Source: Nitrosomonadales bacterium (GTDB lineage Bacteria; Pseudomonadota; Gammaproteobacteria; Burkholderiales; Gallionellaceae). From it: a DNA stretch of 64,000 nucleotides. The position numbers and the translations under genes are program-made. The notes beneath the pieces are model-generated. The model saw only the letters and a program-made list of their open reading frames with translations, ran no database searches and was not told the DNA's origin. Positions 1 through 64,000 of the stretch are shown piece by piece. Positions within the stretch are counted from its first letter, which is position 1, and every line of letters begins with the position of its first letter. The DNA lies in contig JANYJE010000009.1 of the NCBI GenBank assembly GCA_025408405.1, positions 1 to 64,000 on the forward strand. Direction: 5' to 3'.

Positions 1-1
1 C

Positions 2-2308
2 AATTTTGCGATTCCAGCAGGCGCGATAATCAACGGCATTACGGTCAATGTGGTGCGGAAATCCAGCAGTGTTGCGAACGGGGGTAGCAAAGACGCAGCC
101 ATGCGGCTGGTCAAGGCGAATGTAATAGGCACGACCGATCGTTCCTCCGCCACGACGTATACGACAGCGAATGTGACGGTGGCGCATGGCGGTGCAGCCG
201 ATTTGTGGGGCACCACCTGGACGCCTGCGGATATCAACCTGGCGACTTTCGGGGCGGCATTCGCGGCGACCAAGCCGAATGCGGCCGGCCCGGCGCAGAC
301 GGTCAGTGTGGATCACGTTCAGATCGGCGTTACTTATACGATACCAGCGGCAGCGCCGAATCATATATTAATCACACATACAGGCAGTGCACTGACTTGT
401 TCGCCGCAAATGGTGACGATCACCGCTTGTGCCAACGCCGCTTGCACCGTGCCGCATTATTCGGCCGGGGTGAATGTCACTCTGATCCCGGGCGGGCAGA
501 CTTTTGCCATCGGAGCAACGGGTGTGAACAATGCTGCGATGGTGCAACAATCCACGGCGGGTGTGGTCGCGCTGACCACTTCTGCCGTGGTGCCGGCAGC
601 TGCCACGGCGACGACGTGCTGGGATACGGCCACCGCAACAGCGAGCTGCGCGATGACCTTCAACAAGGCCGGTTTTGTGGTCACTGCGCCACACCATGTT
701 TCATGCACCAACACGGCAGTGACGATAGAGGCGGTGCAACAGGGCGCAGTGGCGAACCGTTGTGTACCGGTATATGCGAATGTAACCCGCCCGGTCAATT
801 TGAACATCGTCTACAGCAATCCGATTACGGGCACGAAGAACGTGACGGATGTCACCAACAATTCACCGATCAGCACCGTGGTCTCTGCGCATAACCTGGC
901 ATTCGACGCGACAGGCAAGGCAACGCTGAGCGTGAGTTATCCCGATGTCGGGCAAGTCACGCTGACGGCAAACGACACCGCTCCGACGGGCGCCGCGATG
1001 ACAGGTAGCGCGACCTTCATCGCCGCCCCGGCGGCTTTCGCCCTTACTGGCGTGACGGCCGGGCCGATCAAGGCGGGTAATAACTTCGCGGCTACGATCA
1101 CCGCGCAGACCGGCACCGGAGCGGCATGTGCGGTTGCGGCTACGGCGCCGAATTTTGGCAAGGAAACAGCTCCGCAATCCGCAACGCTCACATTTAGCCA
1201 GTGTCAGCCTGCGGGTGCTGCCTCGTCCAATGGTTTGTTCAGCGGCAGCGCGACATTCACCAACGGTGTAGCAAACGTGAACAATTTGAATTGGAGCGAA
1301 GTAGGCAACGGCGATTTGGTGGCTGCCAACAGCAACTATCTCGGCTCGGGCTTTAGCGCAACAGGCAACACTGGAACGGGAGGGGCAGCTTGCAATACCG
1401 GGGCTGCGCCGAAATCCGGCAATGTCGGCAACTTCATCCCGGATCATTTCGATACGGCGATAATCAACGGTTGCCTGGGCTGCGGCTTCACCTACTCGGG
1501 CCAGCCTTTCACGGTGACTGTCACCGCAATGAACGGCTTGGCTACACCCACGACGACGCGCAATTACGACGGCAGTGTGAATACCTCACCCAACTTTGCC
1601 AACAACGTGTTGCTCAGCGATGCCAATGCGCTGGCCACTCCCGTCGGAAAACTGGGCGTGTCTGCTGTGCCGCTGGGCGTGACAGCGAATGCGGCGGGGA
1701 CAACGTTGACTGTGCCGAAAGCGGATTTCATCTCCGGGGTGGCGACGCTGACTTCGGTGCCGAGCTATACGTTCAATACTGCACCTACACTTCCGACTAG
1801 CGTCAAAATTCGCGCGATTGATGCTGTCAATGCCGCTGTGACTTCATCCGGTTTTGTCGAAGGGGCTATTGATATTCGCAGCGGTCGCGTCAAGTTTTCC
1901 AATGCGTATGGCTCCGAACTGTTGCCGCTGTCGCTGACGGCGACGGTGCAGTATTACCAGAGTGCGGCGTTGGGGTGGGTGAGCGGCACGGCGGATAGTT
2001 CGACGGCATTTAATTCGGCACTCAGCCCGCTTGGCAATGTTAGCGCGACCATCGTCAAGGGGCCTCTGGCGGCAGTCACCATCGTTGGGCCCGCGACCGC
2101 AGCAGTCGCAAGCGGCGTGCGCACGATTACCCTGGCGGCGCCGGGTGCGGGCAGCAGCGGAGCTGCGGATTTGAGGCTGGCGAATGCGCCGGCCTATTTG
2201 CTGACGGGCAGCAATGTGGCGGGTGTCGATCCAAGTGTGGCGGGGCGTGCCAGCTTCGGCGTATACAAGGGAAATAACGATTATATTTATCAGCGTGAAG
2301 CGTATTGA
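2..2308 (+). CDS. mshQ: MshQ-like / DUF6701 surface protein, 5' end cut by window edge
   Basis: The frame is open to the first bases of the window, so the gene begins further left and 768 residues are visible. The protein is rich in Ala, Thr, Val, Gly and Asn with many short beta-strand-like repeats and paired cysteines (for example CLGCG). The C-terminus ends in a GVYKGNNDYIYQREAY-type tail, which I know from DUF6701 proteins annotated as MshQ in MSHA pilus loci. The likely role is an exported, pilus-associated minor protein or adhesin. It lies directly upstream of mshI and the rest of the MSHA assembly genes, which supports the call. The GTG at 50 is only an internal codon and should not be taken as the start. 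The family is fairly sure; the function is inferred. Confidence 0.75.
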   Translation, partial: NFAIPAGAIINGITVNVVRKSSSVANGGSKDAAMRLVKANVIGTTDRSSATTYTTANVTVAHGGAADLWGTTWTPADINLATFGAAFAATKPNAAGPAQTVSVDHVQIGVTYTIPAAAPNHILITHTGSALTCSPQMVTITACANAACTVPHYSAGVNVTLIPGGQTFAIGATGVNNAAMVQQSTAGVVALTTSAVVPAAATATTCWDTATATASCAMTFNKAGFVVTAPHHVSCTNTAVTIEAVQQGAVANRCVPVYANVTRPVNLNIVYSNPITGTKNVTDVTNNSPISTVVSAHNLAFDATGKATLSVSYPDVGQVTLTANDTAPTGAAMTGSATFIAAPAAFALTGVTAGPIKAGNNFAATITAQTGTGAACAVAATAPNFGKETAPQSATLTFSQCQPAGAASSNGLFSGSATFTNGVANVNNLNWSEVGNGDLVAANSNYLGSGFSATGNTGTGGAACNTGAAPKSGNVGNFIPDHFDTAIINGCLGCGFTYSGQPFTVTVTAMNGLATPTTTRNYDGSVNTSPNFANNVLLSDANALATPVGKLGVSAVPLGVTANAAGTTLTVPKADFISGVATLTSVPSYTFNTAPTLPTSVKIRAIDAVNAAVTSSGFVEGAIDIRSGRVKFSNAYGSELLPLSLTATVQYYQSAALGWVSGTADSSTAFNSALSPLGNVSATIVKGPLAAVTIVGPATAAVASGVRTITLAAPGAGSSGAADLRLANAPAYLLTGSNVAGVDPSVAGRASFGVYKGNNDYIYQREAY

Positions 2309-2420
2309 TACACCTGTGAGACTATCCGCGCATGTACCCCTGATTCTTGTCGCGAGGAGAGTTGTTGGCGCAGAGGCTTTTTTGAGTGCCATGCAAGCTG
2401 GATAAGAAATCAATAATTTA

Positions 2421-2449
2421 TTGACAACCAATGGGTTATTGAATAATCT
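2421..2449 (+). promoter_or_regulatory. Putative sigma-70 promoter for the mshI-mshN operon
   Basis: TTGACA at 2421-2426 and TAATCT at 2444-2449 are separated by exactly 17 bases, in the AT-rich gap between mshQ and mshI. The predicted transcription start (about 2455-2457) is only a few bases before the mshI ATG at 2461, so the mRNA would be nearly leaderless. No Shine-Dalgarno sequence is visible before that ATG. Confidence 0.55.
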
Positions 2450-2460
2450 TCAAGCATATT

Positions 2461-3417
2461 ATGCAAATTCCAGCTTTTTTCAATTTATTCGGGCGAGCCA
2501 AACGCGACAGCGCCAGAGTTGCCGTGACTTTTAGCGGCAAGGAGGCTCGCTTCGCCAAAATGAAACGAAGCGGCGGCAGGCCGCAACTCGCGATGTACGC
2601 CACTCATCCGCTGGCCACTTTCACTCCGGCGGAGCTGGCTAAAATTTGCAGCGCCATGCGCATAGGAGGCGTTCAATTTACCAGCCTGCTCGCACCGCAT
2701 GAATACCAGTTGCAGGTGGTGGATGCGCCCAGTGTTCCGGCCGAGGAACTTAAGGCCGCGGTACGCTGGCGCGTCAAGGATACGCTGAACTATCACATCG
2801 ATGATGCCACCATAGATGTGCTGCAAATACCCGCCAACAAACAGGGAGGCGGCAGTCCGCAGACGCTGTATGTGGTGGCAGCCTCCAATGAAGTGATCAA
2901 GAAACGCATTACCTTGTTTGAAGGCGCCAAGCTGGGTCTCGACATTATTGATATTCCCGAAATGGCACAGCGCAATATCGCGGCACTGTTCGAGGACGAG
3001 GGGCGGGCGCTGGCACTGTTGGCGTTCGATGAGAGCGGAGGCCTGCTGACATTCACCAGCGCCGGTGAATTGTACCTGGCGCGGCGCATCGAGATTCCCA
3101 TCGGGCAATTGCTGGATGCCAATGACAACCTGCGCCAGCAATCATTTGATCGCCTGGAACTGGAAATTCAGCGCTCGCTCGATTATTTCGACCGGCAGTT
3201 CAGTTATGTTTCTGTCAATCGCATGCTGGTTTCCGCGCCGAGCCAAAGCGGCCTGCTCGAAAGCTTGGCAGACAATATGAGCGTGCCCGTGGAGCGCCTT
3301 GACCTGAACCAGGTGATGGATCTCACCGCCGTGCCTGAATTGGCGGACAGCGATTCCCAGGTTTATGCGCTCTATGCACTGGGTGCCGCGTTGCGCCAGG
3401 AAGGGCGTGCGCTGTGA
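2461..3417 (+). CDS. mshI: MSHA biogenesis protein MshI (PilM-like)
   Basis: This 318-residue cytoplasmic protein has the actin-like/PilM fold signature of MshI: an early segment RVAVTFSGKEARFAKM, a central ALLAFDESGGLLTF stretch, and a C-terminal ending SDSQVYALYALGAALR. In MSHA and type IV pilus systems it would couple the inner-membrane PilN/PilO-like partners to the assembly ATPase. It is the first gene of a tightly packed run; its stop codon overlaps the GTG start of the next gene (GTGA). The start at 2461 is the only good ATG but has no visible ribosome-binding site (see the promoter at 2421). Confidence 0.85.
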   Translation: MQIPAFFNLFGRAKRDSARVAVTFSGKEARFAKMKRSGGRPQLAMYATHPLATFTPAELAKICSAMRIGGVQFTSLLAPHEYQLQVVDAPSVPAEELKAAVRWRVKDTLNYHIDDATIDVLQIPANKQGGGSPQTLYVVAASNEVIKKRITLFEGAKLGLDIIDIPEMAQRNIAALFEDEGRALALLAFDESGGLLTFTSAGELYLARRIEIPIGQLLDANDNLRQQSFDRLELEIQRSLDYFDRQFSYVSVNRMLVSAPSQSGLLESLADNMSVPVERLDLNQVMDLTAVPELADSDSQVYALYALGAALRQEGRAL

Positions 3418-4040
3418 GCCAGCAAATCAATCTGTTTAACCCGCAGCTGCTCAGGCAGAAGCAATATTTTTCCGTGCTCACCATGTTGCAGGCGCTGGCC
3501 CTGATTCTGCTCGGCTCTGCCTTGTTTTACGCGTATGCAGTGTACCAGGTGCAACTCCTGACCCAGCAGTCCGAGGAAGCGGCCAAGCGCTATGCTGCCG
3601 AGCAGGCCAGGCTGGCGCGCTACGCCGAAAATTTTTCCCCGCAGCAGTCGCAGCAGTTGCTGGAGGGCGAGTTGAAAAAACTGGAGGCGCAGGCAGTTGT
3701 GCAGCGTGAGCTGATTGCCACCCTGAAAAGCGGTGCCATAGGCAATACCAGCGGCTACTCGGAATACATGCGCGCCTTTGCGCGCCAGACAATCAGCGGC
3801 TTGTGGCTGACGGGCTTCAGCATCAACGGCGACGCCGTGCAGATGAGCATGAATGGCGGAGCGCTCAATCCCGAGCTGGTGCCCGGCTACATCAAACGCT
3901 TGAGCCAGGAAAAAGTCATGCGCGGCAAGGAGTTTGCAGCACTGCAAATGTGGCAGCACAAGGCGGAATCGGGCAAGCCGGCCGGCAGGCAGTATCTGGA
4001 ATTTACCCTGCAGTCGGCTGAAGCAGGAGCGAAAAAATGA
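3414..4040 (+). CDS. PilN-domain MSHA biogenesis protein (MshI2-like)
   Basis: The protein is 208 residues. It opens MSQQINLFNPQLLRQKQYFS, a typical PilN N-terminus, then has one membrane helix at about residues 20-42 and a coiled-coil rich in Gln and Glu (about 45-100). In type IV pilus systems PilN is an inner-membrane alignment protein that binds PilM through the INLFNP-type segment. It starts with GTG at 3414, overlapping the mshI stop, and its own stop overlaps the mshJ start (ATGA). Co-translation with mshI and mshJ is implied. It is sometimes called mshI2, so the symbol is left blank. Confidence 0.8.
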   Translation: MSQQINLFNPQLLRQKQYFSVLTMLQALALILLGSALFYAYAVYQVQLLTQQSEEAAKRYAAEQARLARYAENFSPQQSQQLLEGELKKLEAQAVVQRELIATLKSGAIGNTSGYSEYMRAFARQTISGLWLTGFSINGDAVQMSMNGGALNPELVPGYIKRLSQEKVMRGKEFAALQMWQHKAESGKPAGRQYLEFTLQSAEAGAKK

Positions 4041-4717
4041 TCCGGCAGCAGTGGAAAAAAATCTCTTCGAAAGTGGATGCGATGTCGCTGCGCGAACGCG
4101 CGCTGATTTTTGCGGCCGTTGCCTTCCTGCTGATATCTCTGGTTAATGCGCTATTGCTCGACCCCTTGCTGCTGCAGCAGAAAAATATTTTCAGCCAGGT
4201 CGTGCAACAACAGGAAAAAACCAAAGAGGCGCAGGCGCAGATAGAAGCCTTGCTGCAAGCCAAAAATGCAAGTGAAACTTCACCGCAGCGCAAGCGCCTC
4301 TCCCAGCTCAGGCAAGAGCTGGCAGAGGGGGATGCCTACCTGAAGGGCAACCGCGAGAGGCTGGTGCAACCGGAAAAAATGGCCGACCTGCTGCGCCAGG
4401 TGCTCAGCAGAAATACCAATCTGCAACTGGTGGCTTTGCAGACACTGCCGGTGACGCTGTTGCTGGAAAAGGAAAATGTGCAGGATGAAACCGCTGCGGC
4501 AGCACCGGTGCTGGAAAAACAGATATTCAAGCATGGTGTGGAAATGACCGTGCGCGGCAACTATCTGGACTTACTGCAATACCTCACCGCGCTTGAGCGT
4601 TTGCCCACGCAGATGTTCTGGGGCAAAGTGAAGCTGGAGGTGGTGCAATACCCGGCCGCCGAATTGACCCTGACGTTATACACATTGAGTCTGGACAAGA
4701 CATGGCTGCAAGTCTGA
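4037..4717 (+). CDS. mshJ: MSHA biogenesis protein MshJ (PilO-like)
   Basis: This 226-residue protein has a short cytoplasmic N-terminus, a membrane helix at about residues 20-38 (ALIFAAVAFLLISLVNALLL), a long coiled-coil (about 45-125) and a C-terminal ferredoxin-like part ending MFWGKVKLEVVQYPAAELTL. It should be the PilO-like inner-membrane partner of the preceding PilN-like protein, bridging the cytoplasmic ATPase platform and the outer-membrane secretin. The start overlaps the upstream stop (ATGA), and the 3' end overlaps mshK by 16 bases. Confidence 0.85.
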   Translation: MIRQQWKKISSKVDAMSLRERALIFAAVAFLLISLVNALLLDPLLLQQKNIFSQVVQQQEKTKEAQAQIEALLQAKNASETSPQRKRLSQLRQELAEGDAYLKGNRERLVQPEKMADLLRQVLSRNTNLQLVALQTLPVTLLLEKENVQDETAAAAPVLEKQIFKHGVEMTVRGNYLDLLQYLTALERLPTQMFWGKVKLEVVQYPAAELTLTLYTLSLDKTWLQV

Positions 4718-5151
4718 CGCCCCTGAGTAGTGCCGCCGCACTTCTGTTGTGCATGCTGCCTGTCGCGGCTGGGGCTCAGGTATTGCCTGACCCAACCCGG
4801 CCTCCCGTTGAGATCGGTGATGGCGCAGCATTTGCCGTGCAGCGTTCGGCAGCGGACGTTAAAGGTTTGCTGTCCGTCATCATTTCACCGACGCGTTGCG
4901 CGGCGATCATCGATGGCAAGACGGTCAGGCTGGGCGAGCAGCATGGTGGTGCAAAACTGGTTGAAATCACGGCCGGCGGTGTGGTGCTGCAAGGGCCCAA
5001 TGGGCGCCACGCGATGGCATTGTTTCCCGGCGTGGGAGTCAAGATGACTGAACCCGAGCCCTCACCCAGGCAGGCAGTAAGCTGTACGCTGGAAAATCAA
5101 AAAACCACACAGAAATCGACCCGTAAGGCCGAGCTGAAGGAGAAAAAATGA
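4702..5151 (+). CDS. mshK: MSHA biogenesis protein MshK (PilP-like)
   Basis: The protein is 149 residues with an N-terminal signal-like hydrophobic stretch (LLLCMLPVAAGAQ, cleavage probably after AGA) followed by LPDPTRPPVEIG, the short proline-rich start typical of MshK. The central VKGLLSVIISPTRCAAIIDGKTVRLGEQHGG part resembles the PilP/GspC HR domain, which docks onto the secretin. Position between mshJ and mshL is canonical. The ATG at 4702 lies inside mshJ and the stop overlaps the mshL ATG. The C-terminal tail is lysine-rich. Confidence 0.8.
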   Translation: MAASLTPLSSAAALLLCMLPVAAGAQVLPDPTRPPVEIGDGAAFAVQRSAADVKGLLSVIISPTRCAAIIDGKTVRLGEQHGGAKLVEITAGGVVLQGPNGRHAMALFPGVGVKMTEPEPSPRQAVSCTLENQKTTQKSTRKAELKEKK

Positions 5152-6818
5152 AGCCAATATTTGGAATGTTGACATTGGCTGTGCCAGCAATGGTGTTACT
5201 GGCAGCCTGTGCGTCGCCAGTCGGGCGTAACAGCACGGCAGATGCAGTCAAACAGGAGCTGGATGCCGCTGCGGAAAGCGCGAAATCCAAAAAAAATGAT
5301 GCCGTGAATAATGCGCTGTTGCCTCCCCTGGAGGTCGGCCTGCCTGCGCTCGACAGCAAGCCCATCGATGGCCGGTTTGACCTGGCAGTCAACAACACTG
5401 CCTCGCAGCAGGTATTTACCGCCATCGTGTCTGGCACGCGCTACAGCATACTGGTGCCGGCCGACGTGAGCGGCAGCATGTCGCTTAATCTGAAAGACGT
5501 GACGGTGCTGGAAGCGCTGGAAGCCATCCGTGAAACCTATGGTTACGATTACAGAGTGGATGGGTCGCGCATCTATATCCAACCGATTTCAATGCAGACG
5601 CGCATTTACCAGGTAAGTTACCTCACCGGGCAGCGCAATGGCACTTCATCCCTGCGCGTGGCTTCCAGCTCGATAGCAGATTCAACCGGAGGCGCAGCAA
5701 CGCCGGGTATCGCGCCTGCGCCCGGAACAGCAAAAAGCCTTGAAAGCAGCCGTGTCAGTACGACTTCCAGCACTGATTTCTGGGACGAGCTGAGCCGTGC
5801 GCTGGCCGCGATTGTGGGCAACGAAAAGGGGCGCAGCGTGGTGATCAGTCCGATGTCCGGTGTGATCGTGGTGCGCGCCATGCCGGATGAACTGAAAAAT
5901 GTGGCCGCTTATCTCAAGGCATCGCAAATCTCGGTTGAACGGCAAGTAATACTGGAGGCCAAGATTGTTGAAGTGCAACTCAGCGATGTTTTCCAGTCGG
6001 GAGTGAACTGGGCAGCATTCGGGCGGGATCCTGCCACCCTGGGTTCTGCAGGCCACATGGGCGCGGGTACGACCTTGCAGCCCAGCACGGCAGGTGCCGG
6101 AGCGTTGCTCAGTAACAATGTTTTGAGTTCAACCCCCGGCACGGATCTGGTGAGCAACGCTGCCAATGCCGGCAGCATGTTCGGCCTGGCATTCCAGACC
6201 AACAACTTTGCCGCCTTGCTGAATTTCCTGGAGGCACAGGGCAGCGTGCATGTTCTGTCGAGTCCGCGTATTGCGACTTTGAATAATCAGAAGGCGGTGC
6301 TGAAGGTGGGTACGGATGAATTCTTCGTAACCGGCGTAACCACCACCACCTCCGCGGTGGGAACCACTTCAACGACGACCCCAACCGTCACGCTGCAACC
6401 GTTCTTTTCCGGTATCGCGCTGGACGTGACTCCGCGTATCGACGAGCACAACGAAATTATCCTGCACGTGCATCCTTCCGTGGGGCAGGTGTCCACGGTC
6501 AACAAGGTGCTCGATCTGGGCGTTGCAGCCGGCACTTACACGCTGCCGCTGGCTTCCAGTTCCATCTCCGAAACAGACAGCATCGTGCGTGCCCATGACG
6601 GCCAGATTGTGGCGATCGGCGGGCTGATGCGCCAGGCTACGGTAGAAAATGAGTCGGGCATACCGGGATTGTCCAAGCGCATCTTCGGGCAGACCAGCAA
6701 GACCACAGAGAAGCGCGAGCTGGTTATCCTGATCAAGCCTACCATCGTCAATGGCGATAAAGACTGGTCCGACGACATCACGCGCAGCCGTGACCGGGTG
6801 AATGGCATGGTGCGCTAA
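5148..6818 (+). CDS. mshL: MSHA secretin MshL (outer-membrane lipoprotein)
   Basis: This 556-residue protein has a lipoprotein signal (lipobox LLAAC, Cys at about residue 22). An STN-like N-domain (about 75-130, VPADVSGSMSLNLKDVTVLEALEAI) is followed by a secretin core with VLSSPRIATLNNQKAVLKVG and the terminal signature GIPGLSKRIFG / ELVILIKPTIV. It forms the outer-membrane ring through which the MSHA pilus emerges. A Ser/Thr/Gly-rich linker (about 165-205) separates the domains. It overlaps mshK by 4 bases and is followed 5 bases later by mshM. Confidence 0.92.
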   Translation: MKPIFGMLTLAVPAMVLLAACASPVGRNSTADAVKQELDAAAESAKSKKNDAVNNALLPPLEVGLPALDSKPIDGRFDLAVNNTASQQVFTAIVSGTRYSILVPADVSGSMSLNLKDVTVLEALEAIRETYGYDYRVDGSRIYIQPISMQTRIYQVSYLTGQRNGTSSLRVASSSIADSTGGAATPGIAPAPGTAKSLESSRVSTTSSTDFWDELSRALAAIVGNEKGRSVVISPMSGVIVVRAMPDELKNVAAYLKASQISVERQVILEAKIVEVQLSDVFQSGVNWAAFGRDPATLGSAGHMGAGTTLQPSTAGAGALLSNNVLSSTPGTDLVSNAANAGSMFGLAFQTNNFAALLNFLEAQGSVHVLSSPRIATLNNQKAVLKVGTDEFFVTGVTTTTSAVGTTSTTTPTVTLQPFFSGIALDVTPRIDEHNEIILHVHPSVGQVSTVNKVLDLGVAAGTYTLPLASSSISETDSIVRAHDGQIVAIGGLMRQATVENESGIPGLSKRIFGQTSKTTEKRELVILIKPTIVNGDKDWSDDITRSRDRVNGMVR

Positions 6819-6823
6819 GGATC

Positions 6824-7795
6824 ATGTATCTGAAGTACTTCGGCCTGCGCGAGCCGCCTTTTTCACTCACGCCGGACACCAGTTTTTTCTTTGCCTGCTC
6901 AAGCTATCAGGAGGCGCTGAATACCTTGCTGGTGGCGGCGCGCAATGGCGAGGGCTTTATCAAGATCGTGGGCGAAGTTGGCAATGGCAAAACCCTGCTG
7001 TGCCGTAAATTCCTGGCTACGCTCAACGCCGGGCCGGCTGCTGCGACGACTGCCATCGGTACTCAGGACTCGGCTACCCAACCTGCTTCCGGCGGGCGTG
7101 CCAAAGGCAAATTTGCCACGGCATACATTCCCAACCCCTATCTGGAACCGCGCAGCCTGTTGCTGGCGCTAGCCGACGAGTTCCGTATTGCACTGGATAA
7201 AAACGTAGACCAGCACCAGCTGCTGCGCGAGCTTACCCTGGCGCTGCTGAACTTTGCGCGCGAAGGCAAGCGCGTGCTGGTGTGCCTGGATGAGGCGCAG
7301 GCGATGCCGCTGGAAAGCCTGGAAGTGCTGCGCCTGCTCACCAACCTGGAGACAGAAAAGCGCAAGCTGATGCAGGTCGTGATGTTTGGGCAACCGGAAC
7401 TGGATGAGCGCCTGAAGCAGAGCTCGGTGCGTCAGCTGCGCCAGCGCATCAGTTTTCAGTATGTGCTGAAAAGTTTGCAGCGCGAAGAGCTGGACCGTTA
7501 CCTGCGCTACCGCCTGCGCGTGGCGGGTTATAGCGGAGAGACATTGTTCAGCAGCGGTGCGGTGGCGCGCATGCACCGTGTTACCGGAGGCACGCCACGC
7601 CTGATCAACATCATCGCGAACAAGGCGCTGATGCTGGTCTATGGCGAAGGCAGGCAGCTCGTGCAGGCCAGTCATATCGGCGTGGCCGCAGCGGACACGC
7701 CGGAAGCACGGCGCGACTGGCGGCTGTGGATATGGAGCGGGACGGCCGTGCTGCTGAGCACATTGATGATAGCCGGCTGGGTAATCACGCGATGA
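6824..7795 (+). CDS. mshM: MshM, ExeA-type AAA ATPase of the MSHA system
   Basis: This 323-residue protein starts MYLKYFGLREPPFSLTPD, the hallmark of ExeA/MshM ATPases. Walker A GEVGNGKT is at residues 50-57 and Walker B is VLVCLDEAQ (about 145-155). A C-terminal membrane helix (LWIWSGTAVLLSTLMIAGWVI) fits an inner-membrane ATPase that helps the secretin cross or bind peptidoglycan. An Ala/Thr/Gly-rich insert at about residues 68-95, just after the P-loop helix, is unusual in length. The stop overlaps the mshN ATG (ATGA). Confidence 0.88.
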   Translation: MYLKYFGLREPPFSLTPDTSFFFACSSYQEALNTLLVAARNGEGFIKIVGEVGNGKTLLCRKFLATLNAGPAAATTAIGTQDSATQPASGGRAKGKFATAYIPNPYLEPRSLLLALADEFRIALDKNVDQHQLLRELTLALLNFAREGKRVLVCLDEAQAMPLESLEVLRLLTNLETEKRKLMQVVMFGQPELDERLKQSSVRQLRQRISFQYVLKSLQREELDRYLRYRLRVAGYSGETLFSSGAVARMHRVTGGTPRLINIIANKALMLVYGEGRQLVQASHIGVAAADTPEARRDWRLWIWSGTAVLLSTLMIAGWVITR

Positions 7796-9114
7796 GCCTG
7801 ATCAATCAGGTACTCCAGGATCTGGACAAGCGCGGTGCCGGTGCCAACATCGACGAGGCATCCATCCGTGTGGTACACGCGCGCAGCGAGCGCAGTGCAT
7901 TCCGGCTCATCGCTGCGGGTGCAGCCGGGATGTTGGGATTGGGGGCGGCAGCGTGGTTTATATGGGAGGCTCAGCAACGGGCACCTGCGCCGCCAGTAGC
8001 TGCAGCGCTGATCACCCCCGTGCCCGTCGCATTGCAAGCCGCATCGCAAGCGCTGGCAGTCGCAGCACAAGCCGCATCCCAGCCAAGCGCCGCGATAGCA
8101 CAAAATACCGCAGCAGGACAAAACGCCGCAGCCAGGCAAAGCGTGGTTCCGCTGATAGCGAGCGTCAGTCCTGATCCCGTGACGGCCACAGCTGCGGCGC
8201 AGATACTCACGATCAAGGGCGGCAATTTTGCAAAGGATGCGACGGTCACGCTGCGCAACTCCGCGGGCCGTGCATACCCGAATCGCCGTATCCGCGAACA
8301 GACACCGGAGCAAATTGTCATCAAGCACAAATTTGGCAGTCTGCCGGCTACGCCGGGATCCGCCGCCTGGATGGTAGAGGTGAACAATGCGGATGGCAGC
8401 TCGTCTGCCCCTTACCGTTTCACGGTGCAGGCGCTCAGCCCTGTGAATCCAGCTCAGGCGGCAGCGTCACCCGCCATGCACCCGGCCACGGCGGCTCCGA
8501 CAACAGTGCTTCCCGGCGGTGTCCACAAGCGGGCTACGCAACTCAGCGTGCAGCAGCAGGCGGAGAATGAGTTTCGCCGTGCTTACCAGCTGATGCGCCA
8601 GGGACGCAGCACTGAAGCGCTGGCTGGCTATGAGAGCGCACTGCGGCTTGATCCCGGCCATGACATGGCGCGACAGAGCATGGTCAGCCTGCTGCTGGAA
8701 AAAAAGCGCAATGCAGATGCGGAACGGGTATTGCAGGAAGGACTGAAAAATAATCTGCAGCAGAGCAGCTTTGCCATGCTGCTGGCGCGCCTGCAGGTGG
8801 AGCGCAATGCGCTGCCGCAAGCGCTGGATACGTTGCAAAATTCCATGCCCTACGCCGAGAAACGAGCCGATTACCAGGCTTTTGTGGCCGCTTTGCTGCA
8901 ACGCCAGAACCAGCATGAAGAGGCTGTTGCGCATTACCAGGCCGCGCTGCAGCTAACCCCCAACAACGGCGTGTGGCTGATGGGACTCGGCATCTCCATG
9001 CAGTCGCTCAAGCGCGATGCGGAAGCGCGCGCGGCGTACCGGCGTGCGCTGGAAACTCACAGCCTCAATAACGAATTACAGGAATTTGTCGAACGGCGCC
9101 TGAAGGATCTTTGA
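7792..9114 (+). CDS. mshN: MshN, membrane-anchored TPR protein with an IPT/TIG-like insert
   Basis: The start is placed at ATG 7792, which overlaps the mshM stop and gives MSLINQVLQDLDKRGA, the standard MshN N-terminus; the longer open frame runs into mshM. The product is 440 residues: cytoplasmic tail, membrane helix (about 37-58), an Ala/Gln-rich linker (about 60-120), a domain at about 122-216 that reads like an IPT/TIG immunoglobulin fold (VPLIASVSPDPVTATAAAQILTIKGGNF and VEVNNADGSSSAPYRFTV, split here), then TPR repeats (about 250-440). TPRs would scaffold pilus assembly in the periplasm. The IPT/TIG part is not something I associate with ordinary MshN. Confidence 0.85.
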   Translation: MSLINQVLQDLDKRGAGANIDEASIRVVHARSERSAFRLIAAGAAGMLGLGAAAWFIWEAQQRAPAPPVAAALITPVPVALQAASQALAVAAQAASQPSAAIAQNTAAGQNAAARQSVVPLIASVSPDPVTATAAAQILTIKGGNFAKDATVTLRNSAGRAYPNRRIREQTPEQIVIKHKFGSLPATPGSAAWMVEVNNADGSSSAPYRFTVQALSPVNPAQAAASPAMHPATAAPTTVLPGGVHKRATQLSVQQQAENEFRRAYQLMRQGRSTEALAGYESALRLDPGHDMARQSMVSLLLEKKRNADAERVLQEGLKNNLQQSSFAMLLARLQVERNALPQALDTLQNSMPYAEKRADYQAFVAALLQRQNQHEEAVAHYQAALQLTPNNGVWLMGLGISMQSLKRDAEARAAYRRALETHSLNNELQEFVERRLKDL

Positions 9115-12100
9115 ATGCTGGGAACCCATTTTGTTTTGAAGGCCAGACAGTTCGCAAACCTGATGGTGCATACGCGCTACGCGCCTTGGATGGTGTTGGC
9201 GATCTCCCTGTTTGTTACATACCAATTATGGTGCAGCGCCGAACTCAACGCGGTGCAGGCGCGGCAGGCGGAATTTGATTTTCGTGTGCGCGATGTTGCC
9301 GACAGGATCAAACAGCGCATGTGGAATTACGAACAGGTGCTGTTTGGCGCGCGCGCTTTCTTTGTCAGCCAGCACGCGGTGGAGCACAGTGAATTCTAGG
9401 GTTATATTGCGGCGCTGAATTTGGAGGAAAGATTTCCGGGCTTTCAGGGGGTGAGCTTTGCTGCGCTGGTGCAGCGGCCGCAGAAAAAAGCACATGAGCG
9501 GGCGGTGCGCCAGGCTGGCGTGCCAGGCTATGCCATCCGCCCGGCAGGCGAACGCGAGAGCTATGCGCCTGTCTCCTACATCGAGCCCAACTCCGCGCGC
9601 AACCGGCACGTGCTGGGCTTCGACAACTTCAGCAGCCCGGCGCGCAAGTCCAGCCTCGAACGGGCACGCGATCTTGATCGGGTGGTCGTTTCCGAAAAGT
9701 TGGATCTGATACAGGATGAGGGAGAAGAAAAAAAAGCCGGCTTCCTGATGTTCCTGCCCCATTACAAGAGCGGGGCAGCTCACGCGACAGAGGCTGCGCG
9801 CAGAGCCCGCATTAGCGGTTGGCTGGCTGCATCATTCCGCATGTCGAACATGATGGCGGGAGTGCTGGGTAAAGATGCGGGCGATCTGGACGTGGAAATC
9901 TACGATGGCGATCAGATGTCCGAGCCGCAGTTGATGTTCGATTCCGACGATCATGCCAGCCGTACCTGGGGGCATCAATTCAGCCATGCCAGCCGGATCG
10001 ATATCGGCGGGCGCCAATGGCTGGTGAGCGTGCATTCGCTTCCGCTATTCGAGGCCGGAGTGGACAAGTCGAAGGCCTATTTCACGGCAGTTGCCGGGAT
10101 TTTTATGAGTTTGCTGCTGGCGTTGCTTGCCGCCTTGCTGGTGCGCGACCGTGCCCGTGCCGCGCACATGATCGAGAGTGCCAACATCGAGCTGAAGGAA
10201 CGCAGAAAGCTTCAGGATGCGCTGCACGAGAACGAACAACGCTGGAAGCTTGCGCTGGAGGGGGCGGGGCATGGCGTGTGGGATTGCGACGTGCCCACCG
10301 GCAAGGTGACGTACTCCGATCTTTACCTGGGCATGCTGGGCTATTCCAGAGAAGAATATACCGGCCTGGTAGAAAAATGGGAGCAGCTCATACACCCTGA
10401 CGACAGGCAGCGAGTGCTGCTGGCAGACCAGGAGCATCAGGCGGGGCAGACACGCACTTACATTTCGGAATACCGGATATTGTGCAAAGACGGCAGCTGG
10501 AAGTGGATTGTCTCGCGCGGCATGGTGGTCGAACGTGATCAACAGGGCGAGCCTCTGCGCATGATAGGCACGCATACCGATATCAGCGCGCGGCACGCGA
10601 TGGAGGATGCGCTGCGCCTGAGTCAGGCGCAGTTGCACGCCATTCTGCATATTGCACCCGTCGGTATCTGGTTGGTTGGGGCGGATGGGCGCTACCACTT
10701 CGTCAACAAAACGTTCTGCGATGCAGTGGGCGTTCCGGAAAGCGCGTTTATTGCCAGCGATGATTTGGCTGAAATACTGGAAGCGGAAGTCGCCGCCAAT
10801 TGTGTGAAGTCAGACCGCGACTGCCTCGCTCAGGATGAGCCGCATTTCTCCGAGGAGGTTATAACCTTCGTCGATGGCCTGCCCCATCTGCTGGAAATCA
10901 CCAAGGTGAAATTCAAGGATCATCTGGGTACAACGATAGGTGCGCTTGGCATAGCGGTGGATGCAACCGAGCGGCGCGCGCGCGATAAGGCGCTGCGCGA
11001 GAGCGAAGAAAAATATCGCGAACTTTTTGAGTTGGCCAACGATTTCATCATGACCTCTGATATGGATGGCAACGTCACCTCCGCGAACAAACTGATAGTC
11101 GAGACCTTGGGTTTTTCACATGAAGAAATGCTCAAGATGAACATCAGCGGATTCATGGAATCGGACAGTCTGGCAAGAGCCAGGCAAATGACGCAGATCA
11201 AGCTGGGCGGGGAAGACCGGGTGACCCGTTATGAGTTGGTGCTGCAGGCCAGGGATGGCCGCTTAATCGAAACCGAATTCAGCACCCGGCTGATATACAA
11301 AGAAGGCAAGGTGGTGGGGGTGCATGCGATAGGCCACGATGTCAGCGAAAAGCGCAAATATCAGCGAGCCCTGCTCAAGAGCGAAGAGAGTTACCGCGAA
11401 TTCTTCGAATTTGCCAACGATTTTGCCTACAGCACCGATGTGGGCCTGCATTTCACGGCAGTAAACAATTCATTGCTTGAGGCTACTGGCTATACGCGCA
11501 ATGAACTGATGGGTGCACACGTAGACAAGCTGCTGAATTCCGCGAATCTCGCGATAGCACAAAAAAAGACAGCGGCGAAAATCAGTGGCGAGCAGGATGT
11601 CACCCGCTATGAGGTGGAGCTTAGCAGCAGGGATGGCAGGCAGATTCCGATAGAACTGGTCAGTACTCTGATATTCAAGGATGGCATGGTGGCTGGTGTA
11701 CAAGGTATCGGGCGCGACATTACCGAGCGCAAGCGCGCCGAGCAATCTTTGCGCGAGGCCAACCTCCGTGCAGAGGCGGCCAGCAGCGCCAAGAGCATGT
11801 TCCTCGCCAACATGAGCCACGAGATCCGCACGCCGATGAACAGCGTCATCGGCATGGCGCACCTGGCGCTCAGCCATGAGATCAACCCCGGGCAACGCGG
11901 TTATCTGGAGAAGATACTGCTGTCCGGCGAGCACCTGCTGGGCATTATTGACGACATTCTCGATTTTTCCAAGATCGATGCCGGCAAGCTCAGGGTGGAG
12001 AGCGTCGAGTTGGACATCGTCAGGATCATGGAAAGCCTTGCCAATATGCTTGCCGAGAAGGCGCGTGACAAGGGTTTGCGCTATGTCGTGGACATCGATC

Positions 12101-13350
12101 CCGCTATCCCGCGCAACCTGCGTGGTGACCAGCTACGGCTGCGCCAGGTGTTGCTCAACTTGGCCAACAATGCCATCAAGTTTACGGCACAGGGAGAGGT
12201 CGTCATCACTGTGCGCAAAATCGAAGACAGTGCGCAAGGCTGCCTGGTGAATTTCGAAATACGTGACACCGGTATCGGCATCAGTCATGACGAGCTTGCC
12301 GGATTGTTCCAGTCGTTCCAGCAGGCAGACGGCTCCGTCACGCGCAAATACGGAGGCACAGGCCTGGGGCTGTCTATCAGCAAGCGACTGGTGGAACTGA
12401 TGGGGGGCGAGCTGGGGGTGGCGAGCGAGCCGGACAAGGGCAGCACGTTCTGGTTTCGCATGCGGCTGGAATACGGGGCCGAGAGTGCGCCGGCAACGGA
12501 TGCGCTGCTTGCGTTCAATCATAAAGCCGTGCTCCAGGCCATTCAGGGCAAACATATCCTGCTGGTTGAGAACAACCTGTTCAATCAGCAGGTGGCACGC
12601 GAACTCCTGGAGAGTGTCGGTGTGGTGGTGGTGGTTGCCAACAACGGTGCGGAGGCGCTCGATCTGTTGCGGCAGGGGCATTTCGATATTGTGCTGATGG
12701 ACTTGCAGATGCCGGTGATGGACGGGCTGGAAGCGACAGCGCGGATACGCGCCAATGCGGAGTTGGTGGGGCTGCCGGTGATTGCGATGACCGCCAATGC
12801 GCTGAAGGGAGAGCGCGAGCGCTGCCAGGAGGTCGGCATGAACGATTTAATCGCCAAGCCGGTGCGGCCGCAAATGTTGTATAGCGTTATCGCCAGGTGG
12901 CTGTCGAACAGGAAGCCACAGAATTTCCCCTCTGCCGGGCAGGCGGCTTTGCCTGTAGCTGCAGATAGCACGGCATTGATCGACCTCTCCGTGCTGGAAG
13001 AGATGATCGTTGGCGGGCGCGACAAGGTGCGCGAATTCGCCTACCAGTTTCTGGATAGCACCAAGGCAGATATGGTGCGGGTGGATGACGCGCTGGAGAA
13101 TCGGGACATGGCGCAGCTGCGGGAGTTGGCTCATCACATGCAGTCACCTGCCGGCATGGTGAGCGCCATGAGCTTCGCCGCGCTGAGCCAGAAATTGGAA
13201 GAGCGGCAAAATACCCTGGATCAGGCACGGGAGATTGTGCAGCAGCTGCACGCGCTGGTGGCGCGCATCGAGGCGCAGATCAACGACGAGTTTCCCGGGC
13301 TCGACGTCAGCGCTCGCGCGGCAGGGTGCGTGCGATTACCCAGGTGCTGA
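9115..13350 (+). pseudogene. CHASE-4xPAS hybrid histidine kinase interrupted by an in-frame amber codon
   Basis: A single reading frame runs from ATG 9115 (directly after the mshN stop) to 13350, broken only by TAG at 9397-9399. The codons before it (VEHSEF) and after it (GYIAALNLEERFPGFQG) join into a normal CHASE domain, so one codon has become a stop. Order: membrane helix, CHASE, second membrane helix (AGIFMSLLLALLAALLV), four PAS/PAC units, HisKA with NMSHEIRTPMN, HATPase with DTGIGIS and GGTGLGLSIS, receiver, HPt. The receiver keeps its phospho-acceptor (VLMDLQMP), but the acidic pair reads EN instead of ED (LLVENN). The HPt motif is AHHMQS rather than the usual AHxLKG. A reinitiated product from about 9421 would lack the first membrane helix. 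A sequencing error is the alternative. Confidence 0.85.
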
Positions 13351-14020
13351 CCTCAAGCGCCCCGGCGTGGCGCAATGCCAGGGCCAGCTCATTCAGCGAC
13401 GCTCCGGTCGTCATCACATCATCCACCACCGCCACATGTTTGCCCGCGACAGCGGGTGAGCAGGCAAAAGCATTGCGCATGTTCTTGCCGCGCTCCTTCC
13501 ACGGCAAGGTGGATTGGGGCGCGGTATTGCGCACCCGCTGGCAGGCATCAGGCAGCAGCGGAATGTTCAGGCTGTTGCCCAAGTGGCGTGCCAGCAGCAA
13601 CGACTGGTTAAAGCCGCGTTCACGCAGGCGCAAGGGGTGCAGGGGCATGGGGGCGATGCAGTCGGGCAACACCTGCACGCACTCGGCCAGCTTGGCGGCG
13701 AGGCTGTGCGCGAGTTGCAGCCTGGTGCCGTATTTGAATGCCTGTACCAGCTGGTCTAGCGGAAAGGCATAGGCGTAGGGAGCCACGGTGCGGGCGAAGT
13801 GCGGCGGGTGGCGCAGGCAGCGGCCGCAGGTAGCGCCGTCCCAGGTGGGCAGGGCACACACCTGGCAATGTGCAGCGGCCAAACGCGGCAGGGCGGCATC
13901 GCAAGCTGGACACCATGAGCCGCTGGGGCTGGCAGCACCGCACAGCAGGCAGGGCTGCGCAGGCAACAGCTGCTTGAGATTTGAGCCGATGTTCAAAAAA
14001 AGACGCCTGAAAGTTGACAA
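13307..14020 (-). CDS. comF: ComF family phosphoribosyltransferase-like protein
   Basis: The protein is about 237 residues. An N-terminal zinc-finger-like part has CLLCG, CPAC, CQVC and CGRC cysteine pairs. The C-terminal type I PRTase fold has the PRPP loop VAVVDDVMTTGAS and GFNQS/LPWKERGKNMRNAF. ComF proteins are linked to DNA uptake and competence. No ATG is available; the open frame begins with TTG at 14020, and a TTG ten codons later is also possible, so the N-terminus is uncertain. Its 3' end overlaps the end of the broken kinase by 44 bases (convergent), and it is divergent from bioB. Confidence 0.85.
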   Translation of the reverse strand: MSTFRRLFLNIGSNLKQLLPAQPCLLCGAASPSGSWCPACDAALPRLAAAHCQVCALPTWDGATCGRCLRHPPHFARTVAPYAYAFPLDQLVQAFKYGTRLQLAHSLAAKLAECVQVLPDCIAPMPLHPLRLRERGFNQSLLLARHLGNSLNIPLLPDACQRVRNTAPQSTLPWKERGKNMRNAFACSPAVAGKHVAVVDDVMTTGASLNELALALRHAGALEVSTWVIARTLPRER

Positions 14021-14022
14021 GG

Positions 14023-14028
14023 TATAAT
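14023..14028 (+). promoter_or_regulatory. Putative -10 element upstream of bioB
   Basis: A perfect TATAAT lies 44 bases before the bioB ATG in the bioB-comF divergent gap. A TTGACA sits only three bases upstream (14014-14019), too close to act as its -35. No good -35 is found at 16-18 bases, so only the -10 hexamer is proposed. No biotin operator could be recognised. Confidence 0.4.
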
Positions 14029-14071
14029 CCCGTCCGCGAAATATTGTTCAATTTAAACCTATTGTCCCGCC

Positions 14072-15076
14072 ATGCAAAATCAAACCGTCAAATTTTTCAG
14101 CCCCAGGAAGCATCAGGACTTGGCCAACAAGAACCAGGTCTGGAGCGTCGCCGACATAGAGGCGCTGTTCCAGCTGCCCTTCGCCGATCTGATGTTCCGC
14201 GCGCAGCAGGTGCATCGCGAACACTTCGACCCCAACGCGGTGCAGCTTTCCACCCTGTTGTCGATCAAGACCGGCGGCTGTTCCGAGGATTGCGGTTACT
14301 GCCCGCAGTCGGCGTTCAATTCGGCAGGCGTGGAAAACCAGAAGATGCTCGACGTGGCTGCCGTGGTTCAGGCCGCACAGGCCGCAAAAGACAGCGGCGC
14401 GGATCGTTTCTGCATGGGCGCTGCCTGGCGCGAACCCAGCAAAGAAGACATGGCGAGCGTGGTGGAAATGGTCAAGGCGGTGCGCGGGCTGGGCATGGAA
14501 ACCTGCGCCACGCTGGGCATGCTCAACGACGAAAATGTAGAGCAGCTGCGTGCGGCCGGCCTGGATTACTACAACCATAACCTCGACACCGCGCCGGAAT
14601 TTTATGGCGACATCATCACCACGCGCGACTATCAGGACCGGCTGGACACACTGGAGCGCGTGCGCCGTGCCGGCATGCACGTGTGCAGCGGCGGCATCGT
14701 CGGCATGGGCGAGAACATCACGCAGCGCGCCGGGCTGATTGCGCAACTCGCCAACATGCAGCCGTATCCCGAGAGCGTGCCGATCAACAACCTGGTCAAG
14801 GTGGAGGGCACGCCGCTGCAAGATACTGCCGAAATTGACCCGCTGGACTTCGTGCGCACCATCGCGGTGGCGCGCATCACCATGCCGCGTGCACGCGTGC
14901 GCCTGTCCGCGGGACGCCAGCAGATGAGCGAAACGGTGCAGGCGCTATGCTTCCTGGCCGGCGCGAACTCCATGTTCTATGGTGAACAGTTGCTGACTAC
15001 CGGCAACCCGGATGTCGCCCGCGACCGCGCCATGCTCGATAAGCTCGGCATGTATCCCTTTGCAGAAACCCATTAG
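14072..15076 (+). CDS. bioB: Biotin synthase BioB
   Basis: The protein is 334 residues. It is a radical SAM enzyme that inserts sulfur into dethiobiotin, the last step of biotin synthesis. The SAM-cluster motif CSEDCGYC is present, followed by [20 protein letters not shown] and [13 protein letters not shown] are BioB signatures, and NPDVARD near the end fits as well. ATG 14072 matches the usual start. It begins the biotin gene group, separated from bioF by a 70-base palindromic element that also overlaps its stop codon. Confidence 0.96.
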
Positions 15077-15145
15077 CCACAGAGCACACAGAGATCACAG
15101 AGCCAGTACAACTCTGTTTTTTCTCTCCTCTGTGTACTCTGTGGC
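15076..15145 (+). repeat. CACAGAG-type palindromic element between bioB and bioF
   Basis: An 18-base left arm GCCACAGAGCACACAGAG (15076-15093) is matched by the inverted right arm CTCTGTGTACTCTGTGGC (15128-15145) with one mismatch, around a 34-base loop. The left arm overlaps the last base of the bioB stop. A second copy of the same family lies at 43687-43776. It may form a transcript hairpin that separates bioB and bioF expression. Confidence 0.8.
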
Positions 15146-15154
15146 AGATGCCTA

Positions 15155-16309
15155 ATGCCTTTTTCATCCCTCTCCCAAGAGCTAGAAGCCCGTGCCGCGC
15201 AAGGCCTGCTGCGCCGTCGCCGCGTGCTGGAAAGCGCGCAGGGTGTGCATATCCGCGTGGATGGTAAGCACTACCTGTCGTTTTGCAGCAATGACTATCT
15301 GGGGCTGGCCAATCATCCGCAGCTGATAGCAGGCCTGCAGCAAGGTGCTGCGCAATACGGCGTGGGCGCTGGCGCTTCGCATCTGGTCAGCGGTCACTTC
15401 GCTGCGCACCACGAACTGGAGCAGGCGCTTGCTGCGTTTGTGAACAAGCCGGCCGCGCTGATTTTTTCTGGCGGTTATCTGGCCAACCTCGGGGTGGTGC
15501 AGGGGCTGGTGGGGCGCGGCGACACCGTGTTCGCCGACAAACTCAATCACGCCTCGCTCAACGATGCCATGCTGCTGTCGCGCGCCGGGGTAAAGCGTTA
15601 CCGCCACAACGATGTGGCACAGCTCGCACAGCAGCTCGAACAAACCAGGAGTGGGCGCAAACTTGTCATCACCGACGCGGTGTTCAGCATGGATGGTGAC
15701 CTGGCTCCCTTGCCGCAACTGCTGGCGCTGTGCGAGCAGCACGATGCCTGGCTGCTGGTGGATGATGCGCACGGCTTTGGAGTGCTGGGCGCACAGGGGC
15801 GCGGCTCGCTGTCGCACTTTGGCCTCGCGTCGCCGCGCCTCATCTACATGGCGACCTTGGGCAAGGCGGCAGGCGTGAGCGGCGCCTTTGTCGCGGCTGA
15901 AGAAGTGGTGATCAACACCCTGCTGCAAAATGCGCGCAGCTACATTTACACCACCGCCAGCCCGCCCGCCTTGTCTGTTGCCCTCCTGGCCAGTCTGCCA
16001 CTGATCCGCGAGGAAGGCTGGCGGCGTGAGCATTTGCTAGGCCTGATTGCGCAGCTGCGTGCAGGCTTGGGCGACTTGCCGTGGAAGCTTTTGCCTTCCG
16101 CCACCCCGATACAACCCTTGCTGGTGGGCGGCAACGAGGCGGCGCTTGCCTTGAGCGAAGGCTTGCGTGCACGCGGCATGTGGGTGCCGGCGATCCGCCC
16201 GCCCACAGTGCCTCAGGGCACGGCACGGCTGCGCATCACGCTGTCGGCGGCGCACAGCAAGCAGGATGTCTCGCAGTTGATCGGAGCCTTGCATGCGCTT
16301 GCACATTGA
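15155..16309 (+). CDS. bioF: 8-amino-7-oxononanoate synthase BioF
   Basis: This 384-residue PLP enzyme condenses pimeloyl-ACP with alanine in biotin synthesis. Visible signatures: FCSNDYLGLANHP near the N-terminus, GAGASHLVSGH, DDAHGFGVLG with the PLP-contacting Asp, and the lysine motif ATLGKAAGVSGAFV. The C-terminal IRPPTVPQGTARLRITLSAAH is typical. It starts at ATG 15155 just after the palindromic repeat, and its 3' end overlaps bioH by 17 bases. Confidence 0.95.
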   Translation: MPFSSLSQELEARAAQGLLRRRRVLESAQGVHIRVDGKHYLSFCSNDYLGLANHPQLIAGLQQGAAQYGVGAGASHLVSGHFAAHHELEQALAAFVNKPAALIFSGGYLANLGVVQGLVGRGDTVFADKLNHASLNDAMLLSRAGVKRYRHNDVAQLAQQLEQTRSGRKLVITDAVFSMDGDLAPLPQLLALCEQHDAWLLVDDAHGFGVLGAQGRGSLSHFGLASPRLIYMATLGKAAGVSGAFVAAEEVVINTLLQNARSYIYTTASPPALSVALLASLPLIREEGWRREHLLGLIAQLRAGLGDLPWKLLPSATPIQPLLVGGNEAALALSEGLRARGMWVPAIRPPTVPQGTARLRITLSAAHSKQDVSQLIGALHALAH

Positions 16310-17063
16310 GTCGCAGGGTGAGGGCGCGCCGCTGCTGCTGATCCACGGCTGGGGCATGCACTGCGGTATGTGGAGCGGCATTGCGGCGCAACTGGCAGAA
16401 ACGCATTGCGTGTACAGCGTGGATCTGCCCGGCCACGGGTGCAGCACCCGTGGCCCTTTACCCTTCACCCTTGACGCAGTTGTGGATGAGCTCAGTGCGC
16501 ACTTCGACGCGCCACTGACAGTTTGCGGCTGGTCGCTGGGCGGGCAGGTGGCCTTGCGCTGGGCGCAGCTGCAAGCTGCTCAGATAGAAAAGCTGGTGCT
16601 GGTGGCCACTACACCCTGCTTTGTGCAGAGCGATGGCTGGGCCTGCGCCATGGCTGCGGATACCCTGCAGCATTTCGCCGCTGTCCTGGTGGAAGATCAT
16701 GCGCTTACCCTGCGCCGCTTCCTGGCGCTGCAAGTACGCGGCAGTGAGAGGGAGCGCGAGCTGCTGGCCGATCTGCGCGCACAGCTGTTCAGCCGCGGCG
16801 AACCGGATACGACGGTGTTGCAGGGCGGTCTGCGGATGCTGCGCGACACCGATCTGCGCGCATCGCTGCCCCGGATAGTACAGCCGACCCTGCTGCTGGC
16901 GGGAGAACGCGATACCATCACCCCGCTGCAAGCGATGCAATACATGGAGCTGGCTTTACCCCACGCGCGACTGGCGACGATCAAGGGTGCAGCACACGCG
17001 CCGTTCCTGTCGCACCAGGAAGAATTTTTGCAGCACCTGAGAAGTTTTTTGTGTGAGATATGA
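16293..17063 (+). CDS. bioH: Pimeloyl-ACP methyl ester esterase BioH
   Basis: This 256-residue alpha/beta hydrolase frees pimeloyl-ACP from its methyl ester, ending the fatty-acid detour made possible by BioC. The nucleophile elbow GWSLGG, the acid region GERDTITP and the terminal histidine region GAAHAPFLSH complete a Ser-Asp-His triad. The oxyanion region LLIHGWGMH fits the family. The ATG lies within the end of bioF and the stop overlaps bioC (ATGA), so translation is coupled. Confidence 0.93.
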   Translation: MRLHIESQGEGAPLLLIHGWGMHCGMWSGIAAQLAETHCVYSVDLPGHGCSTRGPLPFTLDAVVDELSAHFDAPLTVCGWSLGGQVALRWAQLQAAQIEKLVLVATTPCFVQSDGWACAMAADTLQHFAAVLVEDHALTLRRFLALQVRGSERERELLADLRAQLFSRGEPDTTVLQGGLRMLRDTDLRASLPRIVQPTLLLAGERDTITPLQAMQYMELALPHARLATIKGAAHAPFLSHQEEFLQHLRSFLCEI

Positions 17064-17929
17064 ACGAATTTGAAATTGACAAACGCGAGGTGCGCCGCGC
17101 CTTCAGCCGCGCCGCCCTGCACTACGATGCCGCAGCGGTAATGCAGCGCGAAGTGTGCACGCGCATGCTGGAACGCCTCGATTACATCAAACACCAGCCG
17201 GAGCGCGTGCTGGACGTGGGCAGCGGCACCGGCTGGGGGACGCGCCAATTGGGTGGGCGCTATCCGGCCGCGCAGATGGTGGCACTCGACATCGCCATGG
17301 GCATGCTGCAGGCCGCGCGCGGCACCACCGGATGGTGGCGCAAACTGTTTTTCGGGAGTGCGCCGCGCTATGTGTGCGCGGATGTGGAAGCGCTGCCCCT
17401 GTCTGCGCACAGTGTCGATCTGGTGTGGTCAAACCTGGCGCTGCAATGGTGCAACGACCTGCCCGCGACTTTCGTGGAGCTGCACCGTGTGATGAAAACG
17501 CATGGCCTGTTGATGTTCTCCACTTTCGGGCCGGATACCCTGAAGGAGTTGCGCGCCGCCTTTAACGGTGTCGATGGGCACAACCACCTGAACCGTTTTA
17601 CCGACATGCATGATATCGGCGACATGCTGGTGGCCGCCGGTTTTGCCGAGCCGGTGATGGACATGGAGTACATCACCCTGACCTATCACGACGTGAAAGC
17701 GGTGATGCAGGATCTGCGCAGCATAGGCGCGCACAACGCCACGGCAGGCCGTGCCACGGGGATGATGGGCAAGTCGGCGTGGCACAGGGTGCTGGAAAGC
17801 TATGAGCGCCTGCGCTTTGATGGCAAACTGCCGGCGACGTTCGAGATCATCTATGGCCACGCGTGGAAAGCGCAGCCGAAAAAACTTGCCGACGGACGTG
17901 CGCTTATTAGGACACCATTCAAGCTGTGA
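17060..17929 (+). CDS. bioC: Malonyl-ACP O-methyltransferase BioC
   Basis: This 289-residue SAM-dependent methyltransferase opens the biotin pimeloyl pathway by methylating malonyl-ACP. The start NEFEIDKREVRRAFSRAALHY is typical of BioC; motif I is VLDVGSGTGWGTRQL, and motif post-I includes VALDIAMGML. It sits between bioH and bioD, overlapping bioH by 4 bases. Confidence 0.93.
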   Translation: MNEFEIDKREVRRAFSRAALHYDAAAVMQREVCTRMLERLDYIKHQPERVLDVGSGTGWGTRQLGGRYPAAQMVALDIAMGMLQAARGTTGWWRKLFFGSAPRYVCADVEALPLSAHSVDLVWSNLALQWCNDLPATFVELHRVMKTHGLLMFSTFGPDTLKELRAAFNGVDGHNHLNRFTDMHDIGDMLVAAGFAEPVMDMEYITLTYHDVKAVMQDLRSIGAHNATAGRATGMMGKSAWHRVLESYERLRFDGKLPATFEIIYGHAWKAQPKKLADGRALIRTPFKL

Positions 17930-17954
17930 AAAATCTTTCACCCCGTGGGGGGAT

Positions 17955-18626
17955 ATGAGTTATTTCATTACCGGCACCGACACCGGCGTCGGTAAGACGC
18001 TGATCAGCTGCGCGCTGCTGCATGCCTTTGCGGCGCAGGGTATGCGCGTGGTCGGCATGAAGCCGGTGGCGGCGGGGTGCACGGAAGACGAGCTGAACGA
18101 GGATGTGCAGCGGCTGCGCGCGGCCAGCAATGTGCTGGCCACTCTGGGGCAGATCAATCCCTACAGCTTTCCGCAACCTGTCGCGCCGCACATCGCCGCG
18201 CGTAACGCCGGGGCACGCATCGACTTCCGCCGCATTCTGACTTCCTATCGCGAGCTGACCACGCAGGCCGATGTGGTGATCGTGGAAGGTGCCGGCGGCT
18301 TCCGGGTGCCGCTGAACGAGAAGCAGGACAGTGCCGATCTGGCCATGGAGCTGGGCCTGGCGGTGATACTGGTGGTGGGCATGCGTCTGGGCTGCCTTAA
18401 CCACGCGCTGCTCACGCAGCGCGCCATTGCCGATAGCGGGCTAGAATGCGCGGGCTGGGTGGCGAATGTGGTGGACGCGGACATGAGTGCGTTGCCGGAG
18501 AACGTCGATGCCTTGCGCGAGCGCTTAGCAGCGCCTTTGCTGGGAGTGGTGCCGCACATGGCTGCGCCGGATGCCAGGGCAGCGGCGCAGCATCTTGATT
18601 TGGGTTTATTGGAATCAAATGAATGA
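17955..18626 (+). CDS. bioD: Dethiobiotin synthetase BioD
   Basis: The start is placed at ATG 17955, giving MSYFITGTDTGVGKT with the P-loop at the very N-terminus, as in all BioD; a GGGGGG run before it can serve as ribosome-binding site. The longer open frame runs into bioC and is rejected. The product is 223 residues. It closes the ureido ring of dethiobiotin with ATP and CO2. VVGMKPVAAGC, IVEGAGGFRVPL and LRLGCLNHALL-type segments are conserved. It ends the bioF-H-C-D run. Confidence 0.95.
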   Translation: MSYFITGTDTGVGKTLISCALLHAFAAQGMRVVGMKPVAAGCTEDELNEDVQRLRAASNVLATLGQINPYSFPQPVAPHIAARNAGARIDFRRILTSYRELTTQADVVIVEGAGGFRVPLNEKQDSADLAMELGLAVILVVGMRLGCLNHALLTQRAIADSGLECAGWVANVVDADMSALPENVDALRERLAAPLLGVVPHMAAPDARAAAQHLDLGLLESNE

Positions 18627-18697
18627 GTGAGTTCAGTGTCTTTGCGGATTTCATGGTGGCTATACCTTTGCAATCAACGGATGGAGTGAAAGCTGCC

Positions 18698-19309
18698 ATG
18701 TGCCGGCATAAATTTTTTCGAGTGTTTGCGCTGTTATGCGCGGTGTCGCTGGGCTCTGCGGTTTTGGCAGGGTGCGGCGAGAAGGAGTTGCCCTCGCCAT
18801 ATCAGGCCATTGACGTGGGCTGGCAGCATGAGGGTGCCGATTTCCATCTGGCCGACCCCACTGGCAGGGCGCGCAGCCTGGCGGATTTCAGGGACAAGGT
18901 GATCGTGCTGTTCTTCGGTTACACCCATTGCCCCGATGTTTGCCCCACGACGCTGGCAGACATGGCGCAGGTGATGCGCCTGCTCGGCAAGCAGGCAGAC
19001 CAGGTGCAGGTGCTGTTTGTGACATTGGATCCGGAGCGCGACACGGGCGCATTGCTGGCGCAATATGTGCCGGCTTTCTACCCTTCCTTCATGGGGTTGC
19101 GTGGCGATGCACAGGCAACCGCCGAAGCCGCCAGGTCTTTCGGCGTGTCCTATCAGAAGCAGATGAATAAAAGCGGCTATACGCTGGATCATTCTTCGAG
19201 CCTGTACCTGATAGGCATGAACGGCAGGCCCATGCTGCTCGCACCTTATGATCAGGGTGCAGAGTTGCTGGTGCAGGATATCAGGCTGTTGCTCACCACC
19301 TCGCGCTAA
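18698..19309 (+). CDS. SCO1/SenC/PrrC family copper chaperone-like lipoprotein
   Basis: The start at ATG 18698 gives a lipoprotein signal MCRHKFFRVFALLCAVSLGS ending in lipobox VLAGC; the longer frame from 18623 overlaps the bioD stop and would bury this signal. The 203-residue product has a thioredoxin-like fold with the copper-binding pair CPDVC and the distal histidine in YTLDHSS. SCO proteins help assemble the CuA site of cytochrome c oxidase at the membrane. No oxidase genes lie nearby, so the partner is unknown. Confidence 0.88.
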   Translation: MCRHKFFRVFALLCAVSLGSAVLAGCGEKELPSPYQAIDVGWQHEGADFHLADPTGRARSLADFRDKVIVLFFGYTHCPDVCPTTLADMAQVMRLLGKQADQVQVLFVTLDPERDTGALLAQYVPAFYPSFMGLRGDAQATAEAARSFGVSYQKQMNKSGYTLDHSSSLYLIGMNGRPMLLAPYDQGAELLVQDIRLLLTTSR

Positions 19310-19314
19310 CCCAT

Positions 19315-21087
19315 ATGACCATTGCGTTTCTGCAACCCCTGCTGAACGATCTGCGCTTCCATATCGATGAAAGGAATCTGCTCCTGCGTGCCGAGCAGCT
19401 GCGCTCCCGCTGGTCGATGTTTCCCGAGATGTTGGCCGGGCAGCTGTTGCTTGCGCCGCTGTTTGTCGCGCTGTTCTGGAGCCAGTGCAGCCATGAGGCA
19501 TTGCTGAACTGGCTGTGGGTCATCTATGCAGTGCATGCCGTGGAGATGTGGGGCTGGTGGCGTTATAAAGAACAGTTCCAGACCGTCGCGCAATGCCGAG
19601 CATGGAACCGCCGCTATATTGTGTACACAGTGGCTGTCGGTTTGGCGTGGGGAAGTGTGGCATGGTGGTTTTTCCCGACGGATATGATTTACCAGACACT
19701 CATGATTTGCGTGGTGCTGGGGCTGGCTGCCGGTGCGGTGACCATGAACGCAGTGCATACACCGTCACTGTATATCTATGTGTCGGGAGTCACGCTGCCT
19801 GTGTTATTTCGTCTGGTGCAGCAGGGAGACTCCATCCACTGGATACTGGCCGGCATGCTGTTGCTGTTCCTGCTGGTGGTGCTGAACTCGGGGCGCGAGC
19901 TGAGCAAGACATTCTGGACATCGCTGGTGCGTCGCTATGAAAACTACTCACTGCTCCAGCAATTGTCCGAGCAGAAATCCCGCGCCGAAGCTGCCAGCCG
20001 TGAGAAGTCACGTTTTCTTGCGGCTGCCAGCCACGATTTGCGCCAGCCCTTGCAGGCGCTGGTGCTGTTCAGCGAGGCGCTGCAGGACGCAGCCACGGAA
20101 AAAAAGACGGTGCAGCTGGCGGGGCAAATCGAAAAATCAGTGAGCGCACTGATGGGGATGTTCGATGAGTTACTCGATGTGTCCCGTCTGGATGCGGGGG
20201 TGGTGGAAGTGCGCTGGCAGCATTTCCAGCTGCACGCCATCCTCGATCGCCTGTACCTCGAGTTTGCGCCGCTGGCACATGCCAAGGGATTGCTGTTCGA
20301 GGTGCCGACGTGCCGGCAGGTGGTATATAGCGACCCCTATTTGCTGGAACGTATCCTGCGTAACCTTGTTTCCAATGCCGTGCGTTATACCCCGGCTGGC
20401 GAGGTGCGTGTGGTTTGCCAGTGTACCGGGGCCATGCTCAAGCTGGAGGTGGTGGATACCGGTGTAGGCATCAGTGCAGAGAGTATGCCGCACATCTTTG
20501 CCGAATATTATCAGGTGGGCAATCCGCAACGCGACCGCCGCATGGGACTGGGGCTGGCAATCGTGCGGCGTATGGAGGCGCTGCTGGGATACAGGGTGGA
20601 GGTGGAATCAGCGCCTGGCAAGGGTTCTGTATTCGGCTTCAGCATGCGCCTTGGCGAAGCGGATCAGCTGCACCAAGCGCAGGTGTCCAGTCCTGCCCGC
20701 CAGGATATGGACGGTGTGAGCGTGGCATGGGTGGAGGATGATCCGGAAATTCGGCATACTGTGACCGAACTGATGACGCAGTGGGGGTGTCGGGTTACGG
20801 CCGGCACATTGCCTGGCGAGGTGCTGGACAGAATGAAAGGGAGCAATCTGCGCCCGGATATATTGGTTTGCGACTACCGTTTGCCGCAAGGCCTGACTGC
20901 ACTGCATGCGCTCAAGCTGGCGCACGGGATATGGGACGCTGACATACCGGTGCTGGTGCTGACCGGGGATACGGAGCCGCAGACGCTACTTGAGATTCAG
21001 CACAGCGGCGCCCTGTTGCTGCATAAACCGATTACGCCGGCACGTTTGCGCTCTATCATGTATTTTGCGCTGCACGGCAAGGATTAA
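19315..21087 (+). CDS. Membrane hybrid histidine kinase with receiver domain
   Basis: The protein is 590 residues. The N-terminal third contains about six membrane helices with no recognised sensor domain. A coiled region leads to HisKA with the phospho-site ASHDLRQPLQ (about 240), an HATPase domain with NLVSNAVRY, DTGVGIS and MGLGLAIV, and a C-terminal receiver with acidic pair in WVEDD, phospho-acceptor VCDYRLP and lysine HKPIT. All catalytic residues look intact. It starts 5 bases after the SCO gene and precedes a LuxR-type regulator, a likely partner. The signal sensed cannot be read from sequence. Confidence 0.88.
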   Translation: MTIAFLQPLLNDLRFHIDERNLLLRAEQLRSRWSMFPEMLAGQLLLAPLFVALFWSQCSHEALLNWLWVIYAVHAVEMWGWWRYKEQFQTVAQCRAWNRRYIVYTVAVGLAWGSVAWWFFPTDMIYQTLMICVVLGLAAGAVTMNAVHTPSLYIYVSGVTLPVLFRLVQQGDSIHWILAGMLLLFLLVVLNSGRELSKTFWTSLVRRYENYSLLQQLSEQKSRAEAASREKSRFLAAASHDLRQPLQALVLFSEALQDAATEKKTVQLAGQIEKSVSALMGMFDELLDVSRLDAGVVEVRWQHFQLHAILDRLYLEFAPLAHAKGLLFEVPTCRQVVYSDPYLLERILRNLVSNAVRYTPAGEVRVVCQCTGAMLKLEVVDTGVGISAESMPHIFAEYYQVGNPQRDRRMGLGLAIVRRMEALLGYRVEVESAPGKGSVFGFSMRLGEADQLHQAQVSSPARQDMDGVSVAWVEDDPEIRHTVTELMTQWGCRVTAGTLPGEVLDRMKGSNLRPDILVCDYRLPQGLTALHALKLAHGIWDADIPVLVLTGDTEPQTLLEIQHSGALLLHKPITPARLRSIMYFALHGKD

Positions 21088-21205
21088 GGTGGGCTGGTAA
21101 CAGGTGTCCTTTCCGGTTTTTTGCTGAATCGCTGTGGTGACGGTGAGGTGGAAGTTCAGCGAAATGGTATGATGACAAAAACAGCGTGTGGGGGAGATTA
21201 AAATA

Positions 21206-21877
21206 ATGAAGTTGAAGGTTTTATTGGCGGATGACCACGCCCTGTTCCGCGACGGTATGCGCTACGTATTGCAGCAGCTGAGTGATGAAGTGGAAATTCT
21301 GGACGCGGCAAATTTTGCCGATGCCCTGGCGCAGGCGGAAGCTCATCCTTCACTGGATCTGGTGCTGCTGGATTTGAATATGCCCGGTAGCGATGGCGTG
21401 TCGTCAATCAGGATTTTTCATCAGCGTTTCCCCGGTATTCCCCTGGTGGTCGTGTCCGGCTCGGATCGGCGCACCGACATCGAGTGGGTGATGGAACACG
21501 GCGCCATGGGTTTCGTTTCCAAAATGTCTTCCGGCAAGATCATGGTTGGCGCCTTGCGCATGGTGCTTGATGGCGGCATCTACCTGCCCCCGCAATTGCT
21601 GGCGCAATCCGTTGCCGCGCTGGGTCAGGGCGAACCGGAAGAGACCATTACGCAAATGAACAAGCTCGGCATGACCAGGCGCCAGATGGAGGTGTTGCAG
21701 CATCTTGCCGCCGGATTGTCGAACAAGGAAATTTCCTCAAAAATGAACCTGGCGGAAGGGACGGTCAAGGTGCACGTTGCCGCGGCCTATCAGGTGCTGC
21801 AGGTCAGTAGCCGTCTGGATGCCGTGCGCAAGGCACGCAATCTGGGATTGATAGGCGCAGGGCAGGGTGAAAGCTAA
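21206..21877 (+). CDS. LuxR/NarL-family response regulator
   Basis: ATG 21206 follows a GGGGGAGAT ribosome-binding site and gives MKLKVLLADDHALFRDG, the usual receiver start; an upstream GTG at 21188 is less likely. The 223-residue product has a receiver (phospho-acceptor LVLLDLNMPG) and a C-terminal LuxR helix-turn-helix (MTRRQMEVLQHLAAGLSNKEIS and EGTVKVHVAAAYQVL, given here as two parts). An extended -10 (TGGTATGAT, ending 21173) precedes it, so it may have its own promoter. It is the probable output of the adjacent hybrid kinase. Confidence 0.9.
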   Translation: MKLKVLLADDHALFRDGMRYVLQQLSDEVEILDAANFADALAQAEAHPSLDLVLLDLNMPGSDGVSSIRIFHQRFPGIPLVVVSGSDRRTDIEWVMEHGAMGFVSKMSSGKIMVGALRMVLDGGIYLPPQLLAQSVAALGQGEPEETITQMNKLGMTRRQMEVLQHLAAGLSNKEISSKMNLAEGTVKVHVAAAYQVLQVSSRLDAVRKARNLGLIGAGQGES

Positions 21878-22034
21878 TGACGGGTAGTGCCAATGCCAGT
21901 TCATCGGCGACACTCGCTGCGACTGCATTTCCTGCAGCGTTCGCGTGTCATCGCCCCTTCAGGGTTGCAGCGGACAGGCTTGTTTCACCGTCGAATTGAA
22001 ATTGGAATAAGGCGCGCAAGTGAGTGTTTAACCG

Positions 22035-24332
22035 ATGAAGCAACCCAATACCCTGCGGCAGTCCGCCCCCCTTCCCGAACGCCTGGCCAGATTATTGCGC
22101 GAGTCGCGCTGGTTGCTGCTGGTGGCATTGGCGGTCTATCTCATCCTTGTGCTGCATGGTTACGATCGCAGCGATACGGCCTGGTCGCACAGCGGCAGTG
22201 AATCCGTAACGCATAACCCGGGCGGGATGTTTGGTGCCTGGCTGGCCGATATCATGCTGTATATATTTGGCTTCTCAGCGTGGTGGTGGGTGGTCATTCT
22301 GTTGCAGCGCGTGTGGGCGAGCTATCGCACCCTGCATCCGGAAGATGTGCCGGCAGACAGCCTGTTCGACAAGCGTGCCCTGTGGCTGGCGCTCACCGGT
22401 TTTGCCGTGTTGCTGCTCTCCAGCAGTGCGCTGGAGGCGATGCGCCTGTATAGCTGGAAGCTGGCACTGCCGCTGGCTCCGGGGGGAATGCTGGGTGCGG
22501 TGCTGTCCCATGGTCTTGCGCATGTGCTGGGATTTACCGGCGCTACTTTGCTGTTGCTGGTGTTAATGGCGACCGCCTTCAGCCTGTTCAGCGGCTTGTC
22601 TTGGCTGCGTCTGGTGGACTGGCTGGGCACCAAAATCGAGACCTTCTACCTGTGGGCGCGCCGCGCCTGGCAGACGCGGCAGGACAAGCGCATCGGCGCG
22701 CAGGCCGTGAGCGTGCGCCAGGTAGTGGTGCAGGAAGAGAAGCGGCGCGTGGAAGAGCATCTGCCGATTCATATCGAGCAGCCCTTTGCCGAGGTATTCC
22801 ATTCCGTCCGTGTCGAGCAGGAAAAACAGACCGCATTGTTTGCCGAAATGCCGGATTCACCTTTGCCGCCGCTGCATCTGCTGGATCAGGCCAGCGGCGA
22901 AGTGGAATCGATTTCCGCCGACGTGCTGGAATTTACCTCGCGCCTGATCGAGCGCAAATTGAAAGATTTTGGCGTGGAAGTGAAAGTGGTGGCGGCCTAT
23001 CCCGGGCCCGTCATCACGCGCTACGAGATCGACCCCGCCGTCGGCGTGAAGGGCAGCCAGATCACCAATCTGGTGAAAGACCTGGCACGTGCCCTGTCGG
23101 TGGTGAGTCTGCGCGTGGTGGAAACCATACCGGGCAAGGCCTACATGGCGCTGGAGTTGCCCAACCCCAAGCGCCAGATCGTGCGCCTGTCGGAAATACT
23201 CAGTTCGCAGGCCTATGCCGAGATGGGCTCGCCGCTCACCATGGTGATGGGCAAGGATATTTCCGGCAAGCCGGTGGTGGCCGACTTGGCCAAGATGCCG
23301 CACGTGCTGGTGGCGGGCACCACCGGCTCGGGCAAGTCGGTGGCGATCAATGCGATGATTCTCTCCCTGCTGTACAAATCCACGCCGCAGCAAGTGCGCC
23401 TGCTGCTGATCGATCCCAAGATGCTGGAGCTCTCCGTTTACGAAGGCATCCCGCATCTGCTCGCCCCGGTGGTCACCGACATGCGCCAGGCCGGCGCGGG
23501 TCTGAACTGGTGCGTGCAGGAAATGGACAAGCGTTACCGCCTGATGTCAGCCTTGGGTGTGCGCAATATGGCGGGCTACAACCAGAAGGTGCGCGATGCG
23601 ATCAAGGCCGGACAACCGCTGACCAACCCGTTCACGCTCACGCCTGAGCATCCTGAAGCGCTGGAAGAGTTGCCCTTCATCGTGGTGTTTATCGACGAGC
23701 TGGCCGACCTGATGATGGTGGTGGGAAAGAAGGTGGAAGAGCTGATTGCGCGCCTGGCGCAGAAAGCGCGCGCTTCCGGCATTCATCTGGTGCTGGCTAC
23801 ACAGCGCCCCTCGGTGGATGTGATAACCGGCCTGATCAAGGCCAACGTGCCAACGCGTATGTCGTTCCAGGTGTCCTCCAAGATAGACTCGCGCACCATT
23901 CTCGACCAGATGGGCGCGGAGGCGCTGCTGGGACAGGGCGACATGCTCTACCTGCCGCCCGGCAGCGGTTATCCGCAGCGCCTGCACGGCGCCTTTGTGT
24001 CCGACCAGGAAGTGCACCGCGTGATCGAGCACATCAAATCGCTGGCGCCGCCGCAGTACATCGAAGGCGTGCTGAACGCGCAGGAAGAAGGTGAGGGCGG
24101 CGCGGATGGCGAAGTTCTGGGGGCCGATGCGGAGTCCGATCCGCTCTACGACCAGGCGGTCGACATCGTGGTGAAGTCGCGCCGCGCCTCCATCTCGCTG
24201 GTGCAACGCAACCTGCGCATAGGCTACAACCGCGCCGCGCGTCTGGTCGAGCAAATGGAGAAAGCCGGCATCGTCACGCCGATGCAGAGCAACGGCAATC
24301 GCGAGGTTCTGGCACCTGCGCGGCAGGAGTGA
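22035..24332 (+). CDS. ftsK: DNA translocase FtsK
   Basis: This 765-residue divisome DNA pump clears chromosome ends from the septum and activates XerCD recombination. Four membrane helices fill about residues 20-185, followed by a short linker. The motor has Walker [10 protein letters not shown] (about 426-434), Walker [16 protein letters not shown], and [21 protein letters not shown]. The C-terminal winged-helix gamma domain ([18 protein letters not shown] onward) reads KOPS sites. The linker is short compared with E. coli FtsK, like other betaproteobacterial forms. The TGA stop lies inside a heptamer repeat. Confidence 0.95.
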
Positions 24333-24386
24333 GGAGTGAGGACTGAGGGAAAACCGTTGTCCTGGTGTTAACTCAGTCCGCAGTCC
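24329..24386 (+). repeat. CTCAGTC-family heptamer repeats, inverted pair, in the ftsK-lolA gap
   Basis: Three tandem heptamers of GTGAGGA type (24329-24349) are followed by two heptamers of CTCAGTC type in the opposite orientation (24372-24385), so the gap can fold as a hairpin. The ftsK stop codon is part of the first heptamer. A related pair occurs inside dnaE at 38413-38454. Confidence 0.6.
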
Positions 24387-24403
24387 TTTTCTGGAGAATA
24401 CTA

Positions 24404-25017
24404 ATGAAATACATTATTGCTGCCGCCGTGTTGTTGTTCGCTTCGCTCCCGGCACATGCCGGCGCCAGCGACAAGCTGCGCGGATTTATCTCTGCCACCC
24501 ATTCCGGTCAGGCCAACTTTACCCAGGTGGTGCAGGACAAGAACGGCAAGAAGATTCAATTGGCTTCCGGCACCATGCAGTTCGTGCGCCCCGGAAAATT
24601 CCGCTGGGTGTATCAGAAGCCTTATGAGCAGATCATCGTCGGCGATGGCGCGAAATTCTGGATGTATGACGTGGACCTCAACCAGGTGACGGTGAAGAAG
24701 CTGGATGCCGCTCTCGGCAGCAGCCCGGCGGCACTGCTTTCCGGCAACAACGAGATCGAGCGCGCTTTCGATCTGCACGACAAAGGCGTGCAGGACGGCC
24801 TGGACTGGCTGGAGGCAATGGCCCGTACGCATGACACCGGCTTCGAAAAAATCCTGATGGCCTTCAACGCGCAAGGCGAACTGGCGGTGATGCAGTTGCA
24901 AGATGCCTTCGGCCATACCACGCTGCTGCGCTTCGACCGCATGCAGCGCAATCCGCAACTCGCACCGTCTTTATTCAAGTTCGTGCCGCCCAAGGGCGCG
25001 GATGTGCTGGGCGAGTA

Positions 25018-25018
<1 letters not shown>
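24404..25018 (+). CDS. lolA: Outer-membrane lipoprotein carrier protein LolA
   Basis: ATG 24404 follows a TGGAGA ribosome-binding site and gives a clean signal peptide MKYIIAAAVLLFASLPAHA; the longer frame has no signal. The 204-residue product is the periplasmic shuttle that takes lipoproteins from LolCDE to LolB. FTQVVQDKNGKKIQLASGTM, PGKFRWVYQKPYEQIIVGDG and LFKFVPPKGADVLGE are LolA signatures. The stop overlaps the rarA start (TAATG), a pairing commonly seen after ftsK. Confidence 0.93.
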
Positions 25019-27695
<2,677 letters not shown>

Positions 27696-27708
27696 TCGCT
27701 GTGAACCC

Positions 27709-28512
27709 ATGGAACTCCAACTAAAAAATCGGCAGGACTTGAAAGCGCGCGCGCTGCTGCTGGGCGACCGGCTGGACCTGAAGCTGTTCAAGATCGCCGA
27801 TTGCCTGGCCACCACGCCGTTGACGCTGCAGGTGGACAAGGACGGCGGCATCGCCGTGTTGTTCCGCTACGGCGTGGTGGTGCTGTTTGGTGTGAAGGAA
27901 CTGGATGAGCTCGACTTCGTTGCATCGCTCAAGCCGCTGTTGACCAATGCCTATCAGACGCCGGAGACCGAAGAGCTGGAAATTCATTGCGGCAAGAGCG
28001 GCATGGGGGTGCAGAGCGGTGCGGTTTCGCTGGACGATATTTCGCTGGAAAAACTGCAGGTCATCGCCGATGCGCTGAGCAAGAATCTGGTGCTTACGCT
28101 GTATGAGAAAAAAGTCGCGGGCGAATTCGACAAGATCGAGCCGCTGGCGCAAGAGCTAGCCACGCACGGCAAGGTGAGTGCAGATTCGAAACAGCTGCTG
28201 TCAAAAATCGGCTCCATGCTGCTGATCGAACATCGCATGGTGGGACGCGCCGAGATTGGCGATAAGCCGGAAACGCTATGGAATTTCCCTCACCTCGAAG
28301 GTCTGTATGCCAGCCTGGAAGACGAGTTTGAACTGGTGGAACGGCAATCGGCGCTGGATCGCAAGCTGGGCCTGATCTCGGACACGGCGCAAACCTTGGC
28401 CGACGTGTGGGACAACAAGCAACTGCACAAACTGGAATGGTACGTGATCGGGCTAATCGTGTTTGAGATCGTCATCAGCCTGTTCGAGTTGGGCGACAAG
28501 TTTTTGCGCTGA
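27709..28512 (+). CDS. RMD1/YagE family (DUF155) protein with C-terminal membrane anchor
   Basis: The start at ATG 27709 (MELQLKNRQDLKARALLLGD) lies just after serS; the longer frame overlaps serS and is rejected. The 267-residue product has the DUF155 pattern: GIAVLFRYGVVVLFGV in the N-terminal half, then helices with LLIEHRMVGRAEIGDKPETLW and a terminal membrane helix (LEWYVIGLIVFEIVISLFEL). The family includes yeast Rmd1 and bacterial YagE; its biochemical role is unsettled. The tail anchor suggests membrane attachment. Confidence 0.8.
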   Translation: MELQLKNRQDLKARALLLGDRLDLKLFKIADCLATTPLTLQVDKDGGIAVLFRYGVVVLFGVKELDELDFVASLKPLLTNAYQTPETEELEIHCGKSGMGVQSGAVSLDDISLEKLQVIADALSKNLVLTLYEKKVAGEFDKIEPLAQELATHGKVSADSKQLLSKIGSMLLIEHRMVGRAEIGDKPETLWNFPHLEGLYASLEDEFELVERQSALDRKLGLISDTAQTLADVWDNKQLHKLEWYVIGLIVFEIVISLFELGDKFLR

Positions 28513-28549
28513 TGCCACAGGCTGGCAAGCGTTTGCTGATGAGCCTGAT

Positions 28550-29941
28550 CTAATGTGCCTGCCGGGGGTCGAGGAATGTCTGGTAATCAGGCGCATGCAG
28601 CATCTGAAATTCGTCACGTAACAATCGCTTCAGCATGTCCTGGTACAGGCGTACGGTTTCCACGTAAATCACGGCTTCACCACCGCGCGCAAAACCATGT
28701 TTGGTCGTCGCCGCAATGCTGGATTTGCTGAGTCGCGGCATCACCTTCTGCAAGTCCACCCAGGAGTCCGCATTCAAACCATATCGCTGGGCCAGCATGC
28801 GTGCGTCTTCCAGATGCCCCATGCCCTGGTTGTATGCGGCCAGCGCCAGCCAGGTGCGGTCTGGCTCATCGATGCGCAGCGGCAGCTGCTCTTTCAGCAG
28901 TTGCAGATAGCGCGCACCCGCCATGATGCTTTCGCGCGCATCCAGGCGGTTGGAAACGTCCATGCGATCAGCGGTGTCCTCGGTGAGCATCATCATGCCA
29001 CGTACCTTGGTATACGAAGTTGCGAGCGGATCCCAGTGTGATTCGCGATAGGCCATGGCGGCCAGCAGCTGCCATTCGATCCCGGTGAGGGCGGCGGCAT
29101 CTTCGAATAATTTCCTGTAGTGAGGCAAGACGGTGTTGGTCTTGGTCAGGAAGGCTGCGGCATCCAGCGGTACGATGCGGTCGTTGTGGCCATAGTATTG
29201 CTCAAGCAGGCGGTAAAGCGTGCCGTCCTGCTGGATTTGCGCAAAGAAGCTGGTCATTTTCCCGTACAGCTCGGGGTCGCCATCCGTAGGGAATGACCAC
29301 GCCAGCTGGGAAGGGGTGGCAATGTTCAGGCTCGCTTCCATGTCTGGATGGTAATTTCGCATGGAAGAAATCTGTTCTTCATTGGCGACCGTGCAATCTA
29401 TGTCGCCGAGTGCTACAGCCTCGAGCAGCTCATTCGGCATTTTCTGATTTACCACTTGCCAGCTCAGCGCTGGAATATTTTTTCGCCCGGCGCGCAGAGT
29501 GGCATCTTCGGCAGAACCGGCCACCACAATGATCTTTCTTGACTTTAACTCTTCATGCAGCAATGGTGCATCATCGCTGCAAACGATACGTTCGCGCACG
29601 GTTTGGTAAGGGGGGCCGAATTTCAGGAAATCGTCTGCCTCGTTGGCCCGCATGCCTATGGCGGAAAAATGTGCCTGATGCTTGGCCAGAGCGGTAATGA
29701 CCTGTTGCGGGTAAAGCGCCAGCGGCTTGAGTTTTACGCCCAGGTAAGCGGCAAACAGTTCTGCCAGGCGTTGGTCAAACTGCTGATCCAGGCTGTCGGC
29801 GGGTGGAAGAATGACAACCAGTTCGCCCCTGTTCCAGTCGGATACCGGCTCGATTATCTTAAAGCTGGCCCAAAGTGCAGTGCCAAGCCCAATGCACAGG
29901 ACAGTTAGGGCGGCAATTTTCCAGGGAGAGACTTTGCGCAT
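28550..29941 (-). CDS. mltF: MltF-like membrane-bound lytic transglycosylase
   Basis: The start is ATG 29941 (MRKVSPWKIAALTVLCIGLG); the longer open frame reads back through the tRNA-Ser gene and is an artefact. The 463-residue product has a signal/anchor helix, a solute-binding-like domain (about 45-265; GELVVILPP at its start) and a C-terminal SLT domain with catalytic Glu in AAMAYRESHWDP and GMMMLTEDTA. MltF cleaves glycan strands in the periplasm, its N-domain acting as a regulatory sensor. It converges on the RMD1 gene. Confidence 0.88.
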   Translation of the reverse strand: MRKVSPWKIAALTVLCIGLGTALWASFKIIEPVSDWNRGELVVILPPADSLDQQFDQRLAELFAAYLGVKLKPLALYPQQVITALAKHQAHFSAIGMRANEADDFLKFGPPYQTVRERIVCSDDAPLLHEELKSRKIIVVAGSAEDATLRAGRKNIPALSWQVVNQKMPNELLEAVALGDIDCTVANEEQISSMRNYHPDMEASLNIATPSQLAWSFPTDGDPELYGKMTSFFAQIQQDGTLYRLLEQYYGHNDRIVPLDAAAFLTKTNTVLPHYRKLFEDAAALTGIEWQLLAAMAYRESHWDPLATSYTKVRGMMMLTEDTADRMDVSNRLDARESIMAGARYLQLLKEQLPLRIDEPDRTWLALAAYNQGMGHLEDARMLAQRYGLNADSWVDLQKVMPRLSKSSIAATTKHGFARGGEAVIYVETVRLYQDMLKRLLRDEFQMLHAPDYQTFLDPRQAH

Positions 29942-29973
29942 GGAAACATTCTGCCCGATTTTTGCATGTTGCT

Positions 29974-29981
29974 GGTAAAAT
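29974..29981 (+). promoter_or_regulatory. Extended -10 element for the tRNA-Ser gene
   Basis: TGGTAAAAT with TAAAAT at 29976-29981 lies 10 bases before the mature tRNA 5' end. The upstream TG suits an extended -10, and no clear -35 is visible at the right distance. Confidence 0.45.
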
Positions 29982-29991
29982 GCGCGTCCCC

Positions 29992-30083
<92 letters not shown>

Positions 30084-30113
30084 ACACTGTTTTATCCCAT
30101 CTGATGCTCACTC

Positions 30114-30155
30114 AACCCGCGCTAATAGTGGTTGCTGGAGATGCGCGGTTTTTTT
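30114..30155 (+). terminator. Probable terminator after tRNA-Ser
   Basis: CCGCGC (30117-30122) pairs with GCGCGG (30143-30148), extended by AA/TT with one bulged C, followed by a run of seven T. The loop is about 20 bases, longer than ideal. Confidence 0.55.
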
Positions 30156-30336
30156 CTGCGCTGGTTTTAATGACCGTGTGCAATGGCTGCAGCATGCAGC
30201 CGCTGGGGCTTTTGCTTAAGCGCAGCTCTAGACCTTAGCCGCAGGGCATGATACAAATAGACCGTCGCGAAGGGGCGAGCAGTCACTGTCTTGCCATCAA
30301 CTCCAAAAAACGTGCTATTGCCTGACAGGTGTACAT

Positions 30337-30993
30337 ATGAACATACAAATAAAAATGAGCGAGGTTGCTCTGCTGATCATCGTGATTATGCTGAGCCTTG
30401 CCGCGAATCTGCCGGATCAGATGCTCGGGGATATCATCGACAGAAATTTGCTGCTGATAGCGTTGACGGCTGTTATTGTCATTTCGTTGTTCCGTTATCT
30501 CCGCCTGCTGCTTTTTCTGACGGTAGTCGCTCTCGCTGTTGGCGCCAATCTGCCGGAACAGCTATCCGAATCACTGGGCATCAGCCCGATTGTGATGCTG
30601 GCCTTCCTGGTGCTGCTCATAATGATTTCAGTGCTCAACTATGGCTTCAAGATGCTTCCGACCGAGAGCGGCGAGGTTATGCATGACAGCGCTGAATCTC
30701 GCCAGGCAGTGCTGGCTGCCATCAAAAAAGGAGATCTCACCAAGCTGCACTGGTTGTTGAGCAAGAAGGTGGAAATCAACTTTACGCAGGATGGTGTTGC
30801 GCCCGTTATTCTTGCAGCCGAGAAGGGCTACACAGACATAATGCAGGTGTTGATTAATAATGGTGCGGATTTGCGCGTGATGAATGCGGATGGCAAGACA
30901 CCTATGGAAATTGCGCTGGCTAACGGTTTTAACCGCACTGCAGAGATTATGCATCTGGCTGTAGAAGGTGATAAGGCGGGTTGGAGCAAGTGA
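30337..30993 (+). CDS. Membrane protein with C-terminal ankyrin repeats
   Basis: This 218-residue protein has three to four hydrophobic helices in the first 105 residues (about 8-28, 38-70, 84-104), then a short charged linker and ankyrin repeats (about 120-210): SRQAVLAAIKKGDLTKLHWLL, VAPVILAAEKGYTDIMQVLI and KTPMEIALANGFNRTAEIM, given separately. Ankyrin repeats bind other proteins, so this is probably an inner-membrane protein with a cytoplasmic interaction module. An AGGTG ribosome-binding site precedes the ATG. It stands alone in an AT-richer accessory stretch; no pathway can be named. Confidence 0.75.
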   Translation: MNIQIKMSEVALLIIVIMLSLAANLPDQMLGDIIDRNLLLIALTAVIVISLFRYLRLLLFLTVVALAVGANLPEQLSESLGISPIVMLAFLVLLIMISVLNYGFKMLPTESGEVMHDSAESRQAVLAAIKKGDLTKLHWLLSKKVEINFTQDGVAPVILAAEKGYTDIMQVLINNGADLRVMNADGKTPMEIALANGFNRTAEIMHLAVEGDKAGWSK

Positions 30994-31156
30994 CCGGCTG
31001 AACTCTGTACGGCGGTGCGCAACCCGGTTTGGGTTTGCGATAGAACGTCTGCTGAAATTTTACCATCGCCACTAAATTCTCTATATGCCTCTCGTGGATA
31101 ATATCCAGGCAGGCAAGCACCAGGCTGGACGGCCTAGATAATGACTAGATACACGG

Positions 31157-31177
31157 TGCAAAAATAGATATTTTGCA
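31157..31177 (+). promoter_or_regulatory. Inverted repeat, possible operator
   Basis: TGCAAAA (31157-31163) and TTTTGCA (31171-31177) form a perfect 7-base dyad around 7 bases, in the 261-base gap between the ankyrin gene and the first microprotein gene. A further TGCATAATTGTGCA overlaps its right half. No -35/-10 pair was convincing nearby, so the role is open; the rest of this gap shows nothing recognisable. Confidence 0.35.
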
Positions 31178-31254
31178 TAATTGTGCATGGTCAGGAAGCG
31201 AAGGATAATTGCACTCTCCAGTGCTGGTCTTGTACAGCTTGAATCGGGGGGTGC

Positions 31255-31443
31255 ATGTTAGTAATCGCGGCAGTAAAAATCATATCCAATATACTCAAAC
31301 TGGTTGCGATGGGTGTTTTTGTTTTTTACGCCTACGACGGCACCTTCAGGTCGGGTGGGTCTGTGAGTGTGTTTATCGGTGTTACGATTCTGGTTGCAGT
31401 CATCGTGATCAGCCAGGTTATTGATGAGTTAACCAGTCATTAA
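31255..31443 (+). CDS. Small hydrophobic membrane protein (copy 1 of a tandem pair)
   Basis: This 62-residue protein has two membrane helices (about 3-26 and 37-57) joined by a short polar turn YDGTFRSGGS. It shares the pattern DGxFRxGGSxSVFIGVxIL with the gene 140 bases downstream, so the two are paralogues. A GGGGGG run just before ATG 31255 may serve as ribosome-binding site. I recognise no family. Conservation of the turn and second helix between the copies argues that both are real genes. Confidence 0.6.
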   Translation: MLVIAAVKIISNILKLVAMGVFVFYAYDGTFRSGGSVSVFIGVTILVAVIVISQVIDELTSH

Positions 31444-31582
31444 GCAGAGCTGAGCACTTGCAATCCCTTCGCCTATCGAACAAATTGTCAGGAATGAAGC
31501 ACGGAAGATTTTAGTCAATTGAGAATATCCTGCAACTGGGTGATAATGAAAGCGCCTGCATGGGGAATTGGAGAGTGTAACA

Positions 31583-31756
31583 ATGAACAATTTGGTGCCA
31601 CAATCGCTTAGCTTGGTGGGGATAGGTTTCTTTCTGTTTTTTGCTTTTGATGGTGTATTCAGAGGCGGCGGGTCTAACAGCGTTTTCATCGGTGTTGCAA
31701 TTTTGTCGAGCGTGCTGGTAGCCAGCAAGATTTTCGAGAAGCTGCTGCGCGATTAA
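31583..31756 (+). CDS. Small hydrophobic membrane protein (copy 2 of a tandem pair)
   Basis: ATG 31583 has a GGAG ribosome-binding site 9 bases upstream, better than the in-frame TTG at 31568. The 57-residue product has two membrane helices around the turn FDGVFRGGGSNSVFIGV and ends in a charged tail KIFEKLLRD. It is the paralogue of 31255-31443. It lies 88 bases before the left end of the IS21-like element. The function is unknown. Confidence 0.62.
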   Translation: MNNLVPQSLSLVGIGFFLFFAFDGVFRGGGSNSVFIGVAILSSVLVASKIFEKLLRD

Positions 31757-31989
31757 GCGATTTCACGTTATCGCCATAATGCTTGCGCCACAGCCTGGGG
31801 TATTCGGCTGCGGCATGTAACAGAGCGGGGCTGGTTCTCAGTACTGTTGGCGCGCGTTTAAAGCTGACCACCTGTGCGCGTTGAATTTTGACCAGGTGTT
31901 TATGCATCTAAATTCCTCTGATGTTGTGGATAAGTCTACCAGACTGATGTGGTGTTGAGCCTCCTTGTGTTGATTTCTGAATGACGGTA

Positions 31990-32010
31990 GCCGGGAGTCT
32001 TACTCCCGGC
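31990..32010 (-). terminator. Hairpin downstream of istB
   Basis: GCCGGGAGT and ACTCCCGGC form a perfect 9-base stem with a 3-base loop, 8 bases beyond the istB stop. There is no T-run on the reverse strand, so it is a terminator-like or mRNA-protecting hairpin rather than a classical terminator. Confidence 0.5.
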
Positions 32011-32018
32011 TTGTGCCT

Positions 32019-32822
32019 TTAGAACGGTTCAGTCTCCTCTGTTTGCTGGGTTCGTTTGCTCTTTTCCCGCGACTTGATTCTTTCCTTGGCCGCTGCGCTG
32101 CTGTGTTTGAAGCGGTACGACTCGTTGCCGGTCTCGACGATGTGGCAATGATGGGTCAGGCGATCCAGTAATGCTGTCGTCAACTTCGCATCGCCGAACA
32201 CGCTGCTCCATTCTGCGAAGGTCAGATTCGTTGTGATGACGACACTGGTGTGCTCGTAGATCTTGGACAGCAGATTGAACAGCAATGCGCCGCCCGCTTG
32301 CGAGAAGGGCAAGTAGCCCAGTTCGTCCAGAATCACCATGTCCAGATTCAGGAGCCTGGCCGCAAGCCGGCCTTGTTTGCCGACGGTTTTCTCCTGCTCC
32401 AGCATGTTGACCAAGTCTACCGTGGAATAGAAGCGGACACGCTTGGCGTGATGCTGAATGCCCGCAACGCCGAGCGAGGTTGCCAGATGCGTCTTGCCCG
32501 TGCCGGTGCCCCCGACCAATACCACGTTCTCGGCTTTCTCGGTAAATGACATGGTGGCAAGCTGTTTGATCAAGGCTTCATCCACTTTTGACTGGCCGAA
32601 GTCGAAATCGGCCATGCAGCGATGGATTGGGAAACGTGCCGATGCCATCTGGTATCCGATGGAGCGCATTCCCCGATCGGTGTTTTCAGCTTCGATCAGA
32701 TGTTTGAGCAACCATTCCGACGTGTCCGTGCCTATATTCCGGCCCTGATTGAGCAATTCCGCATAGCTGTCGGCCATGCCCCGGAGTTTAAGTGCCTTGA
32801 GTTCGGCGACGATATCAAACAT
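32019..32822 (-). CDS. istB: IS21 helper ATPase IstB
   Basis: This 267-residue DnaA/DnaC-like AAA+ ATPase assists the IstA transposase in target selection. Walker A is GGTGTGKT, Walker [13 protein letters not shown], and sensor/ITTNL motif [16 protein letters not shown] follows. The N-terminus [20 protein letters not shown] is typical of the IS21 group. The start overlaps the end of istA by 8 bases, a known IS21 arrangement. It looks intact. Confidence 0.93.
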
Positions 32823-34320
32823 GGGATTCCTCCTTCACTGTCAGGCTGTCATAGCGAGCCGTGTCCGCCAGCGGCTCCTCGTTAAGCATCAGACTGGTTT
32901 CCACCTGAGCAGGCATCGGTGTTTGCTTTAATCGCGCCAGCACGTTCAACACATGCTCGGCACTGTGTATGCCGGATTCCAGCACCAACTCGACCGCCAC
33001 CAGAACGGATTCCAGCCCATACACCGGAACCGTCGCCAGCACCTTGGACATGATGCGGTGCCCCTCCTGTCGCTCACGCCGCAACAAGGCAGCTTGCAAT
33101 TTGACCAGCGATGGCGGCATGTCCAGGAATGGAGCTCCGTTGCGCAAGGCACCTGGCTTGCGTTCGATCAACGGCACGTAGTGCAGCCAGTCATAGCTGG
33201 TCTGATCGCGATCCAGTAAGCGGCGGTGGCTGGCAACATGTCCAGTGTCATCATAGAAAGCGACCCGGTCCGCATACAGATGGATGCTGATCATGCGATT
33301 GGCTAGATGACACGGAACCGAATAGCGGTTCCGATCTACAGATACCAGACAGGTGCTGGTCACGCGTCCTGTGGTTTCCACATAACCATCAAATAATGTC
33401 GGCATCGGCATCAGATACCCGCGTTCCTGTTCCAAGGCATCGGCCAGTGTGATACCAGCGTATTCCGGATGCTCGATCTCTGACCACAGGGCACGGCAGC
33501 GCGCCTCCAGCCAGATGTTCAATTCCTCGAACGAGCTGAACTTTTCCTGCCTGGCTTCGATCCAGATGCGACGGCGCGCATCCTGAACGTTCTTCTCGAC
33601 GATGCCTTTCTCCCAGCCGGAAGCTACGTTGCAGAAGTCCGCCTCGAACACATTGTGCGCGACCATGGCGTAGAAGCGGGTGTTGACGATACGGCCATTC
33701 CCCTTGCTGACCTTGTCCACGGCCGTCTTCATGTTGTCGTAAATGCCGCGCCGGGCAACGCCACCCAGCACGGTAAATGCCCGGTTATGTGCATCGAACA
33801 GCATCTCGTGGCTTTGCCCAGAATGGGCAGACAGGATGAATGCGCGGCTGGCACAGAGCTTGGTGTGTGCCGCCAAGACTTTGCGCAGGAGTCCACCTAT
33901 CACCAGAGATTCTTCGCTCCAGTCGAACTGGAAGGCTTCACCCAGCTGGAATTTGAGCGGCACAAAGGCTGACTTGACGGTGACGACTTCACCTTGTTCA
34001 CGACAGGCGCGCACGAACTCGCTGACCCGGCTGTAACTGCCCGTAAATCCCTGCTTCTGCATCGCCTCGAACAGCATCTTGGCCGTGCGTCGATCTCGCT
34101 TCGGTCGATGTGAATCAGCCTTGAGCGCCTGCAGCAACCAAGGCTCAAACGGCTTGATGATCTTCTTTGCTTGATTCCTGCGGTATTTGGTTTCTGTGCC
34201 ATCCGGCGCACGAAGCCATCTCTTGACGGTGTTTCGAGACAGACTCGTCTTGCGGGCAATCTCGCTGATGCTTTGATTCTCGCGGAAATACATCCGCCTG
34301 ATTTTTGCGTATATGGCCAT
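32815..34320 (-). CDS. istA: IS21 transposase IstA
   Basis: ATG 34320 has a GAGGTGAT ribosome-binding site 5-8 bases upstream and gives a 501-residue protein; GTG 34329 is less likely. A helix-turn-helix ([19 protein letters not shown]) leads into a DDE integrase core with the first Asp in FQFDWSEE, the second in [12 protein letters not shown] and the Glu in [11 protein letters not shown]. All three catalytic acids are present, so the enzyme is probably active. It is followed by istB. Confidence 0.93.
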
Positions 34321-34436
34321 GGTAATCACCTCTCGTTTGCTCCTGCTTAAAAAGCAGGCAGCGTACTCGGATTACCTGGTCAATTTTCAGTGCGTATAAT
34401 CACTCATATATGGTCAATTTTCATCGCGCGCCAACA

Positions 34437-34538
34437 CCGGATGCAGGGCAGCTAAAACGCCTGGAGATGTTGCGCGACTTGGACCGCAAGCAGCGGCGCG
34501 TACTTTCAAGGATATGGACCGAGATCAAGCTGAGATAA
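34437..34538 (+). pseudogene. Possible 3' remnant of a gene truncated at the IS right end
   Basis: Immediately outside the IS end an open frame without a start runs for 33 codons (PDAGQLKRLEMLRDLDRKQ and RRVLSRIWTEIKLR) to TAA at 34536. It is charged and helix-like, as expected for the tail of a soluble protein. No matching 5' part is seen left of the IS. This could be chance, so confidence is low. Confidence 0.3.
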
Positions 34539-34568
34539 CGCAGTCACAGCGAGAGAAGAATAATTTTT

Positions 34569-34597
34569 TTGAAGCTTCGGCTAATGTGGTTTACTCT
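34569..34597 (+). promoter_or_regulatory. Putative sigma-70 promoter for the 34622 gene
   Basis: TTGAAG (34569-34574) and TACTCT (34592-34597) are 17 bases apart, with the start codon 25 bases downstream and an AGGAG ribosome-binding site at 34608-34612. Confidence 0.4.
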
Positions 34598-34621
34598 TGC
34601 AGGCAATAGGAGACTCGCGAT

Positions 34622-34867
34622 ATGGAAGAACTAAACGCACTGGAATCACTGGGTCTGACGTTGCCCAGCCCGGCGTACATTTTCGGCGCAGTGGTATTCG
34701 GCATCATCGGCCTGGCGGCATTCATCTATGGCAGAAAGGTTGCGCGAACGCCCGTAAAATGGCTAGGGCTGGCGCTGATGTTTTACCCCTATGTTGTGTG
34801 GGAGACCTGGATGCTGTACGTCGTCGGCACCGGCCTGTGCCTCGCGCTGTATGTGTATCGAAAATAG
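34622..34867 (+). CDS. Small integral membrane protein, unknown function
   Basis: This 81-residue protein has three likely membrane helices (about 18-38, 45-61 and 64-79) linked by the basic loop YGRKVARTPVK. An AGGAG ribosome-binding site lies 9 bases before ATG 34622 and a plausible promoter precedes it. I do not recognise a named family, although similar small proteins are common in Proteobacteria. It is followed 25 bases later by another small gene on the same strand, probably co-transcribed. Confidence 0.65.
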   Translation: MEELNALESLGLTLPSPAYIFGAVVFGIIGLAAFIYGRKVARTPVKWLGLALMFYPYVVWETWMLYVVGTGLCLALYVYRK

Positions 34868-34892
34868 GCTCCGCTCTGTGGAGTAAATCGCC

Positions 34893-35153
34893 ATGAAGAA
34901 GCTAAAGCACGAAGCAGAGTTGTTCAAGCAAGCCTTGCTCGCGGGTGTCAAGTATGCGGAGGGCCGGGGCGTGGTCGAGTTTGAGCCCACAGACTCGGCG
35001 AGCGAGAAGCTCTTGTACATCTACCGGCTGCTGGTTCACGACAAGGTCATTCAGCCTTTGCCTGAAGATCAGGTCGCTGAAAAAACGCTGAGACACAAAC
35101 TTGCAATCTGGTACTCCAGGCAGCTGCCCGCAGATCATCCGCTGTTGAAGTAG
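34893..35153 (+). CDS. Small conserved cytoplasmic protein, resembling DUF5062
   Basis: This 86-residue soluble, helix-rich protein reads MKKLKHEAELFKQALLAGVKYAEGRG at its N-terminus (split: MKKLKHEAELF / KQALLAGVKYAEGRG), with IYRLLVHDKVIQPLPED in the middle and a terminal HKLAIWYSRQLPADHPLLK. From memory this matches the pattern of DUF5062 proteins of gammaproteobacteria, but I could not check that. The function is unknown. It lies 25 bases after the small membrane protein gene and converges on the next gene. Confidence 0.6.
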   Translation: MKKLKHEAELFKQALLAGVKYAEGRGVVEFEPTDSASEKLLYIYRLLVHDKVIQPLPEDQVAEKTLRHKLAIWYSRQLPADHPLLK

Positions 35154-35175
35154 GCGGCCAGATTGTCCGGCGGGC

Positions 35176-35613
35176 CTAATGCACGGAGCCGTTCTGCAGC
35201 TTCGCTTTCTCAATTGCATACCATTCATTCGTCAGTGCAATGGCCTGGCCGATGAAAACATCGAAATAGGGCAGCAGCTCGCCGACATCCGGGGTCTCGC
35301 TGCCGAAGCGGAATTCGAACACCGCGACATCTTCACCCTGCCCCAGAAAAGCGATGGAGTAGGTGATGGGCAGGCCGGATTTGTCGGGATGGTCATAAAC
35401 ATCGGCATGCGGAAATACCCGCTCGTCCAGCTGATCGATCAGGGTATTGAACGCCTTGCCATCGCTCTTGCCTGATACGGCAGCCGTGTCGGCAGGCAGC
35501 TTGCCGCTGCCTTGGCGGCCGATGGTGCCATCGCGGCTCAGCAGCATGGAGAGCGCGCTTTCCTTGGCGCTGACGATGTCGATGCGGAATTTCTGGATAT
35601 CGGATTTAGTCAT
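35176..35613 (-). CDS. Conserved hypothetical protein
   Basis: This 145-residue soluble protein begins MTKSDIQKFRIDIVSAKESA and has an alternating beta/alpha pattern with YSIAFLGQGEDVAVFEFRFG and a helical end LLPYFDVFIGQAIALTNEWYA. No signal peptide, membrane helix or catalytic motif is apparent. I do not recognise the family. It is transcribed alone, converging on the DUF5062-like gene. Good length and codon structure, together with the lack of any longer competing frame, support it as real. Confidence 0.6.
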   Translation of the reverse strand: MTKSDIQKFRIDIVSAKESALSMLLSRDGTIGRQGSGKLPADTAAVSGKSDGKAFNTLIDQLDERVFPHADVYDHPDKSGLPITYSIAFLGQGEDVAVFEFRFGSETPDVGELLPYFDVFIGQAIALTNEWYAIEKAKLQNGSVH

Positions 35614-35681
35614 GATCTATCTCTGCGGCGCATGACCCCAGAGGCGCAGTCTTCACCCAGGAAAGGTAGAGCTCCCACATG

Positions 35682-35704
35682 GGGTCAGGTTTTGCTTCTG
35701 ACCC
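35682..35704 (+). repeat. Short GGGTCAG palindrome
   Basis: GGGTCAG (35682-35688) and CTGACCC (35698-35704) form a 7-base stem with a 9-base loop in the 128-base gap between two reverse-strand genes. A further TGACCCC lies at 35629-35635. It could be a terminator-like hairpin or REP relic. Confidence 0.4.
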
Positions 35705-35741
35705 GATGCGTTGCCAGGTCACATGTTTGCCTTGATATCGT

Positions 35742-36380
35742 TCAATGTGAATTTTGCGAAATCCGTTCTTCGAAGAGCGAGCGTTGCCCATCGCCCGCCG
35801 GCATTTTGGCCAGGTAGCCTTTCCAGATTTTCAATGCCTTGGGCGTGTCACCCAGCTTTACCTGTATCTCTCCCTGATACAGGCGGGCCATGGGGGTCAC
35901 CTCGGCTTTTTGGCGTGCCGCATCGTCAAGCAACTGGTAGGCCTCCTGCAGCTCTTGCCTGTCAGTGCCGGCCATCAGGGTGGTGGCCAGGGTGACGTTG
36001 ACCTCCGTGCTGCCGGCTTGATGCTGGTGCAGCGTGCGCAGCAATTTCAGTGCCTTGGTGTGCTCGCCCAGCTCTTGGTAGGTACGCGCCAGCAGCACTT
36101 GCTGGTCTATATTCCCGGGGTCGGCGGCCACCTTTCTTTCCAGCCCGGCAACCAGCCCGCCCAGACTGGCTACTTGAACTCCCTGGGGGGCAGCAGTTTC
36201 TTCGGGGGCAATGGGGCGGTTGCCAAAAGCGCCGCGCATATCGGATTTGGAAACGCTGGTTACGGCTTCCAGCGCTGGTTTCGGGTTTTTACTGCCGAGC
36301 AGATAACCCAGTGCGAAGGCCGCAATTACCAGCACGGATACGCCCGTGATCATCCAGGTGCGTTGTGAAACTCCAGACAT
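35742..36380 (-). CDS. Membrane-anchored TPR protein, CcmH/NrfG-like C-terminal domain
   Basis: This 212-residue protein has a single N-terminal membrane helix (about 9-28, TGVSVLVIAAFALGYLLG), a proline/alanine linker, and TPR repeats from about 75 (GLVAGLERKVAADPGNIDQQVLLARTY region) to the end. It resembles the periplasmic TPR half of cytochrome c biogenesis factor CcmH (CycH). No other ccm genes are near, so it may be a stand-alone assembly or scaffold protein. It is divergent from dnaE. Confidence 0.7.
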   Translation of the reverse strand: MSGVSQRTWMITGVSVLVIAAFALGYLLGSKNPKPALEAVTSVSKSDMRGAFGNRPIAPEETAAPQGVQVASLGGLVAGLERKVAADPGNIDQQVLLARTYQELGEHTKALKLLRTLHQHQAGSTEVNVTLATTLMAGTDRQELQEAYQLLDDAARQKAEVTPMARLYQGEIQVKLGDTPKALKIWKGYLAKMPAGDGQRSLFEERISQNSH

Positions 36381-36412
36381 ACAAACTCCTTAATTGAAAA
36401 TTCAAAATAATT

Positions 36413-36446
36413 TTTGCCGGAAACAGAAATTTGCCGGAAACAGAAA
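36413..36446 (+). repeat. Perfect 17-base tandem direct repeat upstream of dnaE
   Basis: TTTGCCGGAAACAGAAA occurs twice in immediate succession (36413-36429, 36430-36446) in the 279-base divergent gap between the TPR gene and dnaE. It may be a regulator-binding repeat or a slippage product. An extended -10 like TGGTAAAAT lies further downstream near 36626, before dnaE. Confidence 0.6.
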
Positions 36447-36659
36447 CGCGAGCTGCTTTGCATACCGGCAATAATAACCCGAGCCCAGTGCAAAATGGCG
36501 CCGCATGTTTCAATTTAAAGGCCGAAACCGCCGGTATTATTCCGGCTGGTGTGCCAGAACCCCGATGTTTTCATGGTTATTTCATGGAGTCGTTATCTTT
36601 GGAATTTAAAGCGGGTGGGACGGTGGTAAAATTACGCCTGAAATCATCATCACGCCGAC

Positions 36660-40184
<3,525 letters not shown>

Positions 40185-40217
40185 TTGCCGGAAATCATTA
40201 TCGGCTGGAGATGTGCC

Positions 40218-41915
40218 ATGAACTGGATTCATGACTGGTGGTGTTCGTTGAGCATGCGCTTCAAGCTCACCCTGTTGATTCAGGTCGGCCTGATCCTCGT
40301 TCTGGGATTTACCCAGCGCTGGCTGATGACCAGTTTTGAAACGAAAATACTCGAAGGCGCCAAGATACAGGCCGAAGAAGCTGCAGACGGTGTCATCAAC
40401 GGCATGAACATGTTTATGCTGACCGGGAAAATCAGCGACCCCGCAGTTCGCTCTCTCTTTATTAAGAAGATGGGGAAGTCACAGGGTATTCGCGAGCTGC
40501 GTATATTCAGGTCTGACCTGGTCAAAAAACAATTCGGACCGGGGTTGCCGGAAGAGCAGGCGCAGGATGAAATTGACCGCAAGGTGCTCAGCAGCGGTCG
40601 CCCTTATTTCGAGCTGTGCGATGCCAAGACGCAATCCTTGCGCGCGGTGATCCCCTTTATTGCCAGCCATAGCTTCAGAGGGACGGACTGCCTGATGTGC
40701 CATCATGTCGATGTTGGTGCGGTGAACGGTGCGGCCAGTATCGTGCTTGATCTGACCGATGAATTTGCCCTGATCAACTCGATCAACCGCTGGTTGTGGA
40801 TGGGGCAGTTACTGTTGCAGATCGTATTGTTTTTCCTCATCGATGTGGTGATCCGCTCCGTGACCAACCCGATCCAGAAGCTGCAGAGCGTGATGACTTC
40901 CATGCAGCAGGATGAAGATCTTTCGCGGCGCGTGGACATCAATAGCAGTGACGAGATTGGCAAGATGGCGAGCGCTTTCAATGCGCTGGCAGACAGTTTG
41001 CAGAAGAGTGCCGAGCAGGTGAAACAGGGGCAGGAGCAGCTTCGGCTCGCGGCGCAGGTGTTCGTGAGCAGTGCCGAAGCGATCGTCATCACCGATGTCC
41101 ACAACAACATCGTCCAGATCAATCGGGCATTCACCGAGATCACCGGCTATTCGGCTGAAGAGGTTATCGGCAAGAATCCGCGCATTCTGCAATCGGGGGA
41201 GCAAAGCCCGGATTTCTATCGCGAGATGTGGGCGACGCTCTTGTTGACCGGCAACTGGCAGGGCGAGGTGATGGACAGGCGCAAGAGCGGGGAGATCTAC
41301 CCGAAATGGCTTTCCATCGCGGTGGTGAAAAACGATGCGGGCGAGATCACCAATTTCATTGCGCTGTTTTCGGATATCACCGAGCGCCGCGCGTCTTTCG
41401 ACCGCATGCAGCACCTTGCGCATTTTGATGCCCTGACCAATCTGCCGAACCGCACCTTGTTGAACGACCATATCAAGCAGGCAATCTTGGTGGCCAAGCG
41501 CAATCAAGGCAAACTCGCCCTGCTCTTTCTCGATCTGGACCGCTTCAAGCAGGTCAACGATACGCTCGGGCATCATGTCGGGGATATTCTGCTGCGCGAG
41601 GTGGCTGACCGTCTCAAGCTTTGCGTCAGGGAAATGGATATCGTATCAAGGCTGGGCGGGGATGAATTCGTTATCCTGTTGACGGCCATCCATCAGGCGG
41701 AGGATGCCGCCAAGGTGGCCCAGAATGTGATCAATGCCATCGGCAGGCCGTTCATGATCGAGGGCAATACTGTCGATATGGGCGTCAGCATCGGTATCAG
41801 TATCTTCCCGGGTGATGCCCAGGAGCGTGCAGGCCTGATGAAAATCGCAGACGAGGCGATGTATCGTGCCAAGCAGGGCGGCAGGAATAAGTTCCAGTTC
41901 TATCACGAAAGCTAG
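40218..41915 (+). CDS. Membrane diguanylate cyclase with periplasmic haem-c-type sensor, PAS and GGDEF
   Basis: ATG 40218 follows a TGGAG ribosome-binding site; the longer frame starting right after dnaE is less likely. The 565-residue product has a membrane helix (about 15-33), a periplasmic domain containing C158-L-M-C161-H162, a CxxCH covalent-haem motif, a second helix (about 192-212), HAMP, PAS (about 275-395) and GGDEF. The active site reads RLGGDEF and an inhibitory-site RxxD (REMD) lies five residues upstream. It should make cyclic di-GMP in response to a redox or ligand cue bound at haem. No EAL domain follows. Confidence 0.85.
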   Translation: MNWIHDWWCSLSMRFKLTLLIQVGLILVLGFTQRWLMTSFETKILEGAKIQAEEAADGVINGMNMFMLTGKISDPAVRSLFIKKMGKSQGIRELRIFRSDLVKKQFGPGLPEEQAQDEIDRKVLSSGRPYFELCDAKTQSLRAVIPFIASHSFRGTDCLMCHHVDVGAVNGAASIVLDLTDEFALINSINRWLWMGQLLLQIVLFFLIDVVIRSVTNPIQKLQSVMTSMQQDEDLSRRVDINSSDEIGKMASAFNALADSLQKSAEQVKQGQEQLRLAAQVFVSSAEAIVITDVHNNIVQINRAFTEITGYSAEEVIGKNPRILQSGEQSPDFYREMWATLLLTGNWQGEVMDRRKSGEIYPKWLSIAVVKNDAGEITNFIALFSDITERRASFDRMQHLAHFDALTNLPNRTLLNDHIKQAILVAKRNQGKLALLFLDLDRFKQVNDTLGHHVGDILLREVADRLKLCVREMDIVSRLGGDEFVILLTAIHQAEDAAKVAQNVINAIGRPFMIEGNTVDMGVSIGISIFPGDAQERAGLMKIADEAMYRAKQGGRNKFQFYHES

Positions 41916-41946
41916 GCGCGCGTTATTCCGCCCGCAGTAACAATAG

Positions 41947-41969
41947 CCCAGGCAGCCGCGCTGCCTGGG
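41947..41969 (+). terminator. Perfect 10-base hairpin after the GGDEF gene
   Basis: CCCAGGCAGC and GCTGCCTGGG pair perfectly around a 3-base loop, 32 bases beyond the stop codon and 24 bases before the next start. No T-run follows, so it may be a weak terminator or processing hairpin. Confidence 0.45.
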
Positions 41970-41992
41970 GTATCACGCCAAAGCAAGTCGTT

Positions 41993-43630
41993 ATGCAGGG
42001 GGATGGTTTGGGTAACTCCATAGGAATCTTCGATTACATCATCGTGGGTGCCGGCAGTGCCGGGTGCGTTCTGGCCAACCGCTTGAGCAGCGACCCGGAA
42101 ATCAAAGTGCTACTGCTGGAAGCCGGCGGCAAGGATGATTATTTGTGGATTCATATCCCGGTGGGCTATCTGCGCTGTATCGGCAACCAGCGCACCGACT
42201 GGTGCTTCAATACCGAGCCGGAACCCGGCCTCAATGGGCGCGCCATCCGCTACCCGCGCGGGCGGGTGCTCGGAGGAAGCTCGTCCATCAACGGCATGAT
42301 TTACATGCGCGGCCAGAGCCGTGATTACGAGGAATGGCGGGCGCAGGGGAATCCGGGCTGGGGCTGGGAAGATGTGCTGCCCTATTACAAGCGTTCGGAG
42401 GATTATGCGCGTGGTGCCGACGAGATGCACGGCGCGGGAGGGGAGTGGCGCGTCGAGCCACAAAGGCTGTCGTGGGAAATACTCGATGCCTTCCGCGAGG
42501 CTGCGGCAGAAACCGGCATTCCCACGGTGGTCGATTTCAACCGTGGCAGCAACGAAGGCTGCGGATATTTCGAGGTGAACCAGAAGCGCGGCGTGCGCTG
42601 GAGCGCTGCCAAGGGATTTCTGCATCCGATCAAGAATCGTCCCAATCTTAAAGTGCTGACCAATGCCTGGGTGCGCCGCGTGCGCTTTGAAGGCAAACGC
42701 GCCGTCGGCATCGATTTCTGGCACGGCAATGAAGAGGTCTATGCAGCGGCGCGCATCGAAACCATACTGGCTGCCGGCGCGGTGAGCACGCCGCAGATCC
42801 TGCAGCTATCCGGCGTCGGCCCGGCGGCGCTGTTGCAGCAGCACGGCATTCCCGTGGCGCACGAACTCGCCGGCGTGGGTGAAAACCTGCAGGATCATTT
42901 GCAGTTGCGCATGGCTTTCAAGGTGAAGAACACCCTCACCCTCAACGAAATTGCTGGCAGCCTGAGCGGCCGTATCGGCATGGGGCTGCAATACCTTCTG
43001 TTCAGGCGCGGCCCGCTCACTATGGCGCCCAGCCAGCTGGGCGCGTTTGCAAGATCTGACCCTGATCAGGCCACGCCCAATCTGGAATATCACGTGCAGC
43101 CGCTTTCGCTCGACAAGTTCGGCGATCCGCTGCATCCGTTCGCCGCGTTTACCGCCTCGGTGTGCAACCTGAGGCCGACCAGCCGCGGCCACGTGCGCAT
43201 CCGTAGCGCCGACCCGCGCGCCGCGCCGTGCATCCAGCCGAATTATCTGTCGACGGAGCAGGACAGAAAGGTTGCCGCCGATGCTATACGCCTGACCAGG
43301 CGCATCGCGGCAGCCCCGGCAATCCAGCGTTTCGCGCCGCAGGAATTCATGCCGGGCCCTGCGTTCCAGAGCGATGGAGAGCTTGCCAGTGCCGCCGGCA
43401 ATATCGGCACCACCATTTTTCACCCGGTGGGCACCTGCAAGATGGGAAACGATCCAAAGGCCGACCCGCTCGCCGTTGTCGATGCGCGTTTGCGCGTGCA
43501 TGGGGTTGCGGGATTGCGCGTGGTGGACGCGTCCATCATGCCAACGATCACCTCCGGCAACACCAACTCTCCTGTGGTCATGTTCGCGGAAAAAGCCAGC
43601 GACATGATCCGGGAAGACCGCAGGCGCTAG
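41993..43630 (+). CDS. GMC-family FAD-dependent oxidoreductase (alcohol/choline dehydrogenase-like)
   Basis: This 545-residue enzyme has the dinucleotide motif [18 protein letters not shown] (GAGSAG at 19-24), the FAD-binding LEAGG, GMC signature 1 [21 protein letters not shown] ([13 protein letters not shown] core), signature 2 [17 protein letters not shown], and the C-terminal catalytic region HPVGTCKMG with active-site histidine and [19 protein letters not shown]. These enzymes oxidise primary alcohols or choline to aldehydes, passing electrons to the respiratory chain. The substrate cannot be told from sequence. It is followed by a palindromic repeat, then the EamA gene. Confidence 0.88.
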
Positions 43631-43686
43631 AAGGCATTGATGCCAGGGAAGGTGTGTGCGGAAATCACTGGTGCAAAAAGCAATGA

Positions 43687-43776
43687 GCCGCAGAGAACAC
43701 AGAGATCAAGCTGGTTTTGCAATCACCCGGTGAGCATGATCACGCCAGCAACTGGTTTCTCTGTGTTCTCTGTGGC
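43687..43776 (+). repeat. CACAGAG-type palindromic element, second copy
   Basis: GCCGCAGAGAACACAGAG (43687-43704) is matched by the inverted CTCTGTGTTCTCTGTGGC (43759-43776), one mismatch, around a 54-base loop. The arms are nearly identical to the element at 15076-15145 while the loops differ, so the arms are the conserved unit. Confidence 0.8.
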
Positions 43777-43811
43777 TTGAATTTCCTCAAATAACGCTGT
43801 TGGAGATTTCC

Positions 43812-44705
43812 TTGTTCAAAAGATTGTTGCGATCCAGCATCCCCGGAGTTTTTGTCCTGCTGTGGAGTACGGGATTTATCGGGGCGAAATTCGGTCTGCC
43901 CTATGCCGAGCCCTACACGATGCTGCTTTACCGCTTCGTACTGACCTTGTCGCTGCTGCTGGTGCTGATAGCCTATTTCAAACCGTCTTTTCCGCGCAGC
44001 TGGTCGCAGCGCCTGCACCTCATGCTCAGCGGCAGCCTGATACACGGCGCCTATCTGGGCGGCGTGTTCAGTGCAATCAAACTCGGCATGCCGGCGGGGT
44101 TGTGCGCGCTGATAGTAGGCTTGCAACCCGTGCTGACCACAGCCGGGGCGTTTTTGTTCCTCAAGGAGAAGGTGAGCGGGCTGCAATGGGCGGGTATTGT
44201 CTTGGGTTTTTTCGGCCTGTACCTGATTTTTGCGGCAGGCAGCGGGCAATCCACAGCGCTCGATCAACGGGCCTTGTGGGCTGCCGTCATTGCCCTGCTG
44301 GGGATTACCGCGGGGACGCTGTACCAGAAGAAATTCTGCACCAGCAACTCCCTGCTCGGCAGTGCCTGGTTTCAATATGTGGCTACGGTGCTGATTTTCT
44401 GGGGAGGCTCGTGCTTCTTCGAAACCGGTGTGGTGACGTTAAATCCCCGGTTCATTTTCGCCGTGATGTGGCTGGCCATCGTGCTTTCGATAGGAGCGAT
44501 CCTGTTGCTGACTTACCTGATCAAGCACGGCGAGATGCATAAAGTCGCCAGCCTGTTTTATCTGGTGCCCGCAGTGACCGCACTGGAGGCGGCCTGGTTT
44601 TTCGATGAAAAACTGGGAACGGAAAAAATCGCCGGCATGGCCATCGTGACTGCCGCAGTCTTTCTGGTCATCCATAGCCGCGGATTTCGAGCAATCAAGG
44701 CGTAA
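43812..44705 (+). CDS. EamA/DMT family transporter
   Basis: This is a roughly 297-residue protein with ten predicted membrane helices in two repeats of five. The first EamA unit includes GVFVLLWSTGFIGAKFGLPYAEPYTML (split at GFIGA) and the second ALWAAVIALLGITAGTLYQKK. Family members export metabolites or amino acids. No ATG is available; TTG 43812 has GGAG 6 bases upstream and is preferred over TTG 43800. Its 3' end overlaps the convergent SDR gene by 11 bases. The substrate is unknown. Confidence 0.82.
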   Translation: MFKRLLRSSIPGVFVLLWSTGFIGAKFGLPYAEPYTMLLYRFVLTLSLLLVLIAYFKPSFPRSWSQRLHLMLSGSLIHGAYLGGVFSAIKLGMPAGLCALIVGLQPVLTTAGAFLFLKEKVSGLQWAGIVLGFFGLYLIFAAGSGQSTALDQRALWAAVIALLGITAGTLYQKKFCTSNSLLGSAWFQYVATVLIFWGGSCFFETGVVTLNPRFIFAVMWLAIVLSIGAILLLTYLIKHGEMHKVASLFYLVPAVTALEAAWFFDEKLGTEKIAGMAIVTAAVFLVIHSRGFRAIKA

Positions 44706-45495
44706 GCCAGGGATGCACCGCGTTCTCGCTCCACTTCCACAGTTGCTGCGCCAGACGCTGATCCTGCTTCGAGGTTGCGGGCGCGATGGCGGCGCAACGC
44801 TCGAAATATTTTCCGGAGATGCCTTTAACTTCGGGCGAGGTGGCGAGGAATACCGGAGTGCGCGCGCCTTCCGTGACATCATCGCCGCTCAGGCTGAAGG
44901 CGGCGTGCAGCAGCTTGGTATTTATCACGCCGGGATGCAGGCTGTTGGAGCTGAGCCACGGTTCGCGCCGTGCGAGTTCCTCGGCGAACAGTTTGTTGGC
45001 GAGTTTTGAATCTGCGTAGGCGTGGTAGGCATCAAAATGCAATTCGCCGTTCATGTTGTCGAACTTGATTCTGCCACTGCTGTGCACCGTCGAACTGACC
45101 GTGACCACGCGCGGATCAGGTGATTTTCCCAACAGCGGCAAGAGCCGTGCGGTGAGCAGGAAGTGCGCGAGATGGTTGACCGCCAGCGTCATCTCGAAGC
45201 CGTCTTGGGACAGCCTGCGTTCGTTCATGTAAACGCCGGCATTGTTGATCAGTACATTCAGATGCGGCAGGCGCGCCGCGAGATCTTGTGCCATGCGCGC
45301 CACCGCAGCGAGATCGGCAAGGTCGGCGTGCGCGGTGTGCAGCACGGCAGCGGGTGCGGTGCGCCGAATTTCGTCGCGGGCGTGCCGCGATTTTTCTTCG
45401 CTGCGCCCGTGCAGCACCAGTTCATGCCCGTGCCGGGCAAGCTGCCGCGCGGTTTCCAGGCCGATGCCGTCGGTTGCGCCGGTGACGAGAATCAT
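44695..45495 (-). CDS. Short-chain dehydrogenase/reductase
   Basis: This 266-residue Rossmann-fold oxidoreductase has the cofactor motif TGATDGIG (5-12), NNAG, a catalytic Ser in VVTVSSTVH and the YADSK motif (YxxxK) that completes the triad. It resembles retinol dehydrogenase/WW-domain-type SDRs acting on NADP(H). Its start overlaps the end of the upstream SulP gene by 4 bases, so the two are co-transcribed. The substrate is unknown. Confidence 0.85.
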   Translation of the reverse strand: MILVTGATDGIGLETARQLARHGHELVLHGRSEEKSRHARDEIRRTAPAAVLHTAHADLADLAAVARMAQDLAARLPHLNVLINNAGVYMNERRLSQDGFEMTLAVNHLAHFLLTARLLPLLGKSPDPRVVTVSSTVHSSGRIKFDNMNGELHFDAYHAYADSKLANKLFAEELARREPWLSSNSLHPGVINTKLLHAAFSLSGDDVTEGARTPVFLATSPEVKGISGKYFERCAAIAPATSKQDQRLAQQLWKWSENAVHPWLTP

Positions 45496-47177
45496 GGTTT
45501 TTCCTGCAATAGCTGCCTTGCGCGATCGAGAGCGTCGCCGAGATTCGCCTTCACATTCTTCTGCCCCAGCTCGTCGAAGAAGCCGCCCTGATGCATCAGG
45601 ATGAAAGGCTGGGTATGCGGCCCGCTCAACACCAGATGCTTGCCGCGCTTCTTCAATTTGAGATGCAATTTCTGCAGCGCATGCAGCGCGCTGGCATCCA
45701 TGGTGATCACCTCGTCCATTTTAAGGATCAGAATCTCGGGCTCGCTATGTTGCTGGTGCAGAATGGTCTCCAGCTTGTCCGCCGCGCCAAAGAACAGCGC
45801 TCCATAGATGCGGTAAATCATCACGCCCGGCGGCACCGCCTTCTGCAACAGCGTGGCTGCGCTGTCGTCCAGGCGTGGCGATTCTTCAGCAAGGCTGACA
45901 TGGGTCAACTCGGTAATGCGGCGGATGAACAGCAGCACGGCCAGCACCATGCCGGTTTCCACCGCCACGGTGAGGTCGAACACCACGGTGAGTGCGAACG
46001 AGATCAGCAGCACCGCGCTGTCGCTGGCCGGGTATTTGCGCAGGGTCTTGAAGGCTTCCCATTCGCCCATGTTGAAGGCGACCACCATCAGGATGGCAGC
46101 CAGCGTCGCCAGCGGAATGTACTTGGCCAGTGGCGCTGCGATCAGCACGATCAGCAGCAGGGTGAGCGCGTGCACCATGCCGGAGATCGGGCTGGATGCA
46201 CCGGCGCGCACATTGGTGGCGGTGCGCGCAATGGCGCCGGTGGCGGGAATGCCGCCGAAAAAAGGCGTAACCATGTTGGCGATACCCTGCGCGATGAGCT
46301 CCTGATTGGGGTTGTGCTTGTCGTCTATCATGCCGTCCGCCACGGTGGCGGAAAGCAGCGACTCAATTGCGCCGAGCAGGGCAATGGTGAGTGCCGGAGA
46401 AAACAGGTGGCGCAAGGTGGCGAAGGTGAATTCCGGTATTTCGAATGCGGGCAAGGCCTGCGGAATGCCGCCGAATTTTGTGCCTATGGTCTCCACCGGC
46501 AGATTGAAGAAGGCCACGAGCGCAGTGCCCAGAACCAGTGCCACAATGGGAGAGGGCAAGTAATGAGTCCAGCGTGCGGGATAAAACACGATCAGCAGCA
46601 TGGAGGCAATGGCGAGCGCGATGCTGAGCGGGTCGAAGCTGGGCAGTGCGTGGTAAAGGGCTGCCAGCTTGTGGGAAAATTCGGCAGGGACGTGCTCCAT
46701 CTTCAGGCCGAAAAAATCCTTGATCTCGGAGAGCGCGATCAGCATCGCGATGCCATTGGTAAAGCCGATCACCAGCGGGCGCGGGATGAATTTGATCATG
46801 CTGCCCAGCTTGAACAGGCCCATCAGCAGCAGCATGACGCCCGCCATGATGGTGCAGATAAGCAGGTTGGCCAGCCCGTACTGCATCACGATGCCGTACA
46901 CAATGACGATGAATGCCCCGGTGGGGCCACCGATCTGCACGCGCGAGCCACCCAATGCGGAAATGATAAAGCCGGCGATGATGGCGGTGAAGATGCCCGC
47001 TTCCGGTTTTACTCCGGAGGCGATGGCGAAAGCGATGGCTAGCGGTAATGCGACGATGCCGACGGTGATGCCTGCAGTCAGGTCGGAGGTGAAGCCACGG
47101 CGATCATAGCCGCGCAGGGTGTCTAGAAGTTTTGGATGGAAATACGACAAGATTTTCACAGAAATCAGATTGTTCAT
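45492..47177 (-). CDS. SulP family anion transporter with STAS domain
   Basis: This 561-residue protein has about 12-14 membrane helices, opening with DLTAGITVGIVALPLAIAFAIASG and GGSRVQIGGPTGAFIVIVYG (each contiguous; the latter is the SulP signature). GGIPATGAIARTATNVRAGA is the second signature, and a C-terminal STAS domain (about 440-555; LKMDEVITMDASALHAL) follows. Transported ions in this family are sulfate, bicarbonate or other anions. It precedes the SDR gene with a 4-base overlap. The substrate cannot be decided. Confidence 0.9.
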   Translation of the reverse strand: MNNLISVKILSYFHPKLLDTLRGYDRRGFTSDLTAGITVGIVALPLAIAFAIASGVKPEAGIFTAIIAGFIISALGGSRVQIGGPTGAFIVIVYGIVMQYGLANLLICTIMAGVMLLLMGLFKLGSMIKFIPRPLVIGFTNGIAMLIALSEIKDFFGLKMEHVPAEFSHKLAALYHALPSFDPLSIALAIASMLLIVFYPARWTHYLPSPIVALVLGTALVAFFNLPVETIGTKFGGIPQALPAFEIPEFTFATLRHLFSPALTIALLGAIESLLSATVADGMIDDKHNPNQELIAQGIANMVTPFFGGIPATGAIARTATNVRAGASSPISGMVHALTLLLIVLIAAPLAKYIPLATLAAILMVVAFNMGEWEAFKTLRKYPASDSAVLLISFALTVVFDLTVAVETGMVLAVLLFIRRITELTHVSLAEESPRLDDSAATLLQKAVPPGVMIYRIYGALFFGAADKLETILHQQHSEPEILILKMDEVITMDASALHALQKLHLKLKKRGKHLVLSGPHTQPFILMHQGGFFDELGQKNVKANLGDALDRARQLLQEKP

Positions 47178-47260
47178 ACAGGCTGTGTCAGCACCTCCAA
47201 AAAATAGAAATTTTCAATTGGCGTTCAAATTCGAGCGGGAACGCCAGTGTTTAAAACCGG

Positions 47261-49384
47261 CTACTTGATGCGCATTCCCGGCTGCGCACCGTCGTCCGGG
47301 CTGAGGATGAATAACCCGGGTGCCTCGCCGGAAGCCGCCAGCACCATGCCTTCCGACATGCCGAACTTCATCTTGCGCGGTGCGAGGTTGGCGACCATCA
47401 CCGTCATGCGGCCTTTCAGCTTCTCCGGATCATAGGCCGACTTGATGCCCGCGAACACGGTGCGCGGTTGCGCCTCGCCAATGTCCAGCGTGAGCTTGAG
47501 CAGCTTCTCCGCGCCTTCCACGTGCTCGGCGTTGACGATCTTCGCCACGCGCAAATCCACTTTCATGAAATCGTCTATCGAAATGAAAGCGCCTGTATCT
47601 TTTTCTGCTTCTGTCACAACTTTCTTCGCCTCCTGTTGCTGATGTGCTGCATGACGCTGTTCGGAATGCGCCTGCGGCTGGGGTTGCAGCGATTCCTGAT
47701 TGGCGGCGACCATCGCTTCGATGAGTTTGGGGTCGAGGCGGGTCATCAGATGTTTGTAATCGTTAATCTTATGCTCAGATGGCAAAAAGGTCTGTGCGTC
47801 TTCCCAACTTAGATCGCCTGTGTTCAGAAAAACCTCAACATTTCTTGCTAGCTGTGGCAATACGGGTTTGAGGTAAATCGTGAGGATGCGGAAAGCACGC
47901 AATGCTTCACTGCATATGGAGTGAAGAGATTGTGTCTGGCTAGGGTCTTTTGCTAATTCCCACGGTTTGTGTGTATCAATGAAAAAATTCACATGATTAA
48001 GAAGCTCGCCAATGGCGCGCATAGCTCTACTATAGTTGCGCGTCTCATACATTTCGGCAATTTGTGCAGCAGGCTCTTGTAGTATTCCTATCAATTGGGT
48101 TGGGATACCAATTTCTTTATCAAGCTTGCCATCAAAACGTTTGGTAATAAAACCCGCGCAGCGGCTGGCGATGTTGATGTACTTCCCAATCAAATCGCTA
48201 TTCACCTTCGCCACAAAATCGTCGAGGCTGAGGTCGAGGTCTTCCATAGTGCCGTTCAGCTTGGCGGCGTAGTAGTAGCGCAGGTATTCGGTGTTCTTGA
48301 TGTGCTCCACATAGCTGCGCGCCGTGATGAAGGTGCCGCGCGACTTGGACATCTTCTCGCCGTTGACGGTGAGGAAGCCGTGCGCGAACAATTTGGTCGG
48401 CGTGCGGTAACCGGCGTGTTGCAGCATGGCGGGCCAGAACAGCGCGTGGAAGTAGAGGATGTCCTTGCCGATGAAGTGGTAGAGCTCGGCATCCGAGTCC
48501 TGTTTCCAGTAGTCGTCGAAGTTCAGCTTTTCCTGAATCCCGTTTCCTGAATCCTGAGTCCTGTTACACAGTTGCTTGAAGCTGCCCATGTAGCCCACCG
48601 GCGCATCCAGCCACACGTAAAAATATTTGTTCTCTGTGCCGGGAATCTTGAAGCCAAAATACGGCGCGTCGCGCGAGATGTCCCAATCGGATAACTTGTT
48701 CTCGCCTTCCGCGCCCAGCCATTCCTGCATCTTGTTCGATGCTTCGGTTTGCAGGGTGTCGCTCCTGGTCCACTGGCGCAGAAACTGTTGGCAGCGCGGA
48801 TCGGAGAGTTTGAAGAAGTAGTGGTCGGAGTTGCGCAGTTCCGGCTTCGCACCCGATACCGCAGAGAACGGATTGATGAGGTCGGTGGGCGCATAGGCGG
48901 CGCCGCAGGCTTCGCAGTTGTCGCCGTACTGATCCTTGGCGTGGCACTTGGGGCACTCGCCCTTGATGAAGCGATCCGGCAGGAACATGTTTTTCACCGG
49001 GTCGTAGAACTGCTCGATGGAGCGCACTTCGATCAGGTTCTCGGCCTTCAACTTGCGGTAGATGCCTTGCGCGAATTCGCGGGTCTCGCTGGAGTTGGTC
49101 GAGCCGTAGTTGTCGAACTTCACATGGAAGGCCGCGAAGTCGTCGTAGTGCTCCTGCCACACGCGCGCGATCAGCTGCTCCGGGGTGATGCCTTCCTTCT
49201 CCGCGCGCAGCATGATGGGCGTGCCGTGGGTGTCGTCGGCGCAGACGTAGTGGCAGGTGTTGCCCTGCATGTTCTGGAAGCGCACCCAGATGTCGGTCTG
49301 GATGTATTCGACCAGATGGCCCAGATGGATGCTGCCGTTGGCGTAAGGCAGGGCGGAAGTGACGAGGATTTTTCTTTTGGTCAT
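47261..49384 (-). CDS. metG: Methionyl-tRNA synthetase MetG
   Basis: This 707-residue class I synthetase has the HIGH-like motif [10 protein letters not shown], zinc knuckle [23 protein letters not shown] motif [11 protein letters not shown], an anticodon-binding helical domain and a C-terminal OB-fold tRNA-binding domain (about 600-707, [20 protein letters not shown]). Two oddities: residues about 273-284 ([11 protein letters not shown]) are encoded by heptamer repeats, and the anticodon-domain DNA (about 47740-48200) is visibly more AT-rich than the rest. It is divergent from apbC. Confidence 0.95.
48532..48566 (-). repeat. Five tandem TCCTGAA-type heptamers inside metG
   Basis: Five successive 7-base units (consensus TCCTGAA on the + strand; the units differ at one to three positions) make 35 bases. 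On the metG strand they are translated as part of the polar segment [11 protein letters not shown], between QLCNR and LNFDDYW. Related arrays are at 54831, 55249 and 59219-59316. Confidence 0.75.
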
Positions 49385-49511
49385 TTATGGAAGCCGTGGA
49401 ACACTGTGTTGGGCGTGGATTGTAGCAAATCGCGCACCGCCTGGCGGAATTGGGTAAAATCACGCTTTCCAAAAGATACATATGCACTCACGCAATACCC
49501 AGGAGAAATAA

Positions 49512-50606
49512 ATGGCTTTTACCGACGCAGACGTGCAAGGCGCAATGAAACTGTTGATTGACCCCAACACCCGGAAAGATTTTGTGGCGGGCAAGGCGAT
49601 CAAGAACATCAAGTTGAGCGGCAACGATGTTTCACTGGATGTCACGCTGGGCTATCCGGCGAAAAGCGTATGGGCAGAAATCAAGGCGATGGTAGAGGCG
49701 CATCTGCGCAAGACCCTCCCCGGTGCGGCTAAGGTGGAAGCCAATGTGAGCAGCAAGGTGGTGCCGCATGCGGTGCAGCGCGGCGTGAAGCTGGTAGAGG
49801 GCGTTAAGAACATCATAGCGGTAGCCAGCGGCAAGGGCGGTGTGGGCAAATCGACCACGGCGGTCAACCTGGCGCTGGGGCTCGCAGCCGAAGGCGCGCG
49901 CGTGGGCATTCTGGACGCGGATATCTACGGCCCGTCGCAGCCCACCATGCTGGGCATCAAGGGGCAGCCCACATCGTCTGACGGCAAGTCGATGAACCCG
50001 ATGGAAGGCCACGGAATTCAGGCCATGTCCATCGGTTTCATGATTTCCGGCGATGACCAGGCCATGGTCTGGCGCGGCCCCATGGTGACCCAGGCGCTGG
50101 AGCAGCTCTTGAACCAGACGCGCTGGGATAATCTCGATTATCTGGTGGTGGATATGCCTCCTGGCACCGGCGACATCCAGTTGACCCTGGCGCAAAAAGT
50201 GCCGGTCACCGGTGCGGTGATCGTCACCACGCCGCAGGACATCGCGCTTCTGGATGCGCGCAAGGGCCTCAAGATGTTCGAGAAGGTGGACATCAAGATT
50301 CTGGGCATCATCGAAAACATGAGCACACATATCTGCTCCCAATGCGGCCACGAAGAGCATATCTTCGGCGCGGGCGGCGGCGAGAAAATGTGCGCGGATT
50401 ACAATGTCGAATTCCTGGGCTCGTTGCCGCTGGATATCCAGATTCGCGAACAGGCTGACTCCGGCAATCCGACCGTCATAGCCGAACCGGATGGCAAGAT
50501 TGCCAGGGAGTACAAGCAAATGGCACGCCGCGTGGCGGTGAAGATCGCCGAGATGGCGCAGGATCATAGCGCGGTGTTTCCAAAAATTGTGGTGAAGAGC
50601 ACTTAA
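49512..50606 (+). CDS. apbC: ApbC/Mrp iron-sulfur cluster carrier P-loop protein
   Basis: This 364-residue protein has an N-terminal MIP18/DUF59 domain (about 5-80) and a deviant Walker A SGKGGVGKST (106-115). LDADIYGPSQP and VVDMPPGTGDIQLTL follow, and a C-terminal CSQCG pair carries the bridging 4Fe-4S cluster. It delivers Fe-S clusters to target enzymes. An AGGAGA ribosome-binding site precedes ATG 49512. It is divergent from metG, an arrangement seen in many Proteobacteria, and is followed 4 bases later by dcd. Confidence 0.93.
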   Translation: MAFTDADVQGAMKLLIDPNTRKDFVAGKAIKNIKLSGNDVSLDVTLGYPAKSVWAEIKAMVEAHLRKTLPGAAKVEANVSSKVVPHAVQRGVKLVEGVKNIIAVASGKGGVGKSTTAVNLALGLAAEGARVGILDADIYGPSQPTMLGIKGQPTSSDGKSMNPMEGHGIQAMSIGFMISGDDQAMVWRGPMVTQALEQLLNQTRWDNLDYLVVDMPPGTGDIQLTLAQKVPVTGAVIVTTPQDIALLDARKGLKMFEKVDIKILGIIENMSTHICSQCGHEEHIFGAGGGEKMCADYNVEFLGSLPLDIQIREQADSGNPTVIAEPDGKIAREYKQMARRVAVKIAEMAQDHSAVFPKIVVKST

Positions 50607-50609
50607 AAC

Positions 50610-51176
50610 ATGACTATCAAATCGGACAAGTGGATACGCCGCATGGCGGAGCAGACAGGCATGATTGACCCGTTTGAACCGGGGCAGGTGAAGGAAGTCA
50701 ACGGCCGGCGCATCGTGTCCTACGGCACGTCGAGCTACGGTTACGATATTCGTTGCTCCACCGAGTTCAAGCTGTTCACCAACATCAACAGCACCATCGT
50801 GGATCCGAAGAATTTCGACCCGAGCTCCTTCGTGGAAGTGAACCACGATTTCTGCATCATCCCGCCCAACTCGTTTGCCCTGGCGCGCACGGTGGAATAT
50901 TTCCGCATTCCGAGGAACGTGCTCACCATCTGCCTGGGAAAAAGCACCTACGCGCGCTGCGGCATCATCGTCAACGTCACGCCCTTCGAGCCCGAGTGGG
51001 AAGGTTATGTGACGCTGGAGTTTTCCAACACCACGCCCTTGCCCGCCAAGATTTACGCCAATGAGGGCGTGGCACAGGTGCTGTTCTTCGAGTCCGACGA
51101 AGTGTGCGCAACCTCGTACAAGGATAGGGGCGGCAAGTATCAGGGGCAGCATGGCGTCACCCTGCCCAAGATGTGA
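50610..51176 (+). CDS. dcd: dCTP deaminase Dcd
   Basis: This 188-residue trimeric enzyme converts dCTP to dUTP for thymidylate synthesis. [37 protein letters not shown] with catalytic Glu in FEPEWEG, and the C-terminal [20 protein letters not shown] are diagnostic. It lies 4 bases after apbC. The pathway links to thyA, found 4 kb away on the opposite strand. The cloverleaf-like palindrome begins 5 bases after its stop. Confidence 0.95.
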
Positions 51177-51180
51177 TTTG

Positions 51181-51241
51181 TGTAGGAGCCCGATTCATCG
51201 GGCGATTGCGAGATAATCGCGCAACCAGTTGCGCTCCTACA
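51181..51241 (+). repeat. Cloverleaf-like palindromic element (outer stem plus three hairpins)
   Basis: An outer stem TGTAGGAGC (51181-51189) / GCTCCTACA (51233-51241) is perfect over 9 bases. Inside it three perfect hairpins follow back to back: CCCGAT/ATCGGG (51189-51202), GCGATT/AATCGC (51202-51220) and GCAAC/GTTGC (51221-51232); the first and second share one base with a neighbouring stem. The GTAGGAGC ends resemble REP-type elements of Proteobacteria. It sits between dcd and the decarboxylase leader and could end dcd transcription. Confidence 0.8.
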
Positions 51242-51244
51242 GTT

Positions 51245-51253
51245 TGGTAAAAT
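51245..51253 (+). promoter_or_regulatory. Extended -10 element for the decarboxylase leader
   Basis: TGGTAAAAT (TAAAAT at 51248-51253) lies just after the palindrome. No -35 is evident at 17 bases. Transcription from here would give about 95 bases of leader before the small ORF at 51357. Confidence 0.4.
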
Positions 51254-51356
51254 AAGTTCAGGATGTATCCTGATTTTCGTGCAAATCCTCCCGTAAATCT
51301 GCGACAATCCGCGCCTGTGAGCTGCCAGGCAGCGTTTCTCCATTAGGAGTTTACTT

Positions 51357-51461
51357 ATGAAATTCAATTTTAGTTTCGGCATCACATTGGCCTTGGGCCA
51401 ATATGAGCCTGCACTGAAGTTGAATTTCTACAACGCATTTATTCAGGTGCATCAGGTTTGA
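51357..51461 (+). CDS. 34-residue leader peptide upstream of the amino-acid decarboxylase
   Basis: ATG 51357 has a strong AGGAG (51345-51349) 7 bases upstream. The peptide begins MKFNFSFGITLALGQYEP and ends ALKLNFYNAFIQVHQV; the stop at 51459-51461 is 31 bases before the decarboxylase ATG. Its first five codons match those of the decarboxylase (MKFNF), as if copied from it. The length equals that of E. coli SpeFL, the ornithine-sensing leader of speF, but the SpeFL HIRR motif is missing. Codons 21-24 (AAGTTGAATTTC) form the switch segment described in the next entry. Translation seems likely from the ribosome-binding site; the regulatory role is inferred. Confidence 0.65.
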   Translation: MKFNFSFGITLALGQYEPALKLNFYNAFIQVHQV

Positions 51462-51506
51462 TGTCGTTTTTATTCCCCATTAGAGGGCTACTATGAAATT
51501 CAACTT
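51359..51506 (+). promoter_or_regulatory. Mutually exclusive RNA stems controlling the decarboxylase start
   Basis: Segment AAGTTGAATTTC (51417-51428, codons 21-24 of the leader ORF) is a perfect 12-base complement of GAAATTCAACTT (51495-51506), which overlaps the decarboxylase start codon. The same segment can instead pair with GAAATTCAATTT (51359-51370) at the leader start, with one G-U. A 7-base hairpin ATTGGCC/GGCCAAT (51386-51402) lies within the first structure. Ribosome position on the leader would choose between the two. The complementarity is seen; the switch is inferred. Confidence 0.6.
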
Positions 51507-53745
51507 TCCAATTATCATCATCGACGAAGATTTCCGCTCGGAAAATTCCAGCGGGCTGGGCATACGCTCGCTCGCCGATGCCATCCAGAAAGAAGGCATG
51601 GAGGTGCTGGGGGTGACCGGTTATGGCGACCTGACTTCATTTGCGCAGCAGCAAAGCCGCGCTTCCGCCTTTCTGCTGTCGATCGATGACGAGGAATTCG
51701 GTTCGGGCAGCGAGGAAGATACCGAGCTGGCCTTGAAAAGCCTGCGTGCCTTTGTCGCGGAGATCCGCCACAAGAATGCAGACATCCCGATTTATCTGCA
51801 CGGCGAAACGCGCACCTCGCGCCACATCCCCAACGATATTCTGCGCGAGCTGCACGGCTTTATTCACATGCACGAAGACACGCCGGAATTCGTGGCGCGC
51901 CACATCATCCGCGAGGCCAAGTCCTATCTGGATACGCTGGCGCCGCCGTTCTTCCGTGCGCTGGTGAACTACGCGCAGGACGGTTCCTATTCCTGGCACT
52001 GTCCCGGGCACTCCGGCGGCGTGGCTTTCCTGAAGTCGCCGGTGGGGCGCATGTTCCACCAGTTCTTCGGCGAAAACATGCTGCGCGCCGACGTGTGCAA
52101 TGCCGTGGACGAGCTGGGTCAGCTGCTCGATCACACAGGCCCGGTGGCCGCTTCCGAATTGAATGCGGCGCGCATCTTCAATTCCGACCATCTGTATTTC
52201 GTGACCAACGGCACCTCCACCTCGAACAAGATCGTGTGGCACTCCACCGTGGCGCCTGACGACATCGTGGTGGTGGACCGCAACTGCCACAAATCGATTT
52301 TGCACGCCATTATCATGACCGGTGCGGTGCCCGTATTCATGACGCCGACGCGCAACCACTACGGCATTATCGGCCCGATTGCGCTGAACGAATTCAGCAT
52401 GGAAACGATACAGCGCAAGATCGACGCGAACCCGTTCATCAAGAACAAGAAGCAGAAGCCGCGCATCCTGACCATCACGCAAAGCACCTACGACGGTGTG
52501 CTGTACAACGTGGAAACAATTAAACAAATTCTGGACGGAAAAATCGACACGCTGCATTTCGACGAGGCCTGGCTGCCGCATGCCACCTTCCACGATTTCT
52601 ACCGCGACATGCACGCCATCGGCCGCGACCGCCCGCGCGCGAAAGATTCGATGATTTTTTCCACGCAGTCCACGCACAAGCTGCTCGCCGGTTTGTCGCA
52701 GGCCTCGCAAATCCTGGTGCAGGACAGCGATGCGCACAAGCTGGACCGCGACTGCTTCAATGAAGCCTATCTGATGCATACCTCCACCAGCCCGCAATAC
52801 GCCATCATCGCCTCATGCGACGTGGCTGCCGCGATGATGGAGCCTCCGGGCGGCACCGCGCTGGTGGAAGAATCCATCGCCGAAGCGCTGGATTTCCGCC
52901 GTGCCATGCGCAAGGTGGACGCGGAGTTCGGCGCCGACTGGTGGTTCAAGGTATGGGGCCCGGAATATCTGGTGGAGGAAGGCATGGCCTCGCGCGATGA
53001 CTGGATACTGCACGCCAACGAACGCTGGCACGGCTTCGGCAATCTCGCTCCCGGCTTTAACATGCTCGACCCGATCAAGGCCACCATCATCACCCCGGGG
53101 CTGGAGGTGGAAGGCGATTTCGCCGATTCCGGCATTCCTGCGGCCATCGTCACCAAGTACCTGGCAGAGCACGGCGTGGTGGTGGAAAAGACCGGCCTGT
53201 ATTCCTTTTTTATCATGTTCACCATCGGCATCACCAAGGGGCGCTGGAACACCATGGTGACCGAGCTGCAGCAGTTCAAGGACGATTACGACCAGAACCA
53301 GCCGCTGTGGCGCGTGCTGCCGGAATTCATTGCCAAGAACAAGCGCTATGAAAAAATCGGCCTGCGCGACCTGTGTGAGCAGATACACGGCATCTACAAG
53401 GCCAATGACGTGGCGCGCCTCACTACCGAAATGTATCTGTCTGACATGGTGCCGGCGATGAAGCCGTCCGATGCTTTCGCCAAAATGGCGCACGGCGAAA
53501 TCGACCGCGTGCCGATCGACGACCTCGAAGGCCGCATTACCAGCGTGCTGCTCACCCCCTATCCGCCGGGCATCCCGCTGCTGATCCCGGGCGAGCGTTT
53601 CAACAAGACCATCGTGAATTACCTGAAATTTGCACGCGACTTCAACCTGAAATTCCCCGGCTTCGAGACCGATATTCACGGCCTAGTTGCGGAGAAAATC
53701 AACGGCGAGAAGATCTACTACGTGGATTGTGTGCGCCAGGCCTGA
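51493..53745 (+). CDS. PLP-dependent Orn/Lys/Arg decarboxylase (group III)
   Basis: This 750-residue protein has an N-terminal wing domain (about 1-125, response-regulator-like fold). The PLP core shows SWHCPGHSGGVAF, FVTNGTSTSNKIV, VVDRNCHKS, LHFDEAW and Lys396 in FSTQSTHKLLAGLSQAS, the expected PLP lysine. The C-terminal domain has PYPPGIPLLIPGE and FPGFETDIHG. Such enzymes make agmatine, cadaverine or putrescine, for acid resistance or polyamine supply. The length is closest to inducible arginine decarboxylases, but the substrate is not decidable by eye. The leader ORF precedes it and a strong terminator follows. Confidence 0.92.
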   Translation: MKFNFPIIIIDEDFRSENSSGLGIRSLADAIQKEGMEVLGVTGYGDLTSFAQQQSRASAFLLSIDDEEFGSGSEEDTELALKSLRAFVAEIRHKNADIPIYLHGETRTSRHIPNDILRELHGFIHMHEDTPEFVARHIIREAKSYLDTLAPPFFRALVNYAQDGSYSWHCPGHSGGVAFLKSPVGRMFHQFFGENMLRADVCNAVDELGQLLDHTGPVAASELNAARIFNSDHLYFVTNGTSTSNKIVWHSTVAPDDIVVVDRNCHKSILHAIIMTGAVPVFMTPTRNHYGIIGPIALNEFSMETIQRKIDANPFIKNKKQKPRILTITQSTYDGVLYNVETIKQILDGKIDTLHFDEAWLPHATFHDFYRDMHAIGRDRPRAKDSMIFSTQSTHKLLAGLSQASQILVQDSDAHKLDRDCFNEAYLMHTSTSPQYAIIASCDVAAAMMEPPGGTALVEESIAEALDFRRAMRKVDAEFGADWWFKVWGPEYLVEEGMASRDDWILHANERWHGFGNLAPGFNMLDPIKATIITPGLEVEGDFADSGIPAAIVTKYLAEHGVVVEKTGLYSFFIMFTIGITKGRWNTMVTELQQFKDDYDQNQPLWRVLPEFIAKNKRYEKIGLRDLCEQIHGIYKANDVARLTTEMYLSDMVPAMKPSDAFAKMAHGEIDRVPIDDLEGRITSVLLTPYPPGIPLLIPGERFNKTIVNYLKFARDFNLKFPGFETDIHGLVAEKINGEKIYYVDCVRQA

Positions 53746-53764
53746 GTGCTGTTTGCTGAAATGA

Positions 53765-53797
53765 AAAAGCGGATGCCTGGCATCCGCTTTTCTTTGT
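53765..53797 (+). terminator. Strong intrinsic terminator after the decarboxylase
   Basis: AAAAGCGGATGC and GCATCCGCTTTT pair perfectly over 12 bases with a CTG loop, followed by CTTTGTT. It is well placed 20 bases after the stop codon and reads as bidirectional for the convergent gene at 53813. Confidence 0.88.
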
Positions 53798-53812
53798 TAC
53801 GCCAGCTTATCG

Positions 53813-54196
53813 TCAGTAGCCAGGCATCATTCCGCCACCAGGGCCCATGCCCCCGCCTGGCCCCATTCCATCCCGGGGCCCCATTCCACCACGCATGGGA
53901 GGCTCGTCAGGAAGTGTTAGCCCCTTCGTCTTGGCGCGCTCCTGCATTTTCTTGTGATGCTCAAGTTGATACGCATCGCGCTCCTGCTTGGTTTTGAAAC
54001 TGTTCATCCTGTTGCGATGCCCGATACGCTCCTGCTCTGTCATCAACTGGCTGCCGTAGATCGGTGCCTGATTCTGTATCTGGGTCTTGTCCTTGGTTTG
54101 ATCTTTTGCCTGGTCCTTGTCGGCTGCCAGAGCAAGATTGGCAGAAAGTATTAATGCGCCTGCCATTGCCGATACGGTCAATGTGCGGAATAACAT
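53813..54196 (-). CDS. Small periplasmic protein with Gly/Met-rich tail
   Basis: ATG 54196 has GGAG 6 bases upstream and gives a clear signal peptide (MLFRTLTVSAMAGALILSA then NLALA, cleavage before ADKDQ). The mature part of this 127-residue product starts with Lys/Asp/Gln repeats, has a charged helical middle (ERIGHRNRMNSFKTKQERDAY) and ends in GGMGPGGGMMPGY-type repeats. Met- and Gly-rich tails can bind metals, but no family is recognised. It ends at the decarboxylase terminator on the opposite strand. Confidence 0.65.
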   Translation of the reverse strand: MLFRTLTVSAMAGALILSANLALAADKDQAKDQTKDKTQIQNQAPIYGSQLMTEQERIGHRNRMNSFKTKQERDAYQLEHHKKMQERAKTKGLTLPDEPPMRGGMGPRDGMGPGGGMGPGGGMMPGY

Positions 54197-54343
54197 GATT
54201 GTCTCCAGTTTCACGGGGTCACCGATACTGACGCAGTAGCCAACCCCATTTAGCAGCTGCACCAAGATGGATAGCCTCGCAGGGTATGCCGATGGCCAAG
54301 ACTAGTAAATAAGCAGAACCCTTAAGATTACCTTTTGATAATG

Positions 54344-54880
54344 CTAATGTCGGCGCTGCAAAGTCACGAAGTGGTAGCTTAGCGGCTGCGGTGCTTCCTG
54401 ATGGTGTTGCTCGCGGGCTATTTCCTGCCATTCTTTTTTGTCGAATGCAGGAAAGTGCGCATCGCCTTCTACGTCCTGTTGTATCTCGGTGAGATACAGT
54501 GTGTCTGCCAGAGGCAATGCCTGCGCGTAGAGCTCGGCACCACCCACGATAAAAATCTCGTTGTCACCGCTACACGCTGCGACGGCCTCTTGCAGCGAGT
54601 GCGCGACGAGGCAGCCCTCTATTTTTAATTTTCGGTCGCGGGTGACGACCACGGTGGTGCGCCCCGGCAAAGGCTTGCCGATGGAGTCATAGGTCTTGCG
54701 TCCCATGATCATGTGATGCCCCATGGTGAGCGCCTTGAAGTGCCTGAGGTCTTCCGGGCAGCGCCACGGCAGGGTGTTGTCGACGCCGATAGTGCGGTTG
54801 CTTGCCATCGCAACGATGATGGAAAGGCGGGATTCGGGATTCGGGATTCGGGATTCGGGGGGCGGGGCTGATGGGTTCAC
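54344..54880 (-). CDS. folA: Dihydrofolate reductase FolA with repeat-encoded N-terminal extension
   Basis: The DHFR core is clear: SIIVAMASNRTIGVDNTLPW, then MGRKTYDSIGKPLPGRTTVV and IFIVGGAELYAQALPLADTLYLTEI (shown in parts). It reduces dihydrofolate made by ThyA. The only in-frame start upstream of the core is GTG 54880, with AAGGA 9 bases before it. This makes residues 2-18 (NPSAPPPESRIPNPESR), encoded largely by four CCGAATC heptamers. The normal short N-terminus (about one Met before SIIVAM) seems to have been replaced by repeat sequence. Two bases separate it from the upstream four-helix-bundle gene. Total 178 residues. Confidence 0.9.
   Translation of the reverse strand: MNPSAPPPESRIPNPESRLSIIVAMASNRTIGVDNTLPWRCPEDLRHFKALTMGHHMIMGRKTYDSIGKPLPGRTTVVVTRDRKLKIEGCLVAHSLQEAVAACSGDNEIFIVGGAELYAQALPLADTLYLTEIQQDVEGDAHFPAFDKKEWQEIAREQHHQEAPQPLSYHFVTLQRRH
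54831..54858 (-). repeat. Four perfect heptamers at the folA 5' end
   Basis: GATTCGG is repeated four times exactly (54831-54858); on the folA strand this is the TCCCGAA variant of the TCCTGAA family. It is translated as the PESRIPNPES part of the FolA N-terminus. A perfect array is slippage-prone, and a change of one unit would shift the frame. Confidence 0.85.
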
Positions 54881-54882
54881 GG

Positions 54883-55242
54883 TTAATCGTCCTTGGTTGA
54901 AAGTGAGCGTATCAGCCCGTTTAGCATTTTGCCTATTGCATTGGTTTTGGAAATCAGATCAGAAAGGCTAACTGAGCCAATAAATTCTAGCCGAGCCGAG
55001 ATTTGTAGCTGAGTTTCCACTTCCATCAGGGAGCCATGTGCAATGGAAAGATGGTTGAGATATGCACCCGTTGATTTACGCCCATGCCCCTCTGCAATGT
55101 TTGAGGGGATGGAAACGGCGGCACGTCGAATTTGAGAGGTGAGCCCAAATCGCTCGTCAGTTGGAAAGGTGGCGGTCACTTTGTAAATATCAGTGACTAA
55201 ATCCATCGCCTTCTGCCAGACAACCAACTCTTCATGTTTCAT
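54883..55242 (-). CDS. Four-helix bundle protein (23S rRNA IVS-protein / S23 family)
   Basis: This 119-residue protein begins MKHEELVVWQKAMDLVTDIY and carries IRRAAVSIPSNIAEGHGRKS, the hallmark of the S23/IVP four-helix bundle family. Its members were first noticed inside 23S rRNA intervening sequences and have no settled biochemical role. The gene sits between thyA and folA in an otherwise pure thymidylate/folate pair, and both its flanks carry heptamer arrays. Its DNA is more AT-rich than the neighbours, which suggests it arrived as an insertion. Confidence 0.88.
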   Translation of the reverse strand: MKHEELVVWQKAMDLVTDIYKVTATFPTDERFGLTSQIRRAAVSIPSNIAEGHGRKSTGAYLNHLSIAHGSLMEVETQLQISARLEFIGSVSLSDLISKTNAIGKMLNGLIRSLSTKDD

Positions 55243-55248
55243 CGCGCC

Positions 55249-55283
55249 CCCCGAATCCTGAATCCTTGATCCTGAATCCTAAA
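55249..55283 (-). repeat. TCCTGAA-type heptamers between thyA and the four-helix-bundle gene
   Basis: Five 7-base units in phase (first one CCCCGAA, then two exact TCCTGAA interleaved with variants) cover 55249-55283. They include the thyA stop codon region (55279-55281). This is the upstream flank of the four-helix-bundle gene; the downstream flank holds the folA array. Confidence 0.75.
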
Positions 55284-56073
55284 CGGCGACCGGCGCCTTG
55301 ATCGCCGGATGCGGGTCATAGCCTTCGAGGGTGAAATCCTCGAATTTGAATTCGAAGATATCCTTTACCGCCGGGTTGATCTTCATGGTCGGCAGCGCAC
55401 GCGGCTCGCGCGACAGTTGCAGCTGCGTCTGTTCCATGTGGTTGAGATAGAGATGAGCATCGCCCAGGGTGTGCACGAAATCGCCCGGCTGGAGACCGCA
55501 CACCTGCGCCATCATCAGCGTGAGCAGGGCGTAAGAGGCGATGTTGAACGGCACGCCGAGGAAGATGTCGGCGCTGCGCTGGTACAGCTGGCACGACAGC
55601 TTGCCGTCCGCCACGTAAAACTGGAAGAAGGCATGGCAGGGTGCCAGCGCCATCCGGTCGAGCTCGCCCACGTTCCAGGCGGAAACAATCAGGCGCCGCG
55701 AGTCCGGATTTTTCTTGATCTGTTCGATCACGTCGCGCATCTGGTCGATAGTGCGGCCGTCGGGTGTAGACCACGAGCGCCACTGCTTGCCGTACACCGG
55801 CCCCAGGTTGCCGTTCTCGTCCGCCCATTCGTCCCAGATGGAAACGCCGTTTTCCTTGAGATATTTGATGTTGGTGTCGCCCTGCAAAAACCACAGCAGC
55901 TCGTGGACGATGGATTTCAGGTGGCATTTCTTGGTGGTGACCAGCGGAAAGCCTTCAGCCAGATCGAAGCGCATCTGGTAGCCGAACACGCTGACGGTGC
56001 CGGTGCCGGTGCGGTCGGATTTATTGGTGCCGCGATCCAGCACATGTTGCATCAGGTCGAGATAGGTGCGCAT
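55279..56073 (-). CDS. thyA: Thymidylate synthase ThyA
   Basis: This 264-residue enzyme has the same length as E. coli ThyA. It methylates dUMP to dTMP using methylene-tetrahydrofolate. Catalytic Cys lies in [12 protein letters not shown] (about 146), with [30 protein letters not shown] and the C-terminal IKAPVAV. It starts 5 bases after the upstream protein kinase gene and leads into the four-helix-bundle and folA genes, so a thymidylate-folate operon is likely. Dcd, 4 kb away, feeds the same pathway. Confidence 0.96.
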
Positions 56074-56078
56074 AGTTC

Positions 56079-57038
56079 TTAATTGAAGAAAGTCAGTTCG
56101 ATGATTTCAAACAGGATGAACAGCAGGACGGCAATGCCGACGATTTTCCATTTATGCCTCTTGTCGGATGAAGCGCCGGCGAAGAGGTGGTATAAATGCA
56201 GGCTGCTCTGGGGGGAGGGAGCTTTATGGCAGGAGAGCAAATCTTTGCCGAGCTCGCGGGCATCCTGATAGCGGTCTTCCGGTTGTTTGGCCAGGCATTT
56301 GGCGACAATGGCGCTCAGTGCATCGGTAACCTCGGGGTTCAATGATCTGGGGCTGGGGGGCTCTTCCTGCACGATCTGGTACATGACCGCATGGGGGTTG
56401 TCGCCAGTGAACGGCAACTGCCCGGTCAGCATCTGATACAGCAATACTCCGAACGAGAAAATATCCGAGCGTGGGGCAAGAGGGCGATTCAATATTAGCT
56501 CGGGTGACATATATGGCGGCGAACCCATTATATTGCCGGTTTGGGTGAGCGTCAGCGAGGCGGGGAGGCGCGCGATGCCGAAGTCGGCAATCTTGACCTG
56601 GCCGTTCTTCAATACCATGATGTTGGAAGGCTTGATGTCGCGGTGAACAATGTCATGTTCATGGGCATAAGCCAGTCCCGCTGCCACCTGGATCACGATG
56701 TTCAACGTTTCTTCAACGGACGGACGCTTGGCGTTGTCGAGCAGGTGTTGCAGTTCGTTGCCTTCCATCAACTCCATGGCAATGTAGGCGATGCCGTCGT
56801 TTTTCCCCAGGTCATAGATGGTGACGATATTGGGATGGCTCAGGCGCCCAGCGGCCTTTGCTTCCTGATAGAAGCGGGCCTCATATTCCTTCTGTTTTTC
56901 CGGATCAAGATTTTGCAGGTTGATGGTTTTTACCGCGACCATGCGGTCGATCAAAGGGTCTTTCGCCTTGTAAACGACACCCATTGCGCCGCGTCCCAGC
57001 TCACTGACAATTTCATAGCGTCCAAGATTGTTGATCAT
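56079..57038 (-). CDS. PknB-type Ser/Thr protein kinase with C-terminal membrane anchor
   Basis: This 319-residue protein has a eukaryotic-like kinase domain (about 7-270): Gly loop [12 protein letters not shown], Lys37 in VAVKTI, Glu in the C helix, HRDIKPSN catalytic loop, DFG (IADFGIAR) and the APE-equivalent MSPELIL. All key residues are present. A short linker and one membrane helix (about 297-316, [19 protein letters not shown]) end the protein, with almost no periplasmic part. It lies 5 bases upstream of thyA, implying co-transcription; targets are unknown and no partner phosphatase is nearby. Confidence 0.9.
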
Positions 57039-57281
57039 CGCATTCCTAATGAACCGGTTTTGATTAACTGCTATAGGAGCTTATTGGCGGCGCAGTTTGA
57101 ACAATGCGTCACGCATCAAATTCGAGGACGCAATGCTAGCACAACTTACCCTGCCCCAATTCCTGCGCACAGACTCAGACATGCAACATCTGCCTGCGTT
57201 GCTGCCCAAGCCGACGCAAGCAGGGCGGTTGTTGCCTCGCACAGTTTAGCGCTGGCAGGCCGGCATAAAATGGAACTGGAA

Positions 57282-57755
57282 TTACACCGCCATCGCAACA
57301 ACCCAGTAACGCACAAATTTCCCGACGAGCATAAACAGTGCCGCTTGCAGCGGATTCAGCCGCAACCATCCTGCCGCCAGACACAGTGCATCGCCGATCA
57401 GCGGTGCCCACGCCAGCAGCAGCGCCGGTGTGCCGTAGTTGCGCACTTTTTCCACGTGTTTTAGCTGCTGCGTCTGCACCCGCAAGGAATACGCCGGTGG
57501 GGGCCCGGCAGCCTGGCTGCCACCCATCCGCTGCGGCAGCATCCAGCCCATGCCGAAGGTCACCATGCCGCCCAGCGTATTGCCCAGGGTGCCGAGCAGG
57601 AGTGCGGGCCAGAATAATTCCGGATGCAGTGCCAAAACGCCGGCCAGCACCAGCTCAGAGCCGCCCGGTAACAGTGTGGCACCGAGCAGGCTGGAAATAA
57701 ACAGGCCCCACAGGCTGAGGTCGCTGCCGAAAAATTGGGTGAGTGTGTCCATCAT
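57282..57755 (-). CDS. YqaA/DedA-type small membrane protein
   Basis: This is a 157-residue membrane protein with about four helices and the YqaA pattern SSLLGATLLPGGSELVLAGVL, LLGTLGNTLGGMVTFGMGW and a C-terminal LLLAWAPLIGDALCLAAGWLR. SNARE-associated/DedA-like proteins take part in membrane homeostasis or lipid transport. ATG 57755 or 57752 may start it. A 243-base gap up to the kinase gene holds nothing I can support beyond the kinase promoter region. Confidence 0.78.
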   Translation of the reverse strand: MMDTLTQFFGSDLSLWGLFISSLLGATLLPGGSELVLAGVLALHPELFWPALLLGTLGNTLGGMVTFGMGWMLPQRMGGSQAAGPPPAYSLRVQTQQLKHVEKVRNYGTPALLLAWAPLIGDALCLAAGWLRLNPLQAALFMLVGKFVRYWVVAMAV

Positions 57756-57759
57756 GCGT

Positions 57760-57787
57760 CGTCATTCCCGCCTGCGCGGGGATGACG
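57760..57787 (+). repeat. ATTCCC-type palindrome near lpdA 3' end
   Basis: CGTCATTCCCGC and GCGGGGATGACG are inverted copies with one mismatch around 4 bases. The core ATTCCC-N8-GGGGAT is one base away from the ATTCCC-N8-GGGAAT pattern found twice at 59594-59707. It may act as a terminator hairpin between lpdA and the YqaA-like gene. Confidence 0.65.
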
Positions 57788-57793
57788 AAGGAT

Positions 57794-59572
57794 TTAGTGC
57801 TTCTTCTTCGGCATGTACAGGTCGGTGATGCTGCCTTCGGCAATCTCCGCCGCGAAGCCGATGGTCTCGGACAGGGTGGGGTGCGGGTGGATGGTGAGGG
57901 CCAGGTCTTCCATGTCTGCGCCCATTTCCAGTGCCAGCACGCTTTCAGCCAGCAGTTCTCCGGCATTCACGCCGACGATGCCGGTGCCCAGGATGCGTTT
58001 TGTGGCCGGGTCGTAGAGTACCTTGGTGAGTCCTTCCTCGCGTGCCACCGACAGCGCGCGGCCGGAAGCGGCCCACGGGAAGGAGGCCTTCTCGTAGGGG
58101 ATGCCCTGCGCCTTGGCCTGGGTTTCGGTGAGGCCCATCCAGGAAATTTCCGGATCGGTGTAGGCCACTGACGGTATCGTCATCGGCTCGAAGAACGCCT
58201 TGTGTCCGGCGATATTTTCCGCCGCCACCTTGCCTTCATGCACGGCCTTGTGCGCCAGCATCGGGTCGCCGACGATGTCGCCGATGGCATAAATGTGCGG
58301 CACGTTGCTGCGCATTTGTTTATCCACCGGAATGAAGCCGCGCTCGTTGACCGTCAGTCCCGCCGCTTCGGCGTTGATCTCGCGTCCGTTGGGGCGGCGG
58401 CCCACGGCCATCAGCACGCGGTCGTAGAGTTGCGGCTCGGGCGCCTGTTCGCCTTCGAAGGTGACTTTCAGTCCGGTCTTCTGCGCTTCGATCCGGGTAA
58501 CTTTTGTTTTCAGGTAAATGGCTTCGTAACGCTTGGCGATGCGGTTGTGCAGCGGCTTCACCAGGTCGCGGTCGGCGCCGGGAATGAGCTGATCCATTAA
58601 CTCGACCACGGAAATCTTGCTGCCTAGCGCGTCGTACACCGTGGCCATCTCCAGCCCGATAATGCCGCCGCCGATAATCAGCAGGCGCTTCGGCACATCC
58701 TGCAATGCCAGTGCGCCGGTGGAGTCGATGATGCGCGGATCGTCGTAGGGGAAGCCGGGGATGCGCGCAACACTGGAGCCTGCAGCGACAATGGCGTGGT
58801 CGAAGGTGATGGTCTTGTGGCCTTCCCTGGTTTCCACCACCAGGCTGTTGGCCGAGCTGAACTTCGCCACGCCCTGCACCACCTGCACCTTGCGCTGTTT
58901 GGCCAGGCCTGCGAGGCCGCCGGTGAGCTTGCCGATCACGCTTTCTTTCCAGCTGCGTATCTTGTTGATGTCGATCTTGGGCTTGGCAAAGGTGACGCCG
59001 TGATGCTCGACCTCTGCCGCTTCGGTGATCACCTTGGCTACATGCAGCAGTGCCTTGGAAGGAATGCAGCCCACGTTCAGGCACACACCGCCAAGCGCTG
59101 CGTGCTTCTCGATCAGCACCACCTGGCGGCCCAGGTCGGCCGCACGGAAGGCGGCGGTGTAGCCGCCGGGGCCGGCACCCAGCACCACGACTTCGGCGTG
59201 AATGTCACCCTTCGGGAAGGATGCAGGATTTAGGATTCGGGATTCAGGGGCTGGTATTTTGGGTGCCGCTGCAACAGGTTTTACTGAATCCTGCATCCCG
59301 GATCCTGATTCCTGTTTTTTGGTTCCTGAATCCTCGCTTTCCAGCATCAGAATCACGCTGCCTTCGCCGACCTTGTCGCCCACCTTGATCTTGAGCTCTT
59401 TCACCACACCCGCGGCGGGTGCCGGCACATCCATGGTGGCTTTGTCGGTTTCCAGCGTGATCAGCGATTGCTCTGCAACAACGCTGTCGCCCGCCTTGAC
59501 CAGTACTTCGATGACGGGGATGTCTTTAAAATTGCCGATGTCCGGTACCTTGACTGCGATGATTTTGTTCAT
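57794..59572 (-). CDS. lpdA: Dihydrolipoamide dehydrogenase with N-terminal lipoyl domain
   Basis: ATG 59572 has GGAGA upstream and gives a 592-residue E3 subunit. An N-terminal lipoyl domain (about 1-82; lipoyl Lys44 in [10 protein letters not shown]) is joined by a linker (about 85-130) to the flavoprotein: [17 protein letters not shown], redox-active CLNVGC, NAD motif [10 protein letters not shown] and the C-terminal HPHPTLSE base. It reoxidises lipoyl groups of the pyruvate dehydrogenase complex. Part of the linker is encoded by two heptamer arrays. aceE and aceF are not in the window, although they often adjoin this gene form. Confidence 0.94.
59219..59316 (-). repeat. Two opposed heptamer arrays encoding the LpdA linker
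   Basis: Four GGATTCA-type heptamers (59219-59246) and five TCCTGAA-type heptamers (59282-59316) lie in opposite orientations 35 bases apart. They are translated in the linker between lipoyl and flavoprotein domains (segments [10 protein letters not shown] and [10 protein letters not shown]). Confidence 0.75.
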
Positions 59573-59593
59573 GTGTTCTCCGTTCTCTTGTGC

Positions 59594-59707
59594 TGTCATT
59601 CCCGCGCAGGCGGGAATCCAGCGGTTTTATGCAAAATGTTTTTTGTGTTGTCTCCGCGTTGCGGAGAGATATTTTTTAAATGGATTCCCGCCTTTGCGGG
59701 AATGACA
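59594..59707 (+). mobile_element. 114-base MITE-like element with ATTCCC-N8-GGGAAT termini
   Basis: 27-base terminal inverted repeats (59594-59620 and 59681-59707) match at 25 positions. Each arm contains a palindrome ATTCCC-N8-GGGAAT, the pattern of neisserial dRS3 repeats. A perfect internal hairpin TCTCCGC/GCGGAGA is at 59651-59667. The element fills the gap between proA and lpdA and carries no ORF. A role as a terminator between the two reverse-strand genes is possible. Confidence 0.75.
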
Positions 59708-59712
59708 ATCGG

Positions 59713-60972
59713 TTATTTCCGTATCTGGCCGTTGCCAAGCACGATGTATTTTTGCGAGGTCAGCCCTTCCAGTCCTACCGGACCGCGTGCGTGGATCTTG
59801 TCGGTGGAGATGCCGATCTCCGCGCCCAGGCCGTATTCAAAGCCGTCGGCAAAGCGCGTCGAGGCATTCACCATCACCGAGCTGGAATCTACCTCGCGCA
59901 GGAAACGCATGGCACGCGTGTAGTTCTCGGTCACGATGCAGTCGGTGTGCTGCGAGCCGTAGGTGTTGATGTGCTCCATCGCCTCATTAAGATCCGCCAC
60001 GATGCGCACGCTCAAGATAGGCGCCAGGTATTCGGTGTGCCAGTCTTCTGCTGTGGCCGCTTTCATCTGTGCCACGAGTTTGCAGGCGGCCTCATCGCCG
60101 CGCAGTTCCACGCCCTTCTCCAGGTAAATTTTGCACAGGCGCGGCAGCACCTCGGCCGCAACGCCCTGTGCCACCAGCAGAGTTTCCATGGCGTTGCACA
60201 CGCCGTAACGGTGGGTCTTGGCGTTGTCGGCAATGCGGATGGCTTTGTCCAGGTCGGCAGCGTCGTCGATGTACACATGGCAAACGCCGTGCAGATGCTT
60301 GATCACCGGCACGCGGGCTTCTTCCGACACGCGTGCGATCAGTTCCTTGCCGCCGCGCGGCACGATCACATCCACATACTCCTTCATGGTGATCAGCTCG
60401 CCTACGGCGGCGCGGTCGGTGGTGTTCACCACCTGCACTGCCGTCTCCGGCAAACCCGCTGCGCGCAGACCGGCATGCACACAGGCGGCAATCGCCTGGT
60501 TGGAGTGGATGGCCTCCGAGCCGCCGCGCAGGATGGCCGCGTTGCCCGACTTCAGGCACAGGCCAGCCGCATCGGCGGTCACATTGGGGCGCGACTCGTA
60601 GATGATGCCGATCACGCCCAGCGGCACGCGCATCTTGCCCACCTGGATGCCGGAAGGACGGTATTTCATCTCGCTGATCTCGCCGATCAAGTCCGGCAAC
60701 TGGGCGATCTGGCGCAGGCCTTGCGCCATGCCGTGCACGGATTTTTCGCTCAGGGCGAGGCGGTCGATGGCGGCGGCATCCAGGCCGCTGGCATGCGCGG
60801 CGGCGACATCCTTGGCATTGGCCGTGAGCAGCGCCGTACTGCTGTCCACAATGGCGGCGGCGATGGCCTCCAGCGCGCGGTTCTTGGTGGCCGTTTCGGC
60901 CTGCGCCATGATGCGTGCGGCGGCACGCGCCTGCCGGCCTACCTGCTGCATGTATGTCTTGATGTTATCCAT
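59713..60972 (-). CDS. proA: Gamma-glutamyl phosphate reductase ProA
   Basis: This 419-residue NADPH enzyme makes glutamate semialdehyde, the second step of proline synthesis. It has the aldehyde dehydrogenase fold: [44 protein letters not shown], the catalytic Cys in [11 protein letters not shown] and [17 protein letters not shown]. The start codon at 60972 is normal. It lies divergent from trpC; proB is not in the window. Confidence 0.96.
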
Positions 60973-61060
60973 CGCGCTTCTCTATGTGTTTGGAGTGAGT
61001 CGCGCATTTTACCGCAAGCGAGGTGATAAAATGCACGCCTTGTTCGTAAGAGACTTAGCC

Positions 61061-61849
61061 ATGTCCGACATCCTGAAAAAAATCCTCGCCGTCAAGGCGC
61101 AAGAAGTGGCCGCCGCCAAGCTGTCCAAGCCGTTGCCAGCCGCCCGTGCCGAGGCCGAGCAGGCCGCACCTGCACGCGACTTTGTCGGCGCCATCAGAGC
61201 CAGGATTGCAGCAGGCAAGCCTGCTGTCATCGCCGAGATCAAGAAGGCCAGCCCCAGCAAAGGCGTGCTGCGCGAGGATTTTCGCCCGGCCGAGATTGCG
61301 AAAAGCTATGCGCAACACGGAGCTGCGTGCCTGTCGGTGTTGACCGACGCGCAGTTTTTTCAGGGCAGTGTCGCCTACCTGCAACAGGCGCGGGCAGCCT
61401 GTGAATTACCAGTGCTGCGCAAAGACTTCATGGTGGATAGCTACCAGATCTACGAAGCACGCGCGATGGGGGCCGACTGTATCCTGCTGATTGCCGCAGC
61501 GCTGAGCCTGGCCGAGATGCGCGAGTTTGAAGCGCTGGCGCACAGCCTGGGGATGGGGGTGCTGGTCGAAGTGCACAACGCGGCCGAGCTGGATATGGCA
61601 CTGCAACTCACCACGCCCTTGATAGGCGTCAACAACCGCAGCCTGCGCACCTTTGAGGTGAGCCTGCAAAATACCCTGGATTTGCTGCCGCGCATTCCGT
61701 ATGGGCGCATCGTGGTCACCGAAAGCGGCATTCTGCAGCCGCAAGATGTGGCCTTGATGCGCAGCCATCAGGTGCACGGTTTTCTGGTGGGGGAGGCGTT
61801 CATGCGCGCAGCAGAACCGGGGGTGGAGTTGGCGCGGTTGTTTTTGTAG
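61061..61849 (+). CDS. trpC: Indole-3-glycerol-phosphate synthase TrpC
   Basis: ATG 61061 gives [20 protein letters not shown], the typical betaproteobacterial start; the much longer frame is antisense to proA, and ATG 61031 is a less likely alternative. The 262-residue TIM barrel closes the indole ring in tryptophan synthesis. [48 protein letters not shown] (contiguous) and [12 protein letters not shown] are signatures. A GATAAAAT box at 61025-61032 could be its -10. Other trp genes are absent from the window. Confidence 0.95.
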
Positions 61850-61948
61850 TTGCCTGGGTTGCGGCAGCATCACTGCGCTTTTATCCCCGCAGGGGCGCCC
61901 AACAACGGTTACTTTCTGAGTGATTCTATAAAGCCCGGCCGTCCAGAT

Positions 61949-62341
61949 TCACCAACGGTTCCGTTCCGGGTCGCGGCGCTCCATGCTAAGCGTCGGGAAT
62001 GCGCCGGTTGCTCCGGCTTCCATGCGCGTGCGCCCGGTGCGGATGACGAGATGATTGATGACGACGAATTGCCGGACTAGTTCGAAGGCTTGCGGATCGG
62101 CCTTTGCCAGGGAGAAGCGCACAACGACCGATGGCGTGCCTTGTATCATCATCGGCAGCAGGTAAGAGGAGTAAAGAATTCTTCCGTCCTGGCCCCGCGT
62201 CGAGAGCGAATCGCTAAGGCGCTCCCACCAATTGGAGGGGCGAAACACCTGTCCATCTTTGGTGATGCCCTGTATTACGAATTCAGCAAGATCGGGAGAC
62301 TGATCTTTACGGTCCAGCAATTTTTTGATTTCGTCCGGCAT
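61949..62341 (-). CDS. DUF3579 family protein
   Basis: This is a 130-residue soluble protein with the DUF3579 pattern FVIQGITKDGQVFRPSNWWERL near the start and YSSYLLPMMIQGTPSVVVRFSL in the middle (each split where longer). The family is mainly betaproteobacterial and has no assigned function. The C-terminal tail (about 105-130, RTRMEAGATGAFPTLSMERR) is extra compared with what I remember. It is divergent from the porin and converges on trpC. Confidence 0.78.
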   Translation of the reverse strand: MPDEIKKLLDRKDQSPDLAEFVIQGITKDGQVFRPSNWWERLSDSLSTRGQDGRILYSSYLLPMMIQGTPSVVVRFSLAKADPQAFELVRQFVVINHLVIRTGRTRMEAGATGAFPTLSMERRDPERNRW

Positions 62342-62498
62342 TTTTTATTTCAGGAGATTCAGACGGTGCGAATCATAGCATTACCTTGTATAACGATAAG
62401 CAATGGGCACGTTTTTTTCAGATGCACAGGCATTGACGAGGATTGTTGTAAAAAAGAGACATTAATGTGAATCTTTTGTTAAAAATGCCAGCCAGCCC

Positions 62499-62527
62499 TT
62501 GTGTCTGCCTCCGGGCTTGGGCACAAT
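62499..62527 (+). promoter_or_regulatory. Putative sigma-70 promoter for the porin
   Basis: TTGTGT (62499-62504) and CACAAT (62522-62527) are 17 bases apart, giving a leader of about 77 bases before the porin ATG. The hexamers are imperfect. The 269-base gap here otherwise shows only AT-rich sequence. Confidence 0.4.
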
Positions 62528-62610
62528 CGCCGCTGAATTTCCAAACACGGGAATTTGCTGAAGTTTGGCGGGCATCCGCCCCAATTCAACAACCAAGGAG
62601 TTTACTCAAG

Positions 62611-63768
62611 ATGCAAAAGAAAATTATCGCTCTGGCAATCGCGGCTGCCTTTTCAGCACCTGCATTCGCTGACACGACCGTATACGGCGTAGTTGACGCT
62701 GCTGTTGCAAACATCTCTGCTTCTGGCATGAAGGGCGACACGCTCGTTCTTTCCAGTGGCTTGGCTGGCTCACGTCTGGGCGTAAAGAGCTCGGAAGACC
62801 TGAGCAATGGCATGAAAGTTGGCGCCGTTCTGGAATATGCTGTTGATCTTACGCAGCCTGCTGGTGCTATTACCTCCGCTACTGCTACCGGTACTAACGG
62901 TTCTGGCATTGGCAATGCACGTCAGGAAATGGTGTCCTTGTCCGGTGACTTCGGAACCGTTGCAGCGGGTTACCTGCAAACCGCAGCCTATGATTTCGAT
63001 GCCAAGTTCGACCCGGCTTTCGGTTCTATCGCTTCGCCACTGGCTAACACTACCAAGGGCGGCGGGTTCTTGACCGGCGGCTCTGCTACAACACTAGCCC
63101 GTGCTCCGCGCGCGCTGGCCTACATCTCTCCAGATCTGAGCGGCCTGACTGTTGCAGTGAACTACTCAACTGATACCGCTACTCAAGGCACAGGGCTGTT
63201 GCTGCAAGCTGATACCAATGGATCACTTGGCAAGACCTCTGCGACTCTGCTGGCCGCAACCTACAGCGGTGTTCAGAATCTTGCTGTTGGCGTTGTTTAC
63301 GCAGCTACAAACAGCACTGCTTATGGCAACACTGCGACTGTCAACAGTGCGACAGAATATGCTTTTGGCGCATCCTATGACCTGACTGTTGCCAAGCTGT
63401 TTGCTACTTACCAGAGCAATTCGCTGGCCACTCAGGTTGGCTCTGCCAATACAGCGGTGTCCCTGAGTGCTACAGCACCCGTCGGTCCTGGCACCATTGG
63501 TTTGACCTATGCCAAGAACACCATGAACCATAATGCCACTACTGGTGCTGATGTTTCCTCTTTGGATACTTCTGCTTCTGGCGTGACTCTGGGTTGGTTC
63601 CAGCCTCTGTCCAAGACCACGACGTTCTACGCGGCTTATTCCACTATGAGCCAGGGTGCAGATACCCAGTCTTACAGCGTAGACAACAACGTGTTGGGCG
63701 GCGCTGCTGCTCTCGCAAATGGAACTGGCAGCAACGCGGTTGCTGTGGGCCTGAACAAGAAGTTCTAA
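62611..63768 (+). CDS. Gram-negative general porin (Porin_4/OmpC-like)
   Basis: ATG 62611 has AAGGAG 10 bases upstream and gives a 20-residue signal peptide (MQKKIIALAIAAAFSAPAFA); the longer frame lacks one. The 385-residue trimeric beta-barrel starts DTTVYGVVDAAVANIS and ends in the Phe required for outer-membrane insertion (NKKF). GLAGSRLGVKSSEDLSNGMKV (contiguous) is typical of betaproteobacterial porins. Codon use is strongly biased to T-ending codons such as GCT, GTT and ACT, unlike its neighbours, as expected for a very highly expressed gene. A strong terminator follows. Confidence 0.92.
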   Translation: MQKKIIALAIAAAFSAPAFADTTVYGVVDAAVANISASGMKGDTLVLSSGLAGSRLGVKSSEDLSNGMKVGAVLEYAVDLTQPAGAITSATATGTNGSGIGNARQEMVSLSGDFGTVAAGYLQTAAYDFDAKFDPAFGSIASPLANTTKGGGFLTGGSATTLARAPRALAYISPDLSGLTVAVNYSTDTATQGTGLLLQADTNGSLGKTSATLLAATYSGVQNLAVGVVYAATNSTAYGNTATVNSATEYAFGASYDLTVAKLFATYQSNSLATQVGSANTAVSLSATAPVGPGTIGLTYAKNTMNHNATTGADVSSLDTSASGVTLGWFQPLSKTTTFYAAYSTMSQGADTQSYSVDNNVLGGAAALANGTGSNAVAVGLNKKF

Positions 63769-63812
63769 TTTCAAGCTGGCCTTGGCCAGTTGGAGATCGG
63801 TATGTAGTATCT

Positions 63813-63846
63813 AAAACCCGTTGTGGCAACACAGCGGGTTTTTTCT
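63813..63846 (+). terminator. Intrinsic terminator after the porin
   Basis: AAAACCCGTTGTG pairs with CACAGCGGGTTTT over 13 bases with one G-U, loop GCAA, followed by TTCTTT. It lies about 45 bases after the stop. Confidence 0.9.
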
Positions 63847-63910
63847 TTATCTGGGAAGACGGATTTAAAAGATCAGGTTTTGTGCCTGTGTGGCCTATGT
63901 TTAAGTTGGT

Positions 63911-63939
63911 TTGACATTTATTTATGCTTTCCATAAAAT
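63911..63939 (+). promoter_or_regulatory. Sigma-70 promoter for the MqsR-like gene
   Basis: TTGACA (63911-63916) and TAAAAT (63934-63939) are exactly 17 bases apart. The ATG at 63945 is so close that the transcript would begin at or next to it, giving a leaderless mRNA. Confidence 0.65.
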
Positions 63940-63944
63940 AAGCC

Positions 63945-64000
63945 ATGGAAAAACGCTCCGCACATTACGATTTAGGGCAGCTGAAGTTAGCGCTACTGCA
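63945..64000 (+). CDS. mqsR: MqsR-family toxin, 3' end cut by window edge
   Basis: Only 18 codons are visible: MEKRSAHYDLGQLKLALL followed by a partial Gln codon. The opening MEKRxxHxxL matches the N-terminus of E. coli MqsR (MEKRTPHTRL), a ribosome-independent mRNA interferase that cuts mainly at GCU, so a toxin-antitoxin locus probably continues to the right. A near-consensus promoter is directly upstream and no Shine-Dalgarno is seen. The antitoxin mqsA is not in the window. The short length limits certainty. Confidence 0.55.
   Translation, partial: MEKRSAHYDLGQLKLALL

Follow-up and report, generated by a model that had tools for sequence, protein, structure and literature searches.

Why does an amino-acid decarboxylase gene in a Gallionellaceae genome follow a short open reading frame and two competing RNA stems, and does this arrangement control the enzyme? 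The locus lies in a 64,000-nucleotide stretch of contig JANYJE010000009.1, hereafter the window. Its first-pass annotation described a 34-codon leader with an AGGAG, 31 nt ahead of the decarboxylase, and proposed that the leader peptide senses an amino acid or polyamine. The leader, its AGGAG and the 31-nt gap (51462-51492, with the decarboxylase ATG at 51493) are all present as claimed (Table 1). All evidence below comes from sequence, and many of the genomes named are metagenome assemblies.

The enzyme sits after dcd and apbC, with metG on the opposite strand. It is single-copy in the window's genome and was found in 144 of 158 family genomes. NCBIfam models for arginine and lysine decarboxylase scored alike on it, both below cutoff; the best PDB match was 6q6i, labelled biodegradative arginine decarboxylase.

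Within the leader, the 3′ arm X′ (AAGTTGAATTTC) is an exact 12-nt complement of the decarboxylase start (51495-51506) and, with one G-U pair, also complements the leader start (51359-51370), as the first-pass annotation had read it. None of 1000 Markov-1 simulations produced an exact complement of 12 nt linking the leader to the decarboxylase start. Folding of 51320-51540 gave z = -3.53. The predicted fold joins the 3′ arm to the leader start (-35.9 kcal/mol over 51357-51433), and when the leader start was left out of the folding, the arm formed 13 bp with the decarboxylase start. As the same X′ segment serves both pairings, the two stems are indeed mutually exclusive. The leader's opening codons (ATGAAATTCAATTT) proved to be a copy of the decarboxylase's own (ATGAAATTCAACTT), a duplication missed in the first-pass annotation. 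X′ complements both starts because the one start copies the other.

Table 1. Positions of the leader, repeat and decarboxylase features in the window.
Feature	Position	Strand	Details	Basis
Leader Shine-Dalgarno	51345-51349	+	AGGAG	sequence; alignments of filled and empty sister genomes
Leader ORF	51357-51461	+	34 codons; ATG start; stop TGA at 51459-51461	
Leader make-up	within 51357-51461	+	MKFNF, then element-coded SFGITLALGQYEPALKLNF, then tail	comparison with relatives' leaders
Upstream copy of duplicated decarboxylase start (X5)	51357-51371	+	ATGAAATTCAATTTT	sequence; sister alignments
Hairpin repeat core	51368-51419	+	TTTTAGTTTCGG...CACTGAAG	model of copies; off-locus pair counts
3′ arm X′	51417-51428	+	AAGTTGAATTTC; leader codons 21-24	common to both mutually exclusive stems
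Likely decarboxylase Shine-Dalgarno	51482-51487	+	AGAGGG	read from sequence
Downstream copy of duplicated start	51493-51507	+		sequence; sister alignments
Orn/Lys/Arg decarboxylase (OKR_DC_1)	51493-53745	+		profile searches

Decarboxylase upstream regions were read in 130 genomes, and presence of the element was counted over 127. A hairpin of ~50 nt after a copied start occurred in 36 of these regions and was absent from 91, with alignment scores of at least 28 in the carriers vs 15 or less in the others; a few low-scoring regions resemble degenerate copies. Nine of 11 comparisons between filled and empty sister genomes showed a clean insertion after codon 5 with a duplicated start of ~15 bp, and two comparisons (G011/G010 and G138/G124) aligned poorly. 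In the nine clean cases the empty sister carries the promoter and Shine-Dalgarno directly before the enzyme ATG, and the alignment runs as far as the copied start, the point at which the insert starts; the stretch matching the leader's AGGAG there directly precedes the decarboxylase ATG. On the decarboxylase tree (FastTree, 127 rows) presence requires 24 changes, at least 19 of them on well-supported branches, and was more clustered than shuffled labels (mean 31.8 changes; 1 of 500 as low). Spacing to the enzyme start is ~71 nt in most decarboxylase-locus copies, which suggests either that the insertion is old and was precisely lost many times between the repeated starts, or that it was exchanged. 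Two tandem units, each a copied start plus a hairpin, precede the decarboxylase in G036 and G051 (L144, L148).

The inserted hairpin is one copy of a dispersed repeat of ~50 nt, composed of TTTTRGTTNCGRCATMAC, a variable stem-loop and KTKAGYCTNCACYGAAA. A model built from the 36 decarboxylase-locus copies recovered many copies elsewhere; once these turned up, a decarboxylase-specific RNA element was dropped as an explanation. The pattern CATMACN{3,30}TKAGYCTNCACYGMA had matches in 100 of the 158 family genomes, with no genome exceeding 17, and its reversal, used as control, gave 0 matches; an earlier, narrower pattern with 3 mismatches allowed had given one control match. An order-wide draw of 399 genomes yielded matches in 55, of which 10 came from its 13 family members and 45 from the remaining 386. 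Copies away from the decarboxylase are often tandem, at gene ends or beside tRNAs, and lie in either orientation to genes. At L295 and L296, tandem copies stand beside a tRNA gene, with the tRNA-side sequence partly repeated in each unit. Beyond the core, each locus has arms of its own, which by eye frequently match the end of the adjacent gene; such matching at other loci could be a by-product of insertion. In the copy at L302 and L307, between genes that we take to be groES and groEL, the end of the upstream gene recurs in inverted form as the outer arm.

How the repeat moves was approached from several sides. No transposase tied to it was found, and Y1_Tnp counts did not follow copy number: G091 and G092 had 0 Y1_Tnp matches, yet 11 and 7 element matches. 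These counts lend a RAYT link no support. An autonomous transposon carrying the hairpin was also considered and not adopted; the copies compared in G177, G054, G199 and G302 share stretches of ~30-280 bp (532 bp in one G199 pair). A search of IMG/VR for a viral vehicle returned 0 matches to one pattern variant. In some G054 contigs (L375-L379), identical-core copies adjoin a GGGCACCTC-type repeat. The G054 copies presumably lie within another MITE, and there the hairpin may hitch-hike with another repeat. In the open-access literature, searches that included exact sequence strings found no earlier description of the hairpin repeat.

An internal loop with 3-4 nt on each side and a bulged A are conserved in the hairpin; its terminal stem-loop varies widely among copies. 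Across 31 distinct off-locus rows, pairing is kept in 97.6% of cells, and both partners have changed in 77. Covariation was 0.364 vs 0.137 for shuffled and 0.010-0.061 for slid partners, in an alignment itself fitted to the model. Two of five off-locus measures did not rise above shuffles, namely pairs with both partners changed (8 vs 7.0) and further pair types (13 vs 15.1). A conserved loop and bulged A between covarying stems would suit an RNA aptamer or a protein-binding hairpin, which would then act as a cis-regulator wherever it lies. We consider this improbable, as copies occur in either orientation, at gene ends, beside tRNAs and inside coding genes, and the core has no Rfam match. The Rfam search found nothing at E ≤ 1 for 50900-51800, and on 18 off-locus loci only tRNAs exceeded gathering scores.

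The copies inside coding genes bear directly on the leader peptide. At 20 of 23 loci the repeat lies in the open frame of a conserved gene (10 glyQ, 6 purL, 2 argF, 1 uup and 1 nuoF). The 23 loci were chosen (17 for one loop type, three from the window's own genome, three noticed earlier) and do not give a rate; none of the 20 in-frame copies is from the window's genome. Genes were named by eye from flanking peptides, with one locus per gene checked against NCBIfam: the glyQ and argF loci scored above cutoffs, and purL, uup and nuoF, whose frames are incomplete, below. In these genes of relatives the in-frame repeat codes for about FGSDITPASGHESSPKL, close to F-(S/G)-S-D-I-T-P-A-S-G-H-E-S-S-(L/P)-K-L. 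In the same repeat frame, the decarboxylase leader reads S-F-G-I-T-L-A-L-G-Q-Y-E-P-A-L-K-L.

In glyQ, the gene for glycyl-tRNA synthetase alpha, ~20 in-frame residues follow the first few codons (L343, L355, L389, L394, L395, L397, L400, L401, L403, L404), and L394 and L423 resemble tandem coded copies. With an insert-bearing glyQ as query, the gene was located in 145 of 158 genomes; among the best 30 loci, 22 contained the core by a permissive regular expression (one doubtful), and three had an uninterrupted MLTFQQIIL. The repeat adds 54 nt to purL, counted by eye. In reverse orientation it forms an open N-terminal extension starting MKT on unrelated proteins at four loci (L308, L306, L292 and L340), of which L292 (G000:C19) is in the window's own genome. 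As fragment queries, two of these loci matched ammonium transporter and homoserine dehydrogenase models below cutoff, and a DsbC-like one matched no model; the fourth is a putative sensor protein.

Would the leader then be a sensor, its nascent peptide stalling the ribosome with an amino acid or polyamine and the alternative stems reading out the stall? The position before a decarboxylase, the length of the reading frame and the mutually exclusive stems fit such a device. However, the conserved residues of the peptide belong to the repeat and recur in glyQ, purL, argF, uup and nuoF. The HIRR motif is absent from the window's leader, which has no family match, and leader tails vary among relatives. 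Aligning the upstream regions of relatives, as the first-pass annotation proposed, further argues against an essential sensor, with 91 of 127 genomes lacking the element. The likeness it saw between the leader's FYNAF ending and FFNAR found no support: the NF in it comes from the 3′ arm, and leaders vary at this place, with near-FYNAF endings in a few (NFYSAF in G092, NFYRAM in G157). Amino-acid sensing by the leader is thus unlikely, and with the peptide's conserved residues being those of a dispersed repeat, we dropped it as the main reading. A stall-sensing leader now seems to us very improbable.

Regulation by translation of the leader is a separate matter, on which its reading frame is informative. 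Among the 40 genomes in which a leader start was located, 17 have a leader stop that overlaps the decarboxylase ATG, and in 7 the leader ends 1-2 nt before that ATG. Of 34 ATG-to-ATG distances, 23 are 2 mod 3 (83, 128, 131, 134, 137, 140). In the 19 long spacers of this phase the leader frame is open in 17 (other frames: 8 and 8). Spacers of other phase, the window's among them, have it open in 0 of 9, and all 28 long spacers together in 17 (other frames: 12 and 13). The window's leader has no ATGA overlap, its stop lying 31 nt upstream of the decarboxylase ATG. Tails differ between relatives, with differences weakly skewed by codon position (160/219/249). Close relatives (e.g. G136, G151, G154) enter the counts as separate genomes.

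The 3′ arm provided a second line of evidence. In permutations of arms over 32 of the 36 genomes, with relatedness ignored, X′ paired with its own decarboxylase start better than with permuted ones: 0 of 5000 permutations reached the observed value in the MKFNF group (13 genomes), and 3 of 5000 in the remaining 19. No such signal was found between X′ and the leader start (4550 of 5000 and 810 of 5000, respectively). At codon 4, for example, AAC faces GTT, AAT faces ATT and AGG faces CCT. Tree-based independent pairs ran in the expected direction at three wobble columns (4.0 vs 0.5, 2.2 vs 0.8 and 4.0 vs 0.3), none significant among the columns listed. Eleven of 36 genomes pair X′ strongly with the decarboxylase start (-8.7 kcal/mol or lower), and in 23 of 36 the arm was equalled by more than 5% of its 200 shuffles.

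Could all of this be a neutral scar? The repeat would have inserted, the duplicated start would keep the enzyme expressed, and leader and stems would regulate nothing, the patterns reflecting insertion and shared ancestry. We rate this as a serious contender, at somewhat less than even odds. It accommodates the absence of the element from 91 of 127 relatives with 24 changes on the tree, pairing that does not exceed shuffles in most copies, outer arms that by eye match host sequence at unrelated loci, and the modest excess of open frames when all 28 long spacers are pooled (17 vs 12 and 13). It accounts poorly for a leader frame open in 17 of 19 vs 8 of 19 spacers in the phase that reaches the enzyme start, for distances that mostly change in threes, and for a 3′ arm that tracks the decarboxylase start and not the leader start. 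The first-pass proposal of a translated leader with alternative stems stays plausible, given the open frame in many relatives and the covariation of the arm with the decarboxylase start. On conservation of the stems the signal is mixed: the arm tracks the decarboxylase start, but strong pairing is limited to about 11 of 36 genomes and the permutations ignore relatedness.

Our preferred reading, with a probability of about 0.74, is that the leader is an inserted coding hairpin repeat bounded by a duplicated gene start, which would explain the layout better than a sensor does. This figure weighs three steps; since the rival readings agree on what the repeat is and disagree over its function, the figures overlap. 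The identity of the repeat and its insertion appear very secure, and translation of the leader coupled to that of the enzyme is somewhat probable, whereas a switch in physiological use is doubtful. The repeat lies just after codon 5, and behind it the start of the gene is present once more. The ancestral promoter, Shine-Dalgarno and ATG thus now open a short reading frame, and the enzyme can be made from the duplicated start. Insertion at a start gives the order arm, core, complementary arm and copied start, and therefore mutually exclusive stems.

Ribosomes on the leader may then affect the enzyme by coupling. A ribosome crossing the 3′ arm would free the decarboxylase start from it, and in many relatives would terminate right on the enzyme's start codon (ATGA). 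In the window the 12-bp pairing is perfect, and a ribosome held on the leader start would therefore let the 3′ arm cover the enzyme start. This reading requires no ligand. A selfish coding palindrome is the most likely nature of the repeat, its insertion having produced the switch-like layout by accident, with partial retention afterwards; selection may have kept the coupling in many lineages. More tentatively, and we hold this a doubtful extension, a mobile coding hairpin of free-living bacteria might build gene-control switches. At a gene start it would duplicate the start, the ancestral start would become that of a translated leader ending on the new start codon, and the 3′ arm would co-evolve with the new start, giving a translation-coupled on/off stem; elsewhere it would add ~20 in-frame residues to conserved enzymes.

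In ribosome-mediated attenuation and translational coupling, two mutually exclusive stems form, one covering the downstream start and one inside the leader. The leader described here has the same two-stem layout, and its stop falls on the next start codon in many relatives. It differs in that the layout comes from a duplicated start around an inserted hairpin. SpeFL of Escherichia coli, which precedes speF, reportedly also has 34 codons and carries the HIRR motif. It is described as an L-ornithine-sensing arrest peptide (PMC8429421). Both are short reading frames before an amino-acid decarboxylase, but the leader here is repeat-derived and lacks HIRR, and nothing points to a ligand.

As a repeat, the element resembles REP/BIME sequences in being a short dispersed palindrome, often tandem or mosaic and at gene ends. 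In contrast to these, it has few copies (at most 17 per genome by pattern), also lies inside coding genes and has no evident GTAG/CGTC tag of the kind described in PMC3733652. Closer parallels are the Rickettsia palindromic elements (RPE), in the account of PMC10969869 hairpin repeats of ~150 bp, reported from Rickettsia, that lie between and in frame inside unrelated genes and encode a conserved peptide. By that account the present repeat is similar in being dispersed, hairpin-forming and in frame in unrelated genes with a similar peptide. It differs in its shorter core (~50 nt vs ~150 bp) of apparently another sequence, in its host range (the window's family plus others of the same order), and in that it can sit between copies of a duplicated gene start and so open an upstream reading frame. 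On description, we file it as RPE-like and not as an RPE.

In the same source, in-frame fusions by intragenic MITEs are described as no rarity, with mention of BOX, ERIC, QMITE1 and cases from Anabaena (PMC10969869). Coding palindromes are also described in hairworm mitochondria (PMC6649704) and as PARCELs (PMC2996958). Going by these descriptions, the present repeat appears set apart by a fixed core combined with a freely varying terminal stem-loop. In-frame palindromes with the same peptide in unrelated genes are, going by PMC10969869, best known from Rickettsia. A shorter and structurally distinct in-frame repeat in relatives of Gallionella and Sideroxydans implies that such coding palindromes are not limited to bacteria living inside cells. 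With 36 filled and 91 empty genomes among 127, the decarboxylase locus provides a natural series for how one insertion yields a leader reading frame and a stem that can hide a start.
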